Positions 1 through 44,230 of a DNA stretch of 44,230 bases are shown in pieces. Numbering within the stretch: position 1 is the stretch's first letter; every line of letters begins with the position of its first letter. Under the pieces are notes generated by a model. That model was not told the origin of the DNA. It ran no database searches and saw only the letters and a program-made list of their open reading frames with translations. The stretch lies in NCBI GenBank assembly GCA_947260005.1, contig CAMYOL010000039.1, forward strand, positions 1 to 44,230, in the 5' to 3' direction. This DNA comes from an uncultured Ectothiorhodospiraceae bacterium (GTDB taxonomy: Bacteria > Pseudomonadota > Gammaproteobacteria > UBA6429 > Thiohalophilaceae). The position numbers and the translations under genes were made by a program.

Positions 1-17
1 AGTATCTTTTTAATCAT
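1..17 (-). CDS. Start of a divergent gene cut by the window edge (possibly maf)
   Basis: Only five codons are visible (M-I-K-K-I), reading leftward off the window. An AGGGAG ribosome-binding site on the minus strand (complement of 23-28) lies five bases before the ATG at 17-15, which is the main reason for calling a gene. In many gammaproteobacteria the gene next to yceD and divergent from it is maf (a nucleoside triphosphate pyrophosphatase), whose N-terminus is short and runs into an I-L-A-S motif; M-I-K-K-I would fit, but five residues cannot prove it. Confidence 0.4.
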
Positions 18-123
18 TCAGGCTCCCTTGAACGGGTATTCTGCCAACCTGGGTGGGGGCTATGTCAAGTTTAATAAAAAGGTAAGAAAAGGCCATAAAA
101 GTACGTGAAAACACTACATATTT

Positions 124-152
124 TTGACACGGATCAGGCGGATCGTTAGAAT
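124..152 (+). promoter_or_regulatory. Sigma-70-type promoter of yceD-rpmF
   Basis: A perfect TTGACA -35 box (124-129) and a TAGAAT -10 box (147-152, five of six consensus bases) are separated by 17 bases. The predicted transcription start, about 158-160, lies only a few bases before the yceD ATG at 162, and there is no Shine-Dalgarno-like sequence before that ATG. This implies a leaderless or nearly leaderless mRNA. Confidence 0.65.
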
Positions 153-161
153 TCGCGGCCT

Positions 162-695
162 ATGTCAAAGCATATTGTGCGACTGCCCCACGAAATCGAC
201 CCTTTTCGGCTTACCGAATCGAGGGCTCATCTAGAAGGGGAGATTCCACTCAAGCAATTCAAGCGCTTACAACCGCTTTTGAAAGTGGATTCTGGAAAAG
301 TTGCGGTTGTGTTAGACTTCGATATTGATGATTTTGGCGTTCCACAGGTTGTGGGACATCTCAAGGCAAGCCTGGCACTGATTTGCCAACGCTGCCTTGA
401 ACGATATGATTACCCAATTGATTTACGCATCAAGTTGGCGTGGGTGAGATCTGAGCAAGAGTCGGCTAAAATGCCGCTACAGCATGAACCCTATTTGGTG
501 GAATCGATCCCACTAAAACTAAATGATGTGATTGAGGATGAACTCCTCCTGGCGTTACCAACCATTGCGATGCATGAGCTGAGTGATTGTGAAGCCGCCA
601 GATTTATAAATGATGGCTTAGATGAAGAAAAGGTACCAGAGGAAGAGAAACCAAATCCTTTTGCGGTATTGGCTAAGTTGAAAAGAGATGACTAA
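162..695 (+). CDS. yceD: YceD/DUF177 family protein (23S rRNA accumulation factor)
   Basis: This 177-residue protein matches the YceD (DUF177) family, which affects 23S rRNA accumulation in bacteria and in plant chloroplasts. Family marks are the C-Q-R-C pair in the middle (about residues 78-81, where E. coli has C-Q-R-C), the stretch V-E-D-E-x-x-L-A-L-P, and the ending N-P-F-A-V-L-A-x-L-K. Length and N-terminal offset fit E. coli YceD, so the ATG at 162 is credible although no ribosome-binding site precedes it. It lies 23 bases before rpmF, the usual arrangement, and a strong promoter sits immediately upstream. Confidence 0.93.
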   Translation: MSKHIVRLPHEIDPFRLTESRAHLEGEIPLKQFKRLQPLLKVDSGKVAVVLDFDIDDFGVPQVVGHLKASLALICQRCLERYDYPIDLRIKLAWVRSEQESAKMPLQHEPYLVESIPLKLNDVIEDELLLALPTIAMHELSDCEAARFINDGLDEEKVPEEEKPNPFAVLAKLKRDD

Positions 696-718
696 TTTTT
701 AAGTAGTGAGGCAACATT

Positions 719-901
719 ATGGCAGTGCAAAAAAGCAAAGTAACACCATCAAGACGTGGTATGCGTCGTTCACATGATTCATTATCTGAACGTACTCTAT
801 CTATAGAGCCTACTTCAGGTGAAACTCACTTGCGTCACCATGTAAGTGCTGATGGTTATTACCGTGGTCGTAAAGTTATTGAAACCAATAACAACGATTA
901 A
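719..901 (+). CDS. rpmF: 50S ribosomal protein L32
   Basis: This 60-residue basic protein starts M-A-V-Q-K and contains R-R-G-M-R-R-S-H-D and H-L-R-H-H[11 protein letters not shown], the hallmarks of L32, a structural protein of the large ribosomal subunit. Like E. coli L32 it lacks the four zinc-binding cysteines found in some other bacteria. A GAGG ribosome-binding site lies about ten bases before the ATG. It is cotranscribed with yceD and followed by a long perfect hairpin before plsX. Confidence 0.97.
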
Positions 902-918
902 ACGGAATCCACCAATTA

Positions 919-965
919 TATAAAGAACTACGGGACATGAATATCATGTCCCGTAGTTCTTTATA
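919..965 (+). terminator. Perfect 22-bp hairpin between rpmF and plsX (terminator or attenuator)
   Basis: The arms 919-940 and 944-965 are exact reverse complements over 22 bp with a three-base ATA loop. The GC-rich core (CGGGACATGA and its complement) is flanked by an A-rich left arm and a T-rich right arm ending TTCTTTATA, as in bidirectional intrinsic terminators, but there is no long T run after it. It could reduce transcription from the ribosomal gene into the lipid genes, act as an RNase III processing site, or protect an mRNA end. The inverted repeat is certain; its role is inferred. Confidence 0.6.
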
Positions 966-979
966 CAAAGACAAATTAT

Positions 980-2026
980 ATGTCTCAACATAACAATAAA
1001 GACCACATAGTTGTCGCATTGGATGCGATGGGTGGTGATCATGGGCCAGACGTCACGGTTCCAGCAGCAGTTCATATATTAAAACGTCAGGAAGATCTTA
1101 AATTAATTCTCGTAGGCGATAAATCTCGACTTGAATCAGAATTAAAGTCTATTGACGCCAGTGTAAGTGAACGCCTGTCTATCCAACATGCTTCTCAAAC
1201 GGTTGAGATGGATGACTTACCATCCCATGCTTTACGCAAAAAGAAAGACTCATCAATGCGGGTGGCTCTTAATTTGGTAAAAGATGGAAGCGCTCAGGCT
1301 GCGGTTAGCGCAGGTAATACTGGTGCGTTAATGGCAACGGCACGATTTGTACTTAAGACATTGCCAGGCATTGATCGCCCTGCAATTTGTACAACTTTAC
1401 CAACCGTAAAAGGGCACACTCATGTTTTGGATTTAGGTGCCAACGTTGACTCATCCGCTGAACATCTACTGGAGTTTGCAGTTATGGGTTCAGTATTAAC
1501 CAGTGCTGTTGATGACAATCCCAACCCAACCGTTGGTTTACTTAATATTGGTGAAGAAGAGATTAAAGGAAACGAACGAGTCAAAGAAGCCGCCCGTTTA
1601 TTTAATGAATGCAGTCTTAACTATGTTGGATTTATTGAAGGCGATGGCATATATATGAACCCAACTGACGTAGTTGTATGTGATGGATTCATTGGTAATG
1701 TGATGCTTAAAACAAGCGAAGGTGTTGCCAAAATGTTTGCTACCTATTTGAAAGCCGAATTCAAACGTAACATGTTAAATAAATTAATAGCCATAATAGC
1801 TATGCCCGTATTAAAGGCCTTTGGTAAACGTTTAGATCCCCGGGCATATAATGGCGCAAGTTTGTTAGGGCTTAATGGTATAGTAATTAAAAGCCATGGC
1901 GGTGCAGATCAGTATGCATTTGGTAAAGCTATACTTGAGGCACGTCAGGAAGTCATTAAAGACGTCCCTAATATGATACGAAAAGAATTAGAAGGTCAGC
2001 TTGATCAGGTAAAGGAAGAGAGTTGA
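980..2026 (+). CDS. plsX: Phosphate acyltransferase PlsX
   Basis: PlsX converts acyl-ACP to acyl-phosphate, the first dedicated step of the PlsX/PlsY route to phosphatidic acid. The 348-residue sequence has the N-terminal [10 protein letters not shown] motif, S-A-G-N-T-G-A-L near the middle, D-L-G-A-N-V-D and D-G-F-x-G-N-V-x-L-K, all typical of the family, and its length is normal. The stop codon overlaps the start of fabH by four bases (TTGA at 2023-2026). A long hairpin separates it from rpmF. Confidence 0.96.
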
Positions 2027-2991
2027 GTTACGCACGCATAATCGGAACCGGCTCTTACTTGCCAGAAAAAGTATTAACAAACCATGATTTAGAAAAAATG
2101 GTGGATACAACTGACGAGTGGATTACTGAGCGTACCGGCATTAAAAAACGCCACATTGCTAATGACGATGAGACTACCTGTGACTTAGCTGAACGTGCGG
2201 CACGTGCAGCCATTGAAGCAGCGGGCATTAATACATCGGATATTGATTTAATCGTCGTAGCAACAACCACACCTGATCGTATTTTTCCCAGCACCGCATG
2301 TTTATTACAGGAACGGCTTGATATCCATGGATGTGCCGCATTCGATGTGCAAGCAGTATGTACCGGTTTTGTTTATGCTCTTTCAGTGGCAGAAAAATTC
2401 ATTAAAACCGGTGAGGCAAAAACGGCTTTAGTTATTGGCGCAGAAACATTATCACGCATTATTAACTGGGAAGATCGTTCAACCTGCGTATTATTCGGTG
2501 ATGGAGCTGGAGCAGTCATTTTGCAGGAAAGTGAAGAGGCTGGAATATTATCGACCCACTTACATGCAGATGGAAAATATAAAGACCTGTTAACAGTGCC
2601 AGCTGGTATTTCAGAGCATCCTGAATTAATTGAACAGGGTCAGGCTAAAATGGTGATGCTCGGCAATGAAGTTTTTAAAATGGCCGTTAATACACTGGGT
2701 AGAATAGTCGATGAGACTCTGGCGAAAAATAACATGCAAAAATCAGATATAGACTGGTTGGTGCCTCATCAGGCGAATATCCGCATCATTCAAGCCACAG
2801 CGAAAAAATTAAAAATGGGCATGGATAATGTTGTGGTGACGGTACACGAACATGGCAACACCTCGGCTGCATCAATACCTTTAGCGCTCGATGTAGCAGT
2901 AAGAACAGATTGCATTAAACGAGGCGAAACATTATTGCTTGAAGCCTTTGGTGGTGGTTTCACCTGGGGTTCAGCACTTTTAAAATATTAG
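2023..2991 (+). CDS. fabH: Beta-ketoacyl-ACP synthase III
   Basis: FabH starts type II fatty acid synthesis by condensing acetyl-CoA with malonyl-ACP. The 322-residue protein carries the catalytic triad Cys113 (A-V-C-T-G-F), His249 (P-H-Q-A-N) and Asn279 (H-G-N-T-S-A-A-S), and the C-terminal [12 protein letters not shown]. The start is a TTG inside the TTGA overlap with plsX; a purine-rich site (AAAGGAAGAG, 2011-2020) just upstream and the alignment of the N-terminus (I-I-G-T-G-S-Y-L-P) support it. Translation is probably coupled to plsX. Confidence 0.96.
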
Positions 2992-3054
2992 ATCCTATAA
3001 AAATATTTATACAATAAAATTATAACTAAGAAAAAATATAATTTAGGTAGAACA

Positions 3055-3984
3055 ATGAATTTAGCGTTTGTATTTCCAGGCCAGGGTTCGCAGAAGATCG
3101 GCATGATGTCGGACATGTTTTCAGCTTACCCATTAATTAAATCTGTTTTTGATGATGCCTCATCTGTATTAGATTGTGATCTATGGGACATAGTGACTAA
3201 TGGTCCTGATGATAAAATTAATTCAACTGATATAACTCAGCCGGTAATGTTGGCGGCCGGTGTTGCAACCTGGAAGGTGTGGCAAGACAATAATGGGATG
3301 GTTCCGGTTGTGATGGCCGGTCATAGCCTGGGCGAATATACCGCCCTGGTTTGTGCGGGTGTGATTGATTTCAAACAGGCAATAAAGTTAGTTTCTGCTC
3401 GTGGGCGTTATATGCAACAAGCTGTTCCAACAGGTACAGGCGCAATGGCGGCAATTTTAGGGTTGGACGATGATGCCGTACGTGCAGTCTGTTCTGAATC
3501 AAGCACAAAAGGAATAGTTGAAGCGGTAAATTTTAATTCTCCTGGTCAGGTGGTTATTGCTGGTGAGACATTAGCGGTTGAAAGCGCCGCAGAACTTGCC
3601 AAGACGTCAGGGGCGAAACGGGCTGTGATGCTTCCTGTGAGTGTACCGTCACATTGCCAGCTGATGAAACCCGCAGCAGAAAAATTGTCAGCCGATTTAA
3701 AAAATGTAGAATTTAATCAACCTAATATACCTGTTATTAACAACGTTGATGTTGAGACACCTGATAGCTCTGATGACATCAAACAAGCCTTAATTAAACA
3801 ATTATATCAACCCGTACGTTGGGTCGAGGTCATTCAGTCGATGGCGGCACAAGGCGTTGATACCATAGCGGAATGCGGGCCTGGTAAAGTATTATGGGGT
3901 TTGAATAAGCGAATCGATAAATCCTTAACCCATATTGCATTGAATACGTCTGATTCACTGCAATCACAACTGGGATCGTCTTAA
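3055..3984 (+). CDS. fabD: Malonyl-CoA:ACP transacylase
   Basis: FabD loads malonyl groups onto acyl carrier protein. The 309-residue sequence begins with the family's F-V-F-P-G-Q-G-S-Q motif, has the nucleophile Ser91 in G-H-S-L-G-E and the catalytic His200 in V-P-S-H-C. Length is normal. The preceding 63-base gap is very AT-rich and contains a TACAAT box (3010-3015), so an extra weak promoter is possible. TAGGTAG before the ATG serves as ribosome-binding site. fabG follows 32 bases later. Confidence 0.96.
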   Translation: MNLAFVFPGQGSQKIGMMSDMFSAYPLIKSVFDDASSVLDCDLWDIVTNGPDDKINSTDITQPVMLAAGVATWKVWQDNNGMVPVVMAGHSLGEYTALVCAGVIDFKQAIKLVSARGRYMQQAVPTGTGAMAAILGLDDDAVRAVCSESSTKGIVEAVNFNSPGQVVIAGETLAVESAAELAKTSGAKRAVMLPVSVPSHCQLMKPAAEKLSADLKNVEFNQPNIPVINNVDVETPDSSDDIKQALIKQLYQPVRWVEVIQSMAAQGVDTIAECGPGKVLWGLNKRIDKSLTHIALNTSDSLQSQLGSS

Positions 3985-4016
3985 AGAATTTTAATAAAAT
4001 TTGATAAGGAAATATT

Positions 4017-4760
4017 ATGTCTTTAACAAATGAAATTGCATTAGTGACCGGCGCCAGTCGTGGGATTGGACAGGCTATTGCGTTAGAGCTGGCTGCCCAG
4101 GGCGCGACCGTTATTGGTACGGCCACATCAGATAAAGGTGCACAATCCATTACTGAATACCTGAAATCTGCAGAAGGTAAAGGTCAGGGTTTGAAACTGG
4201 ATGTGACTGATCAAAGTAGTATCGATGCAGTCCTTAAAGAAATGACTGACGGTGTTGGTGCACCAAGCATTTTGGTTAACAATGCGGGTATAACTCGTGA
4301 CAATTTATTGATGCGTATGAAAGACGAAGAATGGGATGCGATTATGCAGACTAATTTAACGTCATTATTTCGAGTTTCGCGTGCTTGTATGAGATCCATG
4401 ATGAAAGCACGTAAAGGCCGTATAATTAGTATCGCATCAGTGGTGGGTGTCTCGGGTAATGCGGGCCAAAGCAATTATGGTGCAGCAAAAGCGGGCGTGA
4501 TTGGCTTTAGCAAATCATTGGCTCGTGAGGTGGGTTCGCGTGGTATTACGGTCAATGTCGTTGCCCCTGGATTTATCGACACTGATATGACCAAGGCGCT
4601 GGCAGATGAGCAAAGAGCCGCGCTGTTGACGCAAATACCAATGAACCGTCTGGGTGATGTCACCGAAATCGCCAAAGCTGTATCTTTTTTAGCCTCTGAG
4701 GGGGCTGGTTATATCACTGGTGAGACATTACATGTTAACGGTGGTATGTATATGGCTTAG
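4017..4760 (+). CDS. fabG: 3-oxoacyl-ACP reductase
   Basis: FabG is the NADPH-dependent reductase of the fatty acid elongation cycle, a short-chain dehydrogenase. Visible motifs are the cofactor loop T-G-A-S-R-G-I-G (residues 11-18), N-N-A-G (88-91), and the catalytic Ser141, Tyr154 and Lys158 (Y-G-A-A-K). The C-terminal Y-I-T-G-E-T-L-H-V-N-G-G-M-Y-M is typical of FabG. The length of 247 residues is standard. A ribosome-binding site (AAGGAAA) lies just before the ATG. Confidence 0.96.
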   Translation: MSLTNEIALVTGASRGIGQAIALELAAQGATVIGTATSDKGAQSITEYLKSAEGKGQGLKLDVTDQSSIDAVLKEMTDGVGAPSILVNNAGITRDNLLMRMKDEEWDAIMQTNLTSLFRVSRACMRSMMKARKGRIISIASVVGVSGNAGQSNYGAAKAGVIGFSKSLAREVGSRGITVNVVAPGFIDTDMTKALADEQRAALLTQIPMNRLGDVTEIAKAVSFLASEGAGYITGETLHVNGGMYMA

Positions 4761-4906
4761 CACTTGCTAAGTTATTGATAAGTATGATATTAATGATGGC
4801 TGTATGAGCAAGTTTTGCTAGTAAAAATGTAGCATCGAAGCGAGCTTTCCAATACAATAGCCGGCCATCGTTCAACAAGAACGTAAAACTTGGAGGAAGT
4901 AAACGC

Positions 4907-5143
4907 ATGAGTAGTGTAGAAGAACGCGTCAGAAAGATTGTTATTGAACAATTAGGCGTTAAAGACGATGAAGTAAAAGAAGATGCTTCTTTTGTTGACG
5001 ACCTTGGGGCTGATTCTCTCGATACCGTGGAATTGGTAATGGCTTTGGAAGAAGAATTTGAAACAGAAATTCCTGATGATGAAGCTGAAAAGATTACCAC
5101 CGTTCGACAAGCTATCGATTACATAAACTCTCACAACAGCTAA
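4907..5143 (+). CDS. acpP: Acyl carrier protein
   Basis: The 78-residue, strongly acidic protein has the phosphopantetheine attachment serine, Ser37, in G-A-D-S-L-D-T-V-E. It carries growing acyl chains for the FabH/FabD/FabG/FabF enzymes encoded around it. The ribosome-binding site is very strong (TTGGAGGAAG), as expected for this abundant protein. The 146-base gap after fabG may hold its own promoter, although I could not identify convincing boxes. An intrinsic terminator follows the gene. Confidence 0.98.
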
Positions 5144-5163
5144 GTTTAATAAATCGAATATCT

Positions 5164-5198
5164 GGCCGCATCCACGTCGCTGTGGCTGCGGCCTTTTT
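5164..5198 (+). terminator. Intrinsic terminator after acpP
   Basis: The arm GGCCGCA (5164-5170) pairs with TGCGGCC (5187-5193); after one mismatch an inner CCAC pairs with GTGG; the loop is six bases; TTTTT follows at 5194-5198. This is a classic Rho-independent terminator. It can raise acpP output over fabF. A possible weak promoter for fabF lies right behind it (TTGTCT at 5201-5206, TTTAAT at 5223-5228). Confidence 0.88.
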
Positions 5199-5242
5199 AA
5201 TTGTCTGTAGTTTTGTCTTGTTTTTAATACCTGGAGTTAAAC

Positions 5243-6481
5243 GTGTCTGAACGTCGAGTTGTTGTAACCGGGCTGGGAATGGTTTCACCAGTAGGGTTAA
5301 ATGTAAAAACGTCCTGGGAAAATATACTTGCCGGGAAGAGTGGTATCACGCCACTAGAACATTTTGACACAAGTGATTATTCCGTTCGCTTTGGTGGTTC
5401 GGTAAAAGGTTTTGATGGTGGCGATCTTATTACCAGCAAAGATGCCAAAAAAATGGATACCTTTATTCAATACGGTATCGTTGCTGCTGATGAAGCTATT
5501 AAAGATTCAGGCCTGGAAGTCACTGATGAAAATGCGGAACGTGTTGGTGTAGCCATCGGTTCTGGAATAGGCGGTCTGGGTATTATTGAAAAAAACTACG
5601 ACATTATTTCCAAAAAAGGTCCGCGTAAGGTCTCTCCATTTTTAATTCCTGCTTCAATCATTAATATGGTATCAGGCCATGTTTCCATTCGCTATGGAAT
5701 GAAAGGACCCAACATTGCTCTGGTAACAGCCTGTGCTACAGCGACACACAGTATTGGCGATGCTGCCAGAATAATCGAATACGGTGATGCCGATGTAATG
5801 ATTGCAGGTGGTGCTGAAATGGCAACGACACCTTCAGGTCTCGGTGGATTTGCTGCGGCACGTGCCTTATCTACTCGTAATGACGATCCACAAACTGCCA
5901 GTCGTCCATGGGATAAAGATCGCGATGGGTTTGTTTTATCTGACGGTGCCGGGATTGTTGTGTTAGAAGAATATGAATTTGCTAAAAAACGCGGTGCGAA
6001 AATTTACGCCGAAGTCGTTGGTTATGGCATGAGTGGAGATGCCTATCACATGACTTCTCCTTCTGAAGGTGGTGATGGCGCAAAACGTTGCATGCAGTAT
6101 GCGATGCGCAATGCCAAGGTTAATTCAGATGATATCAATTACATCAATGCTCATGGAACATCTACACCAGCTGGTGATATAGCTGAAGTATTTGCTGTCA
6201 AAGGCGCGTTTGGTGATCATGCTAACAACATAGCTATGAGTTCGACAAAATCTATGACAGGACACCTGCTAGGGGCCGCCGGCGGTATTGAAGCGATATT
6301 TACCTCTTTAGCAATTCGTGATCAGGTTGCTCCACCCACTATAAACATCATGAATCAGGATCCTGAGTGCGATCTGGATTTTGTACCGAATACGGCTCGT
6401 GAAATTAATATTGATACAGCATTATCGAATTCATTTGGTTTTGGCGGGACTAATGGAACTTTGGTATTTAAAAAAGTTTAA
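5243..6481 (+). CDS. fabF: Beta-ketoacyl-ACP synthase II
   Basis: FabF elongates acyl-ACP chains with malonyl-ACP and in E. coli sets the temperature-dependent C16:1 to C18:1 step. The 412-residue protein has the Cys-His-His-Lys set of condensing enzymes: Cys164 (T-A-C-A-T-A), His304 (N-A-H-G-T-S-T), Lys336 and His341 ([12 protein letters not shown]). The start is GTG, supported by CTGGAG seven bases upstream and by the family N-terminus R-R-V-V-V-T-G-L-G. It lies downstream of the acpP terminator. Confidence 0.96.
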
Positions 6482-6525
6482 TGCGCCAGGCTTAAATCAA
6501 CTTTTCCATCTGAGTATCTCCCAGG

Positions 6526-7899
6526 TTGTTAGAAGATCAACCTTATAATATTACGACCTTACCTGGCCGTTATGACTTATTGTCTTTATGTCAAGACAAG
6601 CCATCTGATTACCCTTTTTATATTGAATCGTCTTCACAAAATACTGATAGTAAGGCTCATAATACTGATTACGATATACTATTTGCTTTCCCACAATCTT
6701 ATTTGATTAAAAACTCTGAGCAACAGCTGATTTATGAAGATAAGATCATAGAAAATACTGATTTTTTAACGAAGTTAGATCTTATATACCAGAACAGTAG
6801 AACCAATATAAAGAGTTCTCTACCATTTTGTGGTGGGTGGTTTCTGTATCTTGGCTATGAGCTTGTTAATGAAATAGAGCCTAGATTAAATATTAAAGAA
6901 TTTGATAAAACTTTACCTGTTGCCTTTGCGGCACGTATACCTTCGGCTGTTGTGTATTGTCATAAAAGTGATGAAACTCATATTGTGGTGGAAGCAAATT
7001 ATTATCAACTTAGTGATGTAATCTTATCCGATCTGAAAAAAACAAGCTTAAAAAATACTGCACTATCGACTATCCTGGAAGAAGTAAACGAGTCTCCTGC
7101 TGAAGAATACACTCGCTCAATAAATAAAATCCTGAATTACATCAAAGAAGGCGATGTGTTCCAGGTAAATCTATCGCGCTTATGGAATGGGCGTTTGAAA
7201 AAAAATACCTCGTCTGCAGATATATTTAGACGTTTACGTAAATCTAATCCAGCTCCGTTTTCAGCTTTAGTTAATTATAACGACAGTTCAATTATTAGTT
7301 CTTCACCGGAACGTCTGGTCAGCGTTTCAGAATCAAGAGTAGAAACACGTCCCATTGCCGGTACTCGCCCTAGAAATTCAGTTCAATCAATTGATGAACA
7401 ATTATCCGATGAACTGCTCGATAATATTAAAGAACGTGCGGAACATATTATGCTGATTGATCTGGAAAGAAATGATCTGGGTCGAATTTGCACCTATGGA
7501 AGTATCGAGGTCGATGAGTTAATGGTTTTAGAAAGCTATTCTCATGTTCATCATATCGTCTCTAACGTCGTCGGCGAGTTAAAGAAAGACATTATGCCTG
7601 GACAGGTCATTAAAGCGGTATTTCCCGGAGGAACCATTACCGGTTGTCCTAAAGTGCGCTGTATGGAAATTATTTCAGAATTAGAAAATACACCCCGTGG
7701 ATCATATACTGGTTCATTAGGTTATCTTGACCGTAATGGTAATATGGATCTAAATATTCTAATTCGTACTTTTACGAAACATGCTCAGCAAATTAGCTTT
7801 AGGGCGGGTGCCGGCATCGTCGCAGATTCTAAACCAGAAAAAGAACTGGAAGAAACCCGCTCAAAAGCAAAGGGCCTGTTGATGGCGTTGCAAGGATAG
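6526..7899 (+). CDS. pabB: Aminodeoxychorismate synthase component I (PabB)
   Basis: PabB converts chorismate plus ammonia to 4-amino-4-deoxychorismate on the way to folate. The 457-residue sequence has the chorismate-binding fold with Y-I-K-E-G-D-V-F-Q-V-N-L-S (about 205-217), S-S-S-P-E-R, H-I-M-L-I-D-L-E-R-N-D-L-G-R and G-G-T-I-T-G-C-P-K. The active-site segment is P-I-A-G-T (276-280), as in anthranilate synthases and lysine-lacking PabBs, not the P-I-K-G-T of E. coli PabB. The adjacent pabC favours PabB over TrpE. The start is a TTG at 6526: in-frame stops lie just upstream and no other Met occurs in the N-terminal 300 residues. The partner amidotransferase PabA is not in the window. Confidence 0.87.
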   Translation: MLEDQPYNITTLPGRYDLLSLCQDKPSDYPFYIESSSQNTDSKAHNTDYDILFAFPQSYLIKNSEQQLIYEDKIIENTDFLTKLDLIYQNSRTNIKSSLPFCGGWFLYLGYELVNEIEPRLNIKEFDKTLPVAFAARIPSAVVYCHKSDETHIVVEANYYQLSDVILSDLKKTSLKNTALSTILEEVNESPAEEYTRSINKILNYIKEGDVFQVNLSRLWNGRLKKNTSSADIFRRLRKSNPAPFSALVNYNDSSIISSSPERLVSVSESRVETRPIAGTRPRNSVQSIDEQLSDELLDNIKERAEHIMLIDLERNDLGRICTYGSIEVDELMVLESYSHVHHIVSNVVGELKKDIMPGQVIKAVFPGGTITGCPKVRCMEIISELENTPRGSYTGSLGYLDRNGNMDLNILIRTFTKHAQQISFRAGAGIVADSKPEKELEETRSKAKGLLMALQG

Positions 7900-7900
7900 A

Positions 7901-8723
7901 ATGAGAATGATTACTTTGGTAAATGGACGGCGTACCAATAAAATCTCAATTCATGATCGAGGTTTGGCTTATGGTGATGGTGTGTTTGAAACTATGTTAA
8001 GTGTTAATGGTCACGTACCATTATGGGATAATCATATAAGCCGGTTAAAATTATCACTAAAAAAACTCAATATTTCACCGTATGACACCCGTGATTTGCT
8101 TGATACGATCAAGAGCCACCTGGATATGTCTTGCCAACAGATTATAAAATTAACAGTGACTCGCGGTATTGGTCCACGTGGTTATTCATTACCAGTCCCT
8201 TCTGAACCGACGACAATCATTTCAATTGTAAAGCGAAGCCCCGATATTAAACAATTAGGTCAAAATGGGATAAGAATTAAATTGTGTGAAACTTATTATG
8301 CTAAACAGAGCAGACTTGCCGGATTAAAACATCTAAATCGTCTGGAACAAGTCCTGGCGCGAATGGAGGTTGACGATAGTGGCCATGACGAAGGAATCAT
8401 GCTTGACGAGACAGGTAAAGTTATCTCAGCCACCGCGCATAATTTATTTCTCGTTAAAGATGGGGCAATGTCTACGCCAGATCTAACTCTTTCGGGAGTT
8501 TCTGGTGTCATGCGTCAATTTGTTATTGGATTGGCCGATGAAGAAAAAATACCAGTTACTATAAAAGAAGTGGCTGTAGAGGAGTTGTTGGCGTCAGATG
8601 AGCTATTTTTAACCAATAGTATCAATGGTATCTGGCCGATTTGTGAACTAGATAGTACCATCATGAACGTAGGCGATATAACGTCTCGATTGAGAACCAG
8701 GGTTATGGATGTGATACCGTATT

Positions 8724-8731
<8 letters not shown>
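7901..8731 (+). CDS. pabC: Aminodeoxychorismate lyase
   Basis: PabC is a PLP-dependent fold-type IV enzyme that splits aminodeoxychorismate into p-aminobenzoate and pyruvate. In 276 residues it shows the N-terminal D-R-G-L-A-Y-G-D-G-V-F-E-T motif, the PLP-binding Lys143 in G-L-K-H-L-N-R-L-E, and S-G-V-x-G-V-M-R. It begins one base after the pabB stop and ends overlapping the mltG start by eight bases. The position between pabB and mltG supports PabC over the related branched-chain or D-amino acid aminotransferases. Confidence 0.93.
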
Positions 8732-10408
<1,677 letters not shown>

Positions 10409-10421
10409 TAATTCAACTACC

Positions 10422-11402
10422 ATGATTTATCCCTGGACACATTCACAATGGCATGGTCTGATACAGCGAGCCAGCGATGATCGCTTACCTCATGCATTGA
10501 TTTTTAGTGGTTTAGACGGACTCGGTAAATATTCAACGGCTAAACATTTTGCACATTTTCTTCTGTGCGAAACACCAGATAATGAACAGGCCTGCAATCA
10601 ATGCCGCTCCTGTATTCAATTTAATGCCGGCACCCATCCTGATTACACTTCAATCGAACCTGAAGAGCCGGGTAAACAAATAAAAGTTGATCAAATTAGG
10701 ACGCTCATTGATGGGTTTAGTCTGGCTCAACACTATTCTAAACATCGAATCGCTATTATTAGTCCTGCAGATGCCATGAATCTGTCATCAGCAAACAGCT
10801 TGCTTAAGTCACTTGAAGAACCACCTGCAAAAACGCTGATTATCCTGGTTACTTCTAATCTGGCTGTTTTACCAGCAACGATCAAAAGTCGTTGTCAGCA
10901 TATTCATTTTACTCCACCGAGTCACGACATGGCGTTAAGCTGGTTAAATAGCAAGCACCCCGAGCTTGCCAGCCATAGCAATACACTGCTTGCAATGGCC
11001 AATGGGGCGCCCTTAAACGCTTTCAGCCAGGCTAATTCGGAACAAGTGGAGCTAAGAGAGCTTATTTTCACTCATTTTTGTGCCATTGGATTAGGTCAAC
11101 AATCCCCACTTTCCATAGAAAATCGACAATTAAAGCAGGGAATCGCGACGCCGATACAGTGGATATATAGTTGGGTAAGCGACTTAATCAAAATGAAACT
11201 TCAACAGCTTCAGTCAATTGTTAATAGCGATAAAGCCGATCAGTTGCAGATCCTGGCCAAGAAGGTAGAATTAGATGGCTTATTTGCGTACCTGGATCAA
11301 TTAATTGATGCACTTCGACTAAGACATGCACCGCTAAATTCACAAATGGTGATGGATGAGCTAATGTTAGAGTGGCAGCAAGCCTCAACCAAGACAAATT
11401 AA
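10422..11402 (+). CDS. holB: DNA polymerase III subunit delta'
   Basis: HolB is part of the clamp loader that places the beta clamp on DNA. The 326-residue protein has the AAA+ fold: a degenerate P-loop G-L-D-G-L-G-K-Y (the S/T after the lysine is replaced by Y), a cysteine cluster ending C-N-Q-C-R-S-C (zinc module), G-T-H-P-D-Y, and S-L-E-E-P-P with the S-R-C arginine-finger motif. The altered P-loop agrees with delta' being a non-hydrolysing subunit. It lies between tmk and pilZ as in Pseudomonas. Confidence 0.94.
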   Translation: MIYPWTHSQWHGLIQRASDDRLPHALIFSGLDGLGKYSTAKHFAHFLLCETPDNEQACNQCRSCIQFNAGTHPDYTSIEPEEPGKQIKVDQIRTLIDGFSLAQHYSKHRIAIISPADAMNLSSANSLLKSLEEPPAKTLIILVTSNLAVLPATIKSRCQHIHFTPPSHDMALSWLNSKHPELASHSNTLLAMANGAPLNAFSQANSEQVELRELIFTHFCAIGLGQQSPLSIENRQLKQGIATPIQWIYSWVSDLIKMKLQQLQSIVNSDKADQLQILAKKVELDGLFAYLDQLIDALRLRHAPLNSQMVMDELMLEWQQASTKTN

Positions 11403-11431
11403 GCTAATAATTCCGCAGGAGATGGATATAC

Positions 11432-11800
11432 ATGAGTAATCTTCCAAAAGGCATGCCAGCAGGTGGGCGACAAGGAATCCTGTCGTTAACCATTAAAGAC
11501 AAAAGTGCTTTATATGCTGCTTATATGCCTTTTATTCGAAATGGTGGATTATTTATTCCAACCAACAAAGCATACTCCCTTGGTGATGAAGTGTTTATGT
11601 TGTTAACACTCATGGATGAAAAAGAGAAACTACCTGTAGCCGGCAAAATTGTCTGGGTTACTCCGAAAGGCGCCCAGGGAAATCGGGCTGCCGGTATTGG
11701 TGTTCAGTTTAGCGAACAAGATGGTGGTAGTGCTCGAACAAAAATAGAAACCTATCTCGCTGGCGCACTAAAGTCAGATCGACAAACTCACACGATGTAA
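11432..11800 (+). CDS. pilZ: Type IV pilus assembly protein PilZ
   Basis: This 122-residue single-domain protein closely follows the founding PilZ of Pseudomonas: G-I-L-S-L-T-I-K-D-K, G-G-L-F-I-P-T-N-K, G-D-E-V-F-M-L-L-T-L-M and V-A-G-K-I-V-W-V-T-P-x-G-A-Q-G-N-R. It lacks the N-terminal R-x-x-x-R loop that binds c-di-GMP in other PilZ domains, as PilZ itself does. Its established role is in type IV pilus assembly through the PilB/FimX route; no other pilus genes are in the window. An AGGAG ribosome-binding site precedes it. Confidence 0.93.
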   Translation: MSNLPKGMPAGGRQGILSLTIKDKSALYAAYMPFIRNGGLFIPTNKAYSLGDEVFMLLTLMDEKEKLPVAGKIVWVTPKGAQGNRAAGIGVQFSEQDGGSARTKIETYLAGALKSDRQTHTM

Positions 11801-11830
11801 TCAGCATTAATTTATAAAAAAGAAATCCCT

Positions 11831-12610
11831 ATGTTAGTAGATTCACACTGCCATTTAGATCGGTTAGATCTAACTCCTTTTGATGGAAAATTAGAGGGTG
11901 CACTCGATCATGCCAAAGATCATGGCGTCAGTCATTTCTTATGTGTTTGTATAGATTTGGAGCACTTGAATGATGTGCTGGAGCCAGCTAATCAGCATAA
12001 AAATATTTATGCCTCTGTAGGTGTCCATCCAAATGAAACTGAAGGGCACGACCCTACGTCTGATGAGCTCGTCAAACTTGCTGAGCATGAAAAAATAGTT
12101 GCAATAGGCGAAACGGGTTTAGATTATTTTCGTAGTGAAGGGGACCTGGAATGGCAACGAGACCGATTCAGAAACCATATTTCGGCAGCGAAACAATGCA
12201 ATAAACCACTTATTATACATATGCGCGATGCAACCGAAGATACTTTAAGGGTGCTTAAAGAAGAAGATGCGGGTGAGACTGGCGGAGTCATGCATTGTTT
12301 CGTTGAAGACTGGGAAACGGCCAAGCGAGCATTAGACCTGAATTTTCATATATCGTTTTCCGGGATCGTCACTTTTAAAAATGCTCAGGACTTGAAAGAA
12401 GTCGCCAAAAAGCTACCAATAGAAAAAATGTTAATAGAAACAGATTCTCCGTATTTAGCGCCTGTCCCCTTTAGAGGGAAGTCAAATCAACCCGCTTATG
12501 TAAAACATGTTGCCGAACATGTTGCAGAACTAAGAAATATGCATACTGAAGAAATAGCAGAAGTTACCGGGGAAAATTTCTTTAGTTTGTTCAAGGCTGC
12601 CAAACCATAA
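11831..12610 (+). CDS. TatD-family metal-dependent hydrolase (YcfH type)
   Basis: This 259-residue TIM-barrel enzyme has the TatD metal ligands: H6-x-H8 in D-S-H-C-H-L-D, the glutamate in I-G-E-T-G-L-D-Y, histidines in I-I-H-M-R-D-A and V-M-H-C-F, and the aspartate in E-T-D-S-P-Y-L. Family members are 3'-5' DNases or deacylases; the position after holB-pilZ matches ycfH of related genomes. It is the last gene of the rightward housekeeping block and converges with the next gene 15 bases away. Confidence 0.92.
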   Translation: MLVDSHCHLDRLDLTPFDGKLEGALDHAKDHGVSHFLCVCIDLEHLNDVLEPANQHKNIYASVGVHPNETEGHDPTSDELVKLAEHEKIVAIGETGLDYFRSEGDLEWQRDRFRNHISAAKQCNKPLIIHMRDATEDTLRVLKEEDAGETGGVMHCFVEDWETAKRALDLNFHISFSGIVTFKNAQDLKEVAKKLPIEKMLIETDSPYLAPVPFRGKSNQPAYVKHVAEHVAELRNMHTEEIAEVTGENFFSLFKAAKP

Positions 12611-12625
12611 TATAAATCCAGACTG

Positions 12626-13699
12626 TTAAATGAGTAAATCATTTAACTTCTGGATGCCACCATCCAGAACATAGGCCTCATATCCATAAGCATTTAACAA
12701 ATAAACAGCACAGGCGCTTCGTTGGCCAGTGTCGCAATATACGATACAAGGTTCCTTTTCATCAATCTCATGTAGGGATTCGCGAAGACGGTTAAGTGGT
12801 ATATTGATGCTCTCAGGAATGAAGGTGGTGTTATATTCTTCGGCTTGACGGACATCAATCCATTGCGCGCCATGGGCGTGCATGGCCTCTGCCTGGGCAA
12901 AATCAAGAGTTTCAACAATTGGCTCAATAAATAAATCATCAAAATCTTCTTTTCCCAGACGTAACAACACTCCATCAGTCAACATTTTTACGGTTGCGTT
13001 TCTCGGTGAATTACTCAACAACGCTTCTTCCCCAAAACTGGCACCTGAAACTAGATTAATCTTTTTTTTCTTTTCATAACCTGTATCACGAATAACCTGG
13101 CAAGAACCGGATTTAATTAAATAAAAATAATCGCCATCTTCGCCCTGAGAGAAAACGATATCATCTTTGTTTTTTGCTATTGTTTGCAGTTTTTGAAACA
13201 TGACTTGAATTTTTATCGGAGGTATCTTTTGAAAAATAGCAGATTTTAAAATAGTCAGCATCCAGTCATTTTGATCGTAGTAACCGGGCTGGTCATCAAT
13301 CTCATTAACTTGATAACCGGCATATGGATCCCAGGTTAATAAAATATCCAATAAATTACGTTCAACATAGATTAGTGTTACCTCTGTATTTGCGGTTGCA
13401 TTACAAGAACGAGGCTGATGAGGGTCAAGTGACATAAATGAGTTTTTGTCGCCAGCAGTAATGACAATTTTTTCATTAGCATTTCTAAGCGTTACCGAAC
13501 CTTTGTAAAGATAAATAACATGACTGTCAGCGTCCCCGATATGAAAAATACGAGATTTTTTGGGTAGAGTTAACATTTTAGCATGCTGCGATAAGTCTAG
13601 CAGTCGTTCAGCGTCCAGTGTTTTTAAAGGAACAAAGTTGGCCAGTTGATCGGGTCGTGGCTTTGTTGTTGGAGCCGATTTTTTTTGAGCTAATCCCAT
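12626..13699 (-). CDS. Double cyclic-nucleotide-binding domain protein with C-terminal rhodanese
   Basis: The 357-residue protein has three parts: a degenerate cNMP-binding-like beta roll (about 22-120), a canonical one (about 150-262) with the phosphate cassette G-E-E-A-L-L-S-N-S-P-R-N-A-T-V (Arg233), and a rhodanese domain (about 268-357) with active-site loop C-D-T-G-Q-R starting at Cys322. It probably senses cAMP or cGMP and couples it to sulfur transfer or to binding of a sulfane ligand; the substrate is unknown. It has no DNA-binding domain, so it is not a Crp-type regulator. It lies 84 bases downstream of yciA and may be a separate unit. Confidence 0.85.
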   Translation of the reverse strand: MGLAQKKSAPTTKPRPDQLANFVPLKTLDAERLLDLSQHAKMLTLPKKSRIFHIGDADSHVIYLYKGSVTLRNANEKIVITAGDKNSFMSLDPHQPRSCNATANTEVTLIYVERNLLDILLTWDPYAGYQVNEIDDQPGYYDQNDWMLTILKSAIFQKIPPIKIQVMFQKLQTIAKNKDDIVFSQGEDGDYFYLIKSGSCQVIRDTGYEKKKKINLVSGASFGEEALLSNSPRNATVKMLTDGVLLRLGKEDFDDLFIEPIVETLDFAQAEAMHAHGAQWIDVRQAEEYNTTFIPESINIPLNRLRESLHEIDEKEPCIVYCDTGQRSACAVYLLNAYGYEAYVLDGGIQKLNDLLI

Positions 13700-13783
13700 G
13701 ATGTTTTCTATATATGCTTAATCAGTATCGGTAGTTCTATTTCATTCTTAACTTAAATTTACCATAACAAAAACCAAATATAC

Positions 13784-14185
13784 TCAGCGATTCTTACTAA
13801 TCGGGCGCGGTTTACGGTCCTTATCAATGGCAACATAAGTTAATTTTGCCTGTGCGACGAGATGGCATTCTGCTTCACCTCGTTTTCTTTCAGAGTATGC
13901 GTTGATATCTATAGTCATCGATGTATTACCAACCTGCGTTAGTTCAGCAAAGATACTAACCAGATCGCCAACAAATACAGGTTTTATGAACACAAAATTA
14001 TTGACAGCTACCGTGACTACTCTGCCAGCTGCGTAACGATAGGCTACGATGCTGCCGGCAATGTCAACTTGCGACATTAACCAGCCACCAAATATGTCTC
14101 CTGCTGCATTGGTATCCGCTGGCATAGCGAGCACACGTATTGAGGGTTGTTTTTCAACAGGTAATTTAGTGACGGGAGTGCTCAT
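13784..14185 (-). CDS. yciA: Acyl-CoA thioesterase YciA
   Basis: This 133-residue hotdog-fold protein has the YciA signature A-M-P-A-D-T-N-A-x-G-D-I-F-G-G-W-L-M-S-Q, including the catalytic aspartate region, and ends with a Y-V-A-I-D segment. YciA hydrolyses acyl-CoAs to free CoA. Here it closes a beta-oxidation operon, six bases after the acyl-CoA ligase, so it probably relieves CoA trapping or trims dead-end acyl-CoAs. Confidence 0.93.
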   Translation of the reverse strand: MSTPVTKLPVEKQPSIRVLAMPADTNAAGDIFGGWLMSQVDIAGSIVAYRYAAGRVVTVAVNNFVFIKPVFVGDLVSIFAELTQVGNTSMTIDINAYSERKRGEAECHLVAQAKLTYVAIDKDRKPRPISKNR

Positions 14186-14191
14186 GTTTTA

Positions 14192-15991
14192 CTAATGTCC
14201 TTCGTATAGACTGTCAATTACATCCTGGTAACAGTTCGTGATTTCATTACGTTTTAGTTTCAGGGTAGGCGTAATTAATCCATTTTCGACGGTCCACGGA
14301 TCCAGGGTATTATGAAATTTATAGATTTTAGCATAACCTGGAAAATCATCCATCTGTGCATGTAAACGTTCTGTGACGACGTTTATAACATTTGCTTCGT
14401 TTATCTGAGAGCTATCCGGACTAACCTTGAGTTTAATCGCTAATTTCGCCCACTCATCAGTATTCAATACAATAATGGCAGTCAGATAAGGTTTTTGCTC
14501 ACCTAAAACCATAATCTGATCAAATAATGGATCATTGGTAATCGCCATTTCAATGTCTGCCGGAGGGACTTTTTCGCCATTAGATAAAACAAGAATTTCT
14601 TTGATGCGACCTGTTATATAAATATGGTTGTTTTCGATCTTCACCTTATCGCCGGTATGTAACCAGCCATCTTCATTTACCGCATTTTTAGTTGCTTCAT
14701 CGTTATTCCAGTAACCAAGCATAATGCCTGGAGAACGAATTAATAATTCATCGTTTTCTCCAAGTTTTACCTCAACGTCACGAAGTGGGCTACCAACACT
14801 ATCAGGATAGTTATCGTCCAGTTTATTCGTGCTAATTATAGGGGCACTTTCTGTCAGCCCGTAACCTTGTGTTATGGTTAGCCCTAGTCCGATAAATGTT
14901 TTAGTAATATCAGAAGAGAGTGGAGCACCACCGCTAACAGCTACACGCATATTACCACCGAGTTTGGCCATAATTTTTCGTCCAACTAGAAAAAATAAGA
15001 TTGGCCAAAAAATGAATGCTAGATGCCAGGATTCACGACCTTGCTGCCACAAGAAGCGTTTCCAGCCGGTAGAAACTGCAGAGTTAAATAAAAAACGAGC
15101 GATTGGTGATTTGGTTTTTAATTGTGCCTGAATCTTATTGTAAACGCGTTCAAAAATTCGCGGCACTGTGACGAGGACAGTGGGGCGAGTGAATAACAGG
15201 TCCTCAGCCAGATGCTCAATTGAGCGGGCATAATTAATCGAACTACCACTAAACATAGGTAAATAATGACCTACTGTTCGTTCAAACATGTGTGACAGTG
15301 GTAAAAAGGATAAAAAAGTATCATCAGTATAAGCATCAATATGATCGAGTGCGCTATCTGCATTCCATAAAATATTTTGGTGGCTTAACATCACGCCCTT
15401 AGGTTTACCAGTCGTACCGGATGTATAAACGACTGTGGCCAGACTACTTTTATGAACGCTTAACTCTGCTAATGGGTATCGCATTGTGTCATCTGGGAGC
15501 CAGTCTTTTGTATGTTTAAGCAGTTCTGTTGTATTTGTAGGACTATCCTTTATAACGACTCGTTGTAAGGTTTTACTATTGGAACAGGTTTCCTGTAATT
15601 GCTGCCATTGTTGATCAGTTTCAATAAATAACAGCTTTATTTGAGCATCATCGATTATGTAAGCAACATTTTCTGCTCGATCATTCGTGTACATTGGCAC
15701 AACAATCAATCCCAGACCTAGTGCGGCTTGTTCAAACATTACCCACTGGGGGCAGTTGTTTACCATTAAGGCGACACGATCGCCTGGATTTAATTCTTCT
15801 GCCTTCAATGCGGCCTGCCATACTGCAACATGATTCGCCATCTCTGACCAGGTAAGTACAGAACGTTCCACACTCTCACCTTCGCAATATTGGTATGCTA
15901 TTTTATTTGGGCTACGGCGAACACGAGTGCAAAATAAATGATATAAATTATCTATTTCAGAAAGGTTAATTCGATCGAATTCATGTGGCAT
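14192..15991 (-). CDS. Long-chain acyl-CoA synthetase (AMP-forming)
   Basis: The 599-residue ANL-family enzyme activates fatty acids to acyl-CoA through an acyl-adenylate. It shows the P-loop-like Y-T-S-G-T-T-G-K-P-K-G (189-199), Q-G-Y-G-L-T-E-S-A, W-L-H-T-G-D, and G-R-I-K-E-I-L-V-L-S-N-G-E-K-V. The pattern R-I-F-E-R-V-Y with a hydrophobic patch at about 305-335 resembles the FadD15/eukaryotic long-chain ACSL group more than E. coli FadD. It sits between the fadJ-like gene and yciA with gaps of 11 and 6 bases, clearly one operon. Confidence 0.92.
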   Translation of the reverse strand: MPHEFDRINLSEIDNLYHLFCTRVRRSPNKIAYQYCEGESVERSVLTWSEMANHVAVWQAALKAEELNPGDRVALMVNNCPQWVMFEQAALGLGLIVVPMYTNDRAENVAYIIDDAQIKLLFIETDQQWQQLQETCSNSKTLQRVVIKDSPTNTTELLKHTKDWLPDDTMRYPLAELSVHKSSLATVVYTSGTTGKPKGVMLSHQNILWNADSALDHIDAYTDDTFLSFLPLSHMFERTVGHYLPMFSGSSINYARSIEHLAEDLLFTRPTVLVTVPRIFERVYNKIQAQLKTKSPIARFLFNSAVSTGWKRFLWQQGRESWHLAFIFWPILFFLVGRKIMAKLGGNMRVAVSGGAPLSSDITKTFIGLGLTITQGYGLTESAPIISTNKLDDNYPDSVGSPLRDVEVKLGENDELLIRSPGIMLGYWNNDEATKNAVNEDGWLHTGDKVKIENNHIYITGRIKEILVLSNGEKVPPADIEMAITNDPLFDQIMVLGEQKPYLTAIIVLNTDEWAKLAIKLKVSPDSSQINEANVINVVTERLHAQMDDFPGYAKIYKFHNTLDPWTVENGLITPTLKLKRNEITNCYQDVIDSLYEGH

Positions 15992-16002
15992 AATAGTCTC
16001 TT

Positions 16003-18036
16003 TTAATTATCAGGTTTCAACCAACCCTCATTCGCAGTGAATCTTGGTCCATGGCGTGATTGTAATTTTTCGAGCATTTTAATTAATTGTTCCTGACCGC
16101 GATACTCAATATAATTAAAAGGACCTCCTCTAAAAGGAGCAAACCCGGTACCAAATATAATTCCAGCATCAGCCTGACGTTCTGTTTCAACTACCTTGTC
16201 GCGTAGACAGGCGACGGCTTCATTTAATAATCGTAAGACTAATCGGTCCTGAACATCATTTGGAGGGGTATAATCTTTAGTGGACGCGCCTTTAACGGGT
16301 TTACCTTTATTGAATAAATAAAAACCCTGGCCGGATTTTTTTCCCAGGAAACCTTTCTCAACCATGTCTTTTAGTTTTTCCGGAACTTCGATAGACATGT
16401 CCTTAGAAAGGTTCTCTGCAACATGCATGCAAATATCCAGGCCAACGGTATCCGCTAATTCAATCGGACCCATCGGCATACCATAATCTGTAGCGGCTTT
16501 ATCAATAATGGGTAATGGTACACCTTCATTTGCGAGTATCATCGCTTCCATCAGATAGGGCATCAGCACTCGATTAACAAGAAAACCCGGCGTGCTGGTT
16601 ACAGGTAAAGGTAATTTATTAATTTGTTTAGTAAAGGCCGCGGCTTTTTTCGAGACATCCTCATCCGTTGTTGGACTTTTCACGATTTCAACAAGCGGCA
16701 TCATTGCCACAGGATTAAAAAAATGTAAACCCACTAACCTCGATGGATCTTTCAGTGCGATATTTATTTCGTCTAACGGAATGCTGGAGGTGTTTGTCGC
16801 CAGAATTGCATCAGGTTTAACGATGGGTTCAATCGATTTAAATAAATCCTGTTTTACTTTGGCGTCTTCAAAAATAGCCTCGATAATAATGTCGGCACGT
16901 TTGAGGCCATTTCCTTTTGGATCAGGGATGAGTCTGTCCATCGCAGAGGTGATTAAACGGTTTATTTTAAGTCGTTTTTTATACAGGCGATACGCACGTG
17001 TTGATACATTGGCCAGTGCTTCTTTCTTTTGATCCTGAATCGTAACGGTGAAACCACTAAATGCACACCAGGCTGCGATATCACCTCCCATAACACCTCC
17101 GCCAATGACATGGACGTGTTTTGGCGCGAAGTCTTCATATCGCCCGAGACTTTTCAGCTCATCTTGCAAGGTGAAAACACGTATTAGATTTTGCGCGGTA
17201 CGACCAACTATAAGTTGTGCGACTGAACTGGCTTCTTTCTTAAGCATTTCGTCTGGGTCATCATGATGATGAACCCAAAGTTCAATTAACGCATAGGGAG
17301 CAGGGTAGTGAGCGCGCGGAGCACGTTTCGCGACTTTCTTTGTTATCATTTTCGCGACTAATGGTCTTAGTTGTTTATATGAGGCGAGTCGAATCCAAAA
17401 AGGCAGCGGTTTCGCTTTAGGAGGGTTATTAATGATGCTAATGGCGGCATTGACGAAATGACGTTTTGGCGTGGCAAAATGTATAAGCCTCTGGCGTTTA
17501 GCAACACGAGCACTCATATTGCGACCCGATAACATAAAATTCATGGCAGCAGGGGCGCCCATCACCCGAATTGATCGAACACTTCCGCCAAATCCCGGAT
17601 GAATTCCAAGTTTCACTTCCGGCAATCCCAGTTTGGTTTTCGGATCATCATCTGCCACGCGGTATTTACAGGCCAATGCCAGTTCCATACCACCACCAAG
17701 ACAAAACCCGTGAATCAATGCTACGGTTGGGCAGGGTAGTTGTTCTAGCTTGTTAAAGATGGTGTGTGCGCGGTTAATGGCTGTTAAAGCCTCATTTTCA
17801 GTTTCGAAGCGGGTGAATTCTTTAACATCGGCACCGGCTACAAAACCAGATTCTTTATCCGATAGAATCGCAAGACCTTTAGGTGGCTTATCTGTTAATT
17901 CATTAATAATTTGCTCAAATTCATCGAAAAGCTCAGCAGATAATACGTTAGTTTTTGAATCTGCTTTATCAATATGCAACCAGGCGATATCATTATTGTC
18001 GCGATTTATTTTCCAATGTTTGTACTCGTTAGACAT
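16003..18036 (-). CDS. Beta-oxidation multifunctional enzyme (enoyl-CoA hydratase / 3-hydroxyacyl-CoA dehydrogenase), FadJ/FadB type
   Basis: The 677-residue fusion has an N-terminal crotonase domain (1-190) with catalytic Glu118 (G-G-G-M-E-L-A) and Glu140 (G-L-P-E-V-K-L-G), then an NAD-binding domain with G-G-G-V-M-G-G (312-318) and the catalytic His438 in G-L-H-F-F-N-P, and the C-terminal dehydrogenase domain (P-G-F-L-V-N-R and a second copy-like end). It performs hydration and oxidation of enoyl-CoA. It is shorter than E. coli FadJ or FadB by roughly 40-50 residues. The neighbouring thiolase is its expected partner. FadJ and FadB cannot be told apart with certainty here. Confidence 0.92.
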   Translation of the reverse strand: MSNEYKHWKINRDNNDIAWLHIDKADSKTNVLSAELFDEFEQIINELTDKPPKGLAILSDKESGFVAGADVKEFTRFETENEALTAINRAHTIFNKLEQLPCPTVALIHGFCLGGGMELALACKYRVADDDPKTKLGLPEVKLGIHPGFGGSVRSIRVMGAPAAMNFMLSGRNMSARVAKRQRLIHFATPKRHFVNAAISIINNPPKAKPLPFWIRLASYKQLRPLVAKMITKKVAKRAPRAHYPAPYALIELWVHHHDDPDEMLKKEASSVAQLIVGRTAQNLIRVFTLQDELKSLGRYEDFAPKHVHVIGGGVMGGDIAAWCAFSGFTVTIQDQKKEALANVSTRAYRLYKKRLKINRLITSAMDRLIPDPKGNGLKRADIIIEAIFEDAKVKQDLFKSIEPIVKPDAILATNTSSIPLDEINIALKDPSRLVGLHFFNPVAMMPLVEIVKSPTTDEDVSKKAAAFTKQINKLPLPVTSTPGFLVNRVLMPYLMEAMILANEGVPLPIIDKAATDYGMPMGPIELADTVGLDICMHVAENLSKDMSIEVPEKLKDMVEKGFLGKKSGQGFYLFNKGKPVKGASTKDYTPPNDVQDRLVLRLLNEAVACLRDKVVETERQADAGIIFGTGFAPFRGGPFNYIEYRGQEQLIKMLEKLQSRHGPRFTANEGWLKPDN

Positions 18037-18045
18037 ATCTTTCCC

Positions 18046-19437
18046 TTACACTCGCTCTATTAACATCGCACCGCCTTGACCGCCACCGATACAGAGACTG
18101 GCGATGCCGCGATGAGATTTGTTTCTTTTTAAAACATCAAGAAGGTGTAGTACTATACGAGCACCACTTGCCCCGACAGGGTGTCCAATGCTCACACCAC
18201 CACCATCTACATTAAGTTTAGTCTGATCCAGTTCGCCAATTATTGAATTAATGCCGAGTTCATTTTTACAATAATCCTCATCCTGCCATGCGGCAATACA
18301 TGCTAATACCTGTGCGGCAAAGGCTTCATTGATCTCCCAATAATCAATATCATCCAGCTCATATTTATGACGTTTTAATATTGGCGTTATCGCATGTACA
18401 GGTCCTAATCCCATTTGCGCAGGCTCTAATGCCGCCCATTGCACATCAATAATCTGTCCTAATACAGGAAGATCATAATCGACCACCGCTTTTTCACTGG
18501 CCAGTATTAATGTCGCGGCACCATCCGTTACCTGTGCGCTATTTCCAGCCGTCACCAATCCAAATGGACGATCAAAAACAGGACGCAATTTCGCTAATGC
18601 TTCGACGGATGAATCTCTACGTAACCCATCGTCATGCTCATACACATTGCCTTTGATGTCGTACATTGGTTCGATTTCATCAAGATGATTTTCATCTTGT
18701 GCGGCTGCGAGTCTATGATGACTTCGTGTCGCATACTCATCCATTTGTTGACGGGATATATTAAATCGATAGGCAAGATTTTCCGCTGTTTGTCCCATTG
18801 ATAATCCGACAACAGGATCGGTTAATCCGCGCAATAAACTTATGATGGGTTTGAAATGGCCTGGGCGAATTTTGCTAATTACTTTTAAACGTTGAGATAG
18901 GGTTTTTGCACCATTAAGTGCCGCCAACCAATTAACCATGTTTTCATTATAAAGAACTGGGGCATGACTCATGCATTCAACGCCACCTGCCAGGATGATA
19001 TCTGCTCGTTTGTTAGCAATCTCAAGCGCAGCACAATCCAGGGCCTGCAGACCAGAAGCGCATTGACGTTGAACCGTCCATGCAGGAACATCATTGCCTA
19101 TGCCTAAACGTAATGCCAGCAGGCGGGCAATATTGGCCTCATCAGGACTAGGCATGACACAACCCATAATGACTTCATCAATAGCGCCCGCTTCGAATAC
19201 TTGTCGGGAAAGTAGTGCACGACCTGATGCGACTGCATAGTCAGCCGCCGCAAAGGGACCTAGCTTGCCTTTTGCCTTCAAAAACGGGGTGCGACAGCCA
19301 TCTACTATATAAACTGGGCGACTAAACTTACCACCTGTTCCAAAATTACGTTTTTTAATTGAACTCTTAGGTTTTGACTTTTTAGTTGTGCTAGCCGCTT
19401 TTTTCTTAGAGACTGTTTTTTTCTTGCTTGCCGCCAC
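18046..19437 (-). CDS. 3-ketoacyl-CoA thiolase (FadI-like) with Lys-rich N-terminal tail
   Basis: Thiolase II cleaves 3-ketoacyl-CoA to acetyl-CoA and a shortened acyl-CoA. Active-site residues are Cys126 (Q-R-Q-C-A-S-G), His419 (G-H-P-V-G-A-S-G) and Cys449 (C-I-G-G-G-Q-G). The 463-residue protein carries an extra N-terminal stretch of about 35 residues made almost wholly of Lys, Ser, Ala and Thr before the core begins at R-P-V-Y-I-V-D-G. The GTG start at 19437 is backed by an AGGAG site on the minus strand (complement of 19444-19448) six bases upstream, so the tail is probably translated. The gene follows fadE by nine bases. Confidence 0.92.
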   Translation of the reverse strand: MAASKKKTVSKKKAASTTKKSKPKSSIKKRNFGTGGKFSRPVYIVDGCRTPFLKAKGKLGPFAAADYAVASGRALLSRQVFEAGAIDEVIMGCVMPSPDEANIARLLALRLGIGNDVPAWTVQRQCASGLQALDCAALEIANKRADIILAGGVECMSHAPVLYNENMVNWLAALNGAKTLSQRLKVISKIRPGHFKPIISLLRGLTDPVVGLSMGQTAENLAYRFNISRQQMDEYATRSHHRLAAAQDENHLDEIEPMYDIKGNVYEHDDGLRRDSSVEALAKLRPVFDRPFGLVTAGNSAQVTDGAATLILASEKAVVDYDLPVLGQIIDVQWAALEPAQMGLGPVHAITPILKRHKYELDDIDYWEINEAFAAQVLACIAAWQDEDYCKNELGINSIIGELDQTKLNVDGGGVSIGHPVGASGARIVLHLLDVLKRNKSHRGIASLCIGGGQGGAMLIERV

Positions 19438-19446
19438 GTATTTCTC

Positions 19447-21840
19447 CTATTTTAAATCAGGCGAAAAATCATCAACCTGGATAACATCCCAGCGCGCTAA
19501 TTCCGCGTCACGAATAACCGTTGCTTCATCTTCGGTAATGATGTTCTGGTTTAAAGCCTGGGTAAGCATGTCGTCCATCACCTGATAACCTGGTTGATAA
19601 CCTTTTAATTCTTTTTTAAGCCTTTTTTCAATGTGTTCAGATTTAATAACCTTTATTAATGCATCTTCCAGGGCGGCAACAGTGTCAGCAGAATCTGTTG
19701 CTGGCATATACATGCCTTTTGTTAAGCGATCTCGCGCTTGAGACGGGGTCAAAAGTAATTGTGCAACCTGTTGACCAAGCTTGTCTGAAGGCGGCTTAAA
19801 CCAGCGCCCAATCGGGTATATGACAATGCGCAACAACATAGCGGCAAAACGGTTTGGCAGGTTTTGCAATAGACCATCAATGGCCAGCTGGGTTTTATGC
19901 AATAACAGCTCACAATTCCATTTGAGAAGAGGGACATCTTCGCGAATACACCCTTGCATCTCAAAACGTTTTAATACAGCCGTTGCTAAATACATATAAC
20001 TTAATATATCACCTAAACGAGCGGATATTTTTTCCTTGCGTTTCAGGCTTGCACCGAGCGTTAATAGTGACACATCCGATAAAAGGCCAAAAATTGCGCT
20101 GATACGGGTCAGTTTTTTATAATATTTATTGGCGGGTCGTTTTGCTCCAGTGTATACAAACATCGAACCTGTTAACCCATGAAACAAGCTCCTGCTGTAG
20201 TTGCTGATAAAAAAACGAACATGGCCAAAAAATGCCTTGTCAAACTGCTTAACTGAATCATCCCAGTCATCTTCATCCAGCGCTGACAATTCTCGAAAAA
20301 TATAGGGGTGACTTCGAATCGCACCCTGACCAAATATAATCATGCTACGAGTCAATATGTTTGCACCTTCTACTGTGATACTAATCGGTACAGCCTGGTA
20401 GGCGCGTCCTAAAATATTTTTTGGCCCGAGACAAATTCCGGCGCCACCAACAACATCCATGGCATCGTTTACGAGTTGACGCATACCTTCAGTCAAATGA
20501 TATTTAACAATGGCAGAAATAACAGAAGGTTTTTCACCGATATCCAGGGCGCCAGCGGTTAGCACTCTTGCCGCATCCATCATGTAGGTATAACCACCAA
20601 TACGGGCAAGTGCCTCTTCGACACCTTCAAAACGGCCAATTGGCATGCGAAACTGTCGTCTCACTCTGGCATAGGCCCCAACTGAACGACTGACCATCTT
20701 GCCAGAGCCTACACTTAAGGCTGGCAAGGAGATAGAACGACCATCGGCAAGACACTCCATTAGCATGCGCCAACCTTGACCGATGCGTTGCTGGCCACCG
20801 ATTAGGAATTCCATAGGTAAAAATACGTCTTTACCGCTATTGGGACCATTCATAAAAACTATATTCAATGGGAAATGGCGTCGACCAATATTTACACCGG
20901 GTGTTTCGGTTGGTACCAGTGCTAACGTTACGCCCAGCTCTTCATCTTCACCTAATAAATGATCCGGGTCATATAATTTAACAGCAAGCCCAAGTAATGT
21001 GGAGACAGGGCCTAAGGTGATGTATCGTTTATTCCAGGTTAGTTTTATGCCTAAGACATCTTTTTGATCCTGGTAGTTACCTCGGCAAACAATCCCATAA
21101 TCAGGTATCGCGCCAGCATCACTTCCCGCTTCAGGGTTAGTCAGACCAAAACACGGAATCTCTTCACCGACAGCCAGGCGGGGGAGATAAAAATCTTTTT
21201 GTTCCTGGGTTCCATATTCAAGCAATAACTTACCGGGTCCCAGTGAATTGGGTACCATCACCGTCACCGCAGCAGTAACACTACGAGTAGATATTTTCAT
21301 AACAACAGCGGAATGAGCCAGCGCTGAATATTCGAGACCACCGTAAGCCTTGGGAATGATCATGCTAAGAAATTTATTTTCTTTTATAAACTTCCAGACC
21401 TCTTCGGGTAAATCGTTTTGTTCATGGGTGATTTGCCAGTCGTCCAACATTGAACAAAGTTCATCGACGGGCCCATCCAGAAAAGCCTGTTCTTCTTCAG
21501 TTAGCCTCGGAAGTTGCAATTTACGCAACTTTTTCCATTTTGGTTTGCCGCTAAAAAGCTCACCATCCCACCAAACCGAACCGGCGTCGATCGCCTCGCG
21601 CTCGGTCTCCGACATTTTGGGACTTACTTTTTTAAATAATTTTAAGATTGGCGAGGTGATGTATCGTATACGCCAGCCATACTGTTGTTCAGTCGCGGTG
21701 GCGTACAATCGTAATGGAGAAAATAAATCGATTAAGAGTAAGGTTAAAATTAGTACAAAAATCTCAACAGCCAGTGAGCCATAAAGCATCATTACACAGG
21801 CTAATAAACTTAGGACAACATATGCTAAATACCGAACCAT
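19447..21840 (-). CDS. fadE: Acyl-CoA dehydrogenase FadE
   Basis: FadE does the first oxidation of beta-oxidation, acyl-CoA to 2-enoyl-CoA, with FAD. At 797 residues it matches the long FadE type (E. coli about 814): two hydrophobic N-terminal segments (about 1-42), acyl-CoA dehydrogenase N, middle and C domains (about 120-490, with F-G-L-T-N-P-E-A-G-S-D-A and D-V-V-G-G-A-G-I-C), then the FadE-specific C-terminal domain (DUF1974). It heads the fad operon. The 215-base upstream gap is AT-rich and should hold the promoter; it has an inverted ATTCA/TGAAT pair twelve bases apart but no operator I can name. AAAGGA lies ten bases before the ATG. Confidence 0.94.
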   Translation of the reverse strand: MVRYLAYVVLSLLACVMMLYGSLAVEIFVLILTLLLIDLFSPLRLYATATEQQYGWRIRYITSPILKLFKKVSPKMSETEREAIDAGSVWWDGELFSGKPKWKKLRKLQLPRLTEEEQAFLDGPVDELCSMLDDWQITHEQNDLPEEVWKFIKENKFLSMIIPKAYGGLEYSALAHSAVVMKISTRSVTAAVTVMVPNSLGPGKLLLEYGTQEQKDFYLPRLAVGEEIPCFGLTNPEAGSDAGAIPDYGIVCRGNYQDQKDVLGIKLTWNKRYITLGPVSTLLGLAVKLYDPDHLLGEDEELGVTLALVPTETPGVNIGRRHFPLNIVFMNGPNSGKDVFLPMEFLIGGQQRIGQGWRMLMECLADGRSISLPALSVGSGKMVSRSVGAYARVRRQFRMPIGRFEGVEEALARIGGYTYMMDAARVLTAGALDIGEKPSVISAIVKYHLTEGMRQLVNDAMDVVGGAGICLGPKNILGRAYQAVPISITVEGANILTRSMIIFGQGAIRSHPYIFRELSALDEDDWDDSVKQFDKAFFGHVRFFISNYSRSLFHGLTGSMFVYTGAKRPANKYYKKLTRISAIFGLLSDVSLLTLGASLKRKEKISARLGDILSYMYLATAVLKRFEMQGCIREDVPLLKWNCELLLHKTQLAIDGLLQNLPNRFAAMLLRIVIYPIGRWFKPPSDKLGQQVAQLLLTPSQARDRLTKGMYMPATDSADTVAALEDALIKVIKSEHIEKRLKKELKGYQPGYQVMDDMLTQALNQNIITEDEATVIRDAELARWDVIQVDDFSPDLK

Positions 21841-22055
21841 AGGGAGATGTTCCTTTTCTCATTAAATATAGCCGTTACATTTGATGAGGCATAGTAAAAC
21901 GACTGTATTTATATCGATTATTTATAAGACAAAATAGAACCAAAAACATTCAACTAAGTGTAGGTGAATTCAATTGTGATTGTTGTGTACTATCTATTAT
22001 ATATAGCGGTAAATCGGGTAAATTACTTAAATAAAGCTGATTTATTGTTTATATA

Positions 22056-23195
22056 TTAGTCAAATAGATTGGATAGTTGAACTGCTTTGTTAATTAGGTC
22101 TTTATCCGTATAAAAGTGAGGGGAAAAACGAACACCACCCCCCCTGTTTGCACAAATAATCTTCTTTTTCATTAAGGCGTTATACAGTTGTTCGCTTTCC
22201 ACTTTGTGGGAGCGAAAGGTCACAATGCCGGATAAATGCTTTGGGCTGGATAAAGAAATTAGCTCCAGGTTGGCGGCTTTTTCGATACATTCAAGCGCAT
22301 ATTGAGTCCGTTCGAGTACTGCTTCTTCAATCACATTAATGCCGACGTCGAGAAGTAGCGATACACTTGCATTGGCGGCATGAATTCCTAACATATTCGG
22401 GCTACCACACTCAAAACGACGCGCACTTTTTGCGGCCAGCCATTTTTCTCGCGTAAAATCGTGCATATTTTCTACCATATGCCAACCGTATTCAGTTAGT
22501 TTTAATTGATTTCGAATTTCTTCACGGCAATAGAAGAGGGCAACCCCCTCGGGACCTAACATCCACTTATGAGTATCCGCCATGACAAAATCGGCCTGTA
22601 TTGACTGCACATCGAATTTAAGTGCACCAATGCTTTGGATCGCATCAACGCAAAATAAAATTTGACGTTTTCGACATGCCTCCCCTAATTGATTAAGGTT
22701 TACCCGAAGTCCTGACGCATATTGAACGGAGCTAATCGAGAATAAACGTGTATTTTTATCAAATGCATCGATCAATGCCTGTTCCGGAGAAGAGTGAGCT
22801 GTCAAATCCACCTCTCTTACCTCAACGCCACGAGATTTTAGTTGCTGCCATACAATCCTGTTAGAAGGGAATTCCTGATTGCTGATAACAATATTGTCTC
22901 CTGGGCTCCAGTCTAACCCGCCGGCCACAAACGATAATGCCTCGGATGTATTTTTTAGTAGCGCAATGTCATCAACGCTCGGAGCATTGATTAACGTTTT
23001 TAATTTTAGCTTTAATTTTTGTTCGACTTTCAACCACTCCGGGTAATGAGTGGCACCTAACAAGGCATTTTCATTTGCAAATTCAATGACCGCCTGCTGG
23101 GTCCGGGTTGGCCAGGGTGCCACTGCGGCATGATTAAGATAAATCAATGATGGATCAAGTTGAAATTCGTTCTGGATTTGTTCTTTAGATAACAT
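22056..23195 (-). CDS. Class V aminotransferase-fold PLP enzyme
   Basis: The 379-residue protein is a fold-type I PLP enzyme of the class V group (cysteine desulfurase, isopenicillin-N epimerase and kynureninase relatives). It has Y-L-N-H-A-A-V-A-P near the N-terminus, N-T-S-E-A-L-S-F-V, V-D-A-I-Q-S-I-G, and the PLP-binding Lys210 in D-T-H-K-W-M-L-G-P-E-G. The cysteine loop needed for SufS-type desulfurase activity is not evident, so desulfurase is doubtful and the substrate is unknown. It starts 16 bases after the kinase stop, with no clear ribosome-binding site, and so probably belongs to the narK-kinase unit. Confidence 0.85.
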   Translation of the reverse strand: MLSKEQIQNEFQLDPSLIYLNHAAVAPWPTRTQQAVIEFANENALLGATHYPEWLKVEQKLKLKLKTLINAPSVDDIALLKNTSEALSFVAGGLDWSPGDNIVISNQEFPSNRIVWQQLKSRGVEVREVDLTAHSSPEQALIDAFDKNTRLFSISSVQYASGLRVNLNQLGEACRKRQILFCVDAIQSIGALKFDVQSIQADFVMADTHKWMLGPEGVALFYCREEIRNQLKLTEYGWHMVENMHDFTREKWLAAKSARRFECGSPNMLGIHAANASVSLLLDVGINVIEEAVLERTQYALECIEKAANLELISLSSPKHLSGIVTFRSHKVESEQLYNALMKKKIICANRGGGVRFSPHFYTDKDLINKAVQLSNLFD

Positions 23196-23211
23196 AGGTT
23201 GTATTAAATAT

Positions 23212-24921
23212 TTATTTATTTAATAAGTAAAGCAAATACAAATTAATCAAAACCATTATAAAAGTGATCATTCGCCAGACAAAAGCAGGGCTTCTTTTCA
23301 TTAGAGGAACAAACTCGTTTCTCATCACTTGCTTGTCCGGTTTAGATAGGGCCGCCACAAACTCAGAGAGTCTGCTATAGCGATATTCAGAATTGATTTG
23401 CACTGCTTTTTCAACGGCCTTATCAACCCATAACGGAATTTCAGGATTAAAGTTTTTAAGCGACCGATAGCTGACCCGTCGAATATTTTTAGCAGACAGC
23501 TCCTTTCCATAAGGCAGGTGGCCGGTTAGTAATTCATAGGCAATCACACCTAATGAAAATATATCGGATCGATTGCTGCCCGAACTCCCGGTATGATATT
23601 CGGGCGCTGTGTAGTTAATGGTGCCAAGTAAATTGTTTTCGACCACCGGCGTTGATATTTCATCAATACCAGAGATTTTGGTCGAACCAAAATCAATTAT
23701 TTTAAGGGTGCCGTGTTCATCGATAATAATATTTTCTGGTTTTAAATCCTGATGAATCATTTCGAGGCGATGAAATGCGCGTAAACCACTGGCAATTTGT
23801 TTAATAAAATCACGCACGACAGTTATCGATGGCCTGGGTTCATCTTCCATCCATTGTCTTAAGGTGCGTCCTTCAATATGCTCGGCAATATAATAAAGGG
23901 CTGTTCGGGTACGTGTTATCTCAAGCACTTTCATGACATGCGATTCGTTGATGCGGCGTCCCGCCCATTCTTCATGTAAGAAACGATTAATGTATTCAAT
24001 GTCATCATCGTAATTTACTGAGGGGGCTTTTAGCACGACATTCTGACCAGTTTCAGTATCTTGCGCTAAATAAACCTCCGTACGTTTATTCGAGAACATA
24101 TGTCGCAGGATTTTATATCCGTCCAGAATCATGTTGGCCTCGAGTGGAGGCGGGAAGGGGAGCTCAGTTAACTTCTGATAAAACTCTTCTTCATTTTCGC
24201 CGGGAAGCTCTTCAATCTTTACGAGTTGGACGGTGATGTTGTCATTGGTATTGTTGTCAAGCGCGGCCTGGATAATATCATTGGTCGCTTTATCGAGGTC
24301 ATCAATATTTTCGTTGATCGTCTTTTTTAGTGATTTATCGCTAACAAACTCATGTACACCATCAGTGATAAAAAGAAAAACATCATCAACCTCGAGGGGT
24401 ATCGTGCGGTAGTCTATGTCCAGACGTACATCGATTCCCATTGCACGTGTTAAAAGCGAACGATTTTCATTTATTTCAACGCGATGATCATGAGTTAACT
24501 GCTTGAATTCTTTATCGCGTAATCGATAAATCCGAGTGTCACCAACATGAAAGATATAGCCGGTGTTTGATTTTAATACCATCGCGCTTAGCGTGGTTAC
24601 CATGCCTTTGTGTGACTTGTACTGTCTTTGGCCATTTCCATGTAGCCAGTGATTCAGGGCAGACATAATTTTGTGAGCGGACGTTTTTACCGTCCAACTA
24701 TCTGGAGTGCTAAAATAGTCATTTAGAAAACCATCGGTGCAAGCCTGGCTGGCTTCACGACCCGCATCACTACCGCTCATACCATCGGCGATGGCAATGG
24801 CAATACCTTTTGTTGTTAAGGTCTGGCCAACAGGTATTTGCACGCCACAGGAATCTTCATTTTGTGCTTTACCACCCGCCAAACATTCACTTGCATAATT
24901 TATTTTGAGTATTTTAGACAT
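23212..24921 (-). CDS. Bifunctional PP2C-type phosphatase / Ser-Thr protein kinase, membrane-anchored
   Basis: The 569 residues comprise a PP2C phosphatase (about 1-240) with metal-binding D46-G47, D128 (V-G-D-T-R), D187-G188 and D227-N228; a kinase (about 268-525) with Lys298, the catalytic loop H-Q-D-L-K-P-E-N (390-397) and D-F-G (410-412), A-P-E (439-441); and a C-terminal membrane helix (about 548-567). The catalytic HRD arginine is Gln391 and the region expected to hold the glycine-rich loop (about 272-285) has no glycines. A kinase/phosphatase of this architecture lies between the nitrate transporter and nirB in Pseudomonas, so a role in controlling nitrate assimilation is likely. The start codon lies right behind the narK terminator and has no ribosome-binding site. 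Confidence 0.92.
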   Translation of the reverse strand: MSKILKINYASECLAGGKAQNEDSCGVQIPVGQTLTTKGIAIAIADGMSGSDAGREASQACTDGFLNDYFSTPDSWTVKTSAHKIMSALNHWLHGNGQRQYKSHKGMVTTLSAMVLKSNTGYIFHVGDTRIYRLRDKEFKQLTHDHRVEINENRSLLTRAMGIDVRLDIDYRTIPLEVDDVFLFITDGVHEFVSDKSLKKTINENIDDLDKATNDIIQAALDNNTNDNITVQLVKIEELPGENEEEFYQKLTELPFPPPLEANMILDGYKILRHMFSNKRTEVYLAQDTETGQNVVLKAPSVNYDDDIEYINRFLHEEWAGRRINESHVMKVLEITRTRTALYYIAEHIEGRTLRQWMEDEPRPSITVVRDFIKQIASGLRAFHRLEMIHQDLKPENIIIDEHGTLKIIDFGSTKISGIDEISTPVVENNLLGTINYTAPEYHTGSSGSNRSDIFSLGVIAYELLTGHLPYGKELSAKNIRRVSYRSLKNFNPEIPLWVDKAVEKAVQINSEYRYSRLSEFVAALSKPDKQVMRNEFVPLMKRSPAFVWRMITFIMVLINLYLLYLLNK

Positions 24922-24924
24922 AAC

Positions 24925-24963
24925 AATAAAAAGGCCGTAATAGTTAAACCATATTACGGCCTT
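24925..24963 (-). terminator. Intrinsic terminator after narK
   Basis: A perfect 12-bp stem (24931-24942 with 24952-24963, core GGCCGTAATA) has a nine-base loop and, read leftward, is followed by TTTTTATTG. It ends the narK transcript 24 bases after the stop codon. The kinase ATG (24921) sits ten bases beyond the stem, so expression of the kinase and aminotransferase needs read-through, antitermination or a hidden promoter. Confidence 0.88.
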
Positions 24964-24986
24964 GATATAAGTTGTGCAATTCTTCC

Positions 24987-26465
24987 TTATTCGACTTCAA
25001 TCATTTGCACGGTTCCATCAGGAAGCACTTCGGCCATGTGTCCTTTAGGTTCATCCATAAAGAAGGCCACAATGGCAAGAATGGCAATGGCTGCAACAGC
25101 AATGACTATAAAGAATGTTTGTGGATTGCTCACGAATGAAAACACAGTTAAGAAGGTGACTGCGCCAACGTTTCCATAGGCGCCTGCCATACCGGCAATT
25201 TGGCCGGTTAAACGGCGTTTAACTAAAGGTACCATCGCGAATACAGCACCTTCGCCGGATTGCACGAAGAAGGAACAAGCCATGGTCGCAACGACGGCTA
25301 ACCAGATTGGCCAGACGCTGGTGATTGAACCTAAAACAAAATAACCAATCGCTAAGCCAGTCAGTAATATCAATAGCGTTTTTTTCCGTCCTATTTTATC
25401 GCTGAACAAACCACCACTTGGTCGCGCGACCAGATTCATAAAGGCAAACCCCGAAGCGAGCAACCCTGCCGTGACCGGGCTCAATTCAAAAGTATCCATG
25501 AAAAACAATGGCAACATTGATACAACAGCCAGTTCAGAACCAAAGGTAACAAAATAGGCTAAGTCTAATACAGCTACTTGTTTGAATTTGTAACGATCGA
25601 TTTCCGGGACTTCAGAAGTGAATACATGTTTGTTAATCTGATAGATTCGAATGGTTTGAAATATATAAAACCCTGCCAAAGTAAAATATATCAATACCGT
25701 TACACCAGAACTTAACATTTTTAAGTTTGATGGTCCTAGTTTCCAGTTGAGCACCGCCAAGGCAGCATACATAGGTATATTCATCACAAGATATAAGAAA
25801 AAATCACCCTTACTGGTGATTTCCATACCGCCCGATTTTTTAGGTTTAAAATAAGTAGAACCTTTTGGGGTATCCGAAACAGAGAAAAAATAGACGGCAG
25901 AATATATCAATGCCAGCACACCGGTCGTTGCTATCGCATAACGCCAGCCATCTTCGCCCCCATAAATTAATGCTAATGTGGGCAGTATCATCGCCGCAGC
26001 CGCAGAACCAAAATTCCCCCAGCCACCGTAGATACCCTCAGCAAGCCCAACCTCTTTAGCCGGGAACCATTCACTGACCATGCGAATGCCGATAACAAAA
26101 CCCGCACCAACAAAACCCAGTAAGAAGCGCATTAAGGCAATACGCTCAAAACTATCAGCAAAGGCAAAGCCAAAACATAAAAAGCTGGAAATAAATAAGA
26201 GCAGGGAATACATTCGCCGAGGGCCAAAATGATCCACTAGCATACCGACAATGATTCGTGCGGGGATGGTCAGAGCAACATTTAGGATAAGGATGGCTTT
26301 AACTTGAGCGTCAGATAATTCTAAAGCTTCACGTAATGCGCCCATAAGAGGTGCGTGGTTAAACCAGACAAAAAAGCTTAAGAAAAAGGCAAACCACGAG
26401 AGATGTAAAATTCTCATCTTACCTTTGAATGACAGTAGGTTTAGTTTAGATTCTGCTTGCTCCAC
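24987..26465 (-). CDS. narK: Nitrate/nitrite transporter (NarK/NasA-type MFS)
   Basis: This major facilitator protein of about 492 residues, with roughly twelve membrane segments, carries both nitrate signature motifs: [12 protein letters not shown] and G-A-Y-G-N-V-G-A-V. It takes up nitrate for the reductases encoded on the other side of the control region. An upstream in-frame ATG exists at 26483, but GAAGGAG lies inside that extension and sits eight bases before the GTG at 26465, so I take the GTG as the start. A sigma-54 promoter lies upstream and a terminator downstream. Confidence 0.93.
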
Positions 26466-26521
26466 GTTGAGCACTCCTTCCATATCAGCGTTGATGTTCG
26501 AATAGTTATTTACCTGCTTAT

Positions 26522-26537
26522 AGCAAGGGCTATGCCA
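26522..26537 (-). promoter_or_regulatory. Sigma-54 promoter for narK
   Basis: Read on the minus strand the sequence is TGGCATAGCCCTTGCT, matching TGGCAY-N5-TTGCW, with the invariant GG (-24) and GC (-12) ten bases apart. Transcription should begin near 26512, about 45 bases before the GTG start of narK. Confidence 0.82.
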
Positions 26538-26590
26538 CCTTCATAAATCACTGATTTATCGGAAAAAATACAGAACAGGTGGTGTTTTGG

Positions 26591-26606
26591 GCACACTAAT
26601 GGTGCA
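26591..26606. promoter_or_regulatory. NtrC-type binding site I
   Basis: GCACACTAATGGTGCA fits GCAC-N5-TGGTGC, the NtrC enhancer consensus. Its centre is about 85 bases upstream of the predicted narK start, the usual distance for a sigma-54 enhancer. Confidence 0.75.
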
Positions 26607-26627
26607 ATAATGATTGAAAAGTATATT

Positions 26628-26641
26628 AATAAGTACTTATT
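26628..26641. promoter_or_regulatory. 14-bp palindrome in the control region
   Basis: AATAAGTACTTATT is its own reverse complement. It lies between the two NtrC boxes. I do not recognise the protein that would bind it; in an AT-rich region it may be chance. Confidence 0.3.
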
Positions 26642-26703
26642 TAGTGCGTCATAAGAAATAGGCCCGGATAATGACTCACATCAATGCATCGAAAATCCTT
26701 AAA

Positions 26704-26719
26704 TGCACAATTATGGTGC
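26704..26719. promoter_or_regulatory. NtrC-type binding site II
   Basis: TGCACAATTATGGTGC fits the same GCAC-N5-TGGTGC pattern. Its centre lies about 130 bases upstream of the predicted nirB transcription start. A partial third copy (TGCACC at 26735) follows 15 bases later. Confidence 0.75.
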
Positions 26720-26816
26720 GTCTTTTCTCAGTAATGCACCATTGGAACTCTCCATGAATGGGTATTTATCTAAGAAAAACAGTCAGTTATAGTTTATTTA
26801 AGCGTTTTCTAATGAA

Positions 26817-26832
26817 TGGCATGGAGCTTGCT
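26817..26832 (+). promoter_or_regulatory. Sigma-54 promoter for nirB-nirD-nasA
   Basis: TGGCATGGAGCTTGCT matches TGGCAY-N5-TTGCW with GG at 26818-26819 and GC at 26830-26831, ten bases apart. The predicted start is near 26843, leaving a leader of about 60 bases before nirB. Confidence 0.85.
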
Positions 26833-26904
26833 CTAAAGTGTAGTAAGCAGCAAGTCTAGCATTGCTAAATTAATTAAGTAGTCAGCTCTAACGTAGGAGT
26901 GGAT

Positions 26905-29346
26905 ATGAAAGAAAAGTTAGTGGTCATCGGTAATGGCATGGCCGGCATGCGTACGGTCGAAGAATTATTAAAAATAGCGCCCGATCTTTATGAGATCACT
27001 GTTTTTGGTGAAGAACCATACGGGAATTACAATCGAATTATGCTCTCGCCAGTACTCGCAGGCGAAAAAACCATTGATGAAATCATGTTAAATGATTTGC
27101 AATGGTACGATGACAATAATATCAAGTTAGAGAAAGGTAAAAAGATCGTTGATATTGATCGTAAAGCCAGAACCGTCACCGCTGATGATGGCACCACGGC
27201 TGAATATGATCGTTTATTGATTGCGACTGGCTCCAAACCCTTCATTATCCCACTCCCGGGACATGATCTTCCTGGCGTTATTGCCTTTAGAGACATCGCG
27301 GATGTCGATAAAATGCTCGATGCCGCACAGAATAAAAAGAATGCCATTGTCATTGGTGGCGGATTATTAGGACTGGAAGCGGCTAATGGTCTAATGCAAC
27401 AAGGTATGAATGTAAAGGTCGTTCATATTATGGATACCTTGATGGAACGCCAACTTGATGAGCCCGCTGCGAAGATGTTGAGAAAGTCTCTAGAAGAGCG
27501 CGGTATGCAGTTCTTAATGGGTGCGCAAACCGAATCCATTCAAGGTGACGGTAAAGTCGAAAAAGTTTGTTTTAAAGATGGCAGCTCGGTTGATGCGGAT
27601 ATAGTGGTGATGGCGGTCGGTATACGCCCTAATATTGAGCTCGCTGAAAAAGTCGGCATTCATTGTGAACGAGGTATCGTTGTCAATGACACTATGCAGA
27701 CATTTGACCCTCGCGTTTACTCAGTAGGTGAATGTGTACAACATCGTAATGAAACTTATGGTTTAGTCGCACCCTTGTTTGAAATGGGCAAGGTCTGTGC
27801 GAATCACCTTGCTCAATACGGCATAGGTCGGTATGAAGGTTCTGTCACGTCGACTAAATTAAAAGTGACTGGTATTGATTTATTCTCTGCCGGTAATTTT
27901 ACCGGTGATGAAAACACCGAATCATTAGTCTTTCAGGATGCCGCACAAGGCGTTTATCGTAAGCTAATTGTTCAGGATAATAAGATCAAAGGCACGGTGA
28001 TGTATGGAGATACCATTGATGGCACCTGGTATTTCGATCTAATGCGTGATGGAACGGATATCACTGATTTTCGTTCAACTATTTTATTTGGTCAGGCTCA
28101 TTTGGGTGACTCAGGCCATGGTGATGATAACCGGGTGGTCGCCATGTCAGACAGCGCTGAAATATGTGGTTGTAATGGTGTTTGTAAAGGTGACATCGTT
28201 AACGCAATAACCGAGAAAAAATTATTCACTCTGGACGACGTTCGTGCCCACACAAAAGCGTCGAGCTCCTGTGGTTCCTGTACAGCATTAGTGGAAGCAT
28301 TAATTGCTCACACGGTAGGTGGTGATTACTCAGTTGCTCCACATCTTAAACCAATGTGTCAATGCACGGAGCATACTCATGACGAAATTCGAAAAGCGAT
28401 CCGTGATAATGAGCTGAAATCAATTCCTGCTGCACAGAAATTTCTTGAATGGAAAACACCTGATGGTTGTCCAAAGTGTCGAACTGCAATGAACTATTAT
28501 ATGGTCTGCCAGTGGCCAGACCTCCATTCTGCCGATGATTCACAATCACGTTTTATTAATGAGCGTGCGCATGCCAACATCCAAAAAGATGGGACCTATT
28601 CAGTCATTCCACGCATGTGGGGTGGTGGGACCACGCCAACCGAATTGAGAGCCATTGCAGATGTGGCCGATAAGTTTAAGGTTAAAACAGTGCACGTGAC
28701 AGGTGGTCAACGTATTGGCTTATATGGTTTAAAGAAAGATGAACTACCCGTTATCTGGAAAGATTTGAATGATGCTGGCATGGTTTCTGGACACGCTTAT
28801 GGTAAAGCATTGCGGACAGTAAAAACCTGTGTAGGTAAAGAGTGGTGCCGCTTTGGTACTCAGGATTCTACTCATATGGGAATTGAGCTGGAAAAATTAT
28901 CCTGGGGTTCCTGGATGCCGCATAAATTTAAAATGGCCGCGTCAGGTTGTCCTCGTAATTGTGCTGAAGCCACGATTAAAGATTTTGGTGTGGTTTGTGT
29001 TGACTCTGGATATGAACTTCATGTCGGAGGTAACGGTGGAATAAAAGTGCGTGCTACTGATTTCCTGTGCGCGGTCACGACTGAAGAAGAGGTGCTGGAA
29101 TATTCTGCGGCCTATATGCAATTATACCGTGAAGAGGCCCACTACCTGGAGCGGACCGCACCCTGGATTGAACGTGTCGGTTTAACCCATATTAAAGATA
29201 ACATTGTTGATAATGCGGAGAACCGTAAGGCGTTAGCTGAACGTTTTATTTATTCGCAAAAATTCATGCAAGATGATCCCTGGGAAGCTCGAGCAAAAGG
29301 TGCTGAACAACATGAATTTACCGCTATCAAACAACTTAACGCATAA
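26905..29346 (+). CDS. nirB: Nitrite reductase (NADH) large subunit
   Basis: NirB reduces nitrite to ammonia in the cytoplasm with NADH, using FAD, [2Fe-2S], [4Fe-4S] and siroheme. The 813-residue protein has the FAD fold (V-I-G-N-G-M-A-G), an NAD-binding fold (V-I-G-G-G-L-L-G-L-E), a BFD-type [2Fe-2S] domain (Cys421, 423, 456, 459), and the siroheme/[4Fe-4S] cysteines 642, 648, 682 and 686 (C-V-G-K-E-W-C and C-P-R-N-C). An in-frame GTG at 26899 overlaps the TAGGAG ribosome-binding site, so the ATG at 26905 is the better start. nirD follows 19 bases later. Confidence 0.96.
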   Translation: MKEKLVVIGNGMAGMRTVEELLKIAPDLYEITVFGEEPYGNYNRIMLSPVLAGEKTIDEIMLNDLQWYDDNNIKLEKGKKIVDIDRKARTVTADDGTTAEYDRLLIATGSKPFIIPLPGHDLPGVIAFRDIADVDKMLDAAQNKKNAIVIGGGLLGLEAANGLMQQGMNVKVVHIMDTLMERQLDEPAAKMLRKSLEERGMQFLMGAQTESIQGDGKVEKVCFKDGSSVDADIVVMAVGIRPNIELAEKVGIHCERGIVVNDTMQTFDPRVYSVGECVQHRNETYGLVAPLFEMGKVCANHLAQYGIGRYEGSVTSTKLKVTGIDLFSAGNFTGDENTESLVFQDAAQGVYRKLIVQDNKIKGTVMYGDTIDGTWYFDLMRDGTDITDFRSTILFGQAHLGDSGHGDDNRVVAMSDSAEICGCNGVCKGDIVNAITEKKLFTLDDVRAHTKASSSCGSCTALVEALIAHTVGGDYSVAPHLKPMCQCTEHTHDEIRKAIRDNELKSIPAAQKFLEWKTPDGCPKCRTAMNYYMVCQWPDLHSADDSQSRFINERAHANIQKDGTYSVIPRMWGGGTTPTELRAIADVADKFKVKTVHVTGGQRIGLYGLKKDELPVIWKDLNDAGMVSGHAYGKALRTVKTCVGKEWCRFGTQDSTHMGIELEKLSWGSWMPHKFKMAASGCPRNCAEATIKDFGVVCVDSGYELHVGGNGGIKVRATDFLCAVTTEEEVLEYSAAYMQLYREEAHYLERTAPWIERVGLTHIKDNIVDNAENRKALAERFIYSQKFMQDDPWEARAKGAEQHEFTAIKQLNA

Positions 29347-29365
29347 TCTATATAGGTTTAAAAGT

Positions 29366-29701
29366 ATGAGTGACTGGATTGAAATAGGAACACTAAACGA
29401 TATCCCCAAATTAGGCGCACGTGTCGTTACGGCTAAAGAAAATGATATTGCCGTTTTCCGGACCGCCGAAGACAAGATATTTGCTGTTAAAGACGAATGT
29501 CCACACAAACAAGGTCCTTTATCTCAAGGCATCGTACATGGAAATAAAGTTGCATGTCCTTTGCATGACTGGAAAATACAGCTTGATTCTGGCGTTGCTG
29601 TCGCCCCTGATGAAGGCTGTACAGCAACCTATCCGATTAAAATGGAAGGCGATAAAATTATGTTATCGCTTGTTCCTAATGAAGGTTGTCCTAACAATTA
29701 A
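29366..29701 (+). CDS. nirD: Nitrite reductase (NADH) small subunit
   Basis: This 111-residue Rieske-fold protein partners NirB. It has C-P-H-K-Q-G-P-L-S at the first and C-P-L-H-D-W at the second metal-binding loop, i.e. C-x-H and C-x-x-H. A longer frame is open upstream inside nirB, but the family start is M-S-D-W-I at 29366, where TAGG lies about ten bases before the ATG. Confidence 0.95.
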   Translation: MSDWIEIGTLNDIPKLGARVVTAKENDIAVFRTAEDKIFAVKDECPHKQGPLSQGIVHGNKVACPLHDWKIQLDSGVAVAPDEGCTATYPIKMEGDKIMLSLVPNEGCPNN

Positions 29702-29729
29702 GTTTAATTAACGTATTCGAGTTTTATTT

Positions 29730-31910
29730 ATGCTGTTTGGTCGAAAACAAAAAAATCCAATCAAAATTGCCGACAAAGGTGTTGTTGACTGGAAATACAC
29801 CACATGTGGATATTGTTCTACAGGCTGTTCTATTGAAGTTGGGCTGGATGAAAAAGGTGAAGCGGTTGCTACTCGTGGAGTTAGTGGCGCAGATGTTAAT
29901 CGCGGTAAACTTTGCTTAAAAGGGATTTATGAACACGAATTATTTAAACTTGAAGGGCGTGGTGAAACACCATTAATTCGTGACAAGTATTACGAGGCCT
30001 TCGAGAAAACCAATTGGGATACGGCCTTAGATAAAGTTTCCGATGAAATCAAACGCATTCAGGAAACCTATGGTCGCGATTCATTTGCCATTGTCTCCAC
30101 CGGTCAAATTATGACAGAGGAATTTTACACCTTAGGCAAGCTTGCCCGAGGTGTCATTGGAACCAATAATTACGATGGCAATACCACACTTTGTATGTCA
30201 TCGGCTGTATCGGGTTATAAACGATCATTTGGTTCTGATGGTCCGCCAGGATGTTACGAAGATTTTGAGCATACTGAATGCCTGTTAGCGGTTGGATCGA
30301 ATTTACCAGAACAACACCCCATTATATTCTGGCGTTTGAAACAGGCGCTGGAAAAACGAAAATTCCCTCTCATTGTGGTTGATCCTCGTGTCACTATGCT
30401 GGCACAAATGGCCGATATCCATTTACCGGTGACTCCGGGTACGGATTTAGCCTTGTTAAATAGTCTGGCCTATGTGATCCTGGATGAAGGTCTTGAAGAT
30501 AAAGCTTATATAGAAGCTCACACGAATGGTTTTGATGATTTTTATGAAACCGTTAAACAGTATGATCCTGTGAGTGCCTCGAAGATTTGTGGCATTGATG
30601 AGGATACCATTCGGAATGTGGCTCGCACCTATGCCAAAGCGGGTGCAGCAATGACAATCTGGACGATGGGTATAAACCAAAGCACACATGGCTCGGACGG
30701 TGTTTGTGCGATTAATAATTTGAATCTGGTCACAGGCAATATCGGTAAACCCGGTGGTACCAGTTTATCTATTACTGGTCAGTGTAATGCAATGGGTACG
30801 CGCGAGTGGTCTTCTTGTTCAGGATTGCCCGGCTACCGAACTTTAGAGAAGGAAGAGGATCGCGAGACCATCGCCAATTTCTGGGGAATCGATAAAGAAT
30901 TTTTCCCTAAAAAGCGTGGTCTTTTTCAAACGGATATCTTCCCCGCAATTGAAACCGGGCAAATTAAAGGATTGTGGATTATTGCAACCAATCCGATGAC
31001 GTCAATGAGTAATACCGATCGTATTCGTAAAACCCTTGAAAAGCTGGATTTCCTGGTTGTTCAGGATGCGTATCAGGATTGTGAATCGAATCAATATGCC
31101 AACGTCTATCTACCTGCGGGTGTTTGGGCAGAAAAAGAAGGCTGTTTTACCAATACCGAACGCCGGGTCAACCTTATACGTAGTGTGATTAAACCCTATG
31201 CTGATTCAAAACCGGATCTCTGGATTTTTAATCAAATTGCCAAGCGTTTTGAACAGGGTCAAAAAATTAAATTCCCGGAGACCTCTTCAGGTGTGTTTGA
31301 CGAACTACGTACGCTTTCTAAAGGTCGCATGCTTGATTACTCAGGTATGTCACACGATAAGATTGAACAACAGCGAGGCATCCAATGGCCTTGTACGGAA
31401 GGCGATGAACAAGGTTCAGCTCGGCTCTATACGGATGGTAAGTTTCAATACCCCGATGGCAAAGCAAAGTTATTAGCATTGCCCTTTATTGATAACAATG
31501 AAGTCCCTGATGATGAATATCCATTCTGGATGAATAGTGGCAGGGTGGTTGAGCATTTTCATACTCGGACACGAACCGGAAAAGTTGGAAATATTAATAA
31601 ATTTAGTCCAACACCTTACATGGAAATGAATCCCGATTCTGCCAAAGAACTCGGCATACGTCATGGGAGTTATGCGCGCTTAACATCTAGGCGCGGTGAT
31701 GCTGTTGTGATGGTGCAGCTGACTCAGCGTGTTGCACCCAATATGGTATTTATTCCATTTCATTTTCATGATTGTGTAAACCGATTAACCTTAGGTCTGC
31801 TTGATCCACATTCGAGACAACCCGCATTTAAACAATGCGCGGTTAAAATAGAATTGGCGGTTGATCAGCACACTGCAGCAGAACGAAATAAAGAAGCACG
31901 TTCATTTTAG
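29730..31910 (+). CDS. nasA: Assimilatory nitrate reductase catalytic subunit (molybdopterin)
   Basis: This 726-residue bis-MGD enzyme reduces nitrate to nitrite. It has the N-terminal [4Fe-4S] cysteines 26, 29, 33 and 62, the lysine in L-C-L-K-G that links cluster and pterin, and the molybdenum ligand Cys155 in N-T-T-L-C-M-S-S-A. There is no Tat signal, so it is cytoplasmic. The length resembles cyanobacterial NarB and lacks the C-terminal BFD [2Fe-2S] domain of the NasA/NasC enzymes that are about 870-900 residues long. No NADH-dependent reductase partner is encoded nearby; instead a membrane iron-sulfur protein follows nine bases later. Confidence 0.92.
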   Translation: MLFGRKQKNPIKIADKGVVDWKYTTCGYCSTGCSIEVGLDEKGEAVATRGVSGADVNRGKLCLKGIYEHELFKLEGRGETPLIRDKYYEAFEKTNWDTALDKVSDEIKRIQETYGRDSFAIVSTGQIMTEEFYTLGKLARGVIGTNNYDGNTTLCMSSAVSGYKRSFGSDGPPGCYEDFEHTECLLAVGSNLPEQHPIIFWRLKQALEKRKFPLIVVDPRVTMLAQMADIHLPVTPGTDLALLNSLAYVILDEGLEDKAYIEAHTNGFDDFYETVKQYDPVSASKICGIDEDTIRNVARTYAKAGAAMTIWTMGINQSTHGSDGVCAINNLNLVTGNIGKPGGTSLSITGQCNAMGTREWSSCSGLPGYRTLEKEEDRETIANFWGIDKEFFPKKRGLFQTDIFPAIETGQIKGLWIIATNPMTSMSNTDRIRKTLEKLDFLVVQDAYQDCESNQYANVYLPAGVWAEKEGCFTNTERRVNLIRSVIKPYADSKPDLWIFNQIAKRFEQGQKIKFPETSSGVFDELRTLSKGRMLDYSGMSHDKIEQQRGIQWPCTEGDEQGSARLYTDGKFQYPDGKAKLLALPFIDNNEVPDDEYPFWMNSGRVVEHFHTRTRTGKVGNINKFSPTPYMEMNPDSAKELGIRHGSYARLTSRRGDAVVMVQLTQRVAPNMVFIPFHFHDCVNRLTLGLLDPHSRQPAFKQCAVKIELAVDQHTAAERNKEARSF

Positions 31911-31919
31911 AGGCAAAGA

Positions 31920-33734
31920 ATGTTTAAAGTACGTGATGATGAACCCGATTACGTTTTTCTATCCGACACGAAGTCGCCGAGAAAGAATCAATATGGTGAT
32001 GACATTGAGTTGGCAAAAAAAGGTGATGGACTAACCGGTAAAAGTCTCAATATTAATGGTGACGAGGGGGTTAGTGATTACCCTGATCGGTATAAGCAAC
32101 ACGGTTTTTATTTTAATGCCGATAACTGCATTTCTTGTCATGCCTGCGAGTCAGCCTGTAGCGAAAAAAATGATCTTCCGCCTTATCTGGCTTATCGAGC
32201 GGTAGGTTATGTGGAGGGAGGGACTTATCCCAGTTATACTCGATTGAACATCTCGATGGCGTGTAACCACTGTGATGATCCGGTTTGTTTAAAAGGTTGC
32301 CCAACCCGCGCGTATACAAAGTTTGCCGAATATGGTGCTGTTTTACAGGATCCTGATATTTGTTTTGGCTGTGGCTATTGCACCTGGGTATGCCCGTATA
32401 ACGCGCCTCAGCTGGATATGGAAAAAGGACATGTGCATAAATGTAATATGTGTGTCGACCGTTTGGAGGTCGGATTAAAACCCGCGTGCGCTTCTGCCTG
32501 TTTGGCTGGTGCCCTGGATTTTGGTGTTACCGAAACGACACCTGAAAATCGTGATCAATTAAAGACACAAATACCGGGTTTTCCAACGCCGGAGATTACC
32601 CACCCTAATATTCGTTTTCAGCAGACTAAAACTTTACCGAAAGAAATGACACGAGCTGATTCAACGGACATCAAATATCAGCTAAATGATAAAAAAGATG
32701 CCTTTGTTCCGGTGATTAATGAGTCCCGGGCGAATAAAACCAAACATTGGAATCTTAAAAAACTATTGTCATCACATGAAAATGCACACATTGCGTTCAC
32801 ATTAAGCACGCAAACGGTGATTGGTGCGTTTTTGATATTTTTGTATAGTCAATACATGGGAGGCTCAACTCTTGGTGCCATCGCTGAGCAGGCGCGCTAT
32901 CCGATATTGATTAGCAGTTTTATACTGATGAGTTTTGGTATGCTCAAGTTAAATCTACATCTGGGCCGTCCACAACGATTCTATCGTGGCTTTTATAACC
33001 TTCGACATTCTCCGGTAAGCCGCGAAATTGCCGGAGTCTCATTATTCTTTGCTGGAATGAGTGGGTTTATCTTTTTTGGATTTTTCGATAATGCCTTTAC
33101 GCATTTTATGGCAGGGTTATCTGCGATCACAGCAATCCTCGGTGCGGCTGTGGGGACTTATTATATGTATAAACTCTATCGCATACCGGCCAGACCATTT
33201 TGGGATCACTGGCAGACGGCCACTAGTTTCCTCGGCACGACTATGAGCCTTGGTGGACTGTTTGTGTTGGTTGCTTCAATGATCACGCTTCAGACATCAC
33301 AAATCGCCCCGGTCGCTGACAAGCTACTGCTTATTATTCTGGCTGGAGTGCTATTAGAAGGTATTGGCTTGCTTGGTCACGCTCACTCGATGAAACATGC
33401 CCAACATGAAGGGGCATTGTCTCATTTCGAACAAAAAACAAAATACGGAAAAAGTTATCTGCTTCGAAATGCGTTATTACTGTTAAGTCTTACCTTGGCC
33501 TACCTTGCGTATCAATTTTCTATGAGCTACGAACTATTGTTAACCATGATTTCGATACTCACGGTTGTCACTATCGCATTTGCTATTATAGGGCGAGCCT
33601 TATTCTATGTTCTTGTTATCCCGACTACGATGCCCGGCGCTTTCTTTTGGCGCAATAAAGGGTTTGAAGAGCATGCAAGAGAAACAGGTTTAGCCGATAT
33701 GCCACAAACAGGTGTTTTACCCGATGGTCATTAA
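31920..33734 (+). CDS. Fused DmsB-like four-cluster ferredoxin and DmsC-like membrane anchor
   Basis: The 604-residue fusion has an N-terminal DmsB-like part (about 60-205) with four complete cysteine groups (70/73/76/80, 115/118/123/127, 148/151/154/158 and 175/178/190/194), enough for four [4Fe-4S] clusters, a linker (about 205-285), and a DmsC-like part with about eight membrane helices (290-570). His347 in L-H-L-G-R-P corresponds to the quinol-site His65 of E. coli DmsC. Loops 2-3, 4-5 and 6-7 are rich in Arg, Lys and His, which places the N-terminal iron-sulfur domain in the cytoplasm; there is no Tat signal. The likely role is passing electrons from quinol to the adjacent nitrate reductase. 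Confidence 0.88.
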   Translation: MFKVRDDEPDYVFLSDTKSPRKNQYGDDIELAKKGDGLTGKSLNINGDEGVSDYPDRYKQHGFYFNADNCISCHACESACSEKNDLPPYLAYRAVGYVEGGTYPSYTRLNISMACNHCDDPVCLKGCPTRAYTKFAEYGAVLQDPDICFGCGYCTWVCPYNAPQLDMEKGHVHKCNMCVDRLEVGLKPACASACLAGALDFGVTETTPENRDQLKTQIPGFPTPEITHPNIRFQQTKTLPKEMTRADSTDIKYQLNDKKDAFVPVINESRANKTKHWNLKKLLSSHENAHIAFTLSTQTVIGAFLIFLYSQYMGGSTLGAIAEQARYPILISSFILMSFGMLKLNLHLGRPQRFYRGFYNLRHSPVSREIAGVSLFFAGMSGFIFFGFFDNAFTHFMAGLSAITAILGAAVGTYYMYKLYRIPARPFWDHWQTATSFLGTTMSLGGLFVLVASMITLQTSQIAPVADKLLLIILAGVLLEGIGLLGHAHSMKHAQHEGALSHFEQKTKYGKSYLLRNALLLLSLTLAYLAYQFSMSYELLLTMISILTVVTIAFAIIGRALFYVLVIPTTMPGAFFWRNKGFEEHARETGLADMPQTGVLPDGH

Positions 33735-33831
33735 ATTTTATCTTGTTTAATGTGAAGTGCGTAAAACGGTGAATCGTTTTTAACGAATGATGGGATGCCG
33801 AGCGAGGCCCAGGCATATATTTACATCATAA

Positions 33832-34152
33832 CTATTCGCCGTATTCAAATGCCGCATCACCATCGATATCCTCTAACGGGCTTGCCCAGGTTTCTGGATG
33901 AATAGGATCTTCAGTATCACCAAAATCATCAGGAACGAGATCGTCATAAGGACCTGACCAGTCTTCCGGAGCGGCAATCGTATTCAGGCTCAAGTCATAC
34001 CAGTTATCAATATCCAACTCTTCAATTTCACCTTCAAAATACTGAATTTCGATCGTCCCATCATCTTCATCGAGCGCCACGATTTCGAAAACCCGTTCCG
34101 ATTCTGTGTCTCGATACCAGGAGTTTACGGTTGGAATCAATTCTGTTGCCAT
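33832..34152 (-). CDS. Small acidic protein, DUF6763-like
   Basis: This 106-residue, strongly acidic protein begins M-A-T-E-L-I-P-T-V-N-S-W-Y-R-D and contains E-I-Q-Y-F-E-G-E-I-E-E-L-D and P-E-D-W-S-G-P-x-D-D-L. From memory this matches a gammaproteobacterial family listed as DUF6763, without known function. It has no signal peptide, membrane segment or cysteines. GAGGGAC lies before the ATG. It converges with the dmsBC-like gene and is probably monocistronic. Confidence 0.75.
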   Translation of the reverse strand: MATELIPTVNSWYRDTESERVFEIVALDEDDGTIEIQYFEGEIEELDIDNWYDLSLNTIAAPEDWSGPYDDLVPDDFGDTEDPIHPETWASPLEDIDGDAAFEYGE

Positions 34153-34380
34153 AACTTGTCCCTCGTTTATGTTTTACATCTCTTTGTTTTAAAGAGTACT
34201 CTCTGTGGACAGCTACGCTAATTAATTTTTTTTATTTAACCGCAGGGCAGGGTAGTTATATAACCCTATAGCTTTTAGAATCAGCTGGATAATCAAAAAC
34301 ATAGCGTTGATTATTCAAGTTGAACGATAAAATTTGATTAGTATAGTTTATCGCTGATTGTGATTTTAGTGTGATCTTTG

Positions 34381-35277
34381 TCAATCAAATGCAGGTTCTT
34401 GATAATATTCTTTGACGGGATTAAATATATATGAAATGACCAAGCCCATCATAAAGGCGTCATCTTGTTTTACTAATGGACTATCCTCAAAAACAGCACT
34501 TGACAAGGTGTCGTAGCGCAAGAAACCACCCCACCAATAATGCTTACTCAATCTGTGACTATTTGTTAACGTAAAACGAAACCCACTATAACCCGATTGT
34601 GCGTTATAGGCAGGTCGATCGGCCGTCGCAAATTGAGGATCAACCTGATAAAAATAGTCATGATACTTTTCAGAGCCCCACATTGGACCGATAGAAAAAG
34701 CCGTTTCCATTGTCGAGAAATAACGAACCTGAAAATAGGGTGCGAAAAACCAGCCTTCTTCCTCTAGGCTGGATAAGTTAATAGCCAGTCGGACAGGGGC
34801 GCCAATCCGATACCGTAGCCGGTGATCATCACTTTCATATAAAAACCATTGAAACTTTGGTCCCACCTCTAATAAAGCATCGAGGTCAGGCATACCCTGT
34901 CGAGCATCATTGTCTTCACTATCAACAGGAAATGAAAAGGCGGCACTTAAATCAATTTTGAAGGCAGGATTATTATGAAAGTAATATCGCCCGCCTTCAC
35001 GATCGACTTTCAAGTTATTGCCACGAAAACGCACATAGGGTAATGGAGCAAAATATTCATCACGTTGATCAGAACCGCGATAATGAGGAAGACTTAACCC
35101 ACCCAGGCCCAAACCAAACTCCCACTTCGGTTTGGCCGGTGGAGTAGAAGTAGATGTCTCGTCTGTTGACTTCGGTTTGGCTGGTGGAGCAGTAGATGTC
35201 TCCTCTGCTGACACCGGCAGGGTTATGAAAATCACACTGCTTAACAACGCCAGAAGCGTCGAAATTTTACTCATCAT
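34381..35277 (-). CDS. MipA/OmpV family outer-membrane protein
   Basis: The product of about 298 residues has a signal peptide (cut probably after P-V-S-A), a low-complexity Pro/Lys/Thr linker of two copies, and a beta-barrel domain with G-L-G-x-x-x-L-P-H-Y-R-G-S-D, typical of MipA/OmpV proteins, ending in an aromatic-rich strand region. MipA in E. coli is linked to murein synthesis scaffolds and OmpV homologues to osmotic or metal stress; no substrate can be inferred here. Tandem ATGs at 35277 and 35274 follow GAGGGG; a longer start at 35304 lacks such a site and would spoil the signal peptide. Confidence 0.85.
   Translation of the reverse strand: MMSKISTLLALLSSVIFITLPVSAEETSTAPPAKPKSTDETSTSTPPAKPKWEFGLGLGGLSLPHYRGSDQRDEYFAPLPYVRFRGNNLKVDREGGRYYFHNNPAFKIDLSAAFSFPVDSEDNDARQGMPDLDALLEVGPKFQWFLYESDDHRLRYRIGAPVRLAINLSSLEEEGWFFAPYFQVRYFSTMETAFSIGPMWGSEKYHDYFYQVDPQFATADRPAYNAQSGYSGFRFTLTNSHRLSKHYWWGGFLRYDTLSSAVFEDSPLVKQDDAFMMGLVISYIFNPVKEYYQEPAFD
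35124..35210. repeat. Tandem duplication encoding the linker of the MipA-like protein
   Basis: Two adjacent units, 35124-35168 (45 bases) and 35169-35210 (42 bases), are near identical and differ by one codon and a few substitutions. Each encodes a T-S-T-x-P-P-A-K-P-K type segment between the signal peptide and the barrel. Confidence 0.85.
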
Positions 35278-35429
35278 CCCCTCGCTATATAAGAAATAAA
35301 ACACTTAACACTTTGTTATTATTTGGTTTATTGGGCAATGCGACTATTTTAACAGTCAGAACAAAAGTAACAAGATATAACTCGATTTAATGACGTATTC
35401 GTTTGATTTTCTCGGATTTATTTGACAAT

Positions 35430-36992
35430 TCAGTTGGTGGGTAAGGAAATAACAAAAGTCGTTCCATTAACAGGATCCGTTTTAAAATGAATATGGCCTT
35501 TATGAGCAAGAACAATATTTTTTACAATCGCCAGCCCAAGGCCGGTACCACTGACCGAGTGTACATTTCCTTCTCGTGATTGGGCAAATTTATCAAATAC
35601 ACGAGGTTGAAATTCTTCAGGTATACCAGGACCTTTATCATGCACTGATATGTGAACTGAATTGTTTTCCTTTTTAACCTTAATCGTAACCGTCTCATTT
35701 TCAGGTGAAAATTTTATCGCATTGGTGATTAAATTGGTTAAAGCCTGAGTGATGCGCTGTTCATCACATTCAACGATGACTGAATCCTCTTCGCAAACAA
35801 ATTCGATATTAACACCGAATTTATCGGAGTAGGCGTGGTTAAGCTTGGTTGCGTTTTTCGATATGGCACGAATATCTTGAGGGCAAATATTATATTCGAT
35901 CATGTTTGCCTCGAGTTTTTGGATGTCCAGTATATCGTTAACAATGCCGTGTAGTACTTTTGCATTTTCCTCAATCAGCAGAATTAATTTTTTGTCATTT
36001 TCTGAGAAAGACTCATGCTTAACCAGAACACCAAGGCCACCAAGAATCGATACGATCGGCGATCTGAGGTCATGACTAAACAAGGAAAACATTTCTTCTT
36101 TAAATCTTTCTGATTTATATCGCCTGATTTCCAGATAATATAAAACAAAAAAAACAGCGATTAAAAATAAATTAAATCCAGTAGCAACTAATCCCAGTCT
36201 AAAATAAACATCTTGATCATGCGATAAAAATAAATCAGGTTCATTCATGTCAAGTAAAGTCCATTGCGTATTCGGTATGGCATATTCGGCCAAGATTCGA
36301 TTTTTATTTTTTATCGACATTCGATAATCTTCACGAATAATGACGTTACGTGGCCCCTGCTCAAAGATCTCTATATAATAGTCCCGGCTTTTATCGACAA
36401 TCATCAATTCATGTCCTGTGGGGCTGGTGGCTTGCAAGATACTGGCAATCTTTTCTGCCTTAAAATTGACAAAAAATATTCCACTGTTTTGCTCCCATTG
36501 CCAGGGCGAAATGAGATCAAAGTGATATAAATTAATATTTGGATGAATTCGTATGCGTTTTTGATCCGATTTTAAAAATAGCTGCATATCTGAAATGCAA
36601 ATTCTTCCGATATTGCCAGAAAAATCGTCTAACACCGGATGACCTTCGGCATTTGCCAGCGTAAACGCAAATGAATCGGGTAGCGCACGCTGTATTTTTT
36701 GGCCTAAACTGATTTTAAGATCGCCATTAGCTGGATCGCTGGCAAGTTTACTGATCTCAAATGCATGATCTTCTGCGAAAATATTAACTAAATACTGTTT
36801 ATCTTCAACAAACTCATTAATCTTCTCGCTCACTATCTTAACGGTGGTGTTGGCTATGTTCATGTGAGCGGCATAAAAACGTAGATTTTGGTCGAAAATA
36901 AACCATATTATGAGTGCATTAAAACTCACTAGAATCAAAAACAAAGAAATAGACACCCACTTAAAGGGGGTAGATAAGTCACGAAAAGTCAT
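35430..36992 (-). CDS. Membrane sensor histidine kinase (orphan)
   Basis: The 520-residue protein has two membrane helices (about 14-34 and 266-287) enclosing a periplasmic sensor domain of some 230 residues, then a HisKA domain with phospho-acceptor His307 (F-S-H-D-L-R-S-P) and a HATPase domain with N-box Asn424 (N-L-I-T-N-A-I-K-F), D-K-G-P-G-I-P and G-T-G-L-G-L-A-I-V. There is no HAMP domain; a short linker joins the second helix to HisKA. No response regulator gene is near. The signal sensed is unknown. Confidence 0.92.
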   Translation of the reverse strand: MTFRDLSTPFKWVSISLFLILVSFNALIIWFIFDQNLRFYAAHMNIANTTVKIVSEKINEFVEDKQYLVNIFAEDHAFEISKLASDPANGDLKISLGQKIQRALPDSFAFTLANAEGHPVLDDFSGNIGRICISDMQLFLKSDQKRIRIHPNINLYHFDLISPWQWEQNSGIFFVNFKAEKIASILQATSPTGHELMIVDKSRDYYIEIFEQGPRNVIIREDYRMSIKNKNRILAEYAIPNTQWTLLDMNEPDLFLSHDQDVYFRLGLVATGFNLFLIAVFFVLYYLEIRRYKSERFKEEMFSLFSHDLRSPIVSILGGLGVLVKHESFSENDKKLILLIEENAKVLHGIVNDILDIQKLEANMIEYNICPQDIRAISKNATKLNHAYSDKFGVNIEFVCEEDSVIVECDEQRITQALTNLITNAIKFSPENETVTIKVKKENNSVHISVHDKGPGIPEEFQPRVFDKFAQSREGNVHSVSGTGLGLAIVKNIVLAHKGHIHFKTDPVNGTTFVISLPTN

Positions 36993-37066
36993 GGTATAAA
37001 TTTAGTACAAATCGATAAAAAAATTTGATTACATTGCCAGCTTATAATACCTTTATTATTATAAGC

Positions 37067-37654
37067 TTATATCAGGCGTTGGCTTGCCGTGGAATCCGGA
37101 TAGCGTTTTTTCTCAACCTGAAAGTAGGCCGAAATTAAATCCGTTTCGATGCCTAACTCAGCCCTGGCGTCGCGTACAGGCATTGATAAATAAGGGCGGT
37201 AATCGATGGTATTCAAGGCTTCACAGTCTGATACATAGCCTAGATGGACGGCATCTTTGAATACCTGGATATCCTCATCACTAAATTTGTACGGTCCTGG
37301 ATACAAATATTTTGCCGCCCAGGCGTAGAGTTTTTGCTCTAAGGTGTCCGTTCGATTCGTACTCCCCATGGTAAAGCCAATCACAAATGCCTCATCTTTT
37401 GGCAAAAAACCACGACCAAGTAGGGCGTGGATGCAATCGTGGTCGTGTAAATTCACTGCACCATTGAAAATATTAATCCAGGGAAGGTCAAATTTGGGGT
37501 TTTCAACTAATTGTACGATGAGGGGGACATCGTCCTGGCTAGCCTGGTCATCTTTGGCACTTAATAATATCTCCTGCAGGGTAAAATGGTCATGTGACAG
37601 TGGCACATGCCAGTCACGCCAGTTGGTTTCTTTAGAAGGAAGCATTATGGCCAT
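37067..37654 (-). CDS. Conserved-looking protein with a Coq4-type HDx2Hx11E motif
   Basis: I cannot assign this 195-residue soluble protein to a named family with confidence. It contains H72-D73-C-I-H76 and Glu88 exactly eleven residues after His76, the zinc-binding pattern HDx2Hx11E of the ubiquinone-synthesis protein Coq4, followed by a G-F segment and a Y-L-Y-P-G-P-Y motif. There is no signal peptide or membrane helix. It ends 74 bases upstream of the histidine kinase on the same strand and is divergent from the next outer-membrane protein. No strong ribosome-binding site is visible; Met4 is an alternative start. Confidence 0.7.
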   Translation of the reverse strand: MAIMLPSKETNWRDWHVPLSHDHFTLQEILLSAKDDQASQDDVPLIVQLVENPKFDLPWINIFNGAVNLHDHDCIHALLGRGFLPKDEAFVIGFTMGSTNRTDTLEQKLYAWAAKYLYPGPYKFSDEDIQVFKDAVHLGYVSDCEALNTIDYRPYLSMPVRDARAELGIETDLISAYFQVEKKRYPDSTASQRLI

Positions 37655-37819
37655 AATCTGTAATATATCATTTTCTCAACGGCCAACAATATCTTTAAAA
37701 TGTGATCCTATCTCGTAGACGAGTTCACAACCCTGGTAATCGATATTTAAAATATTGTTTTATTTGGCATAAAATCTGCTATTAATAAACAATCGTCAAT
37801 AAACCAACGGATTACTGAA

Positions 37820-38569
37820 ATGAGAATATATTTTGCTGTTATTTTGCTCGGTCTAACTTCAATAGCGAATGCAGATGCTTTAGGCTTCCGGATCTCAGGT
37901 GGCTTGTGGAGTTATGAAGCAACTGGGGATATTCGGGATTCAGCTGACCCAGGTGATATTTTTAACCTTCAGGATGATCTAGGAATTAAAGATACTGAGG
38001 AGTTTCAAGGCTTCATTTATTTTGAGCATCCTGTGCCGATTCTTCCAAACTTTCGTTTCGGTGTGACCAATTTAATGCTGACAGGCAATGGAACCACGAC
38101 CGCCAGTGATGGAAGTCGCGAATGGAATGGCGTCACCATTCCTGACGGAACGAATATTCTTTCCGATGTAGATCTATCACACACGGAACTTGGACTCTAT
38201 TATGAAATAATTGATACCGGCTTTGATCTGGATTTAGGTCTTAATTTTAAGTTTTTTGATGGGGCCATTACCCTAAGCGATGGTGCATTCATCACAGCAA
38301 CCAGTAACTTCAAAGAAACCATTCCAATGTTGTATGGCAGTTTTGGCGTACCGCTTCCAGCAGGTTTCAGTATCGGTGGTGACTTAAGCTTCATCAACTA
38401 TGATGGCGATAGTTTTACAGATTACTTCTTAGGTGCACGATGGGATTCCAGTTTTTTACTCGGTGTCGAAGTCGGTTATCGCAGTTTCGCCGTTGACTAT
38501 TCTGACGGCAATGAATATGCCGATGTTGAAGTTAAAGGACCTTACGCTAATCTACGTTTAGTATTTTAA
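37820..38569 (+). CDS. Outer-membrane beta-barrel protein (TIGR04219-like)
   Basis: This 249-residue protein has a signal peptide (about 1-19, ending A-N-A-D-A) and alternating beta-strand pattern, starting G-F-R-I-S-G-G-L-W and ending in Y-A-N-L-R-L-V-F, a C-terminal aromatic residue as needed for outer-membrane insertion. The pattern resembles the TIGR04219 family of outer-membrane proteins; its function is unknown. A terminator follows 18 bases later. Confidence 0.78.
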   Translation: MRIYFAVILLGLTSIANADALGFRISGGLWSYEATGDIRDSADPGDIFNLQDDLGIKDTEEFQGFIYFEHPVPILPNFRFGVTNLMLTGNGTTTASDGSREWNGVTIPDGTNILSDVDLSHTELGLYYEIIDTGFDLDLGLNFKFFDGAITLSDGAFITATSNFKETIPMLYGSFGVPLPAGFSIGGDLSFINYDGDSFTDYFLGARWDSSFLLGVEVGYRSFAVDYSDGNEYADVEVKGPYANLRLVF

Positions 38570-38587
38570 ATTAACTATAAAACTCAA

Positions 38588-38623
38588 AGCAGTTACACAA
38601 CTCCTGTGTAACTGCTCATTTTC
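38588..38623 (+). terminator. Intrinsic terminator after the outer-membrane protein gene
   Basis: AGCAGTTACACA (38588-38599) and TGTGTAACTGCT (38605-38616) form a perfect 12-bp stem with a five-base loop, followed by CATTTTCC. The T run is short, so termination may be partial. Confidence 0.75.
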
Positions 38624-38713
38624 CGAATGTTTCAATCAGAAAAATAATCATTAAATAACAGATAGAACTCTGGATAATGCTCAATTATATGCCGCTGTGC
38701 GATATAATAGGGC

Positions 38714-39664
38714 ATGAATGTTATTTCACGACTTTCGATATATCTTCGTCGACTTGTGCTATGGATATTTATTTTAATTATATTCATTTCAATTTATATC
38801 TATTATCCCGTTATTTTAAGCCCGGAAAACGATTATTTAGATAGAAAAGGCACGATTAGAACGGTCATAAAAACCAAACAGTGGCAGAATAAGGCGTCAC
38901 AGTATGAAGAATTATCACTTCGTTCTGACAGTGGATTGAAAGTTGAATTATTGGTTCGTCAGCCCATTAATAAATCAGGGAAACTTCCGGTTGCACTACT
39001 TCTCGGCGGTGTCAATACGGGACATAACGCATGTAAGCTGATACCCGATTTACACAATATAATATGTGCTTCACTTTCCTATCCAGGCTTCACGTCAGGG
39101 AAATATAAGGAAGTTGAATTTTTTTATCGAATACATGAAGTTCAACAGATCATAAAAGACACGCCGTCAGCCCTATTGTTGGCGCTCGATTATTTGGCAG
39201 CACAACCCTACATAGATCAAAAGCACGTTGAATTAGTCGGTGTGAGCCTAGGTGCATTTTTTGTCAGCGTACCGGCCTCATTGGATCAACGTATCTCACG
39301 TGTATGGCTTGTACAAGGCGCGGCTGAACCGGGTGAAGTGATTAAACATAATTTTTTAAAACGTATAAATTCCGATGTGTTGGCGATGGTCTTTTCCAAA
39401 TTAACCGCTTATGCAATCGGTAGCCAGCATATACTACCGGAAGAATGGGTTCCCAGAATCGCACCACGACAGGTTATAATTATCAATGCAAAAAATGATG
39501 AGGCGTTACCCGCAGCTAGCGTGAAAATCTTACATGACGCCGCGAAACAGCCTAAGGAAATAATCTGGACCCATGGTGATCATGTGACGCCAGGGCGCAA
39601 GGAAATTATTCAACAACTGAGTGATATCGTAATAAAAAGGATTGCAACAACTAATAAACGATAA
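38714..39664 (+). CDS. Membrane-anchored alpha/beta hydrolase
   Basis: The 316-residue protein has one N-terminal membrane helix (about 13-35) and an alpha/beta hydrolase fold facing, by its charges, the periplasm. Likely catalytic residues are Ser178 in G-V-S-L-G, Asp262 in N-A-K-N-D-E, and His287 or His290 in T-H-G-D-H-V. The substrate is unknown; an esterase or dipeptidyl-peptidase-like role is possible. A TATAAT box at 38703-38708 would place transcription start at the ATG itself. The gene stands alone between a terminator and the csrA-like gene. Confidence 0.8.
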   Translation: MNVISRLSIYLRRLVLWIFILIIFISIYIYYPVILSPENDYLDRKGTIRTVIKTKQWQNKASQYEELSLRSDSGLKVELLVRQPINKSGKLPVALLLGGVNTGHNACKLIPDLHNIICASLSYPGFTSGKYKEVEFFYRIHEVQQIIKDTPSALLLALDYLAAQPYIDQKHVELVGVSLGAFFVSVPASLDQRISRVWLVQGAAEPGEVIKHNFLKRINSDVLAMVFSKLTAYAIGSQHILPEEWVPRIAPRQVIIINAKNDEALPAASVKILHDAAKQPKEIIWTHGDHVTPGRKEIIQQLSDIVIKRIATTNKR

Positions 39665-39753
39665 TAAGTAAATAGATTTGGCGAATCTAATCAATGCTGG
39701 AGTCAAGTCAACATAGGCCGTGCAAAAGGATGATAAACCCAATCAAATAACGT

Positions 39754-39945
39754 CTAATGTTTCCGCTTGGCAGCCTCTTCGTTCGCGAAAATCAATTCTT
39801 CTTGTAAAATACAACAAGAGGCGGGGGCATCAAAAGCAATGCGAATAAGATCGCCTCGACGATTAGTGATATGGATGCTGGTGACTTCACCATGGTCGGT
39901 CTCGATATGCAGCTGCTCGCCGTTCTTTCTGGTTAATACAAGCAT
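39754..39945 (-). CDS. Divergent CsrA-family RNA-binding protein
   Basis: CsrA dimers bind A-N-GGA sites in mRNA leaders to control translation. This 63-residue protein has the CsrA start M-L-V-L-T-R-K-x-G-E and later I-R-I-A-F-D-A-P and E-E-L-I-F. Leu4, Thr5, Arg6 and the A-P are kept, but by alignment the key RNA-contacting Arg44 of E. coli CsrA is a Gln, the next Glu is retained, and two adjacent cysteines precede it. A very strong AAGGAGG ribosome-binding site, which itself contains a CsrA-type AGGA, lies seven bases upstream. It is likely an extra CsrA paralogue, not the main copy. Confidence 0.85.
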   Translation of the reverse strand: MLVLTRKNGEQLHIETDHGEVTSIHITNRRGDLIRIAFDAPASCCILQEELIFANEEAAKRKH

Positions 39946-40143
39946 GGCCGAACCTCCTTATCGTTATTTATATAAAATCATAGACGAGAGTAGGGGGCTT
40001 GTCTGTCTATCAAATAGGATATAGCTTCAGGTGAATCCTGACAATTTCATTAGATTAAAAAGTAAGACAAATAAAAGTCTAACTTTTAACTATAATTAAA
40101 TATACGGTCTATCTCATTGTAAAATCTTTATGGTATTAAAATA

Positions 40144-40797
40144 ATGAATACCGATAAAAATCCAGTATATATATCCCCTGGCTACAAAATGTTCACGCGA
40201 CTATTAATGATTTTTATATTATTTGGGATATCAACCATGGTCCCCGCGAGTGATTTCGTCAAACTCGTCCAATCATGTGAAAAATGCCATGGAAAAGATG
40301 GCAACAGCACAACACCCGATGTACCGATTATTGCGGGTTATTCTGAAGAAGGATTTCTCAATACCATGGACGTATTTCGTGAGGATGAGCGAATCGCAAA
40401 GGAATTTCATAAACCAGGTGAACCGGAAACGGTGATGAATGATATTGCTAAAGCGCTTAGTGATGAAGATGTAAATAATTTAGCCGATTATTTTTCAAAA
40501 CGTAAATTCAAACCCGTTAAACAAAACGTTGATACTGATTTAGCCCAAAGAGGTGAAGTAATTCACAAACGTTCTTGCGAGAGATGTCATACCAATAACG
40601 GTGTCGATCCGGTTGAAGACGCATCCATCCTCGCGGGCCAATGGACACCTTATTTAAGACGTCAATTTGAAAACATTCTTACCGGCAAGCGTCTGGTGCC
40701 GCGTACTATGTTGAGAAAGATTAAGAAGCTGACCAAACAAGACGTGGAGGCTTTATTAAACTTTTATGCCAATGAAGGACTAAAAAAACATAAATAA
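40144..40797 (+). CDS. Diheme cytochrome c (c4-like)
   Basis: The 217-residue exported protein has two heme sites, C45-E-K-C48-H and C145-E-R-C148-H, each followed about 40-50 residues later by a methionine suited as axial ligand (Met98 in V-M-N-D-I-A-K-A-L-S-D and Met189). Two tandem class I domains are the layout of cytochrome c4, a periplasmic electron carrier, often membrane-associated, to terminal oxidases. The hydrophobic signal segment is at residues 16-35; Met16 (40189) is an alternative start and neither has a clear ribosome-binding site. It stands upstream of the multicopper oxidase pair on the same strand. Confidence 0.88.
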   Translation: MNTDKNPVYISPGYKMFTRLLMIFILFGISTMVPASDFVKLVQSCEKCHGKDGNSTTPDVPIIAGYSEEGFLNTMDVFREDERIAKEFHKPGEPETVMNDIAKALSDEDVNNLADYFSKRKFKPVKQNVDTDLAQRGEVIHKRSCERCHTNNGVDPVEDASILAGQWTPYLRRQFENILTGKRLVPRTMLRKIKKLTKQDVEALLNFYANEGLKKHK

Positions 40798-40978
40798 CAA
40801 TTACCTGGATTAAGCCTTAGGAATTTCAAGTAGTGTCGTTCTAATGTAGGTATAAAGATTCAACGATGTGAGCCTCATCACATAGCCTAAGTAATATTTG
40901 TTATTTAATACATACTAATATTGCAATTACCCTGAGATGTGCCACGTGGATGCTTTATATATACAAGGGATGTTTGTA

Positions 40979-42019
40979 ATGAATAAATTATTAATACATA
41001 GTTTTATTATAACATTGGTCGTTACCATGTTGAGTGCCTGTGGCAGTGGAGGTGATTCACCACCTGAATCTTTACCACCTGAATCTTTACCATCGGAACC
41101 CTTGCCATCTGATATTCCACAAAGCAGTTACTCGCTGTTCATGCAACAAGGATTAGTAACCATCACCAATAGTCCTGATACGAACTTTGGTGCAACAACG
41201 TTAAGTGTATGGGGATTTGCCAGCAGTGAAAACCCACTCGCCGGGACGAAGGTTATACCCGGAACAACAATCAATGCTGAGATAGGTAATTCATTCACAG
41301 TCAGTGTAAAAAATAATCTTAGCGCAACCCACAACTTTAATATAGCAAAACTGCCTGCAGATGAAATCCAACCCGCAATGGGAATGCCGATCGCGATGGG
41401 TGAAACCGTTACCTATACCATTACCCCAACTACGCCAGGTATCTATTTGTATGACGACTCGCTGAATAACGGCGTAAATCGATCGTTAGGTCTATTCGGC
41501 GTCATGATCGTTAGACCTGAACCCATTCACGGCAATGTAGTATGGGAAGGTGGTCCGGGTTATGACAAGGAAGTGACGTGGGTAATTACCGATATGGATT
41601 ATCCCAACTGGAATCAGATTGCGCTCAGCAATGGAGCTGATCAGGTAGATACCACAAGGTACAAGGCAAACTATTTCTTAATGAATGGAATGAATGGTTT
41701 TCAGGCCATGCAGGACGATCAAACGACTATACACGGCCAAGTGGGCGAAACCATTCTTGTGCGCATAGCAAATGCAGGACAATATTCACAATCATTACAC
41801 TTTCACGGTAATCATTTTCAAGTGATTAGTCGTAACGGAATCCAGCTTAGCGATTTTGAAAATCAAGATACTATTAATGTAAAACCCAACGAGACAGCGA
41901 TGGTTTTATACACCATTGATCAAACAGGTCATTACCCAATGCATGTCCATACTGCGCAATTAGAAACGGGTGGTGGTGTTTATCTTAATGGCACTGCTGC
42001 CATGATTATTGGTGAATAG
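40979..42019 (+). CDS. Lipoprotein with two cupredoxin domains, half of a multicopper oxidase
   Basis: The 346-residue product has a lipoprotein signal (L-S-A-C, lipidated Cys21), a Pro-rich repeat linker (about 27-46), a first cupredoxin domain without copper ligands (about 50-180), and a second (about 185-346) with L-H274-F-H276-G-N-H279 and H318-Y-P-M-H322-V-H324. Compared with the usual H-C-H-x3-H motif, the type 1 copper cysteine is Val323 and the following histidine is missing, so only trinuclear-site histidines remain. The start at 40979 has AAGGGA eight bases upstream; a longer frame from 40937 adds residues before the signal peptide. The partner gene follows nine bases later. Confidence 0.82.
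   Translation: MNKLLIHSFIITLVVTMLSACGSGGDSPPESLPPESLPSEPLPSDIPQSSYSLFMQQGLVTITNSPDTNFGATTLSVWGFASSENPLAGTKVIPGTTINAEIGNSFTVSVKNNLSATHNFNIAKLPADEIQPAMGMPIAMGETVTYTITPTTPGIYLYDDSLNNGVNRSLGLFGVMIVRPEPIHGNVVWEGGPGYDKEVTWVITDMDYPNWNQIALSNGADQVDTTRYKANYFLMNGMNGFQAMQDDQTTIHGQVGETILVRIANAGQYSQSLHFHGNHFQVISRNGIQLSDFENQDTINVKPNETAMVLYTIDQTGHYPMHVHTAQLETGGGVYLNGTAAMIIGE
41060..41104 (+). repeat. 15-bp tandem repeat encoding a Pro-rich linker
   Basis: CCACCTGAATCTTTA occurs twice exactly (41060-41074, 41075-41089) and a third degenerate copy follows (41090-41104). It encodes P-P-E-S-L type pentapeptides tethering the cupredoxin domains to the lipid anchor; repeat number may vary between strains. Confidence 0.85.
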
Positions 42020-42028
42020 GTTCGAAAA

Positions 42029-43201
42029 ATGAAAAATATGATTATTAATAATTCACTTCTACCTTCTTTAATCTTAACTGTATTAGTTATGACACTTAAT
42101 GTCTCGATAAGCTATGCTGAAAAAATCGTGCCGGAGATTGATTTGACTGCAGGTGCGATAACATTATCGGTAACAAGCATAACAAAAAATATGAGCGATA
42201 ATGGAGAGGCGTTAGAGTTTTGGGTTTTTTGCGCTAGTGGAACAGGCGGCGGGAGGATGTGTAATAGTACAACCCTCCCAAGCCCGACACTGACACTCAC
42301 ACCTAATTCAGCTTCAGATATAACCTTGAATATGATGATGGCTCCCCAGGAAGATGGTAGGATGATGATGGGTGGTAGTACATATTCAAACCCCTATATA
42401 GGTCACACTATTCATCTACATGGTTTGGATATGGAAACACAATATGATGGGGTCCCAGAGACATTTCAGGCAGAACCAATCAATAATGGTTCTTCGGTTG
42501 ATCTACGCAATGGTTTTACTTATCGAATAAATAGTGACCCTGATAACATTCGCGTTGACGACCGTTATATCGGTAGTCACATGTATCATTGTCATGTGCA
42601 TACGGTAAAACATCTGGAAATGGGTATGTACGGTGGGTTTGTCGTAAAAGGTGAAGGGGATAAGGCCAACTGGATTAACAACTCAGGCACTCGCTTCGAT
42701 GAAGAATGGATTATGATGTTAAGTACCGTTGATCCAGCTTATCATACATCTGCGGCGCAAGGAGACAGTGATATATTCGCAGATTACAATCCTAAATATT
42801 TTTTAATAAACGGGGAGGAAGGAAATACAGAGACAATAAATCCCCAACTAAGCAAGATTGTTACATTGACTCAGGGTCAAACTAAAAATTTAGTGATCAG
42901 ATTAATGGGAATTCATTCAACCAATGCCATTTTTAGTATTACATCTGGCGCTGATAGAATTCCATTTACATTATACAATATAGATGGTTTTGCACTGAGT
43001 ACACCACGTACTGAAACAAGTGTGGAGTTATCACCAGGTCAAACAAAAGATATTATGGTTACGCTTGACAGGTCAATCACTTATAATCCACAAATTGCTT
43101 TTACAGATCTGCGTAATAATGAACCAATGAGTGTTCAATACAGTGACGGTACGGTTGTTAGCAGTATCGTTAAAACCGAGTTAATTGTACTGCAAAATTA
43201 G
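42029..43201 (+). CDS. Exported cupredoxin protein carrying the type 1 copper motif, second half of a multicopper oxidase
   Basis: The 390-residue protein has a signal peptide (cut near S-Y-A), a cupredoxin domain with H126-T-I-H129-L-H131-G and Y-H187-C188-H189-V-H191-T-V-K-H195-L-E-M-G-M200-Y, and a second domain (about 255-390) without copper ligands. His126, Cys188, His195 and Met200 look like type 1 copper ligands; the H-x-H pairs look like trinuclear-site ligands. The H-C-H to H spacing is two residues longer than in classical laccases. On its own it has only two H-x-H pairs, while a multicopper oxidase needs four; the preceding gene supplies two more. Confidence 0.83.
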   Translation: MKNMIINNSLLPSLILTVLVMTLNVSISYAEKIVPEIDLTAGAITLSVTSITKNMSDNGEALEFWVFCASGTGGGRMCNSTTLPSPTLTLTPNSASDITLNMMMAPQEDGRMMMGGSTYSNPYIGHTIHLHGLDMETQYDGVPETFQAEPINNGSSVDLRNGFTYRINSDPDNIRVDDRYIGSHMYHCHVHTVKHLEMGMYGGFVVKGEGDKANWINNSGTRFDEEWIMMLSTVDPAYHTSAAQGDSDIFADYNPKYFLINGEEGNTETINPQLSKIVTLTQGQTKNLVIRLMGIHSTNAIFSITSGADRIPFTLYNIDGFALSTPRTETSVELSPGQTKDIMVTLDRSITYNPQIAFTDLRNNEPMSVQYSDGTVVSSIVKTELIVLQN

Positions 43202-43390
43202 CATCGTTGAATCTTATCTGAGTATAAAATATTTAGATCCTACAAGCTTCCAAGCCCATTAATTATCGATAAGCCATTATATTACTGAATAGAACAGATA
43301 CATATAAAGCCCCACATATATCAGCTTTGATGATCCTTTTTTCATCTCGAATTTTTCCCACCATTATAAATAAAACAACCACGCTATGAC

Positions 43391-43422
43391 TTGACCTGTG
43401 TGTTACACGCATGTTGTAGACT
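43391..43422 (+). promoter_or_regulatory. MerR-type promoter with long spacer and central dyad
   Basis: A TTGACC -35 box (43391-43396) and a TAGACT -10 box (43417-43422) are 20 bases apart, longer than the usual 17, as in promoters twisted open by MerR-family activators. An imperfect 21-base dyad (43394-43414, perfect core GTGTTACAC at 43400-43408) sits in the spacer. It should drive merR and the overlapping Rieske gene under autoregulation. Confidence 0.62.
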
Positions 43423-43472
43423 TCAAGTTAGAAGCTACTAACAAGTTGTGAATTTATACACGGGGCAAAGAG

Positions 43473-43913
43473 ATGGGCAAAAAGTCTATGACCGTTCGAG
43501 ATGTTGCAACTCTGGCTAATATAAGCCCGGAAGTGGTTCGATATTATTCGCGGATTGGATTAATTAAGCCACAAAGAAATAGAAAAAATGGTTATAAACT
43601 TTACGATGCAAGCGATATTTCCAGACTCATTTTTATTCGTAGGGCAAAAACATTAGGGTATACATTAAAGGAAATAAAAAATATTCTATCGCATTCCAAC
43701 ACAGGAACATCACCATGTCCAATGGTACGGAGAATCATCGAAAACCGTATTGACGACAATCGTCAACGTTTAGATGACATGCTTTCGCTGCAGACACGGA
43801 TGGAAAACGCGGTTGAACAATGGAAGCACATGCCTGATGGCACTCCTGATGGTGATTCTGTCTGCATACTCATCGAATCATTTACCCATGACAACAACAT
43901 GGAAGTACGATGA
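43473..43913 (+). CDS. MerR-family transcriptional regulator, metal-sensing type
   Basis: The 146-residue protein has the MerR winged helix (about 6-75, with V-V-R-Y-Y-S-R-I-G-L-I-K-P and G-Y-K-L-Y), the dimerisation coiled coil (about 83-117) and a C-terminal loop. Cys82 (S-P-C-P) and Cys131 (D-S-V-C-I-L-I) sit where ZntR, CadR and CueR relatives bind metal, so it probably senses a metal ion, though which one cannot be read. Its stop codon overlaps the start of the Rieske gene, so the two are translationally coupled. Confidence 0.87.
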   Translation: MGKKSMTVRDVATLANISPEVVRYYSRIGLIKPQRNRKNGYKLYDASDISRLIFIRRAKTLGYTLKEIKNILSHSNTGTSPCPMVRRIIENRIDDNRQRLDDMLSLQTRMENAVEQWKHMPDGTPDGDSVCILIESFTHDNNMEVR

Positions 43914-44230
43914 TGGACACAGAAATACCACTCGAATCTATATCGTTTAAGCAACGTCGGCGATTTCTTATAAATGCGACCGCCACGTTAGGTACGTTGG
44001 GGGTCAGTGGTTTAAGTGTTCCATTTATACTATCCATGAATCCGAGTATGGGTGCACGAACAACGGGCGCGCCGGTTCAAGTGGATACCAGCCGACTCCA
44101 AACTGGCGAACAAATTACCGTTTTATGGCGCGGTAAACCTGTATGGGTATTACGCCGCACACATGACAATATTCAAAGCTTAAAAGAACAAAATCTACGA
44201 CAAAGTCTGCGTGATCCCGATTCTTCTGTA
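43910..44230 (+). CDS. petA: Ubiquinol-cytochrome c reductase iron-sulfur subunit (Rieske), N-terminal part
   Basis: Only about 107 residues are in the window; the cluster-binding C-terminal half lies beyond its end. The visible part has a Tat-type R-R-R-F-L motif with the following membrane helix (about 18-40), then G-A-P-V-Q-V-D, G-E-Q-I-T-V-L-W-R-G-K-P-V-W-V-L-R-R-T, which matches the N-terminus of bc1 Rieske proteins. Tandem ATGs at 43910 and 43913 overlap the merR stop. A cytochrome b gene would be expected just downstream. The coupling to merR is not the usual context of petA. Confidence 0.88.
   Translation, partial: MMDTEIPLESISFKQRRRFLINATATLGTLGVSGLSVPFILSMNPSMGARTTGAPVQVDTSRLQTGEQITVLWRGKPVWVLRRTHDNIQSLKEQNLRQSLRDPDSSV

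Follow-up and report, generated by a model that had tools for sequence, protein, structure and literature searches.

A BFD-less NasA and a one-piece DmsB-DmsC protein as a predicted quinol:nitrate reductase of nitrate assimilation

A NasA-type protein lacking the BFD domain and a protein that joins DmsB-like and DmsC-like parts are encoded side by side in the window, the whole stretch of 44,230 nt of DNA that was analysed. The pair most probably acts as a membrane-bound, cytoplasm-facing quinol:nitrate oxidoreductase that makes nitrite for assimilation. It is also likely to represent a third class of electron supply for bacterial assimilatory nitrate reductases beside NADH and ferredoxin, in which a DmsBC protein made in one piece and a NasA lacking BFD form an electroneutral, cytoplasm-facing quinol:nitrate reductase.

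Results

Organization of the locus

The nasA-like gene (29730..31910, + strand) encodes a catalytic subunit of 726 aa, the size of NarB, and is followed after 9 bases on the same (+) strand by the gene for the fusion protein (31920..33734, 604 aa); both were defined by ORF calling. Upstream of the nasA-like gene lie nirB for the large subunit of an NADH-type nitrite reductase (26899..29346, + strand; TIGR02374, 922 bits, above cut-off) and nirD for a Rieske-type small subunit (29273..29701, + strand; TIGR02378, above cut-off). The ATG at 26905 may be an alternative start of nirB. A gene for a NarK-type nitrate/nitrite transporter (24987..26483, - strand; TIGR00886, above cut-off) is oriented divergently. 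The initial annotation had assigned the pair to a nirBD operon controlled by sigma-54 and NtrC, and such sites were indeed found by motif search: a sigma-54-like -24/-12 site TGGCATGGAGCTTGC upstream of nirB (26817..26831, + strand) and two NtrC-like palindromes, GCACACTAATGGTGC (26591..26605) and GCACAATTATGGTGC (26705..26719), to which no strand was assigned. A second, divergent sigma-54-like site upstream of narK (26523..26537, - strand) had one mismatch to the searched pattern.

The fusion protein combines a four-cluster ferredoxin domain with a DmsC-like anchor

The fusion consists of an N-terminal extension (residues 1-60), a four-cluster ferredoxin domain (about 61-205), a linker, an anchor (288-564) and a conserved C-terminal tail. 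Pfam four-cluster ferredoxin domains were found in the ferredoxin part, and the best NCBIfam match of the protein was DMSO_dmsB TIGR02951 (residues 60-204, E 2.8e-45), with a score of 154.2 bits that is below the cut-off of 214.1. The anchor is of the 8-helix DmsC/NrfD type (Pfam DmsC PF04976 at 286-565, E 2e-16), and the DmsC domain was present in all 46 fusions examined. In an alignment of 81 fusion sequences, comprising the loci of 80 relatives and the window, 16 cysteines in four groups (Cys70 to Cys194, codons within 32127..32501, + strand) and His347 (codon 32958..32960, + strand) were each conserved in 81/81 sequences. His347 is placed where helix 2 ends on the cytoplasmic side, and it aligns with the quinol-site residue His65 of E. 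coli DmsC. The AlphaFold2 model of the fusion placed eight long helices between residues 288 and 564, with the FeS half at pLDDT <50. Coordinates, alignment and model agreed with the earlier description of a protein 9 bases downstream with 16 cysteines, eight helices and His347.

The anchor fold matched ACIII subunit C (Z 22.5) and PsrC (2vpw_C, Z 18.0), and cytochrome bd oxidases likewise matched it (Z 17.6-20.4). When lysine and arginine residues of the anchor were counted along the aligned helices, 21 were on the N-terminal side and 0 on the opposite side; the protein's own hydropathy called nine segments and gave a less clean ratio of 18:4. This charge distribution suggests that the FeS domain and the quinol site of the fusion face the cytoplasm. 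An origin of the fusion from SoeBC was unsupported, as E. coli DmsB and DmsC scored higher.

Loss of the BFD domain and possible electron donors

The Pfam domains of the NasA-like protein were the molybdopterin, the dinucleotide-binding and the Fe4S4 domain alone, in line with the proposed NarB-sized catalytic subunit without a C-terminal BFD domain. The predicted loss also held outside the window, since Fer2_BFD was present in none of 38 fusion-linked NasA proteins versus 7/7 canonical NasA proteins tested. The BFD proteins encoded in the genome of the window included no NasB-type subunit. The claim that an NADH-dependent partner gene is missing can be kept just for a dedicated NasB-type subunit, because the operon itself encodes the NADH-type NirB together with NirD.

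NasA might be fed with NADH through NirB-NirD in the style of Paracoccus denitrificans, with the fusion just anchoring or supplementing the enzyme. There is precedent for such a route, as the accessible parts of two papers describe NasC of P. denitrificans as being fed with NADH by NasB-NasG (PMC6618116, PMC4724949). Moreover, nirBD is part of the same operon, and absence of NirB is no argument against this route, because NirB was encoded in all 46 fusion-bearing genomes searched. We nevertheless consider it unlikely, since the BFD domain, carried by all canonical NasA proteins tested, is missing from the fusion-linked NasA, and since type and genomic position of NirB vary. The NirB was of a different type (37-38% identity) in G589, G591, G611, G276, G157/G281, G268 and G066, and was located on another contig in G611, G157, G268 and G066, but in the sampled genomes with the different-type NirB, NasA and the fusion were still side by side. 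A mere anchor would also have no need for a quinol-site histidine and 16 cluster cysteines that are all invariant. The NirB of G066 lies at contig edges, which perhaps reflects an assembly gap.

Linkage to nirBD and predicted regulation

The presence of NirB in all 46 genomes is as expected for a function of the pair in assimilation. Sites for sigma-54 and NtrC were enriched at fusion loci. Promoters at the nirB start could be counted for 39 of the 80 loci, which had a full-length nirB frame and enough upstream flank; 22 of these 39 relatives had the strict sigma-54 pattern close to the nirB start and 17 lacked it. No sigma-54/NtrC site was found in loci L138-L141. In G589 and G611 the pair forms a two-gene unit, for which neither nirBD within the 18 kb read nor a site for sigma-54 or NtrC was found; a NirB is encoded about 8 kb downstream, outside those 18 kb, in G589. 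As judged from these predicted sites, sigma-54/NtrC control of the pair is not universal.

The pairs of G589 and G611 would fit a quinol:nitrate reductase that serves redox balancing or respiration, with nitrogen assimilation not being its main role. The quinol-linked layout is compatible with this, and many of the named carriers of the pair, which include methanotrophs, sulfur-oxidiser groups and some alphaproteobacteria, come from lithotrophic or methanotrophic groups that may need an electron spill. Such a role has a low probability in view of the nirB linkage in many loci (39/80 countable), the sigma-54/NtrC sites and the occurrence of NirB in 46/46 genomes. In addition, a quinol site on the same side as the active site would conserve no energy.

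The catalytic subunit groups with nitrate reductases

Database scores for the NasA-like protein pointed in several directions. The best NCBIfam score was obtained for TIGR01591 Fdh-alpha (597.3 bits, below the cut-off of 666), with lower scores for the NasC family NF047855 (540.6 bits, cut-off 1100), the NasC/NasA equivalog NF041323 (489.4 bits, cut-off 1000) and the DmsA family TIGR02166 (153 bits, cut-off 778), all of them below cut-off. The best PDB sequence match was also a formate dehydrogenase (451.5 bits), slightly ahead of NapA (440 bits). It is nevertheless very improbable that the catalytic subunit is a formate dehydrogenase-like enzyme. The four FS0 ligands Cys26, Cys29, Cys33 and Cys62 and the molybdenum ligand Cys155 were present in 64/64 sequences, and Cys155 lies within the Nas/Nap-like motif LCM(S/A)SAV. 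The CM motif occurred in all 25 fusion-linked NasA rows of the tree, whereas the formate dehydrogenase rows had C-H or X-H (Sec-H in the selenocysteine enzymes). These 25 proteins formed one clade (support 100/100) that grouped with Nas/Nap and was split from the formate dehydrogenase rows (support 97/90). The best fold match was NapA from Desulfovibrio (2jio, TM 0.80), and the operon with nirBD and the divergent narK also argues for a nitrate reductase. Active-site motif and tree thus ruled out a formate dehydrogenase, and by sequence the NasA of the window is a member of the Nas/Nap clade of Mo-bisPGD nitrate reductases. The mean column identity within the NasA set was 79%, and identity to canonical NasA was about 33-40%. 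No twin-arginine motif was seen in the N-terminus of NasA as read. A respiratory DmsABC was ruled out by the Nas/Nap-type catalytic subunit and the lack of a visible twin-arginine motif.

NasA and the fusion co-occur across genomes

We sampled 274 genomes drawn evenly from the class of the window and 398 genomes drawn from its phylum. In the class sample the fusion was present in 46 genomes and the NasA type in 47, with both in 45, the fusion only in 1, NasA only in 2 and neither in 226; the three exceptions were all at contig ends. In the phylum sample both were found in the same 6/398 genomes. This near-perfect co-occurrence bears out the expected conservation of the pair. NasA was located directly upstream on the same strand at 49/52 fusion places in the sampled genomes, which excludes adjacency by chance.

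That the fusion serves another enzyme and its neighbourhood is incidental can hardly be maintained on these data. Small genes are inserted between NasA and the fusion in loci L019, L032, L033 and L076, NasA and fusion are on different contigs in G015, and locus L053 ends after 2 kb at a contig end without NasA. However, both genes are retained in G015, presence and absence match across the 274 and 398 genomes, and all fusions away from contig ends in both samples co-occurred with NasA, the sole fusion without NasA being at a contig end. Carriage on plasmids was rejected, as none of 18 matching plasmid records covered 80% of the fusion.

In the window's genome, the remaining NasA matches were read as NapA, SoeA and NuoG, and no orphan molybdenum subunit appears to be left there for the fusion. 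The best narG match in this genome had 19 bits versus a cut-off of 1084 and was the SoeA frame on contig C22. In Methyloglobulus morosus KoM1 (L057 = G276) the fusion-type NasA was the sole NasA-query match read as nitrate reductase, and the record contained no narG at the cut-off. A canonical-type NasA is present in addition in some relatives, so that the fusion-type NasA is not always the sole assimilatory enzyme; the window's genome has the NapA named above as a further nitrate reductase.

Discussion

We infer a physical complex, quinol oxidation, nitrate reductase activity and electroneutrality for the pair as follows. NasA and the fusion would form one membrane-bound complex oriented toward the cytoplasm. 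On its cytoplasmic face, close to His347, the DmsC-like domain would oxidise quinol, and the electrons would run through the fusion's four [4Fe-4S] clusters to FS0 of NasA and on to Mo-bisPGD on Cys155. Nitrate would be reduced there, and NirBD would convert the nitrite to ammonium with NADH. The enzyme would probably be electroneutral, unlike NarGHI, because quinol site and nitrate reduction are predicted on the same side. Assimilation of nitrate needs four NADH per nitrate, and the quinol route should save one of these where NADH is costly. The reverse reaction, oxidation of nitrite to nitrate with quinone as acceptor, is ruled out by the redox potentials.

Nitrate assimilation driven by the quinone pool, as put forward in the initial annotation, is favored by the co-occurrence, the loss of BFD and the lack of NasB. 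The proposal is thereby supported, tempered by NirB-NirD as possible NADH source and by the canonical-type NasA kept in some relatives.

Canonical proteobacterial NasA/NasC share the Nas/Nap clade, the LCM-type active site, the cytoplasmic location and often the link to nirBD with the fusion-linked NasA. They differ in carrying a C-terminal BFD domain and in being fed with NADH by NasB, NasB-NasG or Flp, while the fusion-linked proteins form their own clade and have a four-cluster membrane partner instead of a NasB-type subunit, of which none was found. NarB of cyanobacteria and NasC of Bacillus have about 710-730 aa without BFD, and thus resemble the NasA of the window in size range and domain content. 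They receive electrons from ferredoxin/flavodoxin or from an NADH subunit and have no membrane anchor. The accessible part of one paper gives a size of about 710 aa for the NarB/NasC type (PMC7331816). The NasA of the window differs from this type by its score below the NCBIfam NasC cut-off.

The fusion has the four-cluster electron-transfer part of complex iron-sulfur molybdoenzymes (CISM). Its DmsC domain, the His65 equivalent and a fold like ActC/PsrC make it a candidate for the quinone-reactive membrane anchor of such enzymes, and its putative association with the catalytic subunit is reflected in genetic coupling. The fusion resembles E. coli DmsABC in matching the four clusters of DmsB (128.7 bits) and the 8-helix anchor DmsC (40.0 bits) and in the equivalent of His65. 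Unlike in DmsABC, B and C are fused, the catalytic subunit is a Nas/Nap-type protein in which no twin-arginine motif was seen, and the FeS side would lie in the cytoplasm according to the charge pattern. Genes for the sulfite:quinone oxidoreductase SoeABC were also read in the window's genome. SoeABC is a cytoplasm-facing molybdoenzyme with a DmsC/NrfD-like anchor, which catalyses an oxidation. Its anchor likewise has the positive charges on the N-terminal side (14:1), but B and C are separate subunits and the similarity of the anchor to the fusion is weak (9.9 bits). NarGHI transfers electrons from quinol to nitrate at an active site in the cytoplasm, as proposed here for the pair. NarG belongs to another clade, in contrast to the Nas/Nap-type NasA of the window, and no NarG above cut-off was found in the window's genome. 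In the dihaem b-type cytochrome NarI the quinol site is periplasmic, and therefore NarGHI conserves energy.

According to the accessible part of a 2020 survey, such subunits are missing from all members of the Nas/Nap/Aio clade, and no description of the NasA-fusion pair was found in the open-licence PMC literature as far as its text was available. The pair was found in many sulfur- and methane-oxidising bacteria. DmsB and DmsC matches beside nasA in genomes of this kind may therefore be misread as DMSO respiration. The pair would be a clear case of module exchange, in which the BFD redox domain was replaced by a whole quinol-oxidising module, and in its carriers nitrate assimilation is predicted to be membrane-bound and sensitive to quinone-site inhibitors.

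Gene Organization of the Pair

Both reading frames were found where the initial annotation had placed them, with the same gap. The NasA frame (29730-31910, forward strand, 726 aa) carries molybdopterin, dinucleotide-binding and Fe4S4 domains, and the fusion frame (31920-33734, forward strand, 604 aa) starts nine bases past it. Profile matches assigned residues 60-204 of the fusion to a DmsB-like, four-cluster part (E 2.8e-45) and residues 286-565 to DmsC (E 2e-16). A Pfam domain scan did not find the BFD domain in the window NasA. The genes nirB and nirD lie upstream of the pair, and the gene for a NarK transporter is divergent. A PP2C phosphatase-Ser/Thr kinase fusion (23212-24921, reverse strand) adjoins narK, as it also does in a number of relatives, and might regulate the uptake or assimilation of nitrate.

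NasA and the Fusion Occur Together

The fusion was found in 46 of 274 genomes of the window's class (37 families by our count) and NasA of the fusion type in 47. To judge by the nearest named relatives, this class is probably Gammaproteobacteria. As the initial annotation had led us to expect, the two co-occurred: 45 genomes had both, one only the fusion, two only NasA and 226 neither (Fisher p 5e-48; the test disregards relatedness, and the counts are not independent of each other). All three exceptions lie at contig ends, where the fusion frame (G187) or NasA (G067, G273) runs off. In a phylum sample of 398 genomes, partly overlapping the class sample, 6 genomes, among them the window's own, had both proteins, and none had just one of the two. 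The window's own aside, fusion-type NasA in the class sample was 67-88% identical to the window NasA and scored at least 621 bits, while every other match scored at most 535 bits; one NasA in the phylum sample was 64% identical. For many genomes, scoring covered only the best four (class sample) or two to three (phylum sample) of the first-look candidates.

NasA was located directly upstream on the same strand at 49 of 52 fusion places in both samples, with a median gap of 26 bases and a largest of 656. Of the remaining three, two lie at contig ends (G186, G187), and the third is G015, which has kept both genes on different contigs. In G589 and G611, no nirBD or narK was seen near the pair within the 18 kb read; in G589, NirB lies about 8 kb downstream of the pair, and in G611 it is on a different contig. 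The fusion was not found in the two other class-sample genomes of the window's own family, one of which (G239) has a 425-bit NasA match in a 902-aa frame. The distribution is thus patchy.

GTDB species genomes were scanned for relatives of the fusion; 531 stretches encode one, and the best 80 of these were analysed further. A complete NasA frame (724-777 aa) was present upstream of the fusion in 63 of these 80 loci, at most 300 bases away in 58 (mechanically called frames) and 301-2810 bases away in five. NasA was cut by the contig end in 11 loci and missing from the automatic table in 6. Five of these 6 begin about 310 bases or less from a contig end, and one of the five (L070) still shows the last 51 residues of NasA; the sixth locus (L053) has 2 kb before the contig end without NasA, including an ORF tentatively read as a transposase. 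The 16 cluster cysteines and His347, to which the initial annotation had drawn attention, were invariant in 81 of 81 fusion sequences, as were His430 and His487. Cys26/29/33/62 and the Mo ligand Cys155 were kept in 64 of 64 NasA sequences, and the DmsC domain was present in all 46 fusions scanned with Pfam. The fusion is a family and not an accident. By record title, the carriers, many of them MAGs, include Methylomonas, Methylobacter, Methyloglobulus, Methylomicrobium, Crenothrix, Thiotrichaceae, Chromatiales, Sulfuricella, Halothiobacillaceae and a few alphaproteobacteria. Four loci have small mobile-type genes between nasA and the fusion gene (L019:6708-7348, L076:7297-7859, L033:7386-7718, L032:2705-5153), read as toxin-antitoxin-like and Uma2- or endonuclease-like.

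The Catalytic Subunit Forms a Separate Clade

The Mo-ligand motif of NasA, LCM(S/A)SAV, is of the Nas/Nap type; the rows of formate dehydrogenases show C-H or X-H at this place. A maximum-likelihood tree of 51 rows grouped the 25 fusion-linked NasA in a single clade (100/100) with a long stem, separate from canonical NasA, from NapA and from formate dehydrogenases. Closest to this clade is an 824-aa enzyme of G137, by a long-branch join that the program flags as possibly false. The predicted fold (mean pLDDT 70) was closest to Desulfovibrio NapA (TM 0.80). With the NCBIfam models, the window NasA reached 597 bits for formate dehydrogenase and 541 bits for NasC, in each case less than the cut-off, so that neither curated model covers it.

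The predicted tie between the pair and loss of the BFD domain held in the Pfam scan: none of 38 fusion-linked NasA had the domain and all 7 canonical NasA scanned did, six of them from other genomes and the seventh 0.8 kb downstream of a fusion gene (G080). Four canonical NasA have nirB and nirD directly upstream (L111, L117, L118, L120) and that of L128 adjoins a NirB-like frame; around that of L116 no nirB or nirD was seen within the 6 kb read. Five loci have a second NasA of the canonical type (880-925 aa) a few kb from the pair (L144:13532-16192, the one of the five included in the BFD test, L029, L060, L043 and L008), and in L029 and L060 a NasB-like frame of 405-410 aa lies between the two. 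Some genomes thus seem to keep both types of electron supply side by side. Two Nas/Nap-like enzymes lack the BFD cysteine pattern, one of 743 aa with LCW instead of LCM (L109:4164-6395, G177) and one of 824 aa with LCMAAAV (L114:846-3320, G137); the fusion was not found in the stretches read around them.

Putative Regulatory Sites

The sigma-54/NtrC control postulated for the nirBD operon was supported by a pattern search from 420 bases upstream to 60 bases inside nirB. The sigma-54-like pattern TGGCAY-N5-TTGC was present in 22 of 39 relatives versus 1.8% of 480-base stretches drawn at random from these loci, and the NtrC-like pattern GCAC-N5-7-GTGC in 26 of 39 versus 4.3%. In front of NasA, they were seen in 8 of 61 and 9 of 61 cases. 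The window has a putative sigma-54-like site before nirB (26817) and two NtrC-like palindromes (26591 and 26705); a further sigma-54-like site (26523-26537) is divergent and faces narK. One match in the window says little by itself, because 39 matches to the sigma-54 pattern are present there when two mismatches are allowed, versus 39.5 expected; conservation across loci is what counts. Among seven further loci, a site before nirB was present in L142-L144 and not seen in L138-L140 (one family) or L141 (another class).

Can NirB-NirD Supply the Electrons?

NirB-NirD of the same operon could in principle feed NasA. Two papers give a precedent from Paracoccus, in which NasC is fed by a NasB-NasG pair (PMC6618116, PMC4724949). 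Since NirB was found in 46 of 46 handles searched, this alternative stands. However, fusion-linked NasA lacks the BFD domain, through which the electrons would probably enter. Moreover, a different type of NirB (37-38% identity) is present in G589, G591, G611, G276, G157/G281, G268 and G066, and this other type lies on another contig in G611, G157, G268 and G066, while the pair stays together in those sampled.

The initial annotation had seen no NADH-dependent partner. This was correct insofar as no NasB-type subunit was seen among the BFD proteins of the window's genome, but it overlooked NirB-NirD as a possible feeder. Three further places in this genome match NasA and were read as NapA with Nap-type genes, SoeA of SoeABC, and NuoG. 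BFD domains over the cut-off belong to NirB, a second partial nirB copy and one unlinked flavoprotein. The second copy, a nearly identical narK-nirB stretch in which the nirB frame is broken, is on a 3.8-kb contig (G000:C75, L097) and is probably a strain variant in the assembly. The flavoprotein (663 aa; G000:C26, L098:1060-4447) combines a NirB-like FAD/NAD domain, BFD and an apparent membrane part; the protein after it, of 461 aa, has many CxxCH motifs. Frames resembling that of the flavoprotein (666-710 aa, 33-37% to NirB) occur in G157, G268, G126, G045, G184 and G015.

The Fusion as Probable Quinol-Oxidizing Partner

We compared the halves of the fusion with five reference proteins only. 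The B half scored 128.7 bits with E. coli DmsB, 86.6 with SoeB and 57.3 with DsrO of its own genome, and the C half 40.0 bits with DmsC versus 9.9 with SoeC. His347 aligned with DmsC His65, a residue of the quinol site. The membrane half was modelled well, with eight long helices, and the FeS half poorly (pLDDT under 50). The membrane-half model matched subunit C of alternative complex III with Z 22.5 and rmsd 3.5 over 284 residues, and PsrC of polysulfide reductase with Z 18.0 and rmsd 3.1 over 237 residues. As cytochrome bd oxidases match as well (Z 17.6-20.4), the fold alone is no proof of quinol oxidation by a DmsC-like route.

By alignment helices, K+R on the N-terminal side of the anchor versus the other side was 21:0 in the window fusion, 24:1, 17:0 and 17:1 in three relatives and 14:1 in SoeC, in contrast to 5:5 in E. 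coli DmsC. By their own hydropathy (nine segments called in each), the values were 18:4 for the window fusion and 4:8 for DmsC. No export signal was seen in NasA or the fusion. Judged from this bias and the lack of a signal, a cytoplasmic position is expected for NasA, for the FeS domain and for the ends of helices 2, 4 and 6. This would put His347, at the end of helix 2 (326-348), on the cytoplasmic side. Conservation was 0.83 and 0.82 in loops 2-3 and 4-5 versus 0.48 in the whole membrane part. Quinol would then release its protons on the side of the membrane where nitrate reduction takes them up, and we infer that the quinol:nitrate reaction would be electroneutral.

We found no description of the pair in the open-licence literature. 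Papers on the genomes of sulfur bacteria and methanotrophs report nasA with nirBD and, in the parts available, name no such redox partner; their nasA may be another type (PMC4914600, PMC11355018, PMC10950024). The pair combines a catalytic subunit of the Nas clade with the layout of the CISM type, and we regard it as an apparently undescribed variation on that known kind.
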